Assembly (NCBI RefSeq): GCF_026130545.1
Contig: NZ_JAMOIM010000010.1
Coordinates: 1 to 64,000 of the forward strand
Direction of reading: 5' to 3'
Source of the DNA: Lichenifustis flavocetrariae
Lineage (GTDB): Bacteria; Pseudomonadota; Alphaproteobacteria; Rhizobiales; Beijerinckiaceae
DNA length: 64,000 bases
In this document: positions 1 to 64,000 of the stretch, piece by piece
Numbering within the stretch: the first letter of the stretch is position 1
Layout: every line of letters starts with the position of its first letter
The notes under the pieces: model-generated
Database searches by the model: none
Told to the model about the DNA's origin: nothing
The model's input: only the letters and a program-made list of their open reading frames with translations
Position numbers and translations under genes: made by a program

Positions 1-298
1 CGCTCGCGTCGTCGAATGGAAGACGATGATCAAGATCCACCTGCCGAGCTCTTGTCCGGCGCAGGCCATCATGCCGGCCGCTCTCGCCCGCATACCCCGT
101 CTCGTCACCTGACAGGCGGGGCAATCTGCCCCGTCCATCGAGCCCGTCCCATCAACCCGCAAACCTCTCCACCCCCCAAATCCGGCCTTCCGCCGGAACG
201 AGGAGGCGCGTCGCCAGAGGCGCAAAATCGGACAAACGGCACGGTCCGGTAGAGAAAATCCACCTCAATGCTTATTGGCCTGCATAATCCGGGCTAGG
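1..298 (+). mobile_element. right end of an insertion sequence, probably IS1380-type (partial)
   Basis: The first 110 bases read as a transposase-like C-terminus. About 170 bases further on, positions 281-298 read on the minus strand as CCTAGCCCGGATTATGCA, which resembles the terminal inverted repeats I recall for IS1380-family elements. Immediately after position 298 the sequence becomes the in-frame middle of a GDSL esterase gene whose beginning is missing, which is what an insertion boundary would look like. The left end, the other inverted repeat and any target duplication lie outside the window, so the family name is an inference. Confidence 0.5.
2..112 (+). CDS. transposase C-terminal fragment (partial, runs off the window start)
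   Basis: Reading from base 2, the frame gives 36 residues, including IHLPSSCPAQ and ending RIPRLVT before a TGA at 110-112. The hydrophobic 'hLPssCP.q' tail with a final 'RIPRL' is reminiscent of the C-termini of IS1380-family DDE transposases. Only the tail is visible, so no catalytic residue can be checked. It fits the IS-end signature at 281-298 and the broken gene beyond it. A different transposase family, or chance, remains possible. Confidence 0.4.
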   Translation, partial: ARVVEWKTMIKIHLPSSCPAQAIMPAALARIPRLVT

Positions 299-3222
299 AA
301 AGCAAATCATCTTTCCCGTTAACGCCACTGACTATGATTCTGGACGATTTTCGAATGGGCCAGTGTGGCTTGAATACATTCAGAGAGCGGTCGCCGGCAC
401 CTACGATCCCTCGCGCAATCTGGCGTATGGCGGGGCCGTCGTTGGTGATTACGTCGACAACAATCTGTCCAGTGTGGGAATTAAAACGCTAAACGAACAG
501 ATATCGAGCGATCTGATCCCCGCCATTAAATCCGGATCTTCGTCGGCATTCGGGCAAAGACCATTGGTGACGCTTTGGATCGGCGGCAACAACTACCGAC
601 AGCAGATGGAAGATAAGTCTGGCCTTATTTTCGGCAATGTTCCCAAGGATCTGAACAAGGCCGACGCACAAGTCCGGACAGTGCCCTCGCTTTTGCAAAC
701 GATCAACGATGCGTTCAAAGCGAATTCGTCCACGTCCGTCACCGGTGCGACCTACTATGTGCTGACAGTGCCGGACGTAAGTCAGACACCAAAATTCAGC
801 AGCGCCGATGCAAACGATCGAAACGATCTTCACAGCCATATCGAGTCGACAAACTATAGGCTGAAAGAAGATCTCTACAATCTTGGAGATCAATTTGCGA
901 GCAGTCCTTCGCAGTCACGCATCGTCGTCGTCGATGCTGCGGCTCTTCTAAACGAGGTGCAGGCTAATCCTCAATCTTTCGGATTTACCGAAGGACGCAA
1001 GAATTGTTACGATGACACAGCGAATACCGGCTATTTAAGCGCAAATACCCGCTCCGCAGGGGGGTATGTTAACGGCTGCTCGCCGCGCAACGTGTCCCAA
1101 TATTTGTTTTGGGATGCGTTTCACCCCACCACAAAAGCGCATGAGATGATCGCCAAATATGCGCTGAACACAGATGCGCTGGAGGCGGGTACCCAGGCGC
1201 AGCTCGATCAGCCCTACGTCGCCAATATCGAAGTCCGCGACCGCACCTATGCGGGCAAGATCACCGGCGTCGGCTCCATGCTCAAGATGGGCGATCGGAC
1301 TCTGACACTTGCCGGCGACAACAGCTACCAGGGCGGCACGCGGCTCGATGACGGCACTGTTCGTATCAGTCAGGATAACAATCTTGGCGCGCAAGCGGGC
1401 GCATTGACGTTTCGTGGCGGAACGCTGAACACGACGACCACCATGACGATGCAGCGCGACATCATCACCGCACCCTACAAGCAGGCCCCCGACAGAATTG
1501 ATGATGCAGGCCAGGATATAACGAGGTTGGTCGCCAATTTTGAAGTTGACCAGGGGACGACGCTGACGCTCGCGAACAACACGTTCTCGGGAACCGGCAG
1601 TGTCGAAAAAATCGGGGCCGGTACCCTCGATATCCAGTCGACGGTGCAAGACAGCAGATCTCTGGTGGATATCCTGGACGGCACGATGCTGTTCGACTCG
1701 AAGGGCACGTTTCGTGCCGACCGCTTTCAAATATTCAATGGAGCCACAATGGGCGGATCGGGATCCGTCGCGGGCTATGTCAGGAACGAGAACGGGATCT
1801 TGCGTCCAGGGGACCAGAATGGCTTCGGTGCTCTGACGATTTCCGGGAACTACTATCAGAGCCGGAACGGCACGCTGGCCTTGAACGCCGACTTTGTGAA
1901 CAGCAAGGCATCCGAGCTGATCGCGACAAACGCGGACGTGCGCGGCAAGATCGACGTCACGCCCATCACCCTGGCGCCGACCGAACTGCCCGTCATCGCC
2001 ACGACGCAGTCGCTTTCCCTCTCGCCCGACAGCATCACCAAGACCCTCGCCGTGGCCTATGGGATCAAGACGGTTGGAGACGGTCGTACCGCCAACCTCT
2101 ACGTGGCCCAGGCCGATTTCACGCCGGCGGGCGTCGCCCTGAATGGAGACCAGCAGCGCGCCGGCGACATGCTGAACGAGCTCTGGGCGCAGAACAAGGT
2201 CGGCGACACGGACGGCGCCCTGGCGAAGCTCGCCACCGTCATGGACCCGAAGACCTATGCGGGCCTGCTCGAAGACTTCAACACCGAGGGCTACGGCGCC
2301 GCGCCGGTCAAGCAGGCCGACAGCAGCGCCAAGTTCAAGACCAACCTGATGAGCTGCCCGGTCTTCGCGGGCGACGGCAGCCTGACTGTGGAAACCGAAT
2401 GCGCCTGGGGCCGGCTCTACGGCTCCCGCACCGACCGCTTCGCGGATGCCGACGACGAGGGCTATCGGCAGACGGGCGGCATCATGCAGGTCGGCGCCCA
2501 GAGGCAGATCGCGGCAAACACGTTCCTGGGCATGTCGATCGGCTACGAGGAGAGCTCCAATCGTTCGCGCGACGGCGGCTCCTCGTCCGACGGCCAGGGG
2601 GTGAGCGGCGGCTTGGCGCTCAAGCGGCAGCTCGGACCCTGGCTCTTCGCCGCGGCCCTCGAAGGCGGCAGCGGCTGGTACAGGAACACCCGCTCCACGG
2701 GGCCGCTCGACGGCGAGGTGGCGCATTCCGACAGCCGCCTCGACCACGTCTCCGGCCGCCTCCGGGCCGCCTACACGTTCGACTTCGGCCCCTGGTACGC
2801 CAAGCCCTACGCCGACCTCGACCTCTCCTACCTGCACACACCGGCCTTCACCGAGAAGGACGGCGGCCCGCTCGGCCTGCATGTGATGGGCAGCAACGTG
2901 TTCCTGGCAACCTTCATCCCGACCCTGGAGATCGGCGGCCGCGTCAACATCGGCGAGAACTGGACCGCCCGCCCCTACGGGTCGGCCGGCGTCAGCCTGG
3001 TGTCGGACAGCAATTATGCGGTGCGCTCCGTGCTGACCGGCGCGCCGCTGTCGGATGCCTATGAAAAACCTGATCCGCATCCCCAACGTGCTGGCCAACG
3101 TCAAGCTCGGGGCCGACGTCCAGGAGATCCACGGCCTGGAGGTCAAGGTCGAGATCGGCGGCGACTTCGCCCATCGATACCGCTCCGAAACAGGCACCAT
3201 CCGGCTCGGATATCGGTTCTGA
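299..3222 (+). pseudogene. GDSL-esterase autotransporter, 5'-truncated and frameshifted
   Basis: The remnant encodes most of a type V autotransporter with an SGNH/GDSL lipase passenger. In frame from about 300 it reads SGRFSNGPVW, then AYGGAVV (block II Gly), WIGGNNY (block III Asn) and FWDAFHPT (block V Asp/His). Next come autotransporter-associated beta-strand repeats (GDNSYQGGTRL, GAGTLDIQS) and a beta-barrel opening at MSCPVF. The signal peptide and block I GDS with the catalytic Ser are absent; upstream sequence looks like an IS end, with a stop at 285-287. Near the 3' end the frame breaks at an A5 run (3064-3068). With four A's it would continue DAYENLIRIPNVLANVKLG to a canonical barrel end, GYRF*, at 3222. 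As written, a GTG at 363 opens a 969-codon frame with a scrambled C-terminus. The barrel is related to that of the next gene, suggesting paralogues. The A-run frameshift could be a sequencing error; the 5' loss is not. Confidence 0.8.
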
Positions 3223-3254
3223 ACCGCCACGGCTCATTTGCCGAGCCTGATCCG

Positions 3255-3285
3255 GAGGCCGCTTCACCTTGATCGAAGCGGCCTC
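3255..3285 (+). terminator. hairpin downstream of the broken autotransporter gene
   Basis: An 11-bp perfect inverted repeat (gaggccgcttc at 3255-3265 and its complement at 3275-3285) with a 9-base loop lies 33 bases after the barrel stop codon. No T-run follows, so intrinsic termination is uncertain. Confidence 0.45.
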
Positions 3286-3496
3286 GTCGACGGTCCGACG
3301 GATCCAAGCCGCGTCCCGCGCCTTCGAAGGTAACGCCCGCTGCAACGTCGCCGGGTTAGGCCGGAGAGCCTCAGCATCTGTGTCGTTTCATCGGGTCATC
3401 CGATGAGACCTCTGCCGGAGACCCACAAAGCACCGGCCATCGCCCGGGCTGTTCCATTGGGGACTCTCTCGATCCACGCCGCACGGAATGACGTGA

Positions 3497-6400
3497 ATGC
3501 ACCGCATCCATCCATCGAGAGCCCTATCGAGGACCCGTAGAGGGGTGCTTTGCGGCGCAAGTGTCCTCGCGCTCGTGGTGGCGCAAGGCGGGGTCGCAAC
3601 CGCCGACGATGGATCCTTTCGCATCATCAGCAAGGGAGCCGATGGCACAGGCGGCGGCGCCCGGGCCAACGATAAGGTTCCCGATTCGACCCCTGGCGCC
3701 GACGGCAGCGCCATCAGTCAGACGAATGCGAAGTCGAACGTCGGACAGCCCGCCCCTTCGAGCATCGTTCAGATCTTGTCTCAAGGCGGCAAAGGCGCGC
3801 TCGGAACCTATTTCAGCGTCATGGGCGGCTCGTATTATACGCCGGGCAAAGACGGCGGGAGGGGCGGCGATGTTTCGCTGACGCAGACGGGAGATATCGT
3901 CGGCGCCGCCAATCTGAAGGTGCCGACGTCGCTCCTGACGATCTTTTCGATCGGAGGGAGCGGATCCGTGGGGGCCACGGGTCAGTGCGGCTTCTGCGGA
4001 TATATCGGAAATGGTGGTCGGGGCGGCACGGTGACGCTTGGCCTACAATCCAATGTGAACACAAGCGGGGACAGTTTCGCTGGTGTCTGGGCAAGATCGG
4101 AGGCCGGGCAGACCGGCGAAAACCGCACCGGTCTGCCCTGGGAATTGGGGATCAACGCCGCCGATCAGTCGAAATATCCGGGTGCGAACGGCGGCAGCGT
4201 TTCGGTGACGCTCGGCAACACTGCCGCGGTCTCCACCAACGGGAGTTCGGCGCCAGGCGTGATCGCGCAATCGATCGGCGGCGCGGGTCTCGACGGGATC
4301 AGCTATCGCAGTCTCCTGCCCGGCGCCGGCCTGGGAGGCGCGGTGACCTTCACCGGTCAAGGCAAGATCACAACGGCGGGTTCGGCCTCCGCCGGCGTCG
4401 TCCTGCAATCCATCGGCGGACGAGGCGGGAACCAACTCGGCGCCGCCAGGGGAACCGACTACTCGGGTCAGGGCGGCGGGGGAGCGGGCGGCAAAGGTAA
4501 TGATGGCGGGCTCGTGACCGCCGTCCAGACCGGATCCATTGAGACGAGCGGAGACAATTCCATCGGACTCGCGGCTATGTCGTTGGGCGGCGTCGGCGGC
4601 AACGGCGTCGTCGGATTTCAGGGGCGGTCTGGCGGAGACGGTGGGGCGGCGGGCAACGGTGGCAAGGTGGATGTGATCCAAAAAGGATCGGTTGTCACGC
4701 ACGGCAAGGGTTCGGTCGGCGTTCTGGCGCAGAGCCTGGGCGGAGGCGAAGCCTTCGACCCTTTCCAGAAGATCAACATCGCGCCAGGGTCTGTCCGAGG
4801 CGGTGGAAGCGCCGGCAGTGCCACCTCCGCCTTCTTTCCGGCGGGCCGAGGCGGTCGCGGCGGGGCCGGCGGCAACGGCGGCAAGGTTGCCGCGACCAAT
4901 GAAGGCTCGATCGTCACCGAAAAGGACGCCGCCATCGGTCTGGAGGCCCAAAGTGTGGGCGGCGGCGGTGGCGCGGGCGGCGCCTCGACGTCCGTTCTTT
5001 CCTTCGGGCTCGGCACGGCGGCGGGCGGCAACGGCGGCGGCGGCGGGAACGGGGGTGACGTAACGATCCGGCCGGCCGGCCGAGCCGCCAGCGATACGTC
5101 CGGGCCCTCCATCACGACGGCGGGCAACTCGGCGGGTGCGCTCCTGGCCCAAAGCGTCGGCGGAGGCGGCGGCGTCGGTGGCTCGGCCCGCGCAGGGTCC
5201 GTGGGCCTGTTTGTTTCCGCTTCATACGCGGTCGGAGGGGCGGGGGGCGACGGCGGCGACGGCGGCATAGTTTCGGTGGACAACACGTCTCGCCTGAAGA
5301 CGTCAGGGGACGATTCCTACGGCATCGTGGCGCGCAGTGTGGGCGGCGGTGGCGGCCAGGGCGGCAATGCGGCCGCATCGGCGCTGGCTGCCTCGCCCCC
5401 GGGCTCTCCGAGCTTCAGCTTCACCTTCTCGGTCGGGGGAACCGGTGGGAAGGGTGGGTCCGGCAAGGTCGTCACGGTCGACAACGATGCCGCGATCACG
5501 ACGGGCGGTCAGCGATCCTACGGCATTCTCGCGACCAGCATCGGAGCCGGCGGCGGCGCCGGCGGCTCTGCGGCCTCGACCTCCGATGTCACCGGCTTCT
5601 ACAAAAACTTCGCCGTGGCGATCGGCATCGGGGGCGAGGGCGGAGGCGGAGGCAGCGGCAGCACCGTCAAGGTGGTCAACAACAGTGTCGTCGAAACGAC
5701 AGGCGCTTTCTCGACCGGAATCGAGGCCGCCAGCATCGGCGGCGGCGGCGGCACTGGCGGGACCGCAACCGCCAAAACCAAGAAAGGTGTCTCCACTCCG
5801 GATAGCCTATTGAGCGACCTGATCTCGGACGCCTTGCCGGTCGCCGACACATGGGCGGCCAAGGTTGCCGTTGGCGGCACGGGCGGCGACGGCGGCAAGG
5901 GTGACGCCGTCACGGTCGAGAACCGATCGACTGTCGTCACGTCAAACCATGACTCGCGGGGCATTCTCGCACAGTCGATCGGCGGTGGCGGCGGCGAAGG
6001 CGGCGGCTATTCCAGCAGCGGCGCGGGGGAGTTCGCCGGCAACCTGTCGATCGGTGGCAGCGGCGGCAAGGGCGGAAGCGGCGGTGCCGTTAAGGTGACC
6101 AACGTCGAAGGGGCCACCATCACGACCTCCGGCGCAGGCTCGACCGCGATCTTCGCCCAGAGCGTCGGGGGCGGTGGCGGCGTCGGCGGCGCGATGACCG
6201 GCGGAAAGAAAGCCGTATCGTTCCCGGGGAGCGCCAAGGACGCGACGGACGCGGTCCTGCAGGTCGCAGACGAGATCTTCTCGATCAACAAGCGCTTGTC
6301 GAAACAATTCGGCAATCCGAAGTTGGACGCGGCGCAAGCTGGATTTCTCGATAAGAAGAGCACCGCCCAGCAACGCTTGAGCTATGCGAAGGACGCCCTG

Positions 6401-9400
6401 AGCATCATCAAGGCTGGTTGGACTAGCGCAAAGAATAACGTCGCGCAAAACGAGAAGATCAGGAAGGAGAATATAGAGCGGGCCAAAAAGGGCGAGCCTC
6501 CCCTGCCCGAGATCGGCCTTCCACTCATCGTGATCCAGAGCCTTGCCGAATCGGCCAAGACTGGCGCCTTGAACTATATTCAGAAGTCATTCTCGGATGC
6601 CGTGAAAGATGGGCTGAAATCCCTGATCGGGAAAACCCCCGACACGACGATGAGGCAGACCTCCGTGAACGTTGGCGTGGGTGGCAGCGGCGGCGGTGGA
6701 GGCGATGGAGGCGTCGTCGACGTCATGAATGCCGGCACGCTTCAGACGAGCGGCAACAGTGCTTACGGCATCCTGGCCCAGAGCGTCGGCGGTGGCGGCG
6801 GGATCGGCGGTGGCGGCACGACGAACGGCACCAACTGGTACAATATCAACGTTGCAATCGGCGGATCAGGGGGGAATGGCGGAAACGGCGGCGCCGTCAC
6901 GGTGAACAACAAGGGCGGTATCACGACCGAGGGTGGCGGGGCATTCGGAACCATCGCGCAGTCGATCGGTGGCGGCGGCGGCCTTGGCGGTGGCGCCGCC
7001 AACACCGATGCGGTGGCCTCCGTCTCGGCGGGGGTCAACGTCGGAGGATCGGGCGGCGCCAGGGGGGACGGCGGCGCCGTGACGATGCAAAACTCGGGCA
7101 CGATCACGACGGCCGGCCGGGAGGCGCACGCCATTGTGGCGCAGAGCATAGGGGGCGGCGGGGGCGCCTTCTTCCTCGACCAGGCCTCCCCGGTCTCGGC
7201 CGACCTGCTCGTGACATCCCAGGCCCAACTCGACGCCGTGAACGCCGCTAGCGACCTGTTGAAGGCCCTCGGCCTCGGGGCACTGGGAACCGAAGGCGGC
7301 ACGAATGGGCGGACCGGCACTTCGATCATTCCGCCGACCAACGCTTACGTGAGCATTGGCGGCGGAACCCGGGCCGGAAGCGACGGCTTGAACACGGGAT
7401 CGGGCGGCGCCGTCACGGTTGTGGACACAAACACGATCGAGACGACCGGGCTCGGCGCCATGGGGATTTTCGCCCAATCGATCGGCGGCGGCGGCGGGTT
7501 TGGTGCCTATGTGTCGTCCCTGTCACAGATCCGGCGCGACACAACCCTCGGCGGCAACGGCAATTCGCGGGGAGATGGCGGCGCCGTCAACGTGACGTTT
7601 GGCGACGGCGCGAGCGTCACGACGAGCGGCGCGGGGGCCACGGCCGTGTTCGCGCAATCGATCGGCGGCGGCGGCGGCTACGCGGGAGCCGGGACCGGGG
7701 CAATTTCATACACGCCGCCGACCGTCACGCAAACGACAAGCGGCTTCTGGCCCTTCATCACGACCAAAACGAACACGAGCGGTTCGACCGGGAATGGCGG
7801 TGAGATCAAGATCGGCATGCAGGACGCCACCTCAAGCTTGACCATCGCCACGACCGGAGACAGGGCTCATGGCATTTTCGCTCAGAGCCTCGGGGGTGGG
7901 GGCGGAGCATGGTTCGACACCGGCGGCGGCAATCTGACGAGCCTCGATGGCGTTCAAGCCCAGCAGCGAATCGGCACGGGTAGCGGGCAGGCGATCACCG
8001 TCAATGTGCGCGGGAGCGTCACCGCGACCGGCAAGGACTCCTACGCGATCTTCGCGCAGAGCGGCGCGCAACGGACCGATGGCAGTCTCGACCCCACCCG
8101 GCTGGGCGGAAGCATCGACATCGACGTCAACGGAACGATCAAGGGCGGCAGCGGGACGGGTGCGGGCATCCGTGTCGATGGCGGTGGCCTGAACAACACG
8201 ATCACGATCGAGCCGGGTACGGCGGTCAGCGCCGTCTCCGGGCAGGCAATCATTGGCTCAGGGGACGATAGGATCTTCAATCGCGGCACTGTCCTAGGCG
8301 ACATCGTCACCGGAGCCGCCACCCGACAAGCCGAATTCTTCTTCAACGGAGTCGACGGCGCGGGCAGCGGCGCGTCGCTGATCACCCAGGCCAATGGGAA
8401 AATCCAGCTTGGCGCGGGCACTCTTTACAACACCGCTACGCTCGACATTGCGGGCGTCGGCACCCTCGGCTCCACGAAGCTCAATGGGAGCTTCGTTCAG
8501 AACGACGGCCGGATCCTGGTCGATGTCTCCGCCGATAGTGGAGCTCCCGCAGCGGACGTGCTGAACGTGAGCGGGACGGCCACTGTGAGAGGCGGAACCG
8601 TCCAACCGAATGTGATCAACAGTCTGCTGCCGGGCAGTTACACGTTTCTCACCGCGGAAGGCCGCATATTTGGTGCGGCGACGAATAGCATCTTCGACAG
8701 GCGAGGCGCGGATGTTGCCGCCACAAGGCTTTCCGTGCCGGCGCCTAGCCTCGCGTCGTCGGAGGTGGCGCCGATCAGCTGGAGCGTGACCAACCAGGGT
8801 GCCAACGCGCTCGCCCTCCAGCCGAGCGCCAATTTCGTCCATCCGAATGGGGTTTCCCTGAGCGGGAATGCCGAACACACCGCCGATGTCCTGCAGAAGC
8901 AGTGGAACAGTCTCGCTGTTCGGACAGGCAGTAACCCGATCTCCCAAGACGACCTTGGCATCGCGCGGCTCTTCGCCGATTTTGCCAAGGTCCGGTCGCT
9001 CGATGATTACAAAGCTGATTTGGAACAACTCGACCCAGGAGAGACTCTCGACAGCGTCGATTCCGCGTTGACCCAGGCGAAGGCGGCCTTGGGCGCCGTT
9101 ATGAGTTGCCCGGCCTTCGTCTATGGATCGACCCTGCTGCGCGAAGGCGATTGCGTCTGGGGTCGCGTGCAGGGATCAACTGCACACCAGTCGAACACCG
9201 CCGATGAGGACGGCTATCACATCAGCGGCGTGGACTATCGTGTCGGGATGCAGCACGAGTTCGTGCGTGACTGGTTCTTCGGTGCGTCCCTCGGCTATGT
9301 GACCTCGGATCGCATCAGTGCCGACAAGACGGGCAGTGCCGCCGAACAAGGGGGCGAAATCGCCGGAGCGTTGAAGCACCAGGTCGGGGCATGGATGTTC

Positions 9401-9973
9401 GCTTTGTCGGGCGATCTCAACTACGGGGCGATCAACAGTAGGCGGTCGATCGATCTCGACGACGAACGCCTGATCGCACAAGGCGACATCTCCGCCCTGA
9501 CAGCGGCGGGGCGTCTGCGCACCGCCTATCAGTTCCTGTTCAAGGACTGGTACGTCAAGCCGTATCTCGATCTCGACATCATCCATAACACCATCTTGGG
9601 CTACTCGGAATTTGGAGCGGATGGTTTCAATCTCGACATGAAGCGCCTGGACAAGACCTTCCTGGTCGTCAGCCCGACGATGGAGATCGGCGGCCGGATC
9701 GACGTCCAAAGCTGGACGCTGCGCCCCTTTGGTACGGTGGGCATCACGTTCGTGCCGAACAACACCGTGAGCAGCCTGGCGAAATTCCAGGACGACGGAA
9801 GTGGGGACTATTTCCGGACCATCTCCCATGTGCCGGACAAACTTGCGGAGATCGGCTTGGGCGTGCAACTCACGACGGCGGAGAGCTTTCAGCTCACTGC
9901 CGAATATCGGACCCAGCTGTCGCGTTCGTTCATCAGCCAGACCGGCAGTGCCAAATTGCAGTATCGCTTCTGA
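3497..9973 (+). CDS. giant glycine-rich autotransporter adhesin-like protein
   Basis: This 2158-residue secreted/outer-membrane protein of type V (autotransporter) layout has an N-terminal signal sequence (Arg-rich start, hydrophobic core, cleavage near VATADDG). The passenger (about residues 40-1550) is built from some 17 Gly-rich units ending in a block like GILAQSIGGGGG. A linker with beta-helix character follows, then a C-terminal beta-barrel (about 1870-2158) beginning AVMSCPAF and ending KLQYRF with terminal Phe. The barrel opening (MSCP-F, E--C-WGR--GS, ADEDGY) matches that of the truncated upstream gene. Between units 11 and 12 an alpha-helical, Lys/Glu/Ala-rich stretch of about 150 residues (around 905-1055) interrupts the repeats; shorter helical insertions occur near 770-790 and 1235-1275. 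ATG at 3497 is chosen because it precedes the signal peptide; the ribosome-binding site is weak. Role in adhesion or biofilm is inferred from family; the ligand is unknown. Confidence 0.85.
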   Translation: MHRIHPSRALSRTRRGVLCGASVLALVVAQGGVATADDGSFRIISKGADGTGGGARANDKVPDSTPGADGSAISQTNAKSNVGQPAPSSIVQILSQGGKGALGTYFSVMGGSYYTPGKDGGRGGDVSLTQTGDIVGAANLKVPTSLLTIFSIGGSGSVGATGQCGFCGYIGNGGRGGTVTLGLQSNVNTSGDSFAGVWARSEAGQTGENRTGLPWELGINAADQSKYPGANGGSVSVTLGNTAAVSTNGSSAPGVIAQSIGGAGLDGISYRSLLPGAGLGGAVTFTGQGKITTAGSASAGVVLQSIGGRGGNQLGAARGTDYSGQGGGGAGGKGNDGGLVTAVQTGSIETSGDNSIGLAAMSLGGVGGNGVVGFQGRSGGDGGAAGNGGKVDVIQKGSVVTHGKGSVGVLAQSLGGGEAFDPFQKINIAPGSVRGGGSAGSATSAFFPAGRGGRGGAGGNGGKVAATNEGSIVTEKDAAIGLEAQSVGGGGGAGGASTSVLSFGLGTAAGGNGGGGGNGGDVTIRPAGRAASDTSGPSITTAGNSAGALLAQSVGGGGGVGGSARAGSVGLFVSASYAVGGAGGDGGDGGIVSVDNTSRLKTSGDDSYGIVARSVGGGGGQGGNAAASALAASPPGSPSFSFTFSVGGTGGKGGSGKVVTVDNDAAITTGGQRSYGILATSIGAGGGAGGSAASTSDVTGFYKNFAVAIGIGGEGGGGGSGSTVKVVNNSVVETTGAFSTGIEAASIGGGGGTGGTATAKTKKGVSTPDSLLSDLISDALPVADTWAAKVAVGGTGGDGGKGDAVTVENRSTVVTSNHDSRGILAQSIGGGGGEGGGYSSSGAGEFAGNLSIGGSGGKGGSGGAVKVTNVEGATITTSGAGSTAIFAQSVGGGGGVGGAMTGGKKAVSFPGSAKDATDAVLQVADEIFSINKRLSKQFGNPKLDAAQAGFLDKKSTAQQRLSYAKDALSIIKAGWTSAKNNVAQNEKIRKENIERAKKGEPPLPEIGLPLIVIQSLAESAKTGALNYIQKSFSDAVKDGLKSLIGKTPDTTMRQTSVNVGVGGSGGGGGDGGVVDVMNAGTLQTSGNSAYGILAQSVGGGGGIGGGGTTNGTNWYNINVAIGGSGGNGGNGGAVTVNNKGGITTEGGGAFGTIAQSIGGGGGLGGGAANTDAVASVSAGVNVGGSGGARGDGGAVTMQNSGTITTAGREAHAIVAQSIGGGGGAFFLDQASPVSADLLVTSQAQLDAVNAASDLLKALGLGALGTEGGTNGRTGTSIIPPTNAYVSIGGGTRAGSDGLNTGSGGAVTVVDTNTIETTGLGAMGIFAQSIGGGGGFGAYVSSLSQIRRDTTLGGNGNSRGDGGAVNVTFGDGASVTTSGAGATAVFAQSIGGGGGYAGAGTGAISYTPPTVTQTTSGFWPFITTKTNTSGSTGNGGEIKIGMQDATSSLTIATTGDRAHGIFAQSLGGGGGAWFDTGGGNLTSLDGVQAQQRIGTGSGQAITVNVRGSVTATGKDSYAIFAQSGAQRTDGSLDPTRLGGSIDIDVNGTIKGGSGTGAGIRVDGGGLNNTITIEPGTAVSAVSGQAIIGSGDDRIFNRGTVLGDIVTGAATRQAEFFFNGVDGAGSGASLITQANGKIQLGAGTLYNTATLDIAGVGTLGSTKLNGSFVQNDGRILVDVSADSGAPAADVLNVSGTATVRGGTVQPNVINSLLPGSYTFLTAEGRIFGAATNSIFDRRGADVAATRLSVPAPSLASSEVAPISWSVTNQGANALALQPSANFVHPNGVSLSGNAEHTADVLQKQWNSLAVRTGSNPISQDDLGIARLFADFAKVRSLDDYKADLEQLDPGETLDSVDSALTQAKAALGAVMSCPAFVYGSTLLREGDCVWGRVQGSTAHQSNTADEDGYHISGVDYRVGMQHEFVRDWFFGASLGYVTSDRISADKTGSAAEQGGEIAGALKHQVGAWMFALSGDLNYGAINSRRSIDLDDERLIAQGDISALTAAGRLRTAYQFLFKDWYVKPYLDLDIIHNTILGYSEFGADGFNLDMKRLDKTFLVVSPTMEIGGRIDVQSWTLRPFGTVGITFVPNNTVSSLAKFQDDGSGDYFRTISHVPDKLAEIGLGVQLTTAESFQLTAEYRTQLSRSFISQTGSAKLQYRF
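4180..8070 (+). repeat. in-frame repeat array encoding the Gly-rich passenger
   Basis: Roughly 17 imperfect units of about 180-250 bases, each carrying a threonine/serine beta-strand segment (…TTSG…) followed by an AQS(I/V)GGGGG block. Units become more regular from about 4950 on; the last (near 8055, FAQSGAQ) is degenerate. Spacing is interrupted at 6200-6660 by unique sequence. The array is a coding repeat, not a CRISPR: units are diverged and translate in one frame. Confidence 0.8.
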
Positions 9974-10009
9974 CATCGGTCGCTCCGACGAGGAGCGACC
10001 GATGTCAGA
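9969..10009 (+). terminator. 18-bp perfect hairpin overlapping the autotransporter stop codon
   Basis: Positions 9969-9986 (tctgacatcggtcgctcc) pair exactly with 9992-10009 around a 5-base loop. The TGA stop (9971-9973) is inside the 5' arm. No T-run follows; it may act as a terminator or as a 3'-end stabiliser for the very long mRNA. Confidence 0.65.
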
Positions 10010-10111
10010 TGGAAGACTGAGGACGGCTTGTCTCAGCTGACTTGAGATCGACCGCTGCGCTTCACCGATCGTCGCGACCTGAACCCGCACTCTATCCGGA
10101 GGGCGATCCCA

Positions 10112-11149
10112 TCACCCCGGAAACACGTGCGCGTCGCGCGGGTCGATGACGACGTTGATGGTGTCGCCCGAGCGCAGTTCGTCGGTTTCGCGGCTGGGCC
10201 AGTCGGCCTTGACGTGCAGGGGGCCGTCGTCGGTCGGGATGGTGAGATAGAACCGCGTGGTGGAGCCTTCGAAGATGCGGTTCTCGATCGTGGCGGCCTG
10301 CCCCGAGGCGTCGTTGCTGCGCCGCACGTCCTCCGAGCGGACGAACACGAGGGCGCGCGGCGTGGTGAGGGCCGTGGCGATCTCGATCGTGCCGCAGAGG
10401 CGGATGCGGCCGTCGCGCACCGGCAGGTTCAGCGCGTTGCGATTGCCGATGAAGGAGGCGCTGAAGGCCGTGGTCGGGGTCTCGTAGAGGCTTGCGGGTG
10501 TGGCGAGCTGCTCGATGCGGCCCTGCCGCATGACCACCACGCGATCCGCCACCGCGAGCGCCTCGGATTGATCGTGAGTGACCAGCAGCGCCGTGGTGCG
10601 GATGCTCTGTTGAATGCGGCGGATCTCGTCGCGCAGGTGCAGGCGCACGACGGCATCGAGGGCCGACAAAGGTTCGTCGAGCAACAGCACCGCCGGATCG
10701 GGCGCCAGCGCCCGGGCGAGCGCGGTGCGTTGCTGCTGGCCGCCCGACAACTGGCTCGGGTGCCGATCGGCCCATTCGCCGAGGCCGATCAGCGCGAGCA
10801 ATTCGTCGACGCGCCGGGCGATGGCGGCCGTGGACTGGCCCCGCACCTTGAGCGGAAAGGCGATGTTCTGCCGGACCGTCATATTGGGGAACAGCGAATA
10901 GCTTTGGAACACCATGCCGATCGGCCGCATCCGGGTCGGCACCGCCGTCACGTCGCGCCCGTCGAACAGGATCCGGCCGGCGCTCGGGTCGATCAGGCCC
11001 GCGATGGCCCGCAACAAGGTGGTCTTACCACAGCCCGAGCTCCCGAGCAGCGCGATCAACTCGCCCGAATGAACATTGAGGCTGACGTCGTCGAGGGCCA
11101 GCTTGTCGCCATAGCGCTTGGAGACATGCTCGATCGTGATCGTGCTCAC
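10112..11149 (-). CDS. ABC importer ATP-binding protein (PotA/FbpC type)
   Basis: This 345-residue ATPase energises the importer encoded by the three genes upstream. Walker A GSSGCGKTT lies near residue 40, the signature LSGGQQQR near 135, Walker B LLLDEPLSALD directly after, and the switch His in LLVTHDQSEAL. The remaining ~110 residues form a TOBE-type regulatory domain, typical of polyamine/iron/phosphonate-type importers. I start at GTG 11149, which overlaps the stop of the upstream permease by 4 bases (GTGA-like coupling); a longer frame upstream only runs through the permease gene in another frame. Last gene of a four-gene minus-strand operon. The substrate cannot be deduced from the ATPase. 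Confidence 0.9.
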   Translation of the reverse strand: MSTITIEHVSKRYGDKLALDDVSLNVHSGELIALLGSSGCGKTTLLRAIAGLIDPSAGRILFDGRDVTAVPTRMRPIGMVFQSYSLFPNMTVRQNIAFPLKVRGQSTAAIARRVDELLALIGLGEWADRHPSQLSGGQQQRTALARALAPDPAVLLLDEPLSALDAVVRLHLRDEIRRIQQSIRTTALLVTHDQSEALAVADRVVVMRQGRIEQLATPASLYETPTTAFSASFIGNRNALNLPVRDGRIRLCGTIEIATALTTPRALVFVRSEDVRRSNDASGQAATIENRIFEGSTTRFYLTIPTDDGPLHVKADWPSRETDELRSGDTINVVIDPRDAHVFPG

Positions 11150-12048
11150 GCGGGTGCTCCCTTGGCGTCGGTCGTGCCTCCGGCCGCGGCGCGCCCCTTG
11201 TTGAGGGAGACCACGAGGACCGACAGCACCAGCGTGATCGCGAAGGTGATGCCCGTCATGACGGCGAGACTGTTGAAATCGGCGTCGGTGCTTTTCAGGA
11301 GATTGAGCGTGTAGAGCGGCACCGTCTCGAAACGGTTGCCACACAGGATCTGCACGAGCGCCACTTCGTTGAAACTGACCCCGAAGGCCAGGACGGCGCC
11401 GCTCGCGAGCCCCGGCATAATGTTCGGCAGGATCACACGCGTGAGCGTCGTCGCGACATTGGCGCCGCAGGTGCGCGCGGCTTCGCTGAGCCCCACGACA
11501 TTGCTGGCCGCCATCGAACTGTCGATCGCCCAATAGGCGAACGAGAAGGCCACGGCCGCATGGGCAGGCAGCAGCAGCCAGAGCGTGCCTTGCAGCGAGG
11601 GCGCATAGGTGCCGCTGAGCGGCAGGAGCCCGAAGGCGATCACGGCATAGGGCACCGAGAACGGGATGGCGGCCAGGATCTCGATCACGGGCCGGATGCG
11701 CGGGTTGCGGACGCGCTGCCAGTAGACCGCCGGCGTTACCAAGAGGAGATCGAGGACAGCCGTCCCGATCGCCAGCGCGAGACTTCGCCCGAGCACCACC
11801 CGGAACCGGCCATCGGCGAGCGAATCGCGCCAATGCGCCAGGGTATAGCCGTCCGGCGTCACATGGTTGGTCCAGGTGGTCGCGAGCCCATAGAGAAAGA
11901 CCGCGATCATCGGCAGGAAGATGTAGAAGACCGTCACGGAGAGCAGCAGCAGGCCGAAGAACCCCGGCTTCGGCCGCCCCCAGGCGACCGTGGGACGCGC
12001 CACCGCAGGGAAAGCGGGACTCTCCTGGGCGCGCGTCAGGTCAACCAT
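11146..12048 (-). CDS. ABC importer inner-membrane permease
   Basis: A 300-residue permease with about six hydrophobic segments, the first (FFGLLLLSVTVFYIFLPMIA) near residue 30. The cytoplasmic-loop region contains GLSEAARTCGAN, corresponding to the EAA loop that docks the ATPase. ATG 12048 is preferred over an in-frame codon further upstream because that extension is hydrophilic and overlaps the upstream permease. It overlaps that gene's end by 13 bases, indicating translational coupling. It belongs to the binding-protein-dependent transport (MetI-like) superfamily. Confidence 0.88.
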   Translation of the reverse strand: MVDLTRAQESPAFPAVARPTVAWGRPKPGFFGLLLLSVTVFYIFLPMIAVFLYGLATTWTNHVTPDGYTLAHWRDSLADGRFRVVLGRSLALAIGTAVLDLLLVTPAVYWQRVRNPRIRPVIEILAAIPFSVPYAVIAFGLLPLSGTYAPSLQGTLWLLLPAHAAVAFSFAYWAIDSSMAASNVVGLSEAARTCGANVATTLTRVILPNIMPGLASGAVLAFGVSFNEVALVQILCGNRFETVPLYTLNLLKSTDADFNSLAVMTGITFAITLVLSVLVVSLNKGRAAAGGTTDAKGAPA

Positions 12049-12953
12049 CGTGTCCCCCGGCGCATGATCCATCGATTGGTGAGCAGACTCACGGCGGCGA
12101 GACACATCAACAGCACGGCATAGACCGGCATGCGGTGATCACCGAAGAACGATCCATAGAGCGAACGGTACATCTCGACCGTGACGAGCCGGAAGGCGCC
12201 GGGCTTCTCGCCCACGAGAGCGACCGGCAGGCCATACATGCCGGCCGACCATGTGAAGATCAGCAGCCAGTCGGCCAGGATGAAGGGCATCAGCACCGGA
12301 GCGCCGATGTAGCGCCAGAACTGCCAGCGGGTCGCGGCGGATGTCTGCGCGGCCTCCCACCATTCGTCCCGGAGCAGGCTCATCACCGGCAGGGAGAGGA
12401 GCACGAAAAGCGGGACGTTGCTGTAGCAATAGGCCAGCACGAGGCCGGTGAACGAACTCTGCGGCAGCCCCGTGAAGCCGAGGCCGACGTTCTGGAACGC
12501 CAGCGTCACCATCCCGTAGGTGCCGAGTGCCGCCACATAGGCGAAGCCCAGGCCGATGCCCGAGAAATTCGCGGCCACGTTGAGGATGCCGAGGTGAAAC
12601 GAACGGCTCCAGCGCGCCATGCGGGATATCATCCAGGAGAGCGGCGTACCGAACAAGGTCGACAGCGTCGCCACCGTGGCGGCGAGCAGAAGCGAGTTTT
12701 CCATCGCGTGCTGCGACGCCGCCGAACTGAAGGTCTTCGCCCAATTGGCCAGGGTGAAATGGCCGTCCTCGCCCGCGAAGCTCGACCAGACCATCGAGAG
12801 GGCGGGTGCGATCAGCAGCAGGGACGCCATGACGATCAGCGGCAGCGCGAGCGACCAATCGACGAACAACGCTTTCGCGCGTTCGCCGATCGACAGGGTT
12901 CGCGCCGCTGCGGTGTAGCGCCCTGATCCTGTGGCCTGGGCGTGGTGGCTCAC
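12036..12953 (-). CDS. ABC importer inner-membrane permease
   Basis: A 305-residue MetI-like permease, partner of the permease that follows. The first membrane segment (LALPLIVMASLLLIAPALSM) is near residue 37, followed by a periplasmic loop (FAGEDGHFTLANWAKTF). The loop with EWWEAAQTSAATRWQFW corresponds to the EAA motif. GTG 12953 is chosen since it sits 1 base after the stop of the binding-protein gene; the longer upstream frame would overlap that gene and is Arg/Pro-rich nonsense. Confidence 0.87.
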   Translation of the reverse strand: MSHHAQATGSGRYTAAARTLSIGERAKALFVDWSLALPLIVMASLLLIAPALSMVWSSFAGEDGHFTLANWAKTFSSAASQHAMENSLLLAATVATLSTLFGTPLSWMISRMARWSRSFHLGILNVAANFSGIGLGFAYVAALGTYGMVTLAFQNVGLGFTGLPQSSFTGLVLAYCYSNVPLFVLLSLPVMSLLRDEWWEAAQTSAATRWQFWRYIGAPVLMPFILADWLLIFTWSAGMYGLPVALVGEKPGAFRLVTVEMYRSLYGSFFGDHRMPVYAVLLMCLAAVSLLTNRWIMRRGTRWLT

Positions 12954-12954
12954 C

Positions 12955-14094
12955 TTAGCCGCCGGCCACCTCGTCGCGCCACGTCTCGGCGACCTTCTGC
13001 AGGTCGACCTTCGACCAGTCCGGAAGCACGTGAACCTTGGCATAGTCCGCGTCGGGCAGCCAATTCGCCTTGGCGTCGTCCGGCAACTTGAGGTCGCCCA
13101 GCACCCAGCGGATCGGGCGCGCGCCGAATTTGGCGAAGGCCGCCTGTCCTTCGTCACTGAGAACGAAGTCGAGCATCAGCTTGGCGATATTCATCTTGGG
13201 GAAGTTGTAGGTGTTGAGCATCAGCGCGGACGGCGCGTAGATCGACTCCGGCACGACCACTTTGGCCGCGATGCCCTTGGATTGCAGCTGCTTGGCGGCC
13301 GCGATGCAGTTGAAATCATACTTGATCTGGATCGGAACCTCGCCCTTTTCCAAGGTCTGGGCATTGGCCGCCGACGTCGCGAATTGCGGGATCATGGATT
13401 TGGTGAAAGCCGCAGCCGGAGCGAGATTGTTCTCGTTGCCGCCGAACGCGTAGGCCCAGGCGATATAGGTCGCAATCGCGGTCCCGGCGCCGCCGGCCGC
13501 ATCGATCACCTCGACCTGGCCCTTATACTCGGGCTTCGCGAGGTCCGCCCAGGAAGTCGGCACGTTCTTGATCACATTGGTGTTCACCACCATGGACGGG
13601 ACACCCGTGAAGGTCGCCACCCAGCCGCCCTTTTCACCCTTCAGGCCGGCCGGCAATTTGGCGGCATTCGGCGGCATATAGGGAGGCACCACACCCTTCT
13701 GCTCGGCCACCTTACCGAACAGGATCCCGATATCGGCGCAGATCGCCACGGGATTGTTCTTTTCCGCCTCGAACTTCGTGACCTCCTCGAGGGAATTCAT
13801 GTCGGTGTCGGAATGGTCGAGCTTGAAACCGTAATGCTGCGCCAACTTCTGCAGCACTTCACCGTAGTTGGCCCAGCTGTCGGGCATGCCATAGCTGACG
13901 AATTGCTGGCCTTCGATCTTGGCCTTTTCCACGTCGGGAGCCGCCGCCCAATCCGCCATGGTGGCCGCATGTGCCTGCGCGGCACCGAACAAGGGAAGCC
14001 CCCCGAAGGCGGCGGCGCCCAAGGCTCCTGCGCCGGCGACGAATTCGCGGCGCGTGGTCTGTGGTGAGGACGATAAATGCCGATGAAATGCCAT
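12955..14094 (-). CDS. Tat-exported family-1 solute-binding protein of the ABC importer
   Basis: A 379-residue periplasmic binding protein, first gene of the importer operon. The N-terminus carries a twin-arginine signal (TTRREFVAGAGALGAAAFGG) ending near AQAHAAT. The mature part has the two-lobe layout of family 1/Fe3+-polyamine-type binding proteins (e.g. GVPSMVVNTNVIKNVPTSWA, PEYKGQVEV). A Tat leader suggests export in folded form, perhaps with a ligand or cofactor. Candidate substrates are ferric complexes, 2-aminoethylphosphonate, polyamines or thiamine; nothing in the sequence settles which. The gene is divergent from acsA across a 333-base gap. Confidence 0.85.
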   Translation of the reverse strand: MAFHRHLSSSPQTTRREFVAGAGALGAAAFGGLPLFGAAQAHAATMADWAAAPDVEKAKIEGQQFVSYGMPDSWANYGEVLQKLAQHYGFKLDHSDTDMNSLEEVTKFEAEKNNPVAICADIGILFGKVAEQKGVVPPYMPPNAAKLPAGLKGEKGGWVATFTGVPSMVVNTNVIKNVPTSWADLAKPEYKGQVEVIDAAGGAGTAIATYIAWAYAFGGNENNLAPAAAFTKSMIPQFATSAANAQTLEKGEVPIQIKYDFNCIAAAKQLQSKGIAAKVVVPESIYAPSALMLNTYNFPKMNIAKLMLDFVLSDEGQAAFAKFGARPIRWVLGDLKLPDDAKANWLPDADYAKVHVLPDWSKVDLQKVAETWRDEVAGG

Positions 14095-14230
14095 GGTCCA
14101 AAGCTCCCCTGCTGCCCGCTATGGGGGCGAGGCTCCGTAGCCGCGCGATCCCGATCGCCCGAGCCGGCTGCCCAGCAAGCGCAAGGGTTTTGCAGAGGTT
14201 CGATTACAAGTGTGTGACGTTCAGGCACGG

Positions 14231-14272
14231 CGATCGCTTGAAGCGCGCCGACGCGGGCGCTTCAAGCGATCG
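14231..14272. repeat. 16-bp perfect inverted repeat between the ABC operon and acsA
   Basis: cgatcgcttgaagcgc (14231-14246) is exactly inverted at 14257-14272 around a 10-base spacer. It lies in the 333-base divergent intergenic region (14095-14427) and no gene overlaps it. Possibilities are an mRNA leader hairpin, an operator for both directions, or a dispersed repeat. The rest of the gap shows no other clear signal apart from a good ribosome-binding site (ggaggaa) just before acsA. Confidence 0.7.
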
Positions 14273-14427
14273 GCACACGGGACTCGATGATCTTTGGTCG
14301 GGCGGGGCGACAAATTCCTGCACCTTCGATCGCGGTCCTGTCGACCCATTGTCCCCCGCCACCCTCCCGCGCTACCATCACGCCGACCACAAGAAGCGGG
14401 GCCGGCAAGGACTCCCGGGAGGAACAC

Positions 14428-16386
<1,959 letters not shown>

Positions 16387-16418
16387 GCCGGATCACGGCA
16401 ACGGAACATCAATCATGA

Positions 16419-16445
16419 ACCGCAGGCCTCTGTTAACCCTGCGGT
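16419..16445 (+). terminator. hairpin downstream of acsA
   Basis: accgcagg (16419-16426) pairs with cctgcggt (16438-16445) over an 11-base loop, 33 bases after the acsA stop. No T-run follows, so terminator function is tentative. Confidence 0.4.
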
Positions 16446-16543
16446 GGCGATCTTCTGGATCGTCGCGCATTTGAGGCCATCCGGTAAGAGGGCGTTGAGC
16501 CTCACGGATCGAGAAAGCCTCATCGGCATGAAGCCGGTGAGGA

Positions 16544-17107
16544 GTGCGGCAGATGGGGTTTACCTACCGTCCGGTGGTTCGGACCCGCCTGATGTGGACC
16601 GAGATCGTGTTGGCCGGCCTGATCGCCTTGGCGACGCTCGGCGCCTTCCTGACCACGGTGTTGCCGGCCGGCGCCTATGAACTGGCCGCCCTGCCCGGCT
16701 ATCCGCCGGGAACCATCGTGGTGAGCCAGCGCCAGCGAAGCCTCTATCTCGTGGTCGAGAATGGGGAAGCGCTTCGCTATCCGGTCGCGGTCGGCAAGAT
16801 GGGCAAACAATGGCGCGGGGTCGTGACGGTCGACGGCAAATATGTCGCGCCGGCCTGGGCTCCACCGCCCGAGGTCAAGCGCGCCGAGCCATGGCTCCCC
16901 GACTACATCCCCGGCGGTTCGCCGAGCAACCCAATGGGCGCGCGGGCCCTCACGTTGAGCGGCGATGAATATGCCATCCATGGCACCAACCGGCCGGACT
17001 CGATCGGCCGAGCCGCTTCATTCGGCTGCATCCGCATGCACAATCGCGACATCGTTGATCTGTTCGACCGCGTTGCCGTGGGAACACCTGTGGTGATGCT
17101 TCAGTAA
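16544..17107 (+). CDS. L,D-transpeptidase (YkuD family), membrane-anchored
   Basis: A 187-residue protein with one N-terminal hydrophobic segment (about residues 20-42, IVLAGLIALATLGAFLTTVL) acting as anchor or signal. A YkuD catalytic domain follows. The active-site block is HGT…SIGRAASFGCIRM, with His146 and nucleophilic Cys162. The family makes 3-3 peptidoglycan cross-links or attaches proteins to peptidoglycan in the periplasm. The start may be GTG 16544 or ATG 16553. The usual LysM or peptidoglycan-binding modules are absent, so this is a minimal single-domain member. It stands alone between acsA and the stress cluster. Confidence 0.88.
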   Translation: MRQMGFTYRPVVRTRLMWTEIVLAGLIALATLGAFLTTVLPAGAYELAALPGYPPGTIVVSQRQRSLYLVVENGEALRYPVAVGKMGKQWRGVVTVDGKYVAPAWAPPPEVKRAEPWLPDYIPGGSPSNPMGARALTLSGDEYAIHGTNRPDSIGRAASFGCIRMHNRDIVDLFDRVAVGTPVVMLQ

Positions 17108-17187
17108 CTTGGAGTTCGCGTCCTCACGGAACTCAAATCCCTTGCCGCAGGTTGTCTCGCCGAAGCTCGGTAACCAGGGGAAGAGGT

Positions 17188-17826
17188 ATGAGCGAGACAT
17201 CATCGACCAACGATTGGGCTGCGAAAGCCGGGGACCTTCGCGACAAGGCCGCTTCGACCGCTCAGAGCTACGGCGACTCGATCAAGGGGTCCGCTTCGGA
17301 CGCATCAGACAGTATCAGATCCCACCTGTCGACCGCGAAGGATAGCCTCTCCGACGTCAAGGAGAACCTGCAGGCGAACGGCAAGGATTTGCGGGAGACT
17401 GCCACGAACCTGGCAGCCGACCTGAAAAGCCAGGCAAGCGCACATGTCGACGAGGCCAAGACCGTCATCTCGTCGATGGCCGATGAGGCGCGCAACCGCA
17501 TCGCGGACATTATCGATCAGCAAAAGGCAATCGGGGCCGATAAGCTGAGCGGGATCTCGCGTGCCGCGCAAAATGCAGCAAGCGATCTCGAGCCGCAGAA
17601 TCCCAATATGGCCAAGCTGGTGCGCGATGCGGCCGGTTCGGTCGATCGGATCGCCGGCGATCTTCGCGCGAGCAACCTTGGCGACGTCGTCGCGTCGGTG
17701 ACGACCTTCGCGCGCAAGCAGCCGGTGGCTTTCTTCGCGGGCTCGGTCCTGGCTGGCTTCGTTCTGGCTCGTTTCTTCAAAAGCGAACCGGCCCATGAGG
17801 TGGTGGCGCGCGACACCCAGACCTGA
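17188..17826 (+). CDS. helical, membrane-tethered stress-type protein (unnamed family)
   Basis: A 212-residue protein: residues 1-165 are Ala/Ser/Asp-rich and strongly helical, with repeated patterns such as SDVKENLQANGKDLRETATN and SSMADEARNRIADII. A hydrophobic segment near the C-terminus (PVAFFAGSVLAGFVLARFF, about 180-198) follows. That is the layout of LEA-like/ElaB-type tethered helical proteins. ATG 17188 follows ggggaagagg. It is the first of three tightly linked genes (gap of 12 bases to the next, then a 4-base overlap), all with membrane segments. It resembles proteins annotated 'nutrient deprivation-induced' in rhizobia, by memory only. Confidence 0.75.
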   Translation: MSETSSTNDWAAKAGDLRDKAASTAQSYGDSIKGSASDASDSIRSHLSTAKDSLSDVKENLQANGKDLRETATNLAADLKSQASAHVDEAKTVISSMADEARNRIADIIDQQKAIGADKLSGISRAAQNAASDLEPQNPNMAKLVRDAAGSVDRIAGDLRASNLGDVVASVTTFARKQPVAFFAGSVLAGFVLARFFKSEPAHEVVARDTQT

Positions 17827-17838
17827 GCGGGGATCACC

Positions 17839-18234
17839 ATGACCGATCTCTCAGGACGTCCGTCCACGCCCAGTCTCATCGCCGATGCCATGGCCCACAT
17901 GGCGCGGCTGATCGAGACTGAAATCCGATTGGTCCGTACCGAACTTGGCGAAAAACTGGCCGAGGCCATCCGGGCCTTGGCCATCATCGCGGCCTCGTCG
18001 GTTCTTCTGTTGACCGCGCTTGTACTGTTTGTTCTCGGCGTTGTTCATCTTCTGATCTACTTCGGACTGCAGCCCTTTGTGGCGTTTTTCAGCGTAGGAT
18101 TGGTTTCGGCGGTGGTCGGCGGACTCGCCGTTTACTTCGCAGTGAGCCATCTTTCGACCTCTGGGCTCGCACCGAAGCGCTCGATCAATCAGCTTGGCAA
18201 AGATGCTCAGATCATCAAGGAACAGGTGTCATGA
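17839..18234 (+). CDS. holin-X-like (phage holin superfamily III) membrane protein
   Basis: A 131-residue protein with a helical N-terminus (LIADAMAHMARLIETEIRLV), two adjacent hydrophobic segments (LAIIAASSVLLLTALVLFVL near 45-65 and FFSVGLVSAVVGGLAVYFAV near 78-100) and a polar Lys/Gln C-tail. This is the pattern of the Actinobacterial Holin-X/YqjE family. No lysis genes or phage genes are near, so a stress-related membrane role is more likely than phage lysis. The stop overlaps the start of the next gene by 4 bases. Confidence 0.8.
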   Translation: MTDLSGRPSTPSLIADAMAHMARLIETEIRLVRTELGEKLAEAIRALAIIAASSVLLLTALVLFVLGVVHLLIYFGLQPFVAFFSVGLVSAVVGGLAVYFAVSHLSTSGLAPKRSINQLGKDAQIIKEQVS

Positions 18235-19124
18235 GTCTGTTTACTGATCAGACATCTGCAGAAGTGGCTGAAGAGGCCGAGAACGAGCGCGCGGGTCTCG
18301 TCAACACCTTGGATCAACTTCGTGAGAACTTGAAGCCGAGCAACGTCGTCGATGAAGTCATGGCTCACGCCACTTTCGATTCGACGGCGCTGATGGATCG
18401 GGTTTGGCAAACCGCGCGTGCGAACCCGATCCCAGCGGTTCTGATCGGCCTCGGAGCAGCAATGCTCCTCGGTTTTGGCCGGCTTTCAACCCCAAACTCA
18501 ACGAAGGGTCGCGCGTCGACCCGAGTGTCGGTTCGCGGGAACGTTCCACCCACGGTCAACTACGGTGCAACAAACCGGGGCGAGGCGACCGCGGCCCGGT
18601 CAGATAGCGGGTCACCAGATATCTCTACCCGGACCAGAACGACCCGAACGTCAACTGAAATGAACAATCTCCGCAATGCCAACTTGGGGTATGGCCGAGC
18701 CTCAACATCGGCAGATCTTCGCCAGCCAGTGAGACCATTGATGAATACTTCCTTGAACCTCAAACATCCTACGTCGTCTCTGGCTCGGCTGTTCGACGAG
18801 CAGCCATTGGTGCTCGCCGCCCTTGGGGTGGCAGTGGGCGCCGCCGTGGGAGCAGCGCTGCCGTCGACCGACGTCGAGGCCCAGCTGATGGGAGATGCCA
18901 GTGAGTCGATGCGGCAAAGTGCAGCGGCAGCGGCCCGGCAGCAGCTTTCTCAGCTGAAAGCAACGGCTGACCAGACGTTCGATCAGGTCAAATCGACTGT
19001 TGCAGAGCATGGCGTGTCGACCGACAACCTGTCCGACCTTGTGCATGACATTGGCGGACAAGTGAAATCCGCCACGTATTCTGCCGCCCACCAAGCAGCC
19101 GACAGCCTGCCCCGGCATTCGTAA
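18231..19124 (+). CDS. DUF3618-type membrane protein
   Basis: A 297-residue protein. The N-terminus (AEEAENERAGLVNTLDQLRENLKPSNVVDE) matches the DUF3618 pattern, followed by a first hydrophobic segment (AVLIGLGAAMLLGFG). A disordered Thr/Ser/Arg-rich stretch follows (about 90-165). A second hydrophobic region (PLVLAALGVAVGAAVGAALP) and a helical C-terminal tail complete it. It is the last gene of the three-gene cluster, ATGA-coupled to the holin-like gene and followed by a good terminator. The molecular function of the family is unknown. Confidence 0.8.
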   Translation: MSLFTDQTSAEVAEEAENERAGLVNTLDQLRENLKPSNVVDEVMAHATFDSTALMDRVWQTARANPIPAVLIGLGAAMLLGFGRLSTPNSTKGRASTRVSVRGNVPPTVNYGATNRGEATAARSDSGSPDISTRTRTTRTSTEMNNLRNANLGYGRASTSADLRQPVRPLMNTSLNLKHPTSSLARLFDEQPLVLAALGVAVGAAVGAALPSTDVEAQLMGDASESMRQSAAAAARQQLSQLKATADQTFDQVKSTVAEHGVSTDNLSDLVHDIGGQVKSATYSAAHQAADSLPRHS

Positions 19125-19150
19125 AACACTTCGCAGCTTGAAGTCGTTGC

Positions 19151-19190
19151 AGGCGTTGCGCGGATAACAGCGCAACGCCTTCTTTCGTTA
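19151..19190 (+). terminator. rho-independent terminator of the holin/DUF3618 operon
   Basis: An 11-bp perfect stem (aggcgttgcgc, 19151-19161, with 19170-19180) and 8-base loop are followed by tctttcgtt. It lies 27 bases after the DUF3618 stop, in front of the convergent sdhAF4-like gene. Confidence 0.8.
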
Positions 19191-19197
19191 ATCGTCG

Positions 19198-19437
19198 TCA
19201 GAAATCGCTGACCAGGCCTTTGACTTCCCAATCCCCGAATCTGACCGGATCGAGACCGCCCCGTCCGCCCATTTCTTCTTTCGCTATAGCCACATTCGTC
19301 GCACGCCTCCGGGCCGCGGCCTCGGCGAGAGCCCGTTGAGCCGCCTCCGGAAGCGGACGCGTAACAGGTTTCTCCGTGGTTTCGACATTCGGCAACGCGG
19401 AGGGCCGGTCGCGGCCGTTGGAAATCTCCGTGGACAT
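19198..19437 (-). CDS. SdhAF4-type succinate dehydrogenase assembly factor (DUF1674)
   Basis: A small (79-residue) protein ending EMGGRGGLDPVRFGDWEVKG plus a few residues. The C-terminal GG--GLDPVRFGDWE--G block is the signature of DUF1674/SDHAF4, which helps flavinylated SdhA assemble with SdhB. The N-terminal half is low-complexity. The start is uncertain: ATG 19437 (MSTEIS) is preferred, while an in-frame ATG at 19482 would add 15 residues. No sdh genes are near; it is divergent from rsmB. Confidence 0.8.
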   Translation of the reverse strand: MSTEISNGRDRPSALPNVETTEKPVTRPLPEAAQRALAEAAARRRATNVAIAKEEMGGRGGLDPVRFGDWEVKGLVSDF

Positions 19438-19649
19438 TTTCACTCGTCTTTCGATTGATGACTTGCCCTGAACCGACGTCATGAGCGATGCTGGGGAGAT
19501 TCGTTACTTTCCCTTGATGACGCCTAAATTAGGCCGTCTAAGCGGTAACGTCCACATCTCGGGTCGTATCTTTTCGGCTGGCCATGTCTTCGGGGCAAGA
19601 CACTTTCAGCTCGGCGGTGAACTTCCAAAATTCTGTGATCGATATAGCG

Positions 19650-21041
19650 ATGTCCAAGAGTCCAGTGACCCCACAACGCCCAGCCAGCCGTGCCAAACCC
19701 TGGTCCAAAAAGGCTCAGGACGTCCCCCCCACCCTTCCGCCCGGATTGCCGGCCCGCCTCGCGGCGGCATCGGTTCTGGCTGATGTGATCGGCAGCGGAC
19801 ACGGCGTGGACGAGTTCTTCTCTGGCGAGCCGGTGCATCCGCGCCTGGCGGGCCTCGAACCTCGGGACCGCGCACTCGTGCGCTCAATCGTCATGGTCTC
19901 GCTTCGACGATTGGGAACGATCCGCAAGGCACTCGCGTCCCTGCTTGAGCGGGGCTTGCCCCGGAAATCGGGACCCCTCGAATGGACTCTGATCACCACG
20001 GCCGCGCAACTGCTGTTCCTCGACGTTCCCGATCATGCCGCCGTCAATCTGTGCGTGCAGGCGGTGCGGCACGACCCTCAAAGCCTGCCCTTCGCCTCGC
20101 TTGCCAATGCGGTTGCGCGCAACCTCGCCCGTTTGCGTGAAACGCTGACGGATACGGACCCACTCATCGACACGCCGGCCTGGCTCGCGGCACGTTGGAG
20201 GCTGACCTATGGAGACGGCGGCGTTGCTCAGATCGCGGCTGCCAACCGTGTGGAGCCCCGCCTCGACATTACGGTGAAGAGCGACCCGGAAGGCTGGGCG
20301 GAGAGGCTCGATGGCGACGTCTTGGCCATGAAGTCGATCCGCCTGCGCGGTCATACGCCTGTGCCGGAATTGCCCGGCTATGAGGACGGTGCGTGGTGGG
20401 TGCAGGATGCCGCCGCAGCCCTGCCGGCCCGGTTGCTCGGTGCGGAATGGGGCGAGCGCGTCGCCGATCTATGCGCAGCGCCAGGCGGCAAGACGGCGCA
20501 ACTCGCGATGACTGGTGCGCAGGTCGTGGCGGTCGACCGTTCAGCCGAACGTCTCAAGCGTCTCGCCATCAATATGGAACGGTTGAATCTCAGCGCGGAA
20601 ACCAAGGTGGCGGATATCACCACCTATGAGGCGGCGCCGTTCGATGCCATCCTGCTGGATGCGCCATGTTCCGCCACGGGGACCATGCGGCGGCACCCCG
20701 ATGTCGGTTGGACCAAGCGAATCTCTGACATCTCGACGCTGGCGGCCTTGCAAGCCAAGATGCTCGACCGCGCGGTGTCGCTGCTCCGGCCGGGCGGCCG
20801 CATGGTCTATTGCGTCTGCTCGATCGAACCCGAGGAGGGCGAAGCGCAGATCGCCGCGCTCCTGCGTCGCAATCCTGACATCAATCTCGACCCGATCCGG
20901 GCTGACGAGATCGCCGGGGAAAGCAGCTGGCTCACGGCGAAGAGTGAATTGCGGACGCTGCCCTATTTCAATCCGAGCGCTGCGCCTGGCCTCGAAGGCA
21001 TGGACGGCTTCTACGCCGCCCGTCTTTTGCGGCGGCATTGA
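19650..21041 (+). CDS. rsmB: 16S rRNA m5C967-type methyltransferase RsmB
   Basis: A 463-residue SAM-dependent RNA cytosine-C5 methyltransferase. The N-terminal region (about 35-175) is a NusB-like RNA-binding fold. The catalytic part has the SAM motif DLCAAPGGKTAQL, acidic AVDRSAERLKR, the Pro-Cys motif DAPCSATGTMRRHPD with Cys340, and VCSIEPEEGE with Cys390; two cysteines are the family hallmark. ATG 19650 is chosen at MSKSPVTPQ; an upstream ATG at 19584 would add residues overlapping the promoter region. Alphaproteobacterial genomes often hold several RsmB/RsmF-like paralogues, so the exact target base is inferred. Confidence 0.88.
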   Translation: MSKSPVTPQRPASRAKPWSKKAQDVPPTLPPGLPARLAAASVLADVIGSGHGVDEFFSGEPVHPRLAGLEPRDRALVRSIVMVSLRRLGTIRKALASLLERGLPRKSGPLEWTLITTAAQLLFLDVPDHAAVNLCVQAVRHDPQSLPFASLANAVARNLARLRETLTDTDPLIDTPAWLAARWRLTYGDGGVAQIAAANRVEPRLDITVKSDPEGWAERLDGDVLAMKSIRLRGHTPVPELPGYEDGAWWVQDAAAALPARLLGAEWGERVADLCAAPGGKTAQLAMTGAQVVAVDRSAERLKRLAINMERLNLSAETKVADITTYEAAPFDAILLDAPCSATGTMRRHPDVGWTKRISDISTLAALQAKMLDRAVSLLRPGGRMVYCVCSIEPEEGEAQIAALLRRNPDINLDPIRADEIAGESSWLTAKSELRTLPYFNPSAAPGLEGMDGFYAARLLRRH

Positions 21042-21048
21042 GTTCGGC

Positions 21049-21348
21049 TTAGCGCAGGCGGGCGATCAATCGCCCGACCGCGTAGCCGCCATAGCCGACG
21101 ACGATCTGTGTGAGGGTGAATAACCCGAGTCCCTCGACACCTCCGATGCGACCATGCAGCAGACCGGCCACCCAGCCGTAAAGCAGGGGATCGATCACGA
21201 GCGCGACCACGACCGGCATCCACAGCGGTGCGCGCTGAAGGCCGAACAGCAGGGACGCGATGACAACGGCCCAGCCGTCCCACCGGTCGAGATGGGCCGC
21301 GACACTCCCGTAGATGGTCGCCAGAAGCGCCTGCAGATTGTGAATCAT
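21049..21348 (-). CDS. small hydrophobic membrane protein of unknown function
   Basis: This 99-residue protein has about two to three hydrophobic segments (WAVVIASLLFGL; PVVVALVIDPLLYGWVAGLL; GLFTLTQIVVGYGGYAVGRL). I do not recognise the family. It is convergent with rsmB (7-base gap). An ATG with an upstream purine-rich stretch (gagagcggaatg on the minus strand) and dense hydrophobicity support it being real. Confidence 0.6.
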   Translation of the reverse strand: MIHNLQALLATIYGSVAAHLDRWDGWAVVIASLLFGLQRAPLWMPVVVALVIDPLLYGWVAGLLHGRIGGVEGLGLFTLTQIVVGYGGYAVGRLIARLR

Positions 21349-21577
21349 TCCGCTCTCCTGAGACGCAAGTCGCGCTGATGTGGCGCAAAACAGTGTCGAA
21401 AGTCTTCACGCCTCGTCAGAATCGAGGGTGGAGACGGCATCGGGTTCGGCATCTATAAGGGGATCCTTGTGGCCTTCATGCCGCTGCCGGTCGCGTGCGG
21501 CGGGCCGGAAGCCCACAAAATTCGTCGCAAGGCGAAAAGCCGATGGCGACGTGAAGACGGATGTTGAAGCTTTGTTT

Positions 21578-21618
21578 CCTTTTCCCGCGTCGCGGGAGAA
21601 GGCCTGACGAGGGTGAGC
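21578..21618. repeat. hairpin intergenic repeat of rhizobial type
   Basis: cctttt-cccgc and gcggg-agaagg (21578-21588/21592-21602) form a near-perfect stem with a 3-base loop, followed by a tail, gacgagggtgagc. The pattern 'CCCGC…GCGGGAGAAGG…GAGGGTGAG' is common in intergenic repeats of Hyphomicrobiales. Here the tail also supplies the gagg ribosome-binding site of the next gene. Confidence 0.5.
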
Positions 21619-24033
21619 ATGAAATCCCAAGCCCAGGTGGTTGTGATCGGTGGCGGCGTGGTGGGCGCAAGCGTTCTCTACCACCTCACGAAGGCGGGTT
21701 GGCGCGACGTGATGCTGGTCGAGCGCGCCGAGCTCACGGCGGGGTCCACCTGGCATGCGGCCGGTGGGATGCACACGATCAACGGCGACCCGAACGTCGC
21801 CAAGCTGCAGCAATATACGATCGAGCTCTACAAGGAATTGGAGGCGATCTCCGGCCAGAGCTGCGGCATGCATCTCACGGGCGGCATCATGCTGGCCGGC
21901 ACGCAGGAGCGCATGAACTGGCTCAAGATGGTCAAGGCGCGGGGCCGCTACCTCGGCATGGATCTGGAACTCATCTCGGTCGACGAGGCCGAAAAGCATT
22001 TCCCGATGATGGACAAGAAATATTTCGTGGGCGGGCTCTATGACCCGGTCGAGGGTCACGTCGACCCCTATGGCGTAACGCACGCCTATGCCAAATCGGC
22101 CCAGATCGGCGGTGCCACCATCGAGCGGCAGTGTCGCGTCACCGACCTGCAGCAGCACCCGGACGGGTCATGGGACGTCATCACCGAGAAGGGCACGATC
22201 CATGCCGAGCATGTGGTGAATGCCGGCGGTCTCTGGGCCCGCGAGGTGGGCCGCATGGTCGGCATCGAGCTGCCCGTGCTCGCCATGGAGCACCATTACA
22301 TCATCACCGAGGACATGCCCGAACTCGTCGGCACCCAGGAGCACCTGCACTGCGTCGATTTCGAGGGCGAGATCTACACCCGGCAGGAGCGGCACGGCAT
22401 GTTGCTCGGGACCTACGAGAAGGCCTGCGTGCCGTGGTCCGAGAAAACGACGCCGTGGGATTTCGGCCAGAACCTTTTGCCGAACGATCTCGAACGCATC
22501 GCGCCGGAGCTCGAAGTCGGCTTCGCGCATTTCCCGGCCTTCAACAAGGTCGGCATCAAGAAGATCGTCAACGGCCCCTTCACCTTCGCGCCGGACGGCA
22601 ACCCGCTCATCGGGCCGATCAAGGGCCTCAAGAATTTCTGGTGCGCCTGCGCCGTGATGGCCGGGTTCAGCCAGGGCGGTGGCGTCGGATTGGCGCTCGC
22701 CAATTGGATGACTCAAGGCGACCCCGGTTTCGACATCTGGGGCATGGATGTCGCGCGCTTCGGCGACTGGACGACGCTCGCCTACACCAATGTGAAGGTG
22801 CGCGAGAACTATTCCCGCCGCTTTCGCATCCGCTACCCCAACGAGGAACTGCCGGCCGGTCGCTCCTATCGCACATCGCCGATCTATGACCGGCTCAATG
22901 ACAGGCACGCGGTCTGGGGCGACTATTGCGGCCTGGAGCATCCGCTCTGGTTCGCACCGTCGAAAGACCTCGCCTACGAGGATTTCACGTTCAAGCGGCC
23001 CGATACGCACGATTATGTGGCGGCCGAGGTCAAGGCCGTGCGCGAGGGCGTCGGCATGATCGAGACCACGAACTATGGGAAGTTCGAGGTGACCGGCCCG
23101 AAGGCCGAAGCCTTCCTGGACAAGGTCATGGCCAATCGCATCCCCGCGATCGGCAAAATGGCTTTGACGCCGATGCTGAACCAAAACGGCAAGCTCATCG
23201 GTGATTTCACCATCGGGCGTTGGGCCAAGGACAAGTTCTTCATCGTCGGCACCTATGCGGCCGAGACCTATTACCTGCGCTGGTTCGAGAACTACCTGCC
23301 CGAGAGCGGCTGCACGGTCCGGGCCTGCGCCATGGAATACACCGGCCTCGCCCTTGCCGGCCCCAAGTCGCGCGCTCTGCTGCAAATGCTCGTCTCCGAC
23401 GAACTGTCGACCGCGGCTTTCCCGTTCATGAGCTTCCGCCAGATGGACGTGGGCACACTGCCGGCCTTCGTGGGCCGGGTCAGCTTCACCGGCGACCTCG
23501 GCTACGAGATCTGGGTGAAGGCCGAGTATCAGCGCAGCCTCTACGATCTCCTGACCGAAGCCGGGAAGGACTACGGCCTGAAGCTTTTCGGCGGCCGGGC
23601 GCTGCATGCGATGCGTCTGGAGAAAGGCTTCGGCACCTGGGCGCGCGAGTTCCGGCCGACCTATGGACCGGACGAGGCCGGGCTCGAGCGCTTCGTGGCG
23701 ATGAAAAAGGCGGATTTCGTGGGGCGCGAGGCTGTGGGGCGCATCCGAGCCGAGGGCGGCGGGCCCTTGCGGCTTGTCAACTTCGCAATCGAGACGACAG
23801 ATGCCGATGCGCTTGGCGACGAGCCCGTCTGGCACGACGGCAAAGTCGTTGGATGGGTGACTTCGGGCGGCTATGGCCATAGCGTCGGCCGCTCTCTCGC
23901 CATGGGCTATGTTCCCAAGGCGCTCGCCAAGGAGATCACCGGCTTCGAAATCGAGATCCTGGGCGAACGCCGCGCCGCCGCGCGGGTCGAGGGGGCACCC
24001 TTCGATCCGGACGGGGCACGCATGCGGGCTTAG
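21619..24033 (+). CDS. FAD/GcvT two-domain demethylase (dimethylglycine/sarcosine dehydrogenase type)
   Basis: An 804-residue protein. The N-terminal DAO-type FAD domain (about 5-370) has the dinucleotide motif VIGGGVVGASVLYHL and STWHAAGG, where His46 corresponds to the residue that covalently binds FAD in dimethylglycine dehydrogenases. The C-terminal half (about 420-800) is a GcvT-like tetrahydrofolate-binding module (ALHAMRLEKGFGTW, GHSVGRSLAMGYV). The family removes N-methyl groups from dimethylglycine, sarcosine or related betaines and transfers the C1 unit to THF. I start at ATG 21619, 6 bases after gaggg; GTG 21613 is an alternative. A GFA-family gene follows after 12 bases, so the two probably form an operon. 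The exact substrate is not determined by sequence alone. Confidence 0.85.
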   Translation: MKSQAQVVVIGGGVVGASVLYHLTKAGWRDVMLVERAELTAGSTWHAAGGMHTINGDPNVAKLQQYTIELYKELEAISGQSCGMHLTGGIMLAGTQERMNWLKMVKARGRYLGMDLELISVDEAEKHFPMMDKKYFVGGLYDPVEGHVDPYGVTHAYAKSAQIGGATIERQCRVTDLQQHPDGSWDVITEKGTIHAEHVVNAGGLWAREVGRMVGIELPVLAMEHHYIITEDMPELVGTQEHLHCVDFEGEIYTRQERHGMLLGTYEKACVPWSEKTTPWDFGQNLLPNDLERIAPELEVGFAHFPAFNKVGIKKIVNGPFTFAPDGNPLIGPIKGLKNFWCACAVMAGFSQGGGVGLALANWMTQGDPGFDIWGMDVARFGDWTTLAYTNVKVRENYSRRFRIRYPNEELPAGRSYRTSPIYDRLNDRHAVWGDYCGLEHPLWFAPSKDLAYEDFTFKRPDTHDYVAAEVKAVREGVGMIETTNYGKFEVTGPKAEAFLDKVMANRIPAIGKMALTPMLNQNGKLIGDFTIGRWAKDKFFIVGTYAAETYYLRWFENYLPESGCTVRACAMEYTGLALAGPKSRALLQMLVSDELSTAAFPFMSFRQMDVGTLPAFVGRVSFTGDLGYEIWVKAEYQRSLYDLLTEAGKDYGLKLFGGRALHAMRLEKGFGTWAREFRPTYGPDEAGLERFVAMKKADFVGREAVGRIRAEGGGPLRLVNFAIETTDADALGDEPVWHDGKVVGWVTSGGYGHSVGRSLAMGYVPKALAKEITGFEIEILGERRAAARVEGAPFDPDGARMRA

Positions 24034-24045
24034 CGGGAGAGTGGC

Positions 24046-24444
24046 ATGACGGAGCGGCTCGCCCATTGCTCCTGCGGGGAGTTGCGCGCGCATTGCACGG
24101 GTGAACCGGTGCGCATCTCCGTTTGTCATTGTTTTGCCTGCAAGGCGCGCACCGGCAGCGCTTTTTCCGTTAATGTGACCTTTCTGGCGGACCAAGTGCG
24201 AACTGAAGGCCCGTTCCAAACCTTTGTCCGCATCGCTGTTTCCGGCAGGCAGAACCGCTTTCGGTTCTGCCCCTCCTGCGGCGCAACGGTGTTCTACGAC
24301 ATTGACGCGCGGCCCGGCATGATTTCGGTGCCGGTCGGCGCGTTTACCGATCCTGACTTTCCCGACCCGACCGTGGAGGTCTACGCAGAGCGGCGAGCCC
24401 CATGGTGCAACCTCGATCCGCGGATTGCGGCGGATGACCGATGA
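24046..24444 (+). CDS. GFA/CENP-V family zinc protein (S-hydroxymethylglutathione-synthase-like)
   Basis: A 132-residue single-domain protein with the GFA cysteine pattern: HCSCGELRAHCTG, then CHCFACKARTGS, then FCPSCGATVFY. These cysteines bind zinc in the family, whose founding member promotes condensation of formaldehyde with glutathione; many homologues have other or unknown roles. It lies 12 bases downstream of the demethylase gene with gggagagtgg before the ATG. Since N-demethylation can release formaldehyde, a role handling that product is an attractive inference, not proof. Confidence 0.82.
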   Translation: MTERLAHCSCGELRAHCTGEPVRISVCHCFACKARTGSAFSVNVTFLADQVRTEGPFQTFVRIAVSGRQNRFRFCPSCGATVFYDIDARPGMISVPVGAFTDPDFPDPTVEVYAERRAPWCNLDPRIAADDR

Positions 24445-24782
24445 AGGTCAAGCCGGGGGTGAAGCCTCAGACGATGCTCAGGGATAAGGCAAGCGCACGA
24501 TTGACGCGCAACAACAGCGCATCATCCGCTTTTGCATCCGTTGTAGATAGCTTGCCATACGCCGGGAAGGCCGTGTGGCATCCTGAGCCTGACGCGGCAT
24601 AACACTCTCCATTGCGTCATATGTTACACGAAGCTCCGCGAAGATCCTGAGAGACCCAATCGCCCGCGATCGAGTTCAAGCGCGGTCCACTCGCGCTGTT
24701 GCAGCCACTTTGCGTTATGATCTCGCCGAATCCATTGCCTGGGACCGGTACCCGGGCCGCGATTCATCCGCCGGAGCCTAGC
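24445..24782. other. intergenic region upstream of the gamma-glutamyltransferase gene
   Basis: No open frame with convincing coding character and no strong hairpin were seen in this 338-base gap. It must hold the promoter of the next gene, but no convincing -35/-10 pair stands out. Confidence 0.5.
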
Positions 24783-26387
24783 ATGACTGAAACCCCGAGT
24801 TTTTCGCACGCGGCCGTCGCGGCCCCGCACACGCTTACGGCGCAGGTCGGGCGCGATGTGCTGATCGAGGGCGGCAATGCCATCGAGGCGATGGTCGCCA
24901 TGGCGGCCTCGATCGCGGTGGTCTACCCCCACATGAACGGGCTCGGCGGCGACGGATTCTGGACGATCGGCGAGGCGGGACGCGGCGGCGGTCTCGGAAC
25001 CGTCCGGACGATCCTGGCCGGCGGCCCTGCCGCGCAGGCCGCGACGATCAAGCGCTACCACGACAAGGATCTCGACAAGATCCCGGCGCGTGGCCCGGAT
25101 GCCGCCCTGACGGTGCCCGGCACGGTCGACGGTTGGCGCACGGCTCTCGACCTTTCGACCTCACTCGGCGGCACGCTGCCGGTCGACCGCCTGCTTGGGC
25201 CGGCGATCACCCAGGCGCGCGAAGGTGTGCCGGTATCGCGTTCCGAGGCCTGCGGTGTGCCGAACGAGCGCGCGGCCTTGGAGGCGGCACCAGGCTTTGC
25301 GGAGCATTTCCTCGTCGACGGCAAAACACCGGCGGCCGGCACGTTGCGACGGCAGCCTGCCCTCGCGGCCACCCTCGAACAGCTCACCCACGCGGGCTTG
25401 CGCGACTTCTATCGCGGCGACATCTCTCGCGAGATGGCGGCCGACCTGGAGCGCATCGGCAGCTCCTTGACGCGTGAGGATTTCAGCCGCTTCGAGGCGC
25501 GCTGGCAGAAACCGCTCAGCATCCGCCTCGCCGACTGCACGGTCTACAATACCGCGCCGCCCACGCAAGGGCTGGCTTCGTTGCTGATCCTCGGGCTGTT
25601 CGAGCGGCTCGCCGTCAAGCGCGGGGAGACGTTCGAGCATCTTCACGGATTGATCGAAGCCTCGAAGATCGGCCTCGCGATCCGCGATCACGTCTGCATG
25701 GACCCGCGCTTTTACGCGGGCGATCCCGCCGATTGGCTCACGCCGCAGGCGATCGAGCGCGAAGCGGCGCGCATCAAGACGAACCGCTCGATGCTGCTGC
25801 CTGTCAAATTCGGGCATGGCGATACGATCTGGATGGGGGCCATCGACGCCTCCGGCCTCGCGGTGTCGTTCATCCAGTCGATCTACTGGGAATATGGCTC
25901 CGGATGCGTGCTGCCGCGGACCGGCATTCTCATGAAGAACCGCGGCGTCGCCTTCTCGCTCGACGAGCGCTCGCCGCATGCGCTCATGCCGGGACGCTAT
26001 CCGTTCCACACGCTGAACCCGCCGCTCGCCGCCTTCGATGATGGCCGCGTCCTGTCCTACGGCACGATGGGCGGTGACGGGCAGCCGCAGTTCCAGGCGC
26101 AGGTGTTCTCGCGCTACCGGCTCGGCATGGGGTTGGCCGATGCGGTCGACGCACCCCGCTTCCTGTGGGGCCGCACCTGGGGGGCGGACTCGACCGCAAC
26201 GCATCTCGAAGATCGCTTCGACCCTTCGGTCGTCGCGGCTCTCGAACGAGCCGGCCACGCTGTCACGATCCGGCCCGAGCCCTATGCGGAAGCCTTTGGC
26301 CACGCGGGCGCGGTCTTGCGGCTTCCGGGCGGCCGTCTGGAAGCCACACACGACCCGAGGTCCGATGGTGGACCCGAAGGCTTCTGA
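24783..26387 (+). CDS. gamma-glutamyltransferase-family Ntn hydrolase
   Basis: A 534-residue enzyme of the GGT fold. Evidence: the N-terminal core GGNAIEAMVAMAASIAVVYPHMNGLGGDGF, and the cleavage/nucleophile site GHGDTIWMGAIDASG, where Thr348 should become the N-terminal nucleophile after self-processing. Downstream are YGSGCVLPRTGILMKNRG and GTMGGDGQPQ. The family hydrolyses or transfers gamma-glutamyl groups, or acts on related amides. No signal peptide is visible, which differs from classical periplasmic GGT and suggests a cytosolic YwrD-like subtype. ATG 24783 is chosen at MTETPSF; the upstream in-frame ATG at 24699 is not conserved-looking. It may not share a transcript with the demethylase pair, given the 338-base gap. 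Confidence 0.85.
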   Translation: MTETPSFSHAAVAAPHTLTAQVGRDVLIEGGNAIEAMVAMAASIAVVYPHMNGLGGDGFWTIGEAGRGGGLGTVRTILAGGPAAQAATIKRYHDKDLDKIPARGPDAALTVPGTVDGWRTALDLSTSLGGTLPVDRLLGPAITQAREGVPVSRSEACGVPNERAALEAAPGFAEHFLVDGKTPAAGTLRRQPALAATLEQLTHAGLRDFYRGDISREMAADLERIGSSLTREDFSRFEARWQKPLSIRLADCTVYNTAPPTQGLASLLILGLFERLAVKRGETFEHLHGLIEASKIGLAIRDHVCMDPRFYAGDPADWLTPQAIEREAARIKTNRSMLLPVKFGHGDTIWMGAIDASGLAVSFIQSIYWEYGSGCVLPRTGILMKNRGVAFSLDERSPHALMPGRYPFHTLNPPLAAFDDGRVLSYGTMGGDGQPQFQAQVFSRYRLGMGLADAVDAPRFLWGRTWGADSTATHLEDRFDPSVVAALERAGHAVTIRPEPYAEAFGHAGAVLRLPGGRLEATHDPRSDGGPEGF

Positions 26388-26403
26388 TCAGAGACGCAAG
26401 GCG

Positions 26404-26895
26404 TCAGTGCCGCCTGAGTTCGATGCGAACAGCACGGATGTCCGTGCCCTCCGGGGTGATGGACACGGCCTGCGCGTTGCCCCGGGTGGTCACGTTGAGA
26501 CGGGCCGAAAACCCGAGCCCACTCACGAATGTGGAGATGTCGTTGCCATTGACCTGGCCGGTCACGTCGCCGGTGACCTGCCGGGTCTCCTCGCTCCACG
26601 TCCCGGACAATTGCCCGTTTTCCGCTTGCAGGTTGCTTGTGATTTCAAACTTATAGCTGTCACTCGCGCATCGAAGACCCTGATGCAGGGCGAGCCCGCC
26701 CGAAGCCACCTCGTAGACCGCTTTACAGCGGATACGCTCGTTGTGACCGTCGGTCATGGAGATCGTGCCGCCGCCCGACCAGGCGCCGGGAAGATTGGCG
26801 AAGGGACCGGCGGCCTGCGCTGAGGCCGACTGCGCCAGGCAGGCCAGTGCCGCCAGACATCCCGCGGAGAGTGTTCGAACAATCATCGCTGACAT
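26404..26895 (-). CDS. exported small protein of unknown function
   Basis: A 163-residue protein with a clear signal peptide (MIVRTLSAGCLAALACLAQ, cleavage near SAQAAG). The mature part is beta-rich (AWSGGGTISMTDG, CKAVYEVASGGLAL, LSGTWSEETRQVTGDVTGQV). The pattern 'W.GGG.I…G..ERIRCKA.Y.V' recurs in rhizobial secreted proteins of unknown role. ATG 26895 is preferred since gggggg lies 8 bases upstream; ATG 26904 would touch that run. It is convergent with the GGT gene and co-directional with the TetR gene. Confidence 0.65.
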   Translation of the reverse strand: MSAMIVRTLSAGCLAALACLAQSASAQAAGPFANLPGAWSGGGTISMTDGHNERIRCKAVYEVASGGLALHQGLRCASDSYKFEITSNLQAENGQLSGTWSEETRQVTGDVTGQVNGNDISTFVSGLGFSARLNVTTRGNAQAVSITPEGTDIRAVRIELRRH

Positions 26896-26989
26896 CACAT
26901 TCATCCCCCCAAAGAGCTGACCGGCCCTCTGCCGGTACAGCGGAAGCGGTTCGCCACCGGGGATCGCCCGGCGATGACGGTCCGGTCGG

Positions 26990-27559
26990 CTAAGGCTGAC
27001 ACTCGTCCGTGCGGCCCAATGGCTGTGCGGCTGTCCGCAGGGCAGCGAAGATCGTCTGAGCCTGTTCCGGCGCGAGTTGCGAAAACCCGAGCGTTTGCGA
27101 CACCTGGATGCCGATGACGGCAAACAGCAAGGCCATCCCGAATGGCGGATCGGCGCTCTCGCGTTGAACGTCCTCGAGCACGCTGTGGAACATCGCCTGA
27201 AACTGTTCAAGCGACGAGGAGTTCTCGACCGCCGCCACCAGCAGGGCTCGCGAAAACCCCTCGTCCAGGCCGAATTGTTTGGACGCATGCTCGACCATGC
27301 CAAGCAAAGTGCTGCCCGGTTGTCCGCCGAGCACTTGGGCTTCACGATTGATGCCAGCTTCAACGGCTTTCAGCTTGCGAAGCGCCAGGTTCGTGACGAG
27401 CTCTTCCTTGGTGCGGAAATGATGCAAGACGCCGCCTTTGCTCAGGCCGGCTTCGGCCGCGACGGCGTCCATGGTGAGGCTGCCGATCCCACGGCGGGCG
27501 ATCAGAGCTTCTGCCGCCGCAACGATCTTTTCGAGCGTGACAAGGCTCCGCGCTTGCAT
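26990..27559 (-). CDS. TetR-family regulator of the adjacent RND efflux operon
   Basis: A 189-residue repressor-type protein. The N-terminal helix-turn-helix covers about residues 5-55 (IVAAAEALIARRGIGSLTMD, AGLSKGGVLHHFRTKEEL), and the C-terminal helical region should bind a ligand. It is divergent from the two-adaptor RND operon. A palindrome centred on CTAG (27575-27592) lies in the intergenic gap just upstream of its start, which is the usual arrangement for autoregulation and control of the pump. The inducer is unknown. Confidence 0.9.
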   Translation of the reverse strand: MQARSLVTLEKIVAAAEALIARRGIGSLTMDAVAAEAGLSKGGVLHHFRTKEELVTNLALRKLKAVEAGINREAQVLGGQPGSTLLGMVEHASKQFGLDEGFSRALLVAAVENSSSLEQFQAMFHSVLEDVQRESADPPFGMALLFAVIGIQVSQTLGFSQLAPEQAQTIFAALRTAAQPLGRTDECQP

Positions 27560-27574
27560 TAGCCATCCTTAAAA

Positions 27575-27592
27575 AAACCAACTAGACGGTTT
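27575..27592. promoter_or_regulatory. candidate TetR operator
   Basis: aaaccaactagacggttt is an imperfect 18-base palindrome (14 of 18 positions symmetrical) centred on CTAG, located 16 bases upstream of the TetR start and 68 bases before the first adaptor gene. ACC-N-CTAG-N-GGT palindromes are typical of TetR regulators in this order. Confidence 0.6.
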
Positions 27593-27659
27593 TATTGTAT
27601 CGCGATATGACCCTGCTGACAATTGCGAATGCGCCTGCGGGATGCACAAGGAGGGACCC

Positions 27660-28760
27660 GTGAGCAGAAGTTTTGGACGGCCCTGCGCCGTGCTGAAGCA
27701 CATGGGCGCGGTGCTGGCGGCGTTCTGCACTTTGACCAGGGCGGCCTCGGCCGACGGATCGGGGGCGGACCTGGTCCGTGTTCGAGCCGCCGTTCCTGTG
27801 GAACAACGGGTTTCCCCCGATCTTGCTCTGACAGGAACCATCCAACCCCGGATCCAGACCAACATCGCATTTCGGGTGAACGGCAAAGTGACGACGCGCC
27901 GGGTGGAAGTCGGGCAGCATGTCGGGCCCGACGACGTACTCGCCTCCCTCGATCCCGTCGAACAGCAGGCCGACGTCGACAACGCGACCGCCGCCCTCGA
28001 CTCCGTCAAGGCGCAATTGCAGCAGGCGGAACTCACCTTTGGCCGCCAGCAGAGCCTGCTCTCCAGCGGCTACACGACGCGCGCAAGCTTCGATCAGGCG
28101 CAGGAGACACTGAATACCGCTCGCGCCCAGGTCAATGCAGCACAGGCGGCCCTGAACACCGCCCGCGAGCAGCAAAGCTACACGGAACTCAAGGCGGGCC
28201 AATCCGGCATTATCGTCTCGCGCGACATCGAGGCGGGTCAGGTCGTGCAATCGGGGCAGACCGCCTTCGTGCTGGCGCAGGACGGCCCCCGTGACGCGGT
28301 CTTCGAAATTCCGGAGACGCTGCTCACAGCCCCGCCCAGCGACAAGTCCGTCGATATCGCCTTGCAGGCGAACCCTGAGATCCACTGTACCGGATCGGTG
28401 CGGGAGATCTCCCCCCTTGTCGATCCCGGGACCGGCACGGTGACGGTGAAGATCGGCCTCGACACGACCCCACCGGAGATGACACTCGGCGCCGTCATCG
28501 TGGGGCGGGCTCATTGGGAAGCAAAAATGTCCGTCGTGCTGCCTTGGAGCGCACTCTTCGAGATCGACCGCAAGCCCGCCGTCTGGGTGCTTGACGATCA
28601 GAACAGAGTGTCGCTGAAAACCGTTACGGTGCGCGGCTACATGACCGGATCCGTGTTTCTGGCCGACGGACTTTCGAGCCGGCAGCGCGTGGTGACAGCC
28701 GGCGTTCAGCTGCTTTATCCCGGTCAAACCGTCGATCCCGTGCAGGAGCGCGCGCCATGA
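27660..28760 (+). CDS. RND efflux periplasmic adaptor (membrane fusion protein) 1
   Basis: A 366-residue periplasmic adaptor. An N-terminal signal-like hydrophobic stretch (VLAAFCTLTRAASA) precedes a lipoyl half-motif (QTNIAFRVNGKVTTRRVEVG). A helical hairpin rich in Ala/Gln (QQADVDNATAALDSVKAQLQ … QVNAAQAALNTAREQQ) follows, then the second lipoyl half (YTELKAGQSGIIVSRDIEAG) and beta-barrel domain. GTG 27660 is preferred, 7 bases after a perfect aaggagg; an ATG at 27642 lies upstream of that site. The 3' end overlaps the second adaptor by 4 bases (ATGA). Confidence 0.88.
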   Translation: MSRSFGRPCAVLKHMGAVLAAFCTLTRAASADGSGADLVRVRAAVPVEQRVSPDLALTGTIQPRIQTNIAFRVNGKVTTRRVEVGQHVGPDDVLASLDPVEQQADVDNATAALDSVKAQLQQAELTFGRQQSLLSSGYTTRASFDQAQETLNTARAQVNAAQAALNTAREQQSYTELKAGQSGIIVSRDIEAGQVVQSGQTAFVLAQDGPRDAVFEIPETLLTAPPSDKSVDIALQANPEIHCTGSVREISPLVDPGTGTVTVKIGLDTTPPEMTLGAVIVGRAHWEAKMSVVLPWSALFEIDRKPAVWVLDDQNRVSLKTVTVRGYMTGSVFLADGLSSRQRVVTAGVQLLYPGQTVDPVQERAP

Positions 28761-29827
28761 TCGACATGGACCTGCGCGCAGGATCCGCGATCGTTCTCTT
28801 CGCAGCGCTGTCGCTTGCTGGGTGCGACAAGAAGCAGGACCTGCCACCACCAATCAGGCCGGTGCTCAGCCTCGTGGTCGCGCCGACCATTGCGCCGGCG
28901 ACGCGTCTCACGGGCAGCGTGGAGCCCCGCTACCAGGCGCAACTCGGGTTTCAGATGACCGGCCGCATGATCTCGCGCGACGTCAATGTGGGTGATCGGG
29001 TCAGCAAGGGCCAGCAATTGGCGACCCTCGACCCGACCGTGCCCCGCCTCGCCGTGGTCTCCGCGCAAGCCGACTTCGCGAATGCCCGGGCGGTTCTGGC
29101 CAACGCCGCCGCGACTTTCGGTCGGCAGCAGGAACTGATCAAGACCGGCAGCGCCAGCCAGGCGCAGTTGGATTCCGCCACAGCGGCGCGTGACAGTGCG
29201 CAGGCGCGGGTCAATCAAGTCACGGCGGCCCTGCAGAAAGCGCAGGAACAGCTCGGCTATACGGTGCTGAAGAGCGATTATGACGGGGTGGTGGCCTCCT
29301 GGTCGGCCGAGGTCGGACAGGTGGTGGCTCAAAGCCAAACCGCTGTGACGATCGCCCGGCCAGACCCTCGCGACGCCGTGTTCGACGTCCCCGACGAGCG
29401 CGTCGCGCTTTTTGCGCGAGATGCGCGATTTCAGGTCTCGCTCCTGGTCAATCCCGACATCGCCGGGTGGGCCACTGTCCGAGAGATCGCGCCGCAGTCC
29501 GACGCAGCGACCCGCACACGCCGCATCCGTCTCACGCTCGACGATCCGCCGGAGTCCTTCCGGCTCGGCACGACCGTGCAGATCGCCGTCAGCGCGGGTC
29601 AAAAGCCCCGGATCGAACTGCCCGCGGGCGCAATTCTGGAGCAGGACGGCAAGACCAGCGTGTGGATCGCCGCCGACGGTCACGCCCAGCTTCATTCGGT
29701 CACGTTGGGGGACCGGGACCCTGATCGCGTCACCGTGACATCCGGACTGGAGACCGGCGATCGCGTGATCGTCGCCGGTGTCCACTCGCTGTCCGAGGGA
29801 CAGCCCATCAAACTCACCGAGCAATAG
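28757..29827 (+). CDS. RND efflux periplasmic adaptor 2 (lipoprotein)
   Basis: A 356-residue second adaptor. It has a lipobox near residue 23 (LSLAGC), so it is anchored in the membrane by lipid, unlike adaptor 1. Lipoyl and hairpin domains are visible (QLGFQMTGRMISRDVNVGDR; ARVNQVTAALQKAQEQLGYT; VLKSDYDGVVASWSAEVGQV). Two different adaptors encoded before one RND pump recall TriA/TriB of Pseudomonas, where both are needed. ATGA coupling with adaptor 1 supports equimolar production. Confidence 0.88.
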   Translation: MIDMDLRAGSAIVLFAALSLAGCDKKQDLPPPIRPVLSLVVAPTIAPATRLTGSVEPRYQAQLGFQMTGRMISRDVNVGDRVSKGQQLATLDPTVPRLAVVSAQADFANARAVLANAAATFGRQQELIKTGSASQAQLDSATAARDSAQARVNQVTAALQKAQEQLGYTVLKSDYDGVVASWSAEVGQVVAQSQTAVTIARPDPRDAVFDVPDERVALFARDARFQVSLLVNPDIAGWATVREIAPQSDAATRTRRIRLTLDDPPESFRLGTTVQIAVSAGQKPRIELPAGAILEQDGKTSVWIAADGHAQLHSVTLGDRDPDRVTVTSGLETGDRVIVAGVHSLSEGQPIKLTEQ

Positions 29828-29840
29828 GAGGAGGATCCGC

Positions 29841-32800
29841 GTGAAGTCCTTCAATGTGTCGGAATGGGCCTTGAATCACAGGTCCTTCGTCTGGTTCCTG
29901 ATGATCGTGTCGGCGATCGCGGGCTTCATGGCCTACAAAAGCCTGGGCCGAGAAGAAGATCCGCCATTCACCATCAAGACCATGGTGATCGTGCAGAATT
30001 GGCCCGGCGCGACCGTCGACGAAATGCTGAACCAGGTCACCGAACGGATCGAGAAAGAGATCAAGCAGATCGATTCGATCGACTACACGAAGAGCTACAC
30101 CACGCCCGGTCAGACCACTATAATGGTCAACTTGAAGGATACGACCAAGCCCAAGGATGTGCCTTGGCAGTTCTACCAGATTCGCAAACACATCCAGGAC
30201 ATCCAAAACACAATGCCGAGCGGCGTCAAACCGCCCGGCTTCGACGACGAATTCGGCGACGTCTACGGCAACATCTATGCGTTCACGGCCGACGGCCTCA
30301 GCCAACGTCAGTTGCGGGACTATGTCGAACAGGTCCGCTCCGAGATCCTGACCGTTCCGAGCATCGGCAAGGTGACGGTGATCGGCGCGCAGGACGAGGT
30401 CGTCTTCCTCGACTTTTCGACCCGCAAGCTCGCCGGGCTGGGTTTGAACACGCAATCGCTGATCGAGACCTTGCAGAACCAGAATGCCGTGACCCCGTCC
30501 GGCGTTGTCCAATCCGGTCCCGAGCGGATTTCCTTGAGGGTCAGTGGGGGGTTCAAGTCCGAGCAGGCCCTCGAGGGACTGAACTTCCGGGTCAACGATC
30601 GGTTTTTTCCCCTGAGCGACGTCGCCACCATCACGCGGGGTTACAAGGACCCACCGGACCCCTTGTTCCGTGTCGACGGCAAGCCCGCCATTGGGCTTGG
30701 CATCGCCATGATCGCCTCAGGCAACGTGCTGCAATTCGGCGAAGACTTGAAGGCGAAGATGCGCGAGATCGAGGGCACGCTGCCCATCGGGGTGGGCATT
30801 CACCTCGTTTCAGATCAGCCGAGGATCGTCGAGGAGGCGGTGGGCGGCTTTACGGAAGCCCTGCTCGAAGCTGTGCTCATCGTGCTCGTCGTGAGCTTCA
30901 TCAGCCTCGGCATCCGGGCTGGCCTCGTGGTCTCGTTCTCGATTCCGCTCGTGCTCGCCGTCACCTTCGTGGTGATGCATTATTTCGGTATCTCGTTGCA
31001 GCGCATCTCGCTCGGCGCACTGATTATCGCGCTCGGCCTTTTGGTCGACGACGCGATGATCACGGTCGAGATGATGGTGACGCGGCTCGAAGCGGGCGAC
31101 ACGCTCACCAAGGCGGCAACCTTCGCGTTCACGTCGACCGCGATCCCGATGCTGACCGGGACACTCGTCACAGTCGCGGGCTTCATCCCGATCGGCTTCA
31201 ACGGGTCCAGCGCGGGCGAGTACACCTACTCACTGTTCGTGGTCATCGCGGCATCGCTTCTCATCAGCTGGGTCGTGGCCGTGCTGTTCGCGCCGCTGAT
31301 CGGCGTGAAGCTGCTGCCAAAGACCATGAAGCATCATGACCATAGCAAGCCCAGCCTGGTGGCGCGGGTCTTCGCGGCCATGCTGATCGGGGCCATGCGA
31401 TTGCGATGGGTCACGATCCTCGGCTGTCTCGCTCTGCTGGCGGCCGCGATCGTCGGAATGACCCACGTGCAGCAGCAATTTTTCCCCGCCGCCGACCGGC
31501 CTGAGCTGCTCGTCGACATGACGCTGCCGCAGAACAGCTCCATTTTCGAGACCAAGGCCCAGATGGATCGGTTCGAGGCGAATCTCGCGTCCGATCCGGA
31601 CATTTCAAGCTGGAGCTCCTACGTTGGCGAGGGAGCGATCCGCTTCTATCTGCCGCTCGACCAACAGCTCGCCAATCCGTTCTTCGGCCAGATGGTCGTC
31701 GTTGCAAAATCCATTGAGGCGCGCGGCCGCGTTCTCACGCGGCTGCAGAAGATCGCCGCGGATGATTTCGTCGGTACGGATGTCTTCATCCACCCCCTCG
31801 ATCTCGGTCCGCCGGTCGGGCGTCCCGTGCAATATCGCTTGAGCGGACCCGACATCCCGCTGCTCCGCGCAAAAGCCCTCGACCTCGCCAAGCTCATGAG
31901 CGGCAACCCACACCTCGAATCCCCGACCTTCGACTGGAACGAGCCCGGTAAGGTGATCCGGCTCGACATCGCTCAGGACAAAGCCCGCCAGCTCGGCATC
32001 ACTTCGTCAGATGTGGCGACGGTGCTCAACGGCATCGTGGGCGGTTCGTCGATCACCCAGATCCGCGACAGCATCTATCTGATCGACGTGGTCGGACGTG
32101 CCCAGGCCAGCGAGCGCAACCGGATCGAGACGCTGCAGAGCCTCCAGATCTCGACCAGCACCGGCAAGGTGGTCCCGATCCTCTCGTTTGCGACATTCCA
32201 CTATGATCTCGAACCCCCGATCGTCTGGCGCCGCGACCGCCTGCCGACAATCACGGTTCGGGCCGCCATGCACGACGTGACCCAGCCCGCCACAGCGGTG
32301 CAACAGCTCGAACCCGCCATCAACGAGTTCGCGGCCAAGCTGCCGAATGGCTTCAAGCTCGTGACCGGCGGCGCGGTCGAGGAAAGCGCCAAAGGTCAGG
32401 GACCGATCGTGGCCGTAGCTCCGATCATGCTGCTCACCATGGCGTTCTTCATCATGGTGCAGCTGCAGAGCTTCCAGAAACTATTTCTGGTGGTCAGCGT
32501 GGCGCCGCTCGGACTCATCGGCGTCGTGGCCGCCCTTCTTCTGTCCGGCAAACCGATGGGCTTTGTCGCCATCCTGGGCATCCTGGCGCTCATTGGCATC
32601 ATCATCCGCAACTCGATCATCCTGATCGCGCAGATCGACGAGGTGCTGGCGGAAGGCAAGGATCAATGGACGGCGGTCGTGGAAGCAACGCAGCACCGCA
32701 TGCGACCCATTCTGCTGACGGCGGCGGCGGCCAGCTTCGGCATGGCCCCGATCGCCCCGCAGGTTTTCTGGGGTCCCATGGCCTACGCGATGATCGGTGG

Positions 32801-32939
32801 AATCGTGGCCGCCACTTTCCTCACGTTGTTCTTCCTGCCCGCCCTCTATGTGACTTGGTTCCGGGTCAAGGCACCACCGCGCGGCGCTCGCCCGCGGGTC
32901 GATGCCCCACTGGCCGCCGCCGCGCATCCGGCGCCGTGA
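29841..32939 (+). CDS. RND-family multidrug efflux inner-membrane transporter
   Basis: A 1032-residue proton-driven pump with the usual twelve-helix, two-large-loop layout. Motifs: LGREEDPPFTIKTMVI and QNWPGATVDEML at the first porter domain; GLLVDDAMITVE in TM4 with the proton-relay pair Asp403/Asp404. In TM10, IIIRNSIILI has Arg923 where AcrB has a relay Lys. I recall that Arg being frequent in the TriC/MexK-like subgroup. GTG 29841 follows ggaggagg. It is downstream of two adaptors; no outer-membrane factor gene is present, so a TolC-like protein encoded elsewhere is presumably recruited. Substrates are unknown. Confidence 0.92.
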   Translation: MKSFNVSEWALNHRSFVWFLMIVSAIAGFMAYKSLGREEDPPFTIKTMVIVQNWPGATVDEMLNQVTERIEKEIKQIDSIDYTKSYTTPGQTTIMVNLKDTTKPKDVPWQFYQIRKHIQDIQNTMPSGVKPPGFDDEFGDVYGNIYAFTADGLSQRQLRDYVEQVRSEILTVPSIGKVTVIGAQDEVVFLDFSTRKLAGLGLNTQSLIETLQNQNAVTPSGVVQSGPERISLRVSGGFKSEQALEGLNFRVNDRFFPLSDVATITRGYKDPPDPLFRVDGKPAIGLGIAMIASGNVLQFGEDLKAKMREIEGTLPIGVGIHLVSDQPRIVEEAVGGFTEALLEAVLIVLVVSFISLGIRAGLVVSFSIPLVLAVTFVVMHYFGISLQRISLGALIIALGLLVDDAMITVEMMVTRLEAGDTLTKAATFAFTSTAIPMLTGTLVTVAGFIPIGFNGSSAGEYTYSLFVVIAASLLISWVVAVLFAPLIGVKLLPKTMKHHDHSKPSLVARVFAAMLIGAMRLRWVTILGCLALLAAAIVGMTHVQQQFFPAADRPELLVDMTLPQNSSIFETKAQMDRFEANLASDPDISSWSSYVGEGAIRFYLPLDQQLANPFFGQMVVVAKSIEARGRVLTRLQKIAADDFVGTDVFIHPLDLGPPVGRPVQYRLSGPDIPLLRAKALDLAKLMSGNPHLESPTFDWNEPGKVIRLDIAQDKARQLGITSSDVATVLNGIVGGSSITQIRDSIYLIDVVGRAQASERNRIETLQSLQISTSTGKVVPILSFATFHYDLEPPIVWRRDRLPTITVRAAMHDVTQPATAVQQLEPAINEFAAKLPNGFKLVTGGAVEESAKGQGPIVAVAPIMLLTMAFFIMVQLQSFQKLFLVVSVAPLGLIGVVAALLLSGKPMGFVAILGILALIGIIIRNSIILIAQIDEVLAEGKDQWTAVVEATQHRMRPILLTAAAASFGMAPIAPQVFWGPMAYAMIGGIVAATFLTLFFLPALYVTWFRVKAPPRGARPRVDAPLAAAAHPAP

Positions 32940-33015
32940 CGTGGGCGTCGGCCGGTCTTGCCAAATGGGCGTCCCGCCTTCATGCCGGATGTAGTTCGAC
33001 CCAAGGAGCAAGTGA

Positions 33016-33792
33016 ATGCCACGTGACATGGAAGGCAAAGTTGCGCTGATCACCGGCACATCCGGGGTCGCGGCAGCAACCGCGCGACGGCTGATCGAGG
33101 CCGGTGCAAACGTGCTCGCATGCGGGATCGACGAGACGGCAAACGAAGCGCTGCGGGCGACAGTTCCTCCCGTGGAAGTTCAGCGGGCCGATATGTCCGT
33201 GCCAGACGAGGTCGCATTCTGCGTTCAACGGGCGGTTGAGCGTTTCGGCGGCCTCGACATCCTGGTCAATGCGGCCGCGATCCATCCGTTCGGAACGGTC
33301 GAGGACACGGATATCGCAACATGGACACGCTGCTTCAGCGTCAATGTCGGCTCGATCTATCTCACGGGGCATTTCGGGATCCCGGAGATGCGGAAGCGCG
33401 GCGGAGGATCCATCGTCAATCTGGCGTCTGTCCAAGGACACGCGTGCCAGAAAGGGGTTGCTGCCTATGCGGCCACCAAGGGCGCCATCCATGCCCTCAC
33501 GCGCGCCATGGCGCTCGACCACGCGCAGGACAAGATTCGTGTGAATTCGGTCAGCCCCGGATCGGTACGAACCCCCATGTTGGCGGTCGCGGCGAAGCAT
33601 TTCGACGGGGACGATGCCGATCTCGACGCGGTGTTCCGCCGCTTCGGAGACGCGCATCCTCTCGGCCGCATCGCCGAAGCCGAGGAGGTGGCCGAGATGA
33701 TCGCCTTTTTGGCCGGGCCACGCGCCGGCTTCTGCACGGGTGGCGACTATCTGATCGATGGCGGCCTGACGGCGGGGATCGCGGTGAAATGA
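33016..33792 (+). CDS. SDR-family oxidoreductase
   Basis: A 258-residue Rossmann-fold dehydrogenase/reductase. The coenzyme loop is degenerate: TGTSGVAAATAR instead of TGxxxGIG, the last glycine being Ala. Other motifs are normal: NAAAIHPFG (NAG-like), the catalytic Ser in NLASVQGH, YAATK (catalytic Tyr and Lys), and SPGSVRTPM. The C-terminus GGDYLIDGGLTAG is typical of classical SDRs. It lies 76 bases after the RND pump with aaggagc before the ATG and may be read through from that operon. The substrate is not deducible. Confidence 0.85.
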   Translation: MPRDMEGKVALITGTSGVAAATARRLIEAGANVLACGIDETANEALRATVPPVEVQRADMSVPDEVAFCVQRAVERFGGLDILVNAAAIHPFGTVEDTDIATWTRCFSVNVGSIYLTGHFGIPEMRKRGGGSIVNLASVQGHACQKGVAAYAATKGAIHALTRAMALDHAQDKIRVNSVSPGSVRTPMLAVAAKHFDGDDADLDAVFRRFGDAHPLGRIAEAEEVAEMIAFLAGPRAGFCTGGDYLIDGGLTAGIAVK

Positions 33793-33909
33793 GGTTGAAG
33801 GGCCCGGCCCTGCAGGGCGCCAACCCGATCGACACAAAACGCTGCCCGCGCGCAACGCGGGGAGCCGTAAGGATCGCGGGTTTATGCCCTTGCATAGGCC
33901 CGCCGATAA

Positions 33910-33926
33910 CTCAATTATAAATTGAG
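33910..33926. repeat. AT-rich 7-bp inverted repeat in intergenic DNA
   Basis: ctcaatt-ata-aattgag forms a perfect palindrome in the 235-base gap between the SDR gene and the small Lys-rich gene. It may be a convergent terminator element or a binding site; nothing else is apparent in this gap. Confidence 0.35.
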
Positions 33927-34027
33927 GCCATTCTCGCGAGAGAGATGCCTAAAACTTCGCAACCTCGTGAATCGAGCCGCCCGGATCCTGCTGGCTGCTC
34001 AAGAGCCGTTCGCCAGAAAGCCGGATC

Positions 34028-34153
34028 TCAGCCCTTCTTAGAGGTGCTCTGACCCGTCTGCCCCTTAGCGAAAGGCGACACCGCCGCTTCGGCCTTAGGC
34101 TTGTCCTTCTTCGGCTTCTTCTTTTCCTTGTTGCTGCGTTGCTCCTTGGACAC
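34028..34153 (-). CDS. 41-residue lysine-rich conserved small protein
   Basis: The minus strand from GTG 34153 reads SKEQRSNKEKKKPKKDKPK followed by an Ala/Ser-rich tail (AEAAVSPFAKGQTGQSTSKK) and a stop at 34028-34030. A gggagg ribosome-binding site lies a few bases upstream. Similar tiny, highly basic proteins with the 'KEQRxNKExKKPKKxK' core are, from memory, widespread and unannotated in Hyphomicrobiales. The extreme charge suggests nucleic-acid or ribosome association, fitting its place near rpsU and cspA, but the role is unknown. Confidence 0.65.
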   Translation of the reverse strand: MSKEQRSNKEKKKPKKDKPKAEAAVSPFAKGQTGQSTSKKG

Positions 34154-34292
34154 CGGGTTCCTCCCTCAATGCTTGATACGGAGCCTCGCAGTCGCCAAAC
34201 CGTCAGAACGGAAAGCACGACCGCGTGGAATTATGGTGCACCGATGCCGACGCAGCGCGGTCGGTGCAAGCCAGGTCGCGACTTCAGAACGT

Positions 34293-34586
34293 CTAACGGC
34301 TACCAAACGGGGAAGAGGCTGCCATCGGGGTCGACGGGCCACGACCCGGAAAAGCAGGGCGCTCAGGACGCTTGCGCGCCGGCACCAGACCTTCACGTTC
34401 AGCCTGCTTGCGGGCCAGTTTGCGAGCACGACGGACCGCTTCGGCAGCTTCACGGACGCGCTTTTCCGAAGGCTTCTCATAGGCACGCCGACGCTTCAGC
34501 TCACGCAACACGCCCTCGCGTTGCATCTTGCGCTTAAGCGCCTTCAGGGCCTGATCGACGTTGTTGTCACGAACAAGAACTTGCAC
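34293..34586 (-). CDS. rpsU: 30S ribosomal protein bS21
   Basis: 97 residues: [20 protein letters not shown] is the conserved S21 start, followed by the basic coiled region ([20 protein letters not shown]). It is about 25 residues longer than E. coli S21, with a Pro/Ser-rich tail. S21 sits near the 3' end of 16S rRNA and aids initiation. It is downstream of cspA on the minus strand and separated from it by a strong terminator, so it is probably transcribed separately. Confidence 0.95.
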
Positions 34587-34610
34587 GAGATCTCCAAGGT
34601 GGTCTGAACT

Positions 34611-34638
34611 AAAAAAGAGCTGGGATCACTCCCAGCTC
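34611..34638 (-). terminator. rho-independent terminator of cspA
   Basis: On the minus strand, a 9-bp stem (34630-34638 with 34617-34625, loop of 4) is followed immediately by six T's (34616-34611). It lies 67 bases after the cspA stop and 25 bases before rpsU. Confidence 0.88.
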
Positions 34639-34704
34639 CCTCTATTGCATTCTAGTGAAACACATACCCCGCCGCCACTGCATCAGTGACGGACAGGGAA
34701 AGAA

Positions 34705-34917
34705 TCACGACAATGCTTGAAGCTGATCCGCCGACTTCTTACCCGTGCGCTTGTCGGCGACGAGTTCGTAGCTGACCTTCTGGCCCTCGTTCAGGGTAGC
34801 CATGCCGGCCCGCTCGACAGCGCTGATATGGACGAAAACGTCCTGGCCGCCCTCGGACGACTCAATGAAACCAAAACCCTTGGTCGGGTTGAACCACTTG
34901 ACTGTGCCGGTGCTCAT
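34705..34917 (-). CDS. cspA: cold-shock-domain protein
   Basis: 70 residues, a single cold-shock domain with RNP1 KGFGFIE and RNP2 VFVHIS, and the common start [18 protein letters not shown]. It binds single-stranded RNA/DNA as an RNA chaperone. The ATG is preceded by aaggagttc. A roughly 250-base region without genes lies upstream and could be a long structured leader, as is usual for cold-shock mRNAs. Which csp paralogue this is cannot be told. Confidence 0.93.
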
Positions 34918-35170
34918 GACGAACTCCTTGTTGGCATAGGTTAAAGATCTAACCGGGATATTCTCCCAGCTAGGGCTATGTCGATAAGTCGGAGGAGGTC
35001 ATAGCAAGCGTACAAACTAGGTTTGAAACGCGAAGGCCTGAACGTTCAGCCTAGAATCGATATGTAACACGTAAGCGCGAATCGAGGAGAAATCAAGACG
35101 CCAATGACGTCCATTTTGGCTTCGGCTTCCTTGCAAGCAATGCCACCCTCGCCGTCGACGCGTTGGCCGG
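34918..35170 (-). promoter_or_regulatory. upstream region/possible long leader of cspA
   Basis: This gene-free stretch separates the terminator after rplR from cspA. It must hold the cspA promoter and may include a long 5' leader as in other cold-shock genes. I could not fix a convincing -35/-10 pair. The ribosome-binding site aaggag is at its 3' end. Confidence 0.4.
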
Positions 35171-35209
35171 CGAAACGAAAGAAGCCCGCAGACCGAAGTC
35201 GCGGGCTTC
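35171..35209 (-). terminator. terminator ending the str-S10-spc cluster after rplR
   Basis: On the minus strand the stem gaagcccgc (35209-35201) pairs with gcgggcttc (35189-35181) over an 11-base loop and is followed by a T-rich tail, tttcgtttcg. It starts 50 bases after the rplR stop, showing that the ribosomal transcript ends here. Confidence 0.75.
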
Positions 35210-35258
35210 CTGGATAACAAAAGCAGCCTCGTCTGAAGGTCTCCGCAGAGAACGCCTG

Positions 35259-35612
35259 CTAGAACTTCAGTCCACCCTCACGTGCGCCCTCGGCCAAGGC
35301 CTTGATGCGACCGTGGTACATGTATTGGCCGCGATCGAATACGACCTCGGCAATCCCCTTTTCGACCGCTTTCTTTGCAAGCTGCTCGCCCACAGTTTTC
35401 GCCGCCTCGATATTCGCACCAGTCCTGAGCTGCTCTCGATTTGCCTTCTCCAACGAGGAGGCGGACACCAGCGTTTCACCCTTGGCGTCGTCGATGATCT
35501 GCGCGTAAATCTGCTTCGAGGAACGGTGCACCGAAAGGCGCAATCGGCCTGTCGCCTTGATGGCGCGGCGGACGCGGTTTGCGCGTCGGGCCGCCGGATC
35601 CAATTTCGTCAT
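35259..35612 (-). CDS. rplR: 50S ribosomal protein uL18
   Basis: 117 residues with the L18 pattern: [20 protein letters not shown] and the C-terminal [20 protein letters not shown]. It binds 5S rRNA together with L5. Start ATG 35612 at [13 protein letters not shown], 11 bases after the rplF stop. It is the last gene of the cluster here: the expected next genes rpsE-rpmD-rplO-secY are missing. Confidence 0.96.
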
Positions 35613-35622
35613 GACGGCCTCC

Positions 35623-36156
35623 TTACTTCTTCTTGCCTTCCTTGCGGAAGATGAACTCGCCAGCGTATTTGACACCCTTGCCTTTGTAGGGCTCCGGCGG
35701 ACGCAGCGAGCGGATTTCCGCGGCCAACTGGCCGACGGCGCGTTTGTCGATCCCGCTGATGGCGAGTTCGGTCGGGCGCGGAGCCACGATCGCAATCCCA
35801 TCGGGGATCGGGAACGTAATATCATGGCTATAGCCAAGGGACAGCTGCAGGTTCTTACCCGCGACAGCCGCCTTGTAGCCCACGCCCGTGATTTCGAGGC
35901 GCTTCTGGAACCCCGCGCTCACACCCGTCACGATGTTGTTGATCATCGCCCGGGACGTGCCCCAAAGGGCTTGAGCGCGCTTGGTTTCAAAGCGCGGATC
36001 GACCTTGATTTCATCATTGGCGAATTCGACAGACACATCGTCATGGACCACGAAGGACAATTCGCCCTTCGCGCCCTTGACCGATACCTTCTGGCCTTCG
36101 ACCTTGGCCGTGACGCCTTTCGGCACCGGCACGGCCTTCTTACCGACTCGAGACAT
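35623..36156 (-). CDS. rplF: 50S ribosomal protein uL6
   Basis: 177 residues, usual length. Shows [14 protein letters not shown] at the start, the mid-protein [20 protein letters not shown], and the C-terminal signature [11 protein letters not shown]. It lies near the factor-binding site of the large subunit. Standard place between rpsH and rplR. Confidence 0.97.
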
Positions 36157-36180
36157 TGTTCAATTCCTTATCGGCCGTGG

Positions 36181-36579
36181 TCAGAAGACCTTGCAGAGGA
36201 CTTCACCGCCGACGTTGTTCTCGCGGGCGACGTGATCGGCCATGACGCCCTTGGGCGTCGACATGATGGTAATGCCGAGGCCGTTGGCAACGCGCGGCAT
36301 CTGATCGACGGCCGAATAGACGCGACGGCCGGGCTTGGAGACGCGCTGAATATCCTTGATGACCGGCTGGCCGTCGAAATACTTCAACTCGATATCGAAT
36401 TCGGTCCGCCCATTTCCGAGGTCGGTCTGCGAATAGCCACGGATGTAGCCTTCCTGCTCCAGCACGTCGAGCACGTTGGCACGAAGCTTGGAGCCGGGAG
36501 TCGACACCTTGCCCTTCTTGCGCATTCCGGCATTGCGGATGCGGGTGAGCATATCGCCCAGGGGATCATTCACCGACAT
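36181..36579 (-). CDS. rpsH: 30S ribosomal protein uS8
   Basis: 132 residues: [15 protein letters not shown] at the start and the end block GGEVLCKVF. In many bacteria S8 represses the spc operon by binding a 16S-like hairpin near rplE. No such hairpin was clearly identified here. Standard position after rpsN (12-base gap). Confidence 0.97.
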
Positions 36580-36591
36580 GGCTGCGCTCCC

Positions 36592-36897
36592 TTACCAGCT
36601 GGACTTCACGAGACCGGGGATCAGGCCCTTGTTGCCCAACTCCCGCAACGCGATGCGCGACATCTTCATCTTACGGTAGACCGAACGCGAGCGACCCGAG
36701 ACCTCGCAACGGTTGCGGATCCGAGTCACCGCAGAATTCCGCGGCATTTCCGCGAGCTTCAGGCGGGCCTCGAAACGCTCTTCCATCGACAGGCTCTGGT
36801 CTGCGGCGGTCTTCTTCAGGGCATCGCGCTTGGGCGCCAACCGCGCCACCAGTGCCTTGCGGTTGTTGTTCTTTTCGATCGAGCTTTTCTTTGCCAT
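36592..36897 (-). CDS. rpsN: 30S ribosomal protein uS14 (zinc-independent form)
   Basis: 101 residues, the long form without the zinc-binding cysteines (only one Cys, in NRCEVSGR). The C-terminus [20 protein letters not shown] is typical. ATG 36897 at MAKKSSIEK is chosen over a longer frame that starts within the rplE region. Confidence 0.97.
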
Positions 36898-36937
36898 CAG
36901 TCTTTCCTTGGTGTCCGCGTCTGAACTTCGGTGAAGC

Positions 36938-37594
36938 TCACTGCCGGAACGGGAAGTTGAATGCACGCAGAAGCGCACGCGCTTCGTCGTCGGTTTTCGC
37001 CGTGGTGCAGATGATCACGTCCATCCCGATCACCGACTCCGTCTTGTCGTAGTCGATCTCAGGGAAAATGATGTGTTCCTTGATGCCCATCGCATAATTG
37101 CCGCGGCCATCGAAGCTCTTCGGGTTCAGCCCACGAAAGTCTCGGACGCGAGGCAGAGCAATCGTCGTCAGCCGGTCGAGGAACTCATACATGCGGGTAT
37201 GTCGCAAGGTGACCTTCGCACCGAGCGGCATGTTCTCACGCACCTTGAAGGTCGAGATCGCCTTGCGGGCATGCGTGATGACGGGCTTCTGACCGGCGAT
37301 CAGGGCAAGGTCAGCGGCTGCGGTCGACACCTTCTTGGTGTCGCTCACAGCTTCGCCAACGCCCATGTTCAGTACGATCTTTTCGATCTTCGGGACGGCG
37401 AGCGCGTTCTTGTAGCCGAACTCCTCGATCAGCTTCTGGCGAATCTCATCGAGATAGAGCTTCTTTAGGCGCGGCGTGTAGCCTTCCGGCGGCGCGGCAG
37501 CGATCGACGTGTCGAACTGGCCGACCGAACCACGAGCGATCTTACCGGGCGCGGGCGCAGAACTCGCGCGCTTGGCGGTTTGAGCCTCAGCCAT
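36938..37594 (-). CDS. rplE: 50S ribosomal protein uL5 with N-terminal extension
   Basis: 218 residues, about 38 longer than the usual 179-185. The extra N-terminus is Ala/Pro-rich ([17 protein letters not shown]). The core begins at [14 protein letters not shown] and has [13 protein letters not shown] and the ending [11 protein letters not shown]. The start ATG overlaps rplX by 8 bases, and no internal start with a better site is obvious, so the extension appears genuine. L5 binds 5S rRNA and contacts tRNA at the P site. Confidence 0.95.
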
Positions 37595-37901
37595 CGATCA
37601 ACTCTCCCGACTTCTTCGCAACACGAACCTTGCGGCCATCTTCCAATATCTTGAACCCAACACGAACAGGCTTGCCGTTCTTATCGGCCAGCGCGAGGTT
37701 CGAAAGATGGATCGGGGCTTCCTTCGAAATGATGCCGCCCTGCTCCGTCTGGCTCTGCTTCGTATGGCGCTTCACCATGTTGATGCCGCCGACGCGAGCC
37801 CGTTCTTCCTTGGGGAAGACTTCCAGCACTTCGCCATCGCGACCCTTGTCGCGACCAGCCAGCACGACGACCTTGTCGCCCTTCTTGATCTTGGCGGCCA
37901 T
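37587..37901 (-). CDS. rplX: 50S ribosomal protein uL24
   Basis: 104 residues, usual length, with the KOW motif at the start ([20 protein letters not shown]) and the [10 protein letters not shown] block. An early assembly protein of the large subunit. It overlaps rplE downstream by 8 bases and shares one base with rplN upstream (37901). Confidence 0.97.
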
Positions 37902-38269
37902 TACAGCACCTCCGGGGCGAGCGAGATGATCTTCATGTGGTTCTTGGCGCGCAGTTCACGCGGCACCGGTCCGAAGATGCGGGTTCCCACGGGCTCCGAC
38001 TGGTTGTTCACCAGCACGGCCGCATTCGTGTCGAAACGGATCACGGTCCCGTCGGGACGCTTGATGTCCTTGGCGGTTCGCACCACCACGGCCTTCATCA
38101 CATCACCCTTCTTCACGCGACCGCGTGGAATAGCCTCCTTGATGGAGACGACGATGATGTCACCCACGCCGGCGTACTTCCGCTTGGAACCACCCAGCAC
38201 CTTGATGCACATAACGCGGCGCGCGCCGGAATTATCCGCGACGTCCAGGTTTGTCTGCATCTGAATCAT
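37901..38269 (-). CDS. rplN: 50S ribosomal protein uL14
   Basis: 122 residues: [20 protein letters not shown] at the start, [19 protein letters not shown] and the ending [11 protein letters not shown]. Located at the subunit interface. Upstream of it, instead of the usual few bases, there are 270 bases of repeat-like DNA separating it from rpsQ. Confidence 0.97.
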
Positions 38270-38295
38270 GGCATTTGCCTTTCAATATTCCCGGA

Positions 38296-38500
38296 CCCCA
38301 CCGCAGCGAGGCGGCGGAGGGAAACTCAGATGATTGTTGTCCCGCGCCGGTCACCCGACCTAGGAATTCCGCCCCTCCTTCCGCCGCGAACGGGGAAGGT
38401 GGCACCGCAAGGTGCCGAATGCGGTCGTGGGGCAGAGCCTCGACCTCACCTTTCACAAGCAACACGCCCTCCCCTGCTCTCGCAAAGGAGGGACAAATTG
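38296..38500. repeat. repeat-like intergenic block inside the ribosomal operon
   Basis: The 270-base gap between rpsQ and rplN carries several short inverted repeats, e.g. ggcacc-gcaa-ggtgcc (38401-38416, a stem with a GCAA tetraloop), and clusters such as gcccctccttccgccgcgaa and a ccctcccctgctctcgcaaa run. The text 'GGGGAAGGTGGC…GCC' is of the type found in dispersed intergenic repeats of Hyphomicrobiales, and resembles the block at 21578-21618. A 77-codon open frame across it has no plausible product. Confidence 0.55.
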
Positions 38501-38539
38501 ACCTGAAAGCAGGCTGAAGGCCTGCCTCTTACACGAGTT

Positions 38540-38800
38540 TTACGCCTGTGTCTCGCTCGATCCGCCAGCCGCAGACGGCAAAACCGCCCAGCGCTTCAAT
38601 TTCGAAATCGGACGCGTTTCCTCGATCGACACCATATCGCCGACCTTGAACACCCGATTCTCGTCATGCGCATGGTAGTTCTTGGTGCGGCGGACGGTCT
38701 TCTTCAGAAGCGGATGCGTGAAGCGGCGCTCGACCTTCACGACCACTGTCTTCTCTTGCTTGTCGCTGACGACAACGCCCTGCAAAATTCGCTTCGGCAT
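38540..38800 (-). CDS. rpsQ: 30S ribosomal protein uS17
   Basis: 86 residues: [20 protein letters not shown] is the conserved start, followed by [15 protein letters not shown] and [15 protein letters not shown]. It binds 16S rRNA early in assembly. Separated from rpmC by 4 bases upstream, but from rplN downstream by an unusual 270-base spacer. Confidence 0.97.
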
Positions 38801-38804
38801 CGCT

Positions 38805-39020
38805 TCACCCGTTCTTCACGCTGCGCTTCTGCGCAGCGAAGGTTTTCGCCCGCGCGATATCGCGGCGAACCACCCGAACGCGAGAGCTGTTTTCCAGCTG
38901 GCCTGTGGCGCGCTGGAAGCGGAGATTGAACTGTTCCTTCTTCAGCTTCAGGACTTCTTCCGAAAGCTGGTCTTCCGTCATCACCTTGATGTCGGACAGG
39001 CGCTGCGTGGATTTCATCAC
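38805..39020 (-). CDS. rpmC: 50S ribosomal protein uL29
   Basis: 71 residues with the two-helix L29 pattern ([40 protein letters not shown]). It lies next to the exit tunnel, where trigger factor and SRP dock. It sits between rplP and rpsQ as usual. Confidence 0.96.
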
Positions 39021-39029
39021 CTGTCTCCT

Positions 39030-39443
39030 TTATTCGGCGATACGTTGGATGAACTTGGTCTTGATCGGCAGCTTCGCGGCCGCGAGCAGCAGCGCTTCGC
39101 GGGCTGTTTCCACCGGCACGCCATCAAGTTCAAACATGATGCGGCCGGGATGGACCCGGGCCGCCCAGAACTCAGGGGCGCCCTTGCCTTTACCCATGCG
39201 GACTTCGGTCGGCTTCTTCGAAACCGGCAGATCCGGGAAGATCCGAATCCACACACGTCCTGCGCGCTTCATGTGACGGGTCAAAGCACGTCGGGCCGCC
39301 TCGATCTGACGTGCCGTGACGCGCTCCGGCTCAAGCGCCTTCAGGCCAAACTGGCCAAAGTTGAGCTCGAAGCCGCCCTTGGCCGCGCCTTTGATGCGGC
39401 CTTTGAACGCCTTTCGGAAGACTGTTCGCTTGGGTTGCAGCAT
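39030..39443 (-). CDS. rplP: 50S ribosomal protein uL16
   Basis: 137 residues, usual length: [33 protein letters not shown], and [20 protein letters not shown]. It contacts the A site and peptidyl-transferase centre region. The gene follows rpsC after a 31-base gap. Confidence 0.97.
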
Positions 39444-39474
39444 GGGTTTGTTTCTCTGTTCTTATGCGCTGCGG

Positions 39475-40206
39475 TCAGGCCGCGCTGCGATTGTCGCGAT
39501 CACGCCGACGGCGCTCACCGCCACCGCCACCCGCTTGGTCGAGTTCAGCCATCCGCTTGTCCTGGGCCATCGGATCGTGCTCGAGGATCTCACCTTTGAA
39601 GATCCACACTTTGATGCCGCAGGTGCCGTAGGCCGTATTCGCCGTCGCCACGCCGTAGTCGATATCGGCGCGCATCGTGTGCAATGGCACCCGACCTTCG
39701 CGATACCATTCGAGGCGAGCGATTTCAGCGCCGCCCAAGCGACCCGAGCAATTGATGCGAATCCCCTGCGCGCCGAGCCGCATGGCCGACTGCACGGCCC
39801 GCTTCATGGCGCGACGGAACGCGACGCGGCGTTCGAGCTGCTGCGCGATCGAGTCGGCGACCAGCGTCGCGTCGATCTCGGGCTTACGCACTTCCGTGAT
39901 GTTGATCACCACTTCCGAGGTCGTGAGCTTCGACACCATCTTGCGGAGCTTGTCGATGTCGGCGCCCTTTTTGCCGATCACCACACCCGGACGTGCCGAC
40001 TGGATCGTGACGCGGCACTTCTTATGCGGACGCTCGATGACGATCTTCGAGACAGCCGCCTGCTTCAGGGCGCCCATCAGCACTTCGCGGATCTTCATGT
40101 CCTCATGAAGCAGCTTGGCATATTCGTTCTTGTTCGCGAACCAACGCGAGTCCCAGGTCCGGTTGATGCCGAGACGCAGGCCGATCGGATTGACTTTCTG
40201 ACCCAT
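39475..40206 (-). CDS. rpsC: 30S ribosomal protein uS3
   Basis: 243 residues. The KH domain is visible ([19 protein letters not shown]) as is the C-terminal domain with [19 protein letters not shown]. The tail ([16 protein letters not shown]) is Gly/Arg-rich, as is frequent in alphaproteobacteria. It forms part of the mRNA entry site. Confidence 0.97.
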
Positions 40207-40216
40207 GATCCTGTCC

Positions 40217-40600
40217 TCAGGCCGCTTCTTGCGCGACTTCGCGCACGATGATGGTCAGGTTCGAGAACGGCTTCTCGATCCGACCCGCCCGGCCGCGGGC
40301 GCGGGGGCTGAAGCGCTTCATGACGAGCGCCTTGCCCACATAGGCCTCGGCGACGACGAGATCGTCGACATCGAGGTCATGGTTGTTCTCGGCATTGGCG
40401 ATGGCGCTCTCGAGCGTCTTCCTCACGTCGAGCGCGATCCGCTTGCGGGAGAACTGGAGGTCAGCCAGGGCCGTGTCGACCTTCTTGCCGCGAATGAGCT
40501 GCGCCAAAAGGTTGAGCTTCTGCGGGCTGATGCGGATCATCCGCGCCACCGCCTTGGCTTCCGTCTCGCCGAGCGTCCGGGGTGCTTTCTGCTTGCCCAT
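40217..40600 (-). CDS. rplV: 50S ribosomal protein uL22
   Basis: 127 residues with [20 protein letters not shown], and the tunnel loop [20 protein letters not shown]. The loop lines the exit tunnel and is where macrolide-resistance changes occur in other bacteria; none is evident. Four bases separate it from rpsS. Confidence 0.97.
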
Positions 40601-40603
40601 GCT

Positions 40604-40882
40604 CTAGCCCCTCTTCGACTTCTTATCCGCGGTATGACCGTGGAACGTTCGCGTCGGCGCGAACTCGCCGAACTTGTGACCGATCATGTCCTCGTTCACC
40701 TGCACGGGAATGTGCTTGTGACCGTTATGGACGCCGAACGTGAGACCCACGAATTGCGGCAGAACCGTCGAACGACGGCTCCAGATCTTGATGACTTCAC
40801 TGCGGCCCGAAGCGCGCGACGTATCGGCTTTCTTCAGCAGATACCCGTCGACGAACGGACCCTTCCAGATCGAGCGTGACAT
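40604..40882 (-). CDS. rpsS: 30S ribosomal protein uS19
   Basis: 92 residues, usual length: [20 protein letters not shown] at the start, [14 protein letters not shown] and [19 protein letters not shown]. It sits in the head of the small subunit near S13. Four bases separate it from rplB upstream. Confidence 0.97.
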
Positions 40883-40885
40883 GGA

Positions 40886-41722
40886 TTAGCCCTTCTTGCG
40901 GCTGTGACGGGACTGCACGATGAATGTCGTCGTCCGCTTGTTGGTGCGCGTCTTCTTACCCTTGGTCGGCTTGCCCCACGGGGTCACGGGGTGACGGCCG
41001 CCCGATGTGCGTCCTTCACCACCACCGTGCGGATGGTCGATCGGGTTCATGGTGACGCCGCGGTTATGCGGACGACGCCCGAGCCAGCGCGACCGGCCCG
41101 CCTTACCGTGGCTGATGTTCATGTGATCGGGGTTCGAGACCGCACCGATCGTGGCAAAGCACTGGCCGTGAATGAGACGCGTCTCGCCGGACGCCTGCCG
41201 GATGCTGACATAGCCCTGGTCGCGTCCGACAATCTGCACATAGGTGCCGGCCGACCGGGCGATCGAACCACCCTTGCCGATCTTCATCTCGACGTTGTGC
41301 ACGATCGTGCCGACCGGAATTGCCGCTAGCGGCATGGCATTGCCTGGCTTCACGTCGACCTGAGCGCCGGCCACGACCTTGTCACCGACATTCAGGCGCT
41401 GTGGCGCGATGATGTAGGCCTGCTCGCCATCCTCATACTTGATGAGGGCGATGAAGGACGTGCGGTTCGGATCGTATTCCAGCCGCTCAACCGTCGCCGG
41501 GATGTCGAGCTTGCGCCGCTTGAAATCAATGATGCGATAGGTCTGCTTATGACCGCCGCCCCGGAACCGGACCGTGACCCGACCCGTATTGTTACGGCCG
41601 CCGGCCTCCGACTTGCCCTCGGTGAGGGTCTTGAGCGGCTTGCCCTTGTAGAGACCGGACCGGTCAACCATCACCAGCTGGCGCAGGCTTGGCGTGACTG
41701 GCTTAAATGTTTTCAGTGCCAT
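40886..41722 (-). CDS. rplB: 50S ribosomal protein uL2
   Basis: 278 residues, typical length. Conserved blocks: [17 protein letters not shown], the functionally important [20 protein letters not shown] with the invariant His, and [14 protein letters not shown]. It is needed for subunit joining and peptidyl-transferase activity. Confidence 0.98.
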
Positions 41723-41744
41723 GACAGCGTTCCTTGCCCTCTCC

Positions 41745-42041
41745 TCAGAGGCCCGTGGTGACGTCGATCGAGTGGCCTTCGGCCAAGCGCACGATCGCTT
41801 TTTTCACGTCGCCCTGGGTACCCCGGCGGCCACGGAAGAATTTCGTTTTGCCCTTGCGGACGAGCGTGTTGACGCCTTCGACTTTGACGTTGAACAAGGC
41901 CTCGATCGCCGCCTTGATCTGCGGCTTGGTCGCGTCCTTGTGCACCTTGAAGGTCATGCGGTTCAGTTCGGACGCCAGAGTCGCCTTCTCGGTGATGACC
42001 GGGGCGACGATGACGTCATAATGGGTCAGTGCGTGGCTCAT
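41745..42041 (-). CDS. rplW: 50S ribosomal protein uL23
   Basis: 98 residues: [19 protein letters not shown] and [20 protein letters not shown]. Located at the tunnel exit with L29. It overlaps the end of rplD by 4 bases, indicating coupled translation. Confidence 0.96.
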
Positions 42042-42658
42042 TTGAAGCGTGCCTCCAAAGCGTCCACGGCAGCCCGGGTGAGAACCAGCTTCTGGCGACG
42101 CAGAATGTCGTAAACGTTGATGCCCTGCACCGGCAGCACATCGATCTGCGGAATGTTGCGCGCCGCGAGCGAGAAGTTCTGCTGCAGTTCCGCGCCGTCG
42201 ATGATCAGGGCGTTGGTCAGCCCCAGAACGCCAAACCGCTCCTTCAGGAGCTTCGTCTTGCCCTCGTCAAGCGAGGCCTTGTCCCACACGATGATCTCGC
42301 CGCTTCGGGCCTTGGCCGAAAGGGCGTGCTTCAGCGCGAGCGCCCGCACCTTCTTTGGAAGGTCATGCGCGAAGGACCGCGCAACGGGGCCGTGAGCCTT
42401 GCCGCCGCCCCGGAACTGCGGAACGCGCGCCGAGCCGTGACGAGCCGAACCCGTGCCCTTCTGCTTGTACATCTTCTTGCCGGTGCGCCACACGTCCGCG
42501 CGGCCCATGGTCTCGTGCGCCACGTCACGACGCTTGGCCAACTGGTAGCGCACCATGCGGGCGATCAGATCCGGGCGCGGCTCGAGCCCAAAGATCGCAT
42601 CGGACAATTCGACCGTACCGGCCGACTGTCCATCGAGGGAGGTCATATCGATATTCAT
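42038..42658 (-). CDS. rplD: 50S ribosomal protein uL4
   Basis: 206 residues with the tunnel loop ([35 protein letters not shown]) and the C-terminal helical part. In enterobacteria L4 represses the S10 operon by binding its leader; whether that holds here cannot be judged. Overlaps rplW by 4 bases. Confidence 0.97.
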
Positions 42659-42663
42659 CGCTC

Positions 42664-43386
42664 TCAGCCTTCCGCGGTCATGGGTTCATCGGAGGCCGCG
42701 GCAGCACTCGACGCCGTCTTGAACTTGCCCGGCTTGGGGGCGTCCTTGTGCATCGGACGCTTGATCGCGTCGCGCACGAAGATGGTGCCGCCGGCAACGC
42801 CCGGAACGGCGCCCTCGACGAGCAAAAGGCCACGCTCGACATCGGCCTTGACGACCCGCAGGTTGAGCGTCGTGATCCGGTCGGTCCCGAGATGTCCGGC
42901 CATCTTCTTGTTCTTGAAGGTCTTGCCCGGATCCTGACGGCCGCCGGTCGAACCATGGGAGCGATGCGACAGCGACACGCCGTGCGTCGCCCGCAAGCCG
43001 CCGAAGTTCCAACGCTTCATAGGGCCCGCAAAACCCTTACCGGTCGCCGTGCCGGTGACATCGACGAACTGGCCTTCGACGAAATGGTCGGCCGTGATCT
43101 CGGCGCCGACCGGAATCATCTGATCGGGCGAAACACGGAATTCCGCGACCGTCATCTTCGGCTCGACGCTGGCAACAGCGAAATGGCCACGCTCGGCCTT
43201 CGACACATTCTTGACCTTGGCCTTGCCGAAGCCTAGCTGCAGCGCCGTATATCCGTTCGTCTCTTCCGTGCGATGCGCGACGACCTGGCAGCCTTCGAGC
43301 TTCAGCACGGTAACCGGAACATGCTCGCCTGCATCCGTAAAGATGCGGGTCATGCCGACCTTCTGGGCGATAACACCTGACCGCAT
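42664..43386 (-). CDS. rplC: 50S ribosomal protein uL3
   Basis: 240 residues. ATG 43386 ([16 protein letters not shown]) is chosen over an upstream in-frame codon adding only 8 residues. The conserved [19 protein letters not shown] includes the Gln methylated by PrmB in other bacteria. The C-terminal tail ([15 protein letters not shown]) is extended and acidic. Confidence 0.97.
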
Positions 43387-43441
43387 TGTCAGAAATCCTT
43401 CAAGACACATCGCTATGAGAGGTGTCGGTCCAAATCAGGGA

Positions 43442-43750
43442 TCAGAGCTTGATCTCGACGTCCACGCCGGCAGCCAAATCCAATTTCATCAGCGCGTCGA
43501 CCGTTTGCGGGGTCGGATCGACGATGTCGAGCACGCGCTTGTGGGTTCGGATCTCGAACTGCTCACGCGACTTCTTGTCCACGTGTGGCGAACGGTTGAC
43601 CGTGAACTTCTCGATCCGGGTCGGCAGCGGAATGGGTCCGCGAACCTGGGCTCCCGTGCGACGCGCGGTCGACACGATTTCCTTCGTCGACGCGTCCAGG
43701 ACGCGATGATCGAAGGCTTTGAGGCGGATGCGGATGTTTTGACCGTTCAT
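43442..43750 (-). CDS. rpsJ: 30S ribosomal protein uS10
   Basis: 102 residues, usual length: [19 protein letters not shown] start and [20 protein letters not shown]. It works in the ribosome and, as NusE, in antitermination. It begins the S10 part of the cluster; an unusual hairpin lies between it and tuf. Confidence 0.97.
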
Positions 43751-43772
43751 TTTTTCATCCTTTGATCAAGGT

Positions 43773-43795
43773 GGAGCGGGAGCAACTCCCGCTCC
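43773..43795 (-). terminator. 10-bp perfect hairpin between tuf and rpsJ
   Basis: ggagcgggag (43773-43782) and ctcccgctcc (43786-43795) with a 3-base loop lie 13 bases after the tuf stop. No T-run follows on the minus strand, so it may be a partial terminator, an RNA-processing site or a stabiliser separating the abundant tuf message from the S10 genes. Confidence 0.55.
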
Positions 43796-43807
43796 CTCGA
43801 TCGCCTC

Positions 43808-44998
<1,191 letters not shown>

Positions 44999-45051
44999 CG
45001 ATGGCTCCTCTTAAACCTTGGTCAGGCTCAACTGGGTGGATTGGAAGAGGT

Positions 45052-47127
45052 TCAGGCGTATTTCGCCTGAACTTTGGCGGCTTCACCCGCCGGGACCTGC
45101 TCGTAGTGATCGAACTGCATCGTGAAAGTGGCACGACCCTGGCTGAACGACCGGAGCGTGTTCACATAGCCGAACATATTGGCGAGCGGCACCATGGCGT
45201 TGATGACATTCGCGTTGCCGCGCATGTCCTGGCCCTGGATCTGCCCACGACGCGAGTTCAGGTCGCCGATGACCGAACCCGTGTAATCCTCCGGCGTCAC
45301 GACCTCGACCTTCATGATGGGCTCCAAAAGAACGGACCCGCCCTTCTGCAGAGCTTCTCGGAAGGCTGCCCGGGACGCGATTTCGAAGGCGAGCACTGAC
45401 GAGTCGACGTCATGGAACGCGCCGTCGATGAGAGTCGCTTTGGTGTCGACCACCGGGAAACCCGCCAGGATGCCGGACCCCATCACGCTGTTGATGCCCT
45501 TCTCGACGCCGGGGATGTATTCCTTCGGCACCGCGCCGCCGACGATCTTCGACTCGAACAGATTGCCTTTTCCGGCCTCGTTCGGCTCGAAAATGATCTT
45601 CACCCGCGCAAATTGACCCGTACCACCGGTCTGCTTCTTGTGGGTGTAGTCCTGCTCGACACGGCGCGTCAGCTTCTCGCGATAGGCCACCTGCGGGGCG
45701 CCGATATTGGCGTCGACCTTGTAGGTACGGCGCAGAATGTCGACCTTAATGTCGAGGTGGAGCTCGCCCATTCCCTTGAGGATGGTCTGGCCGGATTCCT
45801 GATCGGTCGACACGCGGAAGGACGGATCCTCCGCGGCCAACTTCGACAGAGCGACGCCTAGCTTCTCCTGGTCTGCCTTAGACTTCGGCTCGATCGCGAT
45901 TTCGATGACAGGCTCAGGAAATTCCATGCGCTCGAGAATGACTTGCTTCTGCATGTCGCAGAGCGTGTCACCCGTGCGGGTATCCTTGAGGCCGGCCAGC
46001 GCGACGATGTCGCCCGTATAGGCTTCCTTGATGTCCTCGCGGTTGTTCGCGTGCATGAGAAGCATACGACCGACGCGTTCCTTCTTGTCCTTGGTCGAAT
46101 TCATGACCGTCGTGCCGGTCTCGACCATGCCCGAATAGACGCGGCAGAACGTTATCGTGCCAACGAAGGGATCATCCATGATCTTGAAGGCGAGCATCGA
46201 GAAAGGCTCGTCGTCACCCGGCAGGCGCACGACTTCCTCTTCGGTCTTGACGTCGATACCCTTGATGGCTTCGCGATCGAGCGGCGACGGCAGGAAATCC
46301 ACGACGGCGTCGAGGAGCGGCTGCACGCCCTTGTTCTTGAACGCGGTTCCGCACAGCACCGGAATGAAGGTGATATAACGCACGGCCTTCCGGATCAGGC
46401 GCTTGAGGGTCTTCTCGTCCGGCTCGGTGCCGTCGAGATAGGCGGACATGACGTCGTCGTCGAGTTCCACGGCGGCTTCGAGCAGCGCAAGACGATATTC
46501 GTCCGCCTTCTCCTTGAGGTCAGCCGGGATCTCTTCGTCATGGAAGGTCGCGCCGAGGTTCTCGTTGTCCCAAACGACAGCCTTCATGCGGACGAGGTCA
46601 ATGATGCCCTTGAAGTCGGACTCGGAACCGATCGGCAATTGAATGCAGATCGCCCGGCCGCCGACGCGGGTCTTGATGTCATCGACGCATTTGTAGAAGT
46701 CGGCGCCGATCTTATCCATCTTGTTGACGAACACGATGCGGGGCACGTGATACTTATCGGCCTGGCGCCAAACGGTCTCGGTCTGCGGCTCAACACCCTG
46801 GTTGCCGTCAAGCACGCAAACGCAGCCGTCGAGCACGCGGAGCGAGCGCTCCACCTCGATCGTGAAATCCACGTGACCGGGCGTGTCGATGATGTTCAGG
46901 CGATGGTCGTTCCAGAAAGTCGTCGTGGCAGCCGAGGTGATCGTGATGCCGCGTTCCTGCTCCTGCTCCATCCAATCCATGGTGGCAGCGCCATCATGGA
47001 CTTCGCCGATCTTATGCGACTTGCCGGAATAATAGAGGATCCGCTCGGTCGTCGTAGTCTTGCCCGCGTCGATGTGGGCCATGATGCCGAAGTTGCGGTA
47101 GTCCTCGATTTTATGGGTGCGAGGCAT
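45052..47127 (-). CDS. fusA: elongation factor G
   Basis: 691 residues, the canonical translocase. GTPase motifs [30 protein letters not shown] and [10 protein letters not shown] are intact; domain IV (GVPKEY-like region with [15 protein letters not shown]) and the C-terminal [11 protein letters not shown] are present. Located between rpsG and tuf as in other bacteria. Confidence 0.98.
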
Positions 47128-47145
47128 GGGGAGATCCTTGGTGCT

Positions 47146-47616
47146 TTACCAGCGGTAGTGCGAGAAGGCGCGATTCGCCTCCGCCATGCGATGTGTATCT
47201 TCACGCTTCTTGACCGCGTTGCCGCGGTTGTTTGACGCGTCGATCAACTCGTTCGAAAGACGGTCGACCATTGTCTTGTCGTTGCGGGCCCGGGCCGCCG
47301 TGATCAGCCAGCGGATCGCCAGAGCCTGGCGACGCTCGGGACGAACCTCGACCGGAACCTGGTAGGTCGCGCCTCCGACGCGCCGCGACCGAACCTCGAT
47401 GGCCGGCGCGACATTCTCGAGCGCCTGCTGGAAGATCGGCAAAGGCTCGACACGCAGCTTCGTCTCGATCTGCTCGAAAGCACCGTAGACGATCTGCTCG
47501 GCGACGGACTTCTTCCCGTCGTACATGATCGAGTTCATGAACTTTGTGAGAATCACATCACCGAACTTGGCGTCCGGGATGATCTCTCGCTTTTCTGCGC
47601 TATGGCGACGGGACAT
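47146..47616 (-). CDS. rpsG: 30S ribosomal protein uS7
   Basis: 156 residues, usual length: [20 protein letters not shown], the RNA-binding [20 protein letters not shown], and the ending [13 protein letters not shown]. It nucleates assembly of the head of the small subunit; in E. coli it represses the str operon. Confidence 0.97.
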
Positions 47617-47635
47617 GGTCGGTTCCTGAAATTCG

Positions 47636-48007
47636 TTACTTCGGACGCTTCGCGCCGTACTTGGAGCGGCGCTGCTTCCGGTTCTTCACGCCCTGCGTGT
47701 CGAGCACGCCGCGGAGAATGTGATAGCGCACGCCCGGCAAATCCTTCACGCGGCCACCGCGGATCATGACCACCGAGTGTTCCTGAAGGTTGTGGCCTTC
47801 ACCCGGAATGTAACCGATCACTTCGAAGCCGTTCGTCAGACGAACCTTGGCAACCTTACGAAGCGCCGAGTTCGGCTTCTTCGGGGTCGTCGTATAAACA
47901 CGTGTGCAAACCCCACGCTTCTGCGGGCTCTGCTGCAGCGCGGGAACTTTATTCCGCACCACGGATGCGACCCGCGGGTTGCGGATCAACTGGCTGATCG
48001 TCGGCAT
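47636..48007 (-). CDS. rpsL: 30S ribosomal protein uS12
   Basis: 123 residues from ATG 48007 ([12 protein letters not shown]); the longer frame upstream is leader DNA. The conserved [15 protein letters not shown] and [13 protein letters not shown] are both wild-type at the positions where streptomycin-resistance changes arise (Lys in PKKPNS, Lys in VKDLPG). It is the first gene of the cluster, behind its own promoter about 320 bases upstream. rpoBC are not adjacent. Confidence 0.97.
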
Positions 48008-48324
48008 CAATTCCGCCCTGTTGAGGGGTGTTTCGCCCCGGTTCGGGGCCGAAACCCCTGGCCCAAACATCAACACACCAAAGCCGGCCAAGCCTTGATG
48101 TGACGACAACACAAAGCAAAACCGCGCTCCCGGCCGTTTAAGACCGGACGCGCCGCAATGCAGAGGACCAAGGCCCCTTGCGGTTCCTTGTTCTTGCCTC
48201 ATGCTCCGACTCTGAAGCCGGAGGTGACCTTACTCAGTCGCAGGAGACGCCGACAGCGTTTAGGTTCTTTAGGTCGGGAACGCGTCGTTCCGGATCGAGA
48301 GATGCCTACAGCCCGTCGAATGTG
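48008..48324 (-). promoter_or_regulatory. long 5' leader of the rpsL operon
   Basis: If the promoter at 48331-48359 is used, the message starts about 317 bases before rpsL. The leader holds short inverted repeats: ggaacg-cgt-cgttcc near 48277-48291, and a compact ccccg-gtt-cgggg stem nested in an aggggt…cgaaacccct arm close to the start codon. These could serve autoregulation by a ribosomal protein; function is inferred only. Confidence 0.45.
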
Positions 48325-48330
48325 ACGCGG

Positions 48331-48359
48331 TTATTAATGTGAGATTGAAGCGTCGTCAA
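48331..48359 (-). promoter_or_regulatory. sigma70-type promoter of the str-S10-spc cluster
   Basis: On the minus strand TTGACG (48359-48354) is followed after exactly 17 bases by TAATAA (48336-48331). Both hexamers are close to consensus and the spacing is ideal. It is the best match in the gap between the rpsL leader and the next gene. Confidence 0.7.
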
Positions 48360-48553
48360 CGGTTTTCTGTGGCTTTCGCGTCCGCTTGGGTCTGGGTTGC
48401 GATCATGGCGCTATAGCCGGGAGCCGATCACGGCTCCCATTTGCCCCCATGAAGGTAGAGATCGGCCGTCAGCCAGTGAAGCACTCGGCTCATGCGTCGT
48501 GCTCAGTTTATGGGAATAGAAATCCGGCCGGCATTGGAGCTGGCGATCTCGTG

Positions 48554-49048
48554 TCAGATCCGGAACGTCGCCATTCGCCGGGCCAACATGGCGACTGCGG
48601 AATCGTCGGCGTTTGAAATCAGAAGTATGGCCCGAACCATTTGCCCAGCCGTGCGAAGATGATCCGGCAATGGCAAAGCATAGATCGTCAGGCCAGCCTT
48701 CGGCAGAAGTGTCGGGGTCAGGCTTGAAGAGGGCTTCAATGCGACAGCAATAAGCTCTGAAAGAGCATGATTGTCGGCCGCGTCGCGAGCGATCAGATGG
48801 TGCGTCCGCAACCGCAGCGGCCCGTCTACAAATGGATTCGAGGCGCTGTTGGCGTGCAAGACACGGCCGTCGCCGTCGAAGAAGAGCGCCGGGATGCCAA
48901 GCAGCTCCAATGTGTCGGCGACGCCTCGGGCGTAGGCTCCGGCGATGATCGGCAGCAGGATCTCTTCGGGTAGCCGGTCGCTGCCGACGGATGACCGGAA
49001 GTCATCGTTGTCGACTGTCTCACGCTGAGGTGCGAAGAAACCCGTCAT
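48554..49048 (-). CDS. fragment resembling the sensory part of a LuxR-type regulator
   Basis: A 164-residue frame from ATG 49048 (a TTG at 49102 would add 18). The centre reads LLGIPALFFDGDGRVLHANS, which resembles the PAS-like segment of LuxR-type regulators common in Hyphomicrobiales, followed by a stretch like LRLRTHHLIARDAADNHALS. The C-terminal DNA-binding helix-turn-helix expected after LLISNADDS is absent: the frame ends at MATFRI. No HTH was found in the other frames just downstream. It may be a degraded regulator gene or a stand-alone sensory protein. Confidence 0.5.
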   Translation of the reverse strand: MTGFFAPQRETVDNDDFRSSVGSDRLPEEILLPIIAGAYARGVADTLELLGIPALFFDGDGRVLHANSASNPFVDGPLRLRTHHLIARDAADNHALSELIAVALKPSSSLTPTLLPKAGLTIYALPLPDHLRTAGQMVRAILLISNADDSAVAMLARRMATFRI

Positions 49049-49289
49049 CCATCCATCCGTAACAAGACCCGTGAAGTGGTCGTATCCGTATGGTGCAATC
49101 AACCGGCGAGGCTGTAAACGGTTCGACCGGATTCCGGTTTTTAATTATCCTTAATGTCTTGGCGGTCGGCATCGGGGTCAATCAGGGCGAAACCGCGCGC
49201 AAGCCGGACTACCGGCAGACGCTTGTGGGGCGCATCAAAACGCAGGTCGTGAAACTCAACGAGCGCGACAGTGCACGCTCTTCCTGGCC

Positions 49290-49793
49290 TCAGAGCAGCG
49301 TTCCTTGCCGCCCCGCCAATAGGCCTGGTGCAGGCACCTTCGGGCCTCCGCCCTCGCGCGCTTCGCGTAGGGCCTTGTTGGCGAGCCCATCCACGCGCTC
49401 GTTGTGCAGGTCGCCGTTATGGCCCCGCACCCAGCGGGCCGTCACCTTGCGGGCGTCGGCCAGGGCGAAGAGTTGCTTCCACAGGGGCAGGTTCGCCACC
49501 GGCTCGCCCTTGGCATTGCGAAACCCCTTGCGTTCCCAGCCCTTACGCCACTCCGTCAGGCCTTTCAGCACATACTGGCTGTCGGACACGAGTTCGACCG
49601 GGGCTCCGGCCGGAACACGGGAAAGGCCCTCGATCGCCGCCGTCAATTCGGCGATCTGGTTGGTGCCATGCCCGATGAAACCATGGTGTTCGGTCCCGCT
49701 CTGGCTCCCGGGCGGGATGAGGTAGAGGCCCCAGGCACAGGGTCCGGGGTTCGTGGGTGCGCAGGCACCGTCCGTATAGGCGATCCAGGTCAT
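49290..49793 (-). CDS. rnhA: ribonuclease HI
   Basis: A 167-residue RNase H that cuts RNA in RNA-DNA hybrids. The four catalytic acids are visible: Asp in AYTDGAC, Glu in AELTAAIE, Asp in VSDSQY, and Asp in ERVDGLAN. Also seen: GHNGDLHNE with the catalytic-loop His. It is the third gene of the ispH-thrB-rnhA set, 10 bases after thrB, an order typical of Hyphomicrobiales. Confidence 0.95.
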   Translation of the reverse strand: MTWIAYTDGACAPTNPGPCAWGLYLIPPGSQSGTEHHGFIGHGTNQIAELTAAIEGLSRVPAGAPVELVSDSQYVLKGLTEWRKGWERKGFRNAKGEPVANLPLWKQLFALADARKVTARWVRGHNGDLHNERVDGLANKALREAREGGGPKVPAPGLLAGRQGTLL

Positions 49794-49802
49794 CGGAGGC
49801 TT

Positions 49803-50768
49803 TTAACCCGGCAGGCCGTAGATTCGCGAGTCTTCGACGGTGCGGTGAAACCGCATCTTTCCGAGATACTCGCGCGGGTCTTTCGGCCTCACCAGCGCGC
49901 CGGGCGGCACATTGAGCCAATCGACCAGCCGGGTGAGCATGAAACGCAGAGCCGACCCATGCGCCAGCACCGGCAGGGCCTGCCGCTCTGCGAGAGTCAG
50001 CGGCCGAATCGACTGATAGCCCGCGAGCAGCGCCTCGCTCTTGGCCGCGTCAAAGGCTCCGGCCGCGCTAAAACACCAGGCGTTCAGGCAGATCGACAAG
50101 TCGTACGCAAATGCGTCCGTGCAGGCGAAATAGAAGTCGATGAGTCCGGAGAGGGTCTCGCCGAGAAAGAACACGTTGTCCGGGAACAGATCCGCGTGGA
50201 TCACACCCGCCGGCAAGTCACGTGGCCAGCGTGCCGAAAGGTCGGCGAGGTCTGTCTCGATTTCCGCCGCAAGCCCGGCGGCCACTTCATGGGCCCGCGG
50301 TGCGGCCTGTGCGGAAAGCCGTTTCCAGCCGTCCACCGACAAGGCATTGGCGCGGCGCATGGGAAAATCCGCGCCCGCCAGGTGCAGGCGCGCCAGAACC
50401 TCGCCGAGCGCTTGGCAGTGCCGGGCCTGGGGATTGGCGATCCAGATCCCGTCGAGAAAGGTGACGATCGCCGCAGGCCGGCCGCACAGGCGACCGAGCA
50501 CATCGCCCGACCGGTTACGCACCGGCTGCGGGCAATTCAGCCCCTTGGCCGAGAGATGACCCAACAGGCCGATGAAGAAGGGCAGGTCTTCGGCATCAAC
50601 CCGCTTCTCGTAAAGCGTGAGGATGAACGCGCCACGGCTCGTCTGCAGCAGGAAGTTTGAATTCTCGACACCCTCGGCGATCCCCTTGAAGGACAGAAGC
50701 GTGCCGAGGTCATAGGCTTCGAGAAACGCGGTCAGGTCCGCGGCGGACACGTCGGTGTAGACAGCCAT
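49803..50768 (-). CDS. thrB: homoserine kinase (APH-fold type)
   Basis: A 321-residue kinase of the aminoglycoside-phosphotransferase fold, the ThrB type of alpha- and gammaproteobacteria, unrelated to GHMP ThrB. It phosphorylates homoserine for threonine synthesis. Motifs: start [26 protein letters not shown], catalytic [13 protein letters not shown] and the metal-binding [18 protein letters not shown]. Between ispH and rnhA. Confidence 0.94.
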
Positions 50769-50885
50769 GGCCGGTCCCGCCCTACACAGCCTTGCGTGGC
50801 CGAAGCCACGATCGGGCCCGCTCGATCTTAGGAAACATCAACGCTGCCGATTCAATCCAAGCGGATGCAGAGTGGGACAGCCTAC

Positions 50886-51875
50886 TCACGCCAGCGCCGG
50901 GGTACCCTGCGTCAAGGGCCGCAATTCGCGCGGCAGCGGGAAGAACATGTTCTCCTGGACGGTCGACACCGTTTCAACGTCGATCTCGTAGCGCTCCGCG
51001 AAGGCGTCGATGATTTCCTCGACCAGAACTTCCGGCGCCGAAGCGCCGGCCGTGATGCCGATCGTCTTGATGTCACCGAGCGGCGCCCAGTCGATGTCGC
51101 TCGCCCGCAGCACGAGCTGGCTGTTCTTGCAGCCTTCCCGCTCGCTAACCTCTTTCAGGCGCTGTGAGTTCGAGGAATTGGCAGACCCCACGACCAGCAA
51201 CGCGTCCACCTTGTGGGCGATCTGCTTCACGGCTTCCTGTCGGTTGGTGGTCGCGTAGCAGATGTCTTCCTTGTGCGGGCTGACGATGGCCGGAAAGCGC
51301 AACTTCAGCGCGTCGACGATGCCCTGCGTGTCGTCGACCGACAGCGTCGTCTGGGTGACGAAGGCGAGCGGTTGCTGCCGCAACTCATCGCCTCTTTCAT
51401 CGGCCAGGCGATGAACGTCTTCGAGGTTTTCGACCAGGATCACGGCCCCAGCCGGAAGTTGACCCAGCGTCCCCACGACCTCGGGATGGCCGGCATGACC
51501 GACCAGAAGCACGCGATGGCCACGACGATAGTGCAGTTCGGCCTCACGGTGCACCTTTGTCACCAGTGGGCAGGTTGCGTCGATCGCAAACATCTTGCGG
51601 TCCGCCGCCTCGGACGGAACCGACTTCGGTACCCCATGGGCGGAGAAGATGACCGGCGCTTCCGTGTCGGGAATCTCGTTTAATTCCTCGACGAAGATCG
51701 CGCCCTTCTTCTTGAGGCTCTCGACGACATACTTGTTGTGCACGATCTCGTGCCGCACGTAGACGGGCGGACCATAGATCGACAGAGCCTGCTCCACCGC
51801 ATCGATCGCCCGGATGACGCCCGCGCAGAAGCCGCGCGGGGCGCAAAGCAAAATATGCAGCGGCGGTTTTGTCAT
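50886..51875 (-). CDS. ispH: 4-hydroxy-3-methylbut-2-enyl diphosphate reductase
   Basis: A 329-residue [4Fe-4S] enzyme, last step of the MEP isoprenoid pathway, giving IPP and DMAPP. The three cluster cysteines are in GFCAGV (Cys17), DATCPLV, and EGCKNS. Substrate-binding motifs include [14 protein letters not shown] and [14 protein letters not shown] 51875 ([10 protein letters not shown]) is chosen; the longer frame runs into upstream non-coding DNA. First gene of ispH-thrB-rnhA; a 117-base gap separates it from thrB. Confidence 0.96.
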
Positions 51876-52000
51876 GGTCCAACACTCTGTCAATTGCGAC
51901 GACTTGTGCTGGAATGCGGTCCGGCGGTCAAGCTTGAGCACGACTATGGGCACGGCAGGGCGTGAAAGCAGGCCGGTCGCGCATGCGGCCGGCCCGTTCC

Positions 52001-52324
52001 TCACGCGGCGCGGTTTTCGCGCTCCCAGGTCTCGACCAGGCGCGCGTGCGCGAGTTTCTCACGTAAATTCGCCTTGGTGGCCAGCCGGCTCTCCCGCGCG
52101 CGCGCGACAAGCCCGACCGTGGGATCACGGAAAAGCGGTTCTGCCATGGCCGACCACACATCATGGCGGGTGAGGCCGATGTCCTTGAGCATCCGGTCGT
52201 CCATTTGGCCCAGCTGGCCCATCACGAGACGGCGCGACAGGATCGTTCCAACCAGCTTGCTAGCGGTCATGAGAGAGGCGAAGGGACGAACCAATATCCC
52301 CAGAACTGTGGCGGGGCGAGCCAT
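52001..52324 (-). CDS. DUF1127-containing small protein
   Basis: A 107-residue protein. Residues about 35-60 carry the DUF1127 (YjiS-like) pattern [20 protein letters not shown], followed by an Arg/Lys-rich helical tail. ATG 52324 follows ccaggag; a longer frame from 52420 is less likely. DUF1127 proteins in alphaproteobacteria have been linked to RNA turnover and phosphate/carbon metabolism. Divergent from a LysR regulator, a frequent pairing. Confidence 0.85.
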
Positions 52325-52445
52325 GAGACGAACTCCTGGATTGCGGGCGCCGATCGCCTGCCCGGTGCGGGAAGGCTGTGCGTGGCGCCCAGCTTGATCT
52401 AAGCCAACAGGAACCATCAAAATAGCGAATGTTCACGATAGCTGA

Positions 52446-52466
52446 TATCAACGACTCACATCGATA
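52446..52466. promoter_or_regulatory. candidate LysR binding site between DUF1127 and lysR
   Basis: tatcaacg-actca-catcgata is an imperfect inverted repeat (6 of 8 paired) in the 159-base divergent intergenic region, 17 bases before the LysR start. It fits the loose T-N11-A type layout of LysR boxes, but only weakly. Confidence 0.3.
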
Positions 52467-52483
52467 ATGACGGCAGGGCACAG

Positions 52484-53383
52484 ATGGCCACCCTTCTCGA
52501 CATGGACCAGCTTCGCACCTTTGTGGCGATCGTCGACACAGGCTCGTTCACGCGCGCCGCCGAGGCCGTCCACAAAACCCAATCGGCGGTTTCCATGCAG
52601 ATGAAGAAACTGGAAGAACGGATCGGCCGTGCGATCTTCGCTCGGGATGGACGGGCCTCGAAACTGACCGAGGACGGGATCCGGCTCGCCGATTATGCCC
52701 GGCGCATCGTTCGGCTCAACGGCGAAGCCTTGGCGAGTTTCGCAGACCAGGAGCTTGCCGGACACGTGCGGCTTGGCCTGCCGGATGATTACGCCGATCG
52801 CTACCTTCCAGAAATCCTGGTGCGGTTCTCCGATTTGAACCCTCGCGTCGAGGTCACGGTCGTGTGCGAACCTACCCCGATGCTCGTCAGCCGAATCGCG
52901 GCCGCCGATCTCGACCTCGCGATCATCACCCATGTCGAGAGCCGGGGGCGCGTCAGCATCATCCGCACCGAGCGATTGCTCTGGGTCACCTCGTCCCGGC
53001 ACTCCGTGCATGAGTCGACGCCGCTGCCGCTGGCACTCGGGCGTCTCGACTGTACCTGGCGACATGCCGCGACGCTGCGGCTCGAAGACGTCGGCAAGCC
53101 ATTCCGGGTGCTCTACGCAAGCTGGAACTCGACGGCCGTGGGTGCCGCGGTCCTGGCCGGACTGGCCGTCTCGGTCCTGCCCGAAAGCGCACTCCGGCCC
53201 GGCATGCGGGTACTCGGCCCTTCAGACGGATTTCCCGCGCTTCCCTCCTGCAAGATCGCTCTCTTGAGGAACACGGTCGAATCCTCACCCTTGGCCGACG
53301 CCCTCGCGGCGCTGATCGTCTCCAGCCTCGATAATATGTCGGGTGCGCAGTCGAGCGACGTGCCTGACCTGGCCTACGCCTGA
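52484..53383 (+). CDS. LysR-family transcriptional regulator
   Basis: A 299-residue regulator: winged-helix DNA-binding domain at about 5-65 (MDQLRTFVAIVDTGSFTRAA, VHKTQSAVSMQMKKLEERIG), then a periplasmic-binding-like effector domain (VRLGLPDDYADRYLPEILVR). Divergent from the DUF1127 gene, which it likely controls; many LysR members also regulate themselves. The ligand is unknown. The start may be ATG 52484 or ATG 52502. Confidence 0.92.
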   Translation: MATLLDMDQLRTFVAIVDTGSFTRAAEAVHKTQSAVSMQMKKLEERIGRAIFARDGRASKLTEDGIRLADYARRIVRLNGEALASFADQELAGHVRLGLPDDYADRYLPEILVRFSDLNPRVEVTVVCEPTPMLVSRIAAADLDLAIITHVESRGRVSIIRTERLLWVTSSRHSVHESTPLPLALGRLDCTWRHAATLRLEDVGKPFRVLYASWNSTAVGAAVLAGLAVSVLPESALRPGMRVLGPSDGFPALPSCKIALLRNTVESSPLADALAALIVSSLDNMSGAQSSDVPDLAYA

Positions 53384-53414
53384 ATCTGCCGGGCACTCAC
53401 CCACGGGGATCCGC

Positions 53415-53570
53415 TCAGTTCAGCCCGCCCACGACGGGGCCGAAGAATTTCGCGTTGAGTTTGATGCCGATTTCAGTGCTCGCCGCGACAATGACGATCG
53501 AGATCACGGCCGCGATCATGGCATATTCGAGACTTGTCGCGCCTGTCCGGTCTGCGAGAAATCGTTTCAT
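53415..53570 (-). CDS. Flp/Fap-type pilin (type IVb)
   Basis: A 51-residue protein: MKRFLADRTGATSLEYAMIA, a hydrophobic stretch (AAVISIVIVAA), then STEIGIKLNAKFFGPVVGGL. The G-ATSLEYAMIA block with Glu at position 5 after the Gly is the type IVb pilin cleavage/assembly signature recognised by a TadV/CpaA-type prepilin peptidase. No tad/cpa genes are nearby, so it is an orphan pilin locus. It is convergent with the LysR gene. Confidence 0.85.
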   Translation of the reverse strand: MKRFLADRTGATSLEYAMIAAVISIVIVAASTEIGIKLNAKFFGPVVGGLN

Positions 53571-53640
53571 CACGCCGCTGACCCCCGTCTGGGCGCAGTC
53601 TAGCAGCCAAGTCCGACGCTTCCGTTAACACAGGCAAAGC

Positions 53641-53670
53641 AAAAAGGCCCGTTCCAGATGGAACGGGCCT
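53641..53670 (-). terminator. rho-independent terminator of the Met/Lys-rich gene
   Basis: On the minus strand an 11-bp stem (aggcccgttcc, 53670-53660 with 53655-53645, loop of 4) is followed by TTTTT; 15 bases after the stop of the small exported-protein gene. Confidence 0.85.
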
Positions 53671-53685
53671 CCAGGTCGACTCAGC

Positions 53686-53910
53686 TTACATGGTCTTCTT
53701 TTTCATCATCTTCTTCGACATGTGCTTCTTCTTCATCATCTTTTTGGGCGCGGCGGTCGCGTCTGCACCCGCATCAGCCGCAGGAGCCGCGGCGGCGCCT
53801 GCCGCAGGGGCGGCTGGGGCTGCATTCGGATCGGTCTGAGCGAAAGCGGAGCCGAGGCCAAGCACCGATACGGCACAAGCCAGGATAAGCGATTTACGAA
53901 TCGAAACCAT
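53686..53910 (-). CDS. small exported protein with Met/Lys/His-rich tail
   Basis: A 74-residue protein with a signal peptide (KSLILACAVSVLGLGSAFAQ), an Ala/Pro-rich middle (PAAPAAGAAAAPAADAG) and a repetitive C-terminus, KKMMKKKHMSKKMMKKKTM. ATG 53910 (MVSIRKSL) is chosen since an upstream frame lacks signal features. The Met/His/Lys-rich tail could bind metal (e.g. copper) or heme-less ligands, or be a nucleic-acid/polyanion binder; similar Ala/Lys-rich secreted proteins are known in the order but unassigned. It has its own terminator. Confidence 0.7.
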   Translation of the reverse strand: MVSIRKSLILACAVSVLGLGSAFAQTDPNAAPAAPAAGAAAAPAADAGADATAAPKKMMKKKHMSKKMMKKKTM

Positions 53911-54142
53911 AATTGTCTCCCCAGAACCATGACGGCCGCGCCGGCCGACGTCCCGCGATACAGCCATGCGGAACGCGACGCCGAGCGGTTCCTCACTGTC
54001 TCGACGCCCCTATGAACGGTAGGTGAACCGTTTCCGGAAGCAAGGGTCGTTGCCACTTTTCTTCCCAGTGCCTATCTAAAGGCGCGCCACGAGACCGCGA
54101 CGGATTTCGGAGGCGGCGTCAATCGAGCGGTGAAAGTGTAGA

Positions 54143-55522
54143 ATGGCCCGTGACGTCAATGATCTGACGCCGATCGAGTCGCGTGACGAGCTCGTGCGAT
54201 GGTTCGAGCAGGGCTGTAAGCCGCCCGCGCGATTTCGTGTCGGGACAGAGCACGAAAAGGTGCCGTTCCGATCGGCCACCCGACAGCCCGTCCCGTATAG
54301 GGGCGATGGGGCGGGCCGCGGCGGTATCGCCGACCTCCTCGCGGGACTGCAGGCCCGGTCTGGGTGGGAACCGATCATTGAGGCCGGTCAGACGATCGGT
54401 TTGTTCGATGCCGTCGGCGGGGGAGCCATCTCGCTCGAACCTGGTGGCCAGTTCGAACTCTCCGGGGCTCCGGTGGACAGCATCCATGAGACGGCCGCGG
54501 AACTCGCGACCCATCTCGAAGACGTCCGCAGCGTGGGTGAACCGCTCGGCATCCGGTTTCTAACGCTCGGCATGTCGCCGCAATGGTCGCTCGCTGAGAC
54601 GCCCGTGATGCCCAAGGGGCGCTACCGCATCATGGCGAATTACATGCCGAAGGTCGGCAGCCGTGGCCTCGACATGATGTTCCGCACCGCGACCGTGCAG
54701 GCCAACCTCGATTTCAGCAGTGAAGCCGACATGGTGCGAAAGCTCCGCGTGTCGATCGCCGTGCAGCCGATCACGGCCGCGATCTTTGCAAATTCGCCTT
54801 TCACCGACGGCCGCCCGAACGGCTTCCTATCGGCACGATCGGAGATCTGGCGCGACACCGACAACGCACGAGCCGGGATGATGCCGTTCGCGTTCGAAGA
54901 TGGGTTCGGGTTCGAGCGCTATGTCGATTATGCGCTCGACGTGCCCATGTATTTCGTCAAGCGCGGCGAGACCTATCACGACGTCGCGGGCTTGAGCTTT
55001 CGTGATCTTCTCGACGGACGCCTGACCGCCCTGCCCGGCGAACGCGCGACCTTGTCGGACTGGGCCAATCATCTGTCGACCATCTTCCCCGAGGTGCGCC
55101 TCAAACGCTACCTCGAGATGCGAGGCGAGGATGTTGGACCTCAGGCCATGATCAACGCGCTCCCGGCCCTGTTCGTCGGACTTCTCTATGACGACGAGGC
55201 CCTCGATGGAGCGGCCGAGATCGTCAAGGACTGGACCGCCGCCGATCGCCAGACCTTGCGTGACGACGTACCGCGCCTCGGGCTCGATGCGGTCGTCCGC
55301 GGCATACCGGCACGCGCCATCGCGCGCGAGTTGCTCGGCTTGGCCCGCGCCGGTCTCGCCCGCCGTGGCCGGTGCGATCTCCAGGGCCGCGACGAGACGG
55401 GTTTCCTCGACCCGCTCGATCGGATCGTCGATGGCCGGACCCAGGCGGAGGAGCTTCTCGCGCTCTATCGCGGCGCCTGGAACGGCAGCGTCGGGCCGGT
55501 GTTCGATCACTGTATCTTCTGA
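54143..55522 (+). CDS. gshA: glutamate-cysteine ligase, plant-type
   Basis: A 459-residue enzyme, first step of glutathione synthesis. It belongs to the plant/alphaproteobacterial (GCS2) type, distinct from enterobacterial GshA. Motifs: RVGTEHEKVPFR, ISLEPGGQFELSG (glutamate site), MPKGRYRIMANYMPKVG, VQANLDFSSE. Glutathione made here would serve the GFA-type protein and other genes in the window, though they are not linked. Start ATG 54143; the ribosome-binding site is weak. Confidence 0.93.
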   Translation: MARDVNDLTPIESRDELVRWFEQGCKPPARFRVGTEHEKVPFRSATRQPVPYRGDGAGRGGIADLLAGLQARSGWEPIIEAGQTIGLFDAVGGGAISLEPGGQFELSGAPVDSIHETAAELATHLEDVRSVGEPLGIRFLTLGMSPQWSLAETPVMPKGRYRIMANYMPKVGSRGLDMMFRTATVQANLDFSSEADMVRKLRVSIAVQPITAAIFANSPFTDGRPNGFLSARSEIWRDTDNARAGMMPFAFEDGFGFERYVDYALDVPMYFVKRGETYHDVAGLSFRDLLDGRLTALPGERATLSDWANHLSTIFPEVRLKRYLEMRGEDVGPQAMINALPALFVGLLYDDEALDGAAEIVKDWTAADRQTLRDDVPRLGLDAVVRGIPARAIARELLGLARAGLARRGRCDLQGRDETGFLDPLDRIVDGRTQAEELLALYRGAWNGSVGPVFDHCIF

Positions 55523-55551
55523 CTTCCTCCCGACACTTTCCAGGTGGCCCC

Positions 55552-55908
55552 ATGCGCTTCATCCAGCATCTGTTCGCGGCCGGCTTCCTGCTCGGCGGGC
55601 TGACCCAGGCCGTCGCGGCCCCCGATGGCTTCATCGATTGCGCCAAGGCCGCGACGGTCGACGAGAAGGCCATCTGCGCCGACATCAAGCTCGTTCAGGA
55701 CGATGCCCGCATGGTGACGCTCTACAAGGTCGCCATGGGTCTCGCCGGCATGGGCGTCCGTGGCGACCTTCAGGATGGCCAGTCGACCTGGCTCGAACAT
55801 CGCCACACCTGCAAGGACGACACAACGTGCTTGCGGACGACCTACGCGGCACGCATCGAGCGGCTGCAGAAAGTGATCGATGCTGTGGCGGCACGCGGTC
55901 CGTTCTGA
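55552..55908 (+). CDS. LprI-like (DUF1311-type) exported protein
   Basis: A 118-residue protein with an N-terminal signal peptide (MRFIQHLFAAGFLLGGLTQA, cleavage after VAA). The mature part has DCAKAATVDEKAICADIKLV and a second C..D..C pair (HTCKDDTTCL), i.e. the conserved 'C-A----E--IC-D--L' pattern of LprI/DUF1311, whose best-known member is a lysozyme inhibitor. ATG 55552 is used; the longer frame overlaps gshA. It lies 29 bases after gshA and may be co-transcribed. Confidence 0.75.
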   Translation: MRFIQHLFAAGFLLGGLTQAVAAPDGFIDCAKAATVDEKAICADIKLVQDDARMVTLYKVAMGLAGMGVRGDLQDGQSTWLEHRHTCKDDTTCLRTTYAARIERLQKVIDAVAARGPF

Positions 55909-55914
55909 TGCACT

Positions 55915-57480
55915 TCAGAACGCGAGCCAGACCTTCTCGCCGATCCGCTGACCCATGAGATCGAACAACGGATGCGGCTTCATCCCCTTCACCCGGGAAC
56001 CGCCGCCTTCGAGATAGTCGATGAACATGGGGATCACGGCGCCCCCGTCGTCTGAGATCATCTTCTGAAGCTCGAAATACATGGCCTTGCGCTTGACCAC
56101 GTCGTCCTCGGTTCGGGCCGCCAGCAGGATCTTGTCGAAGTCCGGACGCTTCCAGGAGGTCTCGTTCCAGGCGGCGTCGGATTTATACGCGATCGTCAGC
56201 ATCTGGTCGGCGGTGGGACGACCACCCCAATAGGACACGCAAAACGGCGCTTTCATCCAGACGGCGCTGAAATAGCCGTCCGCGGCCTTCCGCTCCACCG
56301 TCATCTCGATGCCGGTGGGTTTGCAAGCTTCCTGATAGAGCAGCGAGGCATCGGTCGCCCCCGTGAAGGCCGCATCCGACACCGCGAGGGTCACAGGCAG
56401 GGTGGTCAGACCAGCCTGCTTCAGATGAAATTTGGCCTTGTCGCGATCGTAGGCGCGCTGCGGCAGATCGGCCGCGTAGAAGGGATTGGTGCGTGGGATC
56501 GGGTGGTCATTGCCGATGACGCCATAGCCGTGCAGCACCGTGTCGATGATTCCCTGGCGGTCGATCCCGTATTTGAGCGCCAGCCGCACGTTGACGTCGT
56601 CATAGGGCTTGTCGGTGACGTTCATCAGGAACACCGCGTGCTGCCCGGCCGCGTTGCGAATCACTTGGAGGCCGCTCCGACGCTTCAAAAGATCGACCGT
56701 CCGGGCGTCCAGCCGGTTGACGACATCGACCTGTCCAGAGACGAGCGCATTGGTGCGGGCATTGGTGTCGTTGATGCAGAGGATCTCGATCGCATCGACA
56801 TGGCCGCACCCGGGTTTCCAGTAGCCGCTCCGCTTCTTGGTGACGGAGCGGATGCCGGGCTCGAACACCTCCAGCGTATATCCCCCCGTACCGACCGGCT
56901 TCATCCAGTCCGTCCAGCCATTTGGAACGACGAAGAAGTGATAGTCGGACAGGAGATAGGGGAGATCGACATTGCCGCTCGACAAGGTGATGTCGACCTG
57001 ATGGGAACTCAGCTTCCTGACGTCGGTGATATCCCCCAGCGTGGCCTTGGCGGCCGACTTCGTCTCGCCACGATGGAGGTTCAGCGAATAGATGATGTCG
57101 TCGGCATCGAGCGTCTTGCCGTTCGAGAAGGTCACGCCGCGACGCACGTCGAACACCCATTCGGCGAAGCCGGGCTTTGCCTCCCAGCGCTCCAGCAATT
57201 CGGGCACGGGCTGGTTCTTCTCATCGATCTCGACGAGACCATTCATCACCTGAAAAGCGAGATTGACCGGCACCCAGTCGGTCACGGCGCGCGGATCGAG
57301 GCTGTCCGAGGTCGCGCCACCCGTCATCCCGAGCCTGAGCGTGCCGCCCGCCTGCGGCGTTGTGTCGTCGGCCCTGGCACGGGCACCGAGGCCCAACCCG
57401 CCCGTGCCGCCGAGCAGCGCCGCGCCGGTCAACAGAGCACGGCGGTTGAGGCCGCTGAGGGTCGAGAAGTCTGGTTCCAT
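55915..57480 (-). CDS. ABC transporter family-5 (peptide/nickel-type) solute-binding protein
   Basis: A 521-residue periplasmic binding protein of the oligopeptide/dipeptide/nickel class. It has a Tat-like leader (LNRRALLTGAALLGGTGGLG) and the family blocks WVFDVRRGVTFSNGKTLDAD and ALKYGIDRQGIIDTVLHGYG. Start ATG 57480 is chosen at the signal sequence; the longer frame runs into the next gene. No permease or ATPase genes adjoin it. The ligand is unknown; peptides, opines or glutathione-like compounds are possibilities. Confidence 0.85.
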   Translation of the reverse strand: MEPDFSTLSGLNRRALLTGAALLGGTGGLGLGARARADDTTPQAGGTLRLGMTGGATSDSLDPRAVTDWVPVNLAFQVMNGLVEIDEKNQPVPELLERWEAKPGFAEWVFDVRRGVTFSNGKTLDADDIIYSLNLHRGETKSAAKATLGDITDVRKLSSHQVDITLSSGNVDLPYLLSDYHFFVVPNGWTDWMKPVGTGGYTLEVFEPGIRSVTKKRSGYWKPGCGHVDAIEILCINDTNARTNALVSGQVDVVNRLDARTVDLLKRRSGLQVIRNAAGQHAVFLMNVTDKPYDDVNVRLALKYGIDRQGIIDTVLHGYGVIGNDHPIPRTNPFYAADLPQRAYDRDKAKFHLKQAGLTTLPVTLAVSDAAFTGATDASLLYQEACKPTGIEMTVERKAADGYFSAVWMKAPFCVSYWGGRPTADQMLTIAYKSDAAWNETSWKRPDFDKILLAARTEDDVVKRKAMYFELQKMISDDGGAVIPMFIDYLEGGGSRVKGMKPHPLFDLMGQRIGEKVWLAF

Positions 57481-57583
57481 GCGATCTTCTCCGGCTACCG
57501 AATTGCGCAATACTGCGCGCGGACCCGCTTCGAAGCCACCTTTGCCTCGGGGATCGCGGCAAGAGAACACATCGTATGGCAGC

Positions 57584-58528
57584 TTACGGCGATGTCCGAG
57601 AGCCGTGCAGGCGGCGGGCCACGAACGCGCAGAGTCGCCCGAAGGGCTCGGCCACAGCCGGTGAGCGGTCGAGCGCGCGCAGGCATCCGTGCACGAGGCC
57701 GGTGCCGGGCAGCAACAGAACTTCGGTCCGAACCGCCCGGAGGCGCCGGGCCAGTTCGGTGCAGTCGTCGCGCAGCGGGTCGTGCTCGGCGGGCAGGAGA
57801 ACGGTCGGTGGCAGACCCGAAACATCGGGGGAATCGAGCACGAATGTGCCGGGCGGCGGTTCACGGCCGGCGAGATAGACGGAGCGGTAGAAGCGGACAT
57901 CGGCCAGCGTCAGCATCGGCGCGGCAGATTCCAGACGGCACGCCGGCTCGGCCGGTTCGTAGCCCAACGACGGATACACCAAGGCCAGGGCCGCCAAGCG
58001 ACCTGGGCGCGCCTTGCCTGCCTGCAAGGCCGCCGCGGCCATCAAGGCCGCCCCGGCGCTGTCGCCCATGAGGGCCACGGGAGAGAGTGGGAGATCGGGC
58101 CAGGGCAGTTGCCGCATCAGGGCGGCGGCCAGCACGACCATGATGTCATCGAGCGCAGCTGGCGCCGGGTGTTCGGGCGCCAGTCGATAGTCGATCGCGA
58201 TAACCTCCGCGCCCGTTGCCTCCGCCACCCGCGCCACGATGCTGTCATGGCTGTCGAGCGAACCGAGCATGAAGCCGCCGCCATGCGCGTAGAGCACGAG
58301 GCCGCGCGAGAGCTCCCGTCGGGGCATGTAGCGCCGGAGCGGGATGCTTCGGCCCGTCGTGGCCAGCATTGCATCCTGACTTTCGATCCCCGAAGGTCGC
58401 CGCACCGCGAAGGCGTGGGCATAGGCGTGATAGAGCCGCCGCTGGTCGACGATCGACCGGGTTGCCGCATCAGGCGGATAGAAACGCTCGCTCTCGGCGA
58501 TGAAAGCCTGGATGTCGGGATCGATCAC
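57584..58528 (-). CDS. alpha/beta hydrolase of the hormone-sensitive-lipase type
   Basis: A 314-residue cytosolic esterase-like enzyme. The oxyanion HGGG motif (LYAHGGGFMLG) and the nucleophile GDSAGA are visible; Asp/His of the triad are likely in AEHDPLRDDC and GLVHGC. It acts on short acyl esters; natural substrate unknown. It lies on the same strand as the binding protein and oxidase, about 30-100 bases apart. Confidence 0.85.
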   Translation of the reverse strand: MIDPDIQAFIAESERFYPPDAATRSIVDQRRLYHAYAHAFAVRRPSGIESQDAMLATTGRSIPLRRYMPRRELSRGLVLYAHGGGFMLGSLDSHDSIVARVAEATGAEVIAIDYRLAPEHPAPAALDDIMVVLAAALMRQLPWPDLPLSPVALMGDSAGAALMAAAALQAGKARPGRLAALALVYPSLGYEPAEPACRLESAAPMLTLADVRFYRSVYLAGREPPPGTFVLDSPDVSGLPPTVLLPAEHDPLRDDCTELARRLRAVRTEVLLLPGTGLVHGCLRALDRSPAVAEPFGRLCAFVARRLHGSRTSP

Positions 58529-58559
58529 ACGTCACTCGGAGTTCATGGCGCCAGCCGTG

Positions 58560-59864
58560 TCACATGCCGAGCGCGTTGCGGGCCCGGCCATAGGCGATCC
58601 GCGCCGAGGCCGCGAGGGGCCAGAGGCGGTGGAACGGGATCGGCCGCAGCGGTGTCACAGGCATGTCGAGGTCAGAGGCGGGCGTGCCGGAGATGCGTCG
58701 GGCGATCTCGCCGCCCATGACGGTCGCCATGGCGATGCCACGGCCGTTGTAGCCCAGGCACGCGATGGCGTTGGGGCCGGGTTCCTGCAGATGCGGATAA
58801 TGGTCGGTCGTGATCGCCAGCTGCCCGTTCCAGCCGTGCGACCAACGTACGTCGCCGATGAAGGGCCACAGGCGCTTGGTGTAGCGCATGAGATCCCGGA
58901 ACCCTTCCGGTCCCTCCAGGGGCCGCAGGCGGCTGCGGCCGCCCATCAGCAGGCGGTTGGCGGCATCGAGGCGATAATAGACCGTGATGGCTTCGTGTTC
59001 GTAGAGCACCGAACCCTCCGGCAGGATACGTCGGGCGACGGCGTCGGGCAGCGGCTCGGTCGCCACGATCCCGCTGTAGACCGGCACGATGCTGCGCCTG
59101 AGCCCGGGCCAGAGATCGTCCGTGTAGCCATTGGTGGCGAGCACCAGCCATTCGGCCGTGACGGAGCCCCGCGGGGTCGTCAGCAGCCACTTGTTCCCCT
59201 GGCGCACGACAGCTGCCGCAGGGGTTTGGCTGTGGACGCTGGCCCCCGCCCTGATGGCGGCCTCGGCCAGACCCCGCGCATAGCCGAGCGGGTTGACCGA
59301 ACCGCCACGGCGATCCAGCGCGCCGCAGATATAGCGGCCCGTGCCGGTCGCGGTCGCGATCCCGTCGCGGTCGAGCAACTCGACCGGTGCCCCGCGCCGC
59401 TGCCAGCGCTCGGTGGCGCGGCGGATCGTGTCGGCGGAGCCGTTCGTGAAGGTCGCCCGGATGGTGCCGGTCTGGCGCGCGTCGCAGCGGATCTGGTGTT
59501 CGCGGATCAGCGCGAAGACCCGGTTGGGGGCGTCACCCGAAAGAGCGATCATGCGCCGGCCGAGCGCCGCGCCGAACTCGGCCTCGATCTCGTCGGGTTC
59601 GTGTTTCAGGCCCGGATTGACTTGGCCGCCATTGCGCCCCGAGGCGCCCCAGCCAGGCTCTCGAGCTTCGAGCACCGCGACCTCGACACCCCGCTGAGCG
59701 AGGGGGAGGGCAGCCGAAAGTCCCGTGAAACCGCCGCCCACGATGGCGACATCCACGGTCCGGTCGCCATCCAGCGGCGATGTCGCGACCCGCTCGCGAG
59801 CGGTTTCGGCATAAAGACTGCGCGGCAGCCGCGCATCATCCGGGACCGATCCGCTCACCGGCAT
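58560..59864 (-). CDS. FAD-dependent amine oxidase-like protein (DAO family, PuuB-like)
   Basis: A 434-residue flavoprotein. The FAD motif VAIVGGGFTGLSAALPLA is near residue 39; a further block, GRNGGQVNPGL, and a late GYNGRGIAMATVMGGEIARR are typical of the PuuB/OoxB (gamma-glutamylputrescine or amino-acid oxidase) subgroup. ATG 59864 (MPVSGSVPD) is chosen. Neighbouring orphan binding protein and hydrolase may form a small amine/peptide-catabolism set, but evidence is only proximity. Confidence 0.82.
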   Translation of the reverse strand: MPVSGSVPDDARLPRSLYAETARERVATSPLDGDRTVDVAIVGGGFTGLSAALPLAQRGVEVAVLEAREPGWGASGRNGGQVNPGLKHEPDEIEAEFGAALGRRMIALSGDAPNRVFALIREHQIRCDARQTGTIRATFTNGSADTIRRATERWQRRGAPVELLDRDGIATATGTGRYICGALDRRGGSVNPLGYARGLAEAAIRAGASVHSQTPAAAVVRQGNKWLLTTPRGSVTAEWLVLATNGYTDDLWPGLRRSIVPVYSGIVATEPLPDAVARRILPEGSVLYEHEAITVYYRLDAANRLLMGGRSRLRPLEGPEGFRDLMRYTKRLWPFIGDVRWSHGWNGQLAITTDHYPHLQEPGPNAIACLGYNGRGIAMATVMGGEIARRISGTPASDLDMPVTPLRPIPFHRLWPLAASARIAYGRARNALGM

Positions 59865-59998
59865 GTTCTCCCCTCGGCTCGTCCTAGAGGATTTTCTATC
59901 ACGATCCGCGATGCCGAAGACCAGCCTGGGCCGACGAAAACATGGGTTGTCGAACGCGGCAAGCCACGTCTCCTCTTCCCACCCGCGCCACCGTGGGA

Positions 59999-60967
59999 TT
60001 ACCGCGCTCGCGGATGCGCGTCGCGGTAGGCGGCCATCAGCCGGGTCGTGTCGATGGCCGTATAGACCTGCGTGGTCGAGAGCGACGCATGGCCGAGCAG
60101 TTCCTGGATCGTGCGAAGATCGCCCCCACGGCTCAGGAGATGGGTCGCGAAGGAATGGCGCAGCGCGTGCGGGGTTGCGCTCGGGGGCAGGTCGAGGGCA
60201 CCGCGCAGGCGCTCCACGGCGAGCTGGATGATGCGCGGCGAGAGGGGACCGCCCTTGGCGCCGACGAACAGGGGTCCGTCCTGCGGCAGCGGATACGGAC
60301 ATTGCGCCAGGTAGCGGGCCACGGCCTCCGACACCGGTTTGATGACGGGCACACCGCGGGTCTTCGCACCCTTGCCAACGACCGTGACGCTGTCGAGTCC
60401 CCCGACCGGCGCCTGATGACGCCGGAGCCCCAAAGCCTCGCTGATGCGCAGGCCGGAGCCATAGAGAAAGCCGAGCACAGCCGCATCGCGCGCCAGCACC
60501 CAGGCCGGGCGATCCTCGCCGTCGCGCGTCTCGACTTGGGCGAGACTCCGGGCGGGCTCGATCGCGATGGGTTTCGGGAGGCTGCGCGGCAATTTGGGGG
60601 TACCGATCGCGGAGAACACATCCGCCTTGGCGAGCCCCTCACGTTCGAGATGGCGGGCGAAGGAACGAAGGCCCGCGAGCGCCCGCATCAGTGAACGGTT
60701 TTCCGTTCCTGCCCGACGGCGGTGCGCCAGAAAACTACGCAGATCCGGCACCTTCAAGGCGGCGAAACCAGTTAGCGTAACGGTCTCGCCCCAATGCTCC
60801 TGCAGGAAGCCGACGAACTGGCGCAGGTCGCGCCCATAGGCCTCCACGGTCTTCGGAGACAACCGCCGTTCCAGCTGGAGAGAGCGCAGCCATGCGACGG
60901 CTTCACGGGCGAGCGGCTCGTCCGCGCCGGGCAGGATCACGATCTGAGGGGTAGCGACGCTCGACAT
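59999..60967 (-). CDS. xerC: tyrosine recombinase XerC
   Basis: A 322-residue chromosome-dimer-resolving recombinase. N-terminal SAM-like domain (RLSPKTVEAYGRDLRQFVGF) and catalytic domain with Arg in YGSGLRISEAL, the HALRHSFATHLL box (His-Arg), LGHASLSTTQVYT with the second His and the nucleophilic Tyr. It acts with XerD at dif. No integrated element is next to it, supporting XerC rather than a phage integrase. Confidence 0.93.
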   Translation of the reverse strand: MSSVATPQIVILPGADEPLAREAVAWLRSLQLERRLSPKTVEAYGRDLRQFVGFLQEHWGETVTLTGFAALKVPDLRSFLAHRRRAGTENRSLMRALAGLRSFARHLEREGLAKADVFSAIGTPKLPRSLPKPIAIEPARSLAQVETRDGEDRPAWVLARDAAVLGFLYGSGLRISEALGLRRHQAPVGGLDSVTVVGKGAKTRGVPVIKPVSEAVARYLAQCPYPLPQDGPLFVGAKGGPLSPRIIQLAVERLRGALDLPPSATPHALRHSFATHLLSRGGDLRTIQELLGHASLSTTQVYTAIDTTRLMAAYRDAHPRAR

Positions 60968-61045
60968 CGCGAGATCCTAGCAGGATAATCTTGACGTTGT
61001 GCTGCTCGATGCGTCGCGTGGCACTCGACCGTGCCCTTCTCGGCC

Positions 61046-62161
61046 TCAATCGTCGGATCCCGGGCCGCCGATCTTGTCCTTGTCGTCGAGCGGCGTGGTG
61101 GCCTTGCTCATGACCGCCAGAAGAGCGGCCGTGAGAGGGGTGGCGAAGATCAGGCCCGGAAACCCCAGGATGGCCCCGAAGGCCGTCTGGGCCAGGATCG
61201 TCAGTCCGGGCGGCAGGTCGACAGCGCGCTTCTGGATCATCGGGGCCATGACGTTGCCCTCGAAGCCCTGGATCACGAGGTAGAGGGCCACGGTTTCGAG
61301 ACCCTGGGTGACGCCGACCGAAAAAGCGATGATCACGGCCGGAATGGCTCCGACGATCGCCCCGATATAGGGCACGAAGTTCAGCAGCCCGGCCACGACG
61401 CCGAGCACGAGCGCCAACGGAACGCCGATGAACCAGAGGCCCACGCCCGACAGGAGACCGACGACCAGCATGTCGAGTGCCTGCCCGGCGCTCCAGGCCC
61501 ACAGCGCATGCCCGGCCGCCTCGCAATAGAGCTTGGCCTGGGGCCGGTGGCGCACCACCACGAGGCGCAGAGCGCCGTTGATGTAGGTGGCGGGCGCGAC
61601 GGCGAAATAGATGGCCGCGATGAGGACCACGGCCAGGGTGCCGAAGACACCGAACACGGAGCCCAGGACCCCCGCGACCGAGCCCGCAAGACCGGACGGC
61701 ATCGAGGGACTGGCGCTCGCCTCGCGGCCGCCGCCCAGCGAGGATGGCACATATTGCAGGATGAACTTGCCCCATTCGGTCTGCGACAGGCGGCCCTGAA
61801 GGCTCCTGCCCTGCTCCGTCAAGGCGCCGCGAAGGCTCTTGGCCTGCTCGCCCAAGCCGGGGCCCGCCACGACGCCGAGCCCGATCAGAAGCCCCGTGAG
61901 GACGACGATCACGATCAACAGGGCGGCCCAATAGGGCAGACGCGTCACGCGGCTGAGAAGGGACGCAGTGCCATTCAGAATGACGGCCAGGAGCGTCGCC
62001 GCGAAGACGACCATCAAGACGTCGCTCAAAAGCCAGATCGCCAGGATGACGGCTGTCGCGACCACCACAAGGCGAAGTAGGTCGTAGATATGCGTGATGT
62101 CGACGATCCGACGCCCGGTCGCGGGGGCCTCGGTGGTCAGGGAGGGGCCGTTCATGAACAT
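61046..62161 (-). CDS. AI-2E family transporter
   Basis: A 371-residue membrane protein with about seven or eight segments (VVVATAVILAIWLLSDVLMV; YWAALLIVIVVLTGLLIGLG; FGTLAVVLIAAIYFAVAP). The conserved end block GLLNFVPYIGAIVGAIPAVI and GFEGNVMAPMIQKRAVDLPP is typical of the TqsA/YdiK (AI-2E) family. Members export signals, or act as Na+/H+ or solute exporters; the role here is unknown. A C-terminal acidic tail ends DDKDKIGGPGSDD. Confidence 0.88.
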   Translation of the reverse strand: MFMNGPSLTTEAPATGRRIVDITHIYDLLRLVVVATAVILAIWLLSDVLMVVFAATLLAVILNGTASLLSRVTRLPYWAALLIVIVVLTGLLIGLGVVAGPGLGEQAKSLRGALTEQGRSLQGRLSQTEWGKFILQYVPSSLGGGREASASPSMPSGLAGSVAGVLGSVFGVFGTLAVVLIAAIYFAVAPATYINGALRLVVVRHRPQAKLYCEAAGHALWAWSAGQALDMLVVGLLSGVGLWFIGVPLALVLGVVAGLLNFVPYIGAIVGAIPAVIIAFSVGVTQGLETVALYLVIQGFEGNVMAPMIQKRAVDLPPGLTILAQTAFGAILGFPGLIFATPLTAALLAVMSKATTPLDDKDKIGGPGSDD

Positions 62162-62278
62162 CTCGCTGTGAGCGGCCGCCGCATTGCGGGGAAGATCGGG
62201 CGGGCGCAGTGCTTTAGCCTCAATGACATAGGCCGGATAGCCCTCCCGCCGCCGCAGACGGGTCTGCGTCCTGCCTGC

Positions 62279-63805
62279 TTACATGCTTGTCGGCTTGCCG
62301 CGCTTGTCCGGGACGATGCGCAACCGGGAGGGCCGCGTCATGGCTTCGAGTTCGAGCAGGCTGTCGAGCTGCGCCTCGGTGAGAAGTCCTTCCTCCAGCA
62401 CCAGCTCGGCCACGCTGCGATTCTCGTCGAGCGCCCGTTTGGCGATCCGCGAACTCGCCTCGTAGCCAAGGGCCGGCCCGAGCGCGGTGATGAGACCGAT
62501 CGAGCCGCGCACGAGGCTCTGGCAGCGCTCGCGGTCGGCTTCGATGCCGAGGACGCAGCGGTGCGTGAGCGTGTCCATCGCGGCCGTCAGCATGCGCATG
62601 GAATTCAGGAGGCAATAGCCGATGGTCGGCTCGAAGGCGTTCAGTTGCAACTGGCCGCCTTCCGCGCAGAGCGTGACGGTGAGGTCGTGACCGATCACCA
62701 GAAAGGCCACCTGGTTCACCACCTCGGGGATCACGGGGTTGATCTTGCCGGGCATGATGGAGGAGCCGGCCTGCACGGCCGGCAGGCGGATCTCGGCGAA
62801 GCCGGTGCGCGGTCCGCTCGACAGGAGCCGCAGGTCGTTGCAGATCTTCGAGATCTTCACGGCGATCCGTTTCAGGAGCCCGGAGAAGAACACGAAGGCA
62901 CCCATGTCGGACGTGGCCTCGATCAGATTGGTGGCCAGCACCATGGGCTGGCCCGACAGCCGCGCCAGTTCCTCGACTGCGAGCGAGGCGTAGCGCGGAT
63001 CGGCGTTGATCCCGGTCCCGATCGCGGTCGCGCCGAGGTTCACCTCGCGGAACAAGGCGGCGACTTCGCCGAGCCGGGCCACATCCTCCTTGATGGTAGC
63101 ATGGAAGGCGTCGAACTCCTGGCCGAGCGTCATCGGCACGGCATCCTGGAGCTGCGTGCGGCCCATCTTGACGATGTCGGCGAAATCCACCGCCTTGGTC
63201 TTGAACGCATAGGCGAGGTCGTCGAGCGCGCGGGCCAGCGGGGCGGTCGCCAGGATCACGGCGAGACGGAGGGCCGTCGGATAGGCGTCGTTGGTCGACT
63301 GCGCCATGTTGACGTCGTCGTTGGGATGCAGATGGGCATAGTCCCCCGGCGGATAGCCCATCGTGCCGAGCGCCAGATTGGCGATCACCTCGTTGGCATT
63401 CATGTTGGTCGAGGTGCCGGCGCCCCCCTGCACGGCGTCGACCACGAACTCCCGATGGTGCAGGCCCTCGACCGCGATGGCCGTGCAGGCCTTGTCGATC
63501 GCATCGGCCTTGTCGGGCGGCAGGAAGCCGAGCCGCTTGTTGGCCCGGGCCGCCGCCTGCTTCACGAGCGCGAGTGAACGCACCAGTTCCGGAAAATGCC
63601 CGACTGGCACGCCCGTGATGGGAAAATTCTCGACCGCGCGCTTGGTGTGGATGCCCCAGAGCGCATCGACGGGCACGTCCGCCTCGCCGAGCAGATCGTG
63701 CTCGCGCCGCGTGCGCGGCGGATCGAGATCGAGCGACCGGATGGTGGCGACCGAGATCGTCTTCGGAGCCTCGCCGTCGCCGGAAAGGGGCGGCTTTTTG
63801 GACAT
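62279..63805 (-). CDS. aspA: aspartate ammonia-lyase
   Basis: A 508-residue member of the aspartase/fumarase superfamily that cleaves aspartate to fumarate and ammonia. Signature GSSIMPGKINPVIPEVVNQ with the catalytic Ser; also GGAGTSTNMNANEV and THRCVLGIEA. About 35 residues longer than E. coli AspA at the N-terminus. It could also be a class-II fumarase, but the Arg/His pattern (PGDYAHLHPNDDVN) favours aspartase. ATG 63805 is chosen; earlier in-frame codons add low-complexity residues. Confidence 0.85.
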   Translation of the reverse strand: MSKKPPLSGDGEAPKTISVATIRSLDLDPPRTRREHDLLGEADVPVDALWGIHTKRAVENFPITGVPVGHFPELVRSLALVKQAAARANKRLGFLPPDKADAIDKACTAIAVEGLHHREFVVDAVQGGAGTSTNMNANEVIANLALGTMGYPPGDYAHLHPNDDVNMAQSTNDAYPTALRLAVILATAPLARALDDLAYAFKTKAVDFADIVKMGRTQLQDAVPMTLGQEFDAFHATIKEDVARLGEVAALFREVNLGATAIGTGINADPRYASLAVEELARLSGQPMVLATNLIEATSDMGAFVFFSGLLKRIAVKISKICNDLRLLSSGPRTGFAEIRLPAVQAGSSIMPGKINPVIPEVVNQVAFLVIGHDLTVTLCAEGGQLQLNAFEPTIGYCLLNSMRMLTAAMDTLTHRCVLGIEADRERCQSLVRGSIGLITALGPALGYEASSRIAKRALDENRSVAELVLEEGLLTEAQLDSLLELEAMTRPSRLRIVPDKRGKPTSM

Positions 63806-64000
63806 GACGACCTCGTGGGATGCAGCCAGCGTGGACGATTCGCGAGGACGGACCTTAGCGGGTTTTTGCGGAGCGTCATGGGCCGAGCCAGGACAGCAGG
63901 CTTCCACGGCCGCAAACGCTCTTCCGGTGGCCCCGATCCGATCCCTCCCACCTGGGCCTAAGGGAAACGCGCCATGGAATGAACAATCCCCGCCATTGGT
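63806..64000. other. upstream region of aspA to the window end
   Basis: 195 bases with no convincing gene on either strand. It must contain the aspA promoter; no clear -35/-10 pair was recognised. Confidence 0.5.

Follow-up and report, generated by a model that had tools for sequence, protein, structure and literature searches.

Few gene orders in bacteria are as conserved as that of the S10-spc-alpha ribosomal cluster, and the reason for its upkeep is debated. Further surveys of ribosomal cluster organisation exist besides the one used for comparison here. The relevant parts of that survey, Brandis 2021 (PMC8046335), describe 163 events in the ribosomal cluster of Gammaproteobacteria and Bacilli, comprising 115 rearrangements and 48 deletions. 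Most rearrangements occurred at operon joints, many events began with the insertion of genes at such joints and then led to separation, and the spc-alpha joint was concatenated in all genomes analysed there. The word Alphaproteobacteria is absent from the main text of that paper.

The arrangement described here involves the same cluster and the same kind of events as the cases in Brandis 2021, now in another class, and the split itself is a known kind of event and not a new kind of system. It differs in position. In that survey 75 of the 115 rearrangements left operons intact (PMC8046335), whereas the cut reported here falls within the classical spc operon, albeit at a wide spacer.

The divided cluster and its new neighbours

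The window is the whole stretch of DNA analysed, 64,000 nucleotides corresponding to G000:C10:1-64000, and G000 (7.5 Mb, 180 contigs) is the genome to which it belongs. Five genomes of the same genus (G001 to G005) were used for comparison. Gene calls in the window place a cspA-type gene and rpsU after rplR, without rpsE-rpmD-rplO-secY, as an earlier note on this DNA had described (Table 1). That note had also reported a good terminator after rplR. The hairpin at this position folds strongly (-23.5 kcal/mol, z -3.07, with 0 of 200 shuffles as good) and its tail is T-rich, but it is not among the sites returned by a simple terminator scan, which found two others where 2.0 were expected, and the description of it as good therefore rests on the fold. 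The break interval between rplR and cspA has no other match in its own genome except weak ones to csp-like stretches.

Table 1. Features on both sides of the breaks. Positions are those of the window unless a contig is named.
Feature	Position	Strand	Basis or remark
rpsU (S21), one of two genome copies	34293-34586	-	PF01165
cspA-type cold-shock gene, now next to rplR	34705-34917	-	PF00313
Break interval, new rplR/cspA junction	34918-35258	-	relatives carry rpsE at this place
Terminator-like hairpin 3' of rplR, then tail TTTCGTTT	35179-35211	-	RNA fold
rplR (L18), last str-S10-spc gene here	35259-35621	-	TIGR00060 129.5 bits (cut-off 87.85); PF00861
str-S10-spc (5' part) segment, rpsL-rpsG-fusA-tuf-rpsJ...rplF-rplR	35259-48007	-	tuf-to-rplR order as in five same-genus genomes
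Small gene beside rpsL	48554-49102	-	no Pfam match; matched after rpoC in G003 and weakly in G004
Second break interval	49103-49289	.	RNase H gene, thrB-type gene and ispH in place of the rpoC side
Candidate RNA leader 5' of rpsE	C158:87235-87284 (= L002:10236-10285)	minus	

The second rpsU copy is located at G000:C92:720305-720592, and each of the five same-genus relatives has one rpsU match. The protein predicted from the C92 copy is approximately 94% identical to those of G004 and G005, and the copy in the window is therefore probably the extra one.

At the other end of the segment, the genes found 5' of the str genes are an RNase H gene, a thrB-type gene (APH family) and ispH (LytB family). 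The rpoB and rpoC genes sit on a third contig, C125, which agrees with the earlier statement that the cluster begins at rpsL without rpoBC upstream. A single match to rpoC was found in the genome, as two parts of one frame. The pairing of RNase H with thrB is located away from the ribosomal cluster in G001 to G004. The small gene beside rpsL matches the stretch that follows rpoC in G003 (39% over 121 residues, E 5e-17) and more weakly matches G004 (39% over 46 residues, E 1e-5), and no match was detected within the searched stretches of G001, G002 and G005. Judged from these matches, the left end of the moved block is probably at the small gene, which would have remained beside rpsL as rpoC became detached.

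The only rpsE match in the genome is at G000:C158:86727-87188 on the minus strand, and it is followed by rpmD, rplO, secY, adk, rpsM, rpsK, rpoA and rplQ. The whole group is located at ∼80 to 87 kb of that contig, and the distal half is complete. The remaining spc and alpha genes, which had been expected to lie elsewhere, have therefore moved and were not lost. Upstream of rpsE the sequence contains a gene of corA type, together with a small ORF whose product looks secreted by eye. Among the five same-genus genomes, G004 alone has a strong relative of the corA-patatin-SDR-adc group that adjoins rpsE here; in G004 this group is located at 3.06 Mb and the ribosomal cluster at 4.03 Mb.

Rarity of the break between rplR and rpsE

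Matches to rplR and rpsE were sought in 120 genomes, including G000, and both genes were found in 112; the 8 genomes without a match to either rplR or rpsE were left out of the adjacency count. In 110 of the 112, rplR and rpsE are neighbours on a single strand, with 45 to 311 bases (median 133) between the matched stretches. The exceptions are G000 and G069. G069 was rejected as a second natural break, as its rplR and rpsE are at the ends of contigs that are 7,866 and 63,389 bases long. The two contigs concerned (L099 and L100) end exactly in the rplR-rpsE spacer. Hence only G000 of the 112 genomes shows the break inside contigs: the single match to rplR, on C10, and that to rpsE, on C158, are 35 kb and 87 kb from the nearest contig end, and both breaks are deep inside their contigs (215 and 274 kb).

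The arrangement is also intact, with 55 to 294 bases between the genes, in all of a second collection of 80 named loci. These were the best 80 out of 441 confirmed loci, and their species overlap in part with those of the 120-genome set. The break is thus not common to the order, and chromosomal rearrangement, the reading offered at the outset, is also the best one after these counts. All five same-genus genomes keep rplR next to rpsE and retain the order from tuf to rpoA, and four of them also to rplQ, the stretch from G002 ending at rpoA. The break is therefore derived on the branch of G000 and arose, as far as these sequences indicate, after the split from the five.

The rplR-rpsE spacer and a candidate rpsE leader

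The earlier note placed the break in one of the most conserved gene orders known. This is correct for the cluster, but in relatives the site itself is a spacer that is wide and bears a leader, unlike a tight junction within an operon. In intact relatives the rplR-rpsE spacer is about 150 to 205 bases, ranking fifth of 34 measured spacers in G004, sixth of 34 in G001, sixth of 32 in G003 and eighth of 33 in G002. Some wider spacers, such as rplO-secY and rplL-rpoB, are unbroken in G000, and width by itself therefore does not predict the cut.

Just 5' of rpsE is a conserved element consisting of AGCGAGCGG, a variable stem-loop and CCGCGCAAGTGACGGA. Among the 80 named loci (again the best 80 of 441), it was recognised by motif in 72 and by a covariance model in 71, the latter including 37 of the 46 outside the set from which the model was built. 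Of the 40 family genomes searched, 27 gave a match, in each case one that lies 36 to 86 bases before the rpsE match, and the other 13 gave none; 24 of the 27 have a single match, and three weak extra matches occur elsewhere. In a class-wide sample under stricter filters the leader was found in 2 of 142 genomes, both of the same family, and the model matched none of 25 loci from other families. The leader thus appears to be restricted to the family within what was searched. No description of an rpsE (S5) leader or of an rplR/rpsE split was found in the literature searched, at the level of abstracts.

The covariation score of the leader stem is 0.299 against 0.139 for shuffled alignments. None of 500 shuffles reached this score, which also exceeds that of every slid version. 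When 68 distinct rows were fitted to the model, the values were 0.297 and 0.149. Five pairs are changed on both sides, a number not above shuffles (468 of 500 reach 5). In G000 the leader remained upstream of rpsE, which places the cut 5' of it. The fold of this one copy taken alone is no better than shuffles (z 0.09; 95 of 200 as good). A resemblance to the leader beside cspA (∼34669-34700) was dropped; the only match of the model in the window is elsewhere, with E 0.98.

As a short covarying hairpin at the start of a ribosomal gene, the candidate resembles autoregulatory ribosomal operon leaders such as Alpha_RBS (RF00140). Six loci were searched against Rfam, and at the position of the leader no family, Alpha_RBS included, gave a match with an E value of 1 or better. 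Weak, sub-threshold matches to Alpha_RBS were observed away from the leader in four of these loci, at L002:5446-5499 (E 0.021), L123:8189-8244 (E 0.00052), L151:8003-8099 (E 0.029) and L174:8047-8105 (E 0.51). That in L002, a stretch of G000:C158, sits at the start of rpsM, and these matches are possibly relatives of the S4 leader.

Origin of the arrangement

It is very probable that the arrangement results from an ordinary, lineage-specific rearrangement of the str-S10-spc-alpha cluster, cut at an existing expression-module boundary such that both halves can be expressed. The block from the small orphan gene and rpsL to rplR is now located between the RNase H-thrB-ispH group and a second cspA-rpsU pair, with rpsE to rplQ behind the corA-type gene and rpoBC on a third contig. 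The S10/spc-5' half ends in the terminator-like hairpin and the rpsE half has retained its leader, and we propose that the cut was tolerated because the spacer was already a module boundary. No promoter-like match was detected upstream of rpsE or its leader in this genome, so we can only infer that the halves are transcribed separately and that the split costs little fitness; how the rearrangements came about, how many there were and in what order they occurred is likewise what we infer. A single simple inversion was considered and is not supported: in the examined stretches of the relatives, cspA-rpsU is not found with corA, nor the RNase H-thrB group with the genes that follow rpoC.

An artefact of assembly or binning, in which false joins on C10 and C158 would have placed the half clusters next to sequence that does not belong with them, is unlikely, and nothing in the assembled sequence pointed to one. 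G000 is a draft of 180 contigs with a listed contamination of 3.04, and the G069 assembly, from the same family, is interrupted precisely at the spacer in question; but an artefact would need at least two independent false joins inside long contigs, and more to account for the rpoC|str break and two insertions. The sequence of each junction lacks a counterpart at the other one and is not strongly repeated anywhere in the genome, and whole genes flank the three junctions examined. Since rpsE, rplR and rpoC have one match each, the halves are not remnants of two full sets. C10, C158 and C125 are alike in GC content (0.64 to 0.65 outside the ribosomal genes) and in tetranucleotide composition (correlation 0.77 to 0.86), an argument that is weak because G004 correlates equally with all three (0.77 to 0.85). 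When compared with G004 and G005, the proteins of the two halves show identities of similar size.

Much the same similarity of both halves to same-genus genomes, together with the presence of the family-typical rpsE leader, speaks against horizontal replacement of one half from another lineage with loss of the native half; no evidence in support of such a replacement was found, and its probability is close to negligible. A simple insertion, with cspA-rpsU and further genes placed between rplR and rpsE and rpsE following further along, would fit with the insertions seen elsewhere in this cluster, at rplA|rplJ and adk|rpsM, and with the proposal in Brandis 2021 (PMC8046335) that insertion comes first and separation later. 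However, C10 extends 35 kb past rplR without rpsE, and rpsE is 87 kb inside C158 behind corA. Insertion could be an early step. As a description of the present state, for which further contigs would have to join over a very long distance, it is highly improbable.

The lineage-specific rearrangement may be given a further, tentative reading, to which we assign somewhat less than even chances: the broken seam may be a regulated boundary, with rpsE-rpmD-rplO-secY in Beijerinckiaceae forming a separate unit under a candidate leader that senses a product of that unit, and the linkage to the S10/spc-5' half being dispensable because control by the leader acts in cis. If so, this lineage would be a natural experiment in which the conserved order appears as a series of self-regulated modules and not as one obligatory unit. 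The leader could then explain why the rplR-rpsE joint can be cut, and it merits its own study. With intact species in the same genus and both halves whole in G000, the cost of separation is open to test.

The break after rplR is most likely real, but it is not the sole change, as the wider cluster is altered at four places: insertions at rplA|rplJ and adk|rpsM, and breaks at rpoC|str and rplR|rpsE. The two breaks and two insertions are all located between modules. The rplA|rplJ insert of ∼5.9 kb (L117:2900-8600, on G000:C125) contains efflux genes of the HlyD and FUSC types and a further gene whose similarity to glycosyltransferases is weak, and rplA and rplJ adjoin in G002, G004 and G005. The distance from rpoC to rpsL is 1143 bases in G004, 849 in G001 and 465 in G002, and the contig of G005 stops downstream of rpoC. 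G003 was not counted as having rpoC and rpsL as neighbours because most of rpsL is absent there. In its rpoC-rpsG interval (L081:4619-5763) just the ∼32 final residues of rpsL can be made out, which may reflect a flaw in the draft assembly. The adk|rpsM insert is an 873-base ORF without a Pfam match (L002:5737-6609), in a position where the five relatives have a spacing of about 190 to 300 bases. By the sequence of events proposed in Brandis 2021 (PMC8046335), the spc-alpha joint would here be at an early stage, represented by this insertion. The C-terminus of its predicted product resembles, by eye, a PEP-CTERM-type signal.
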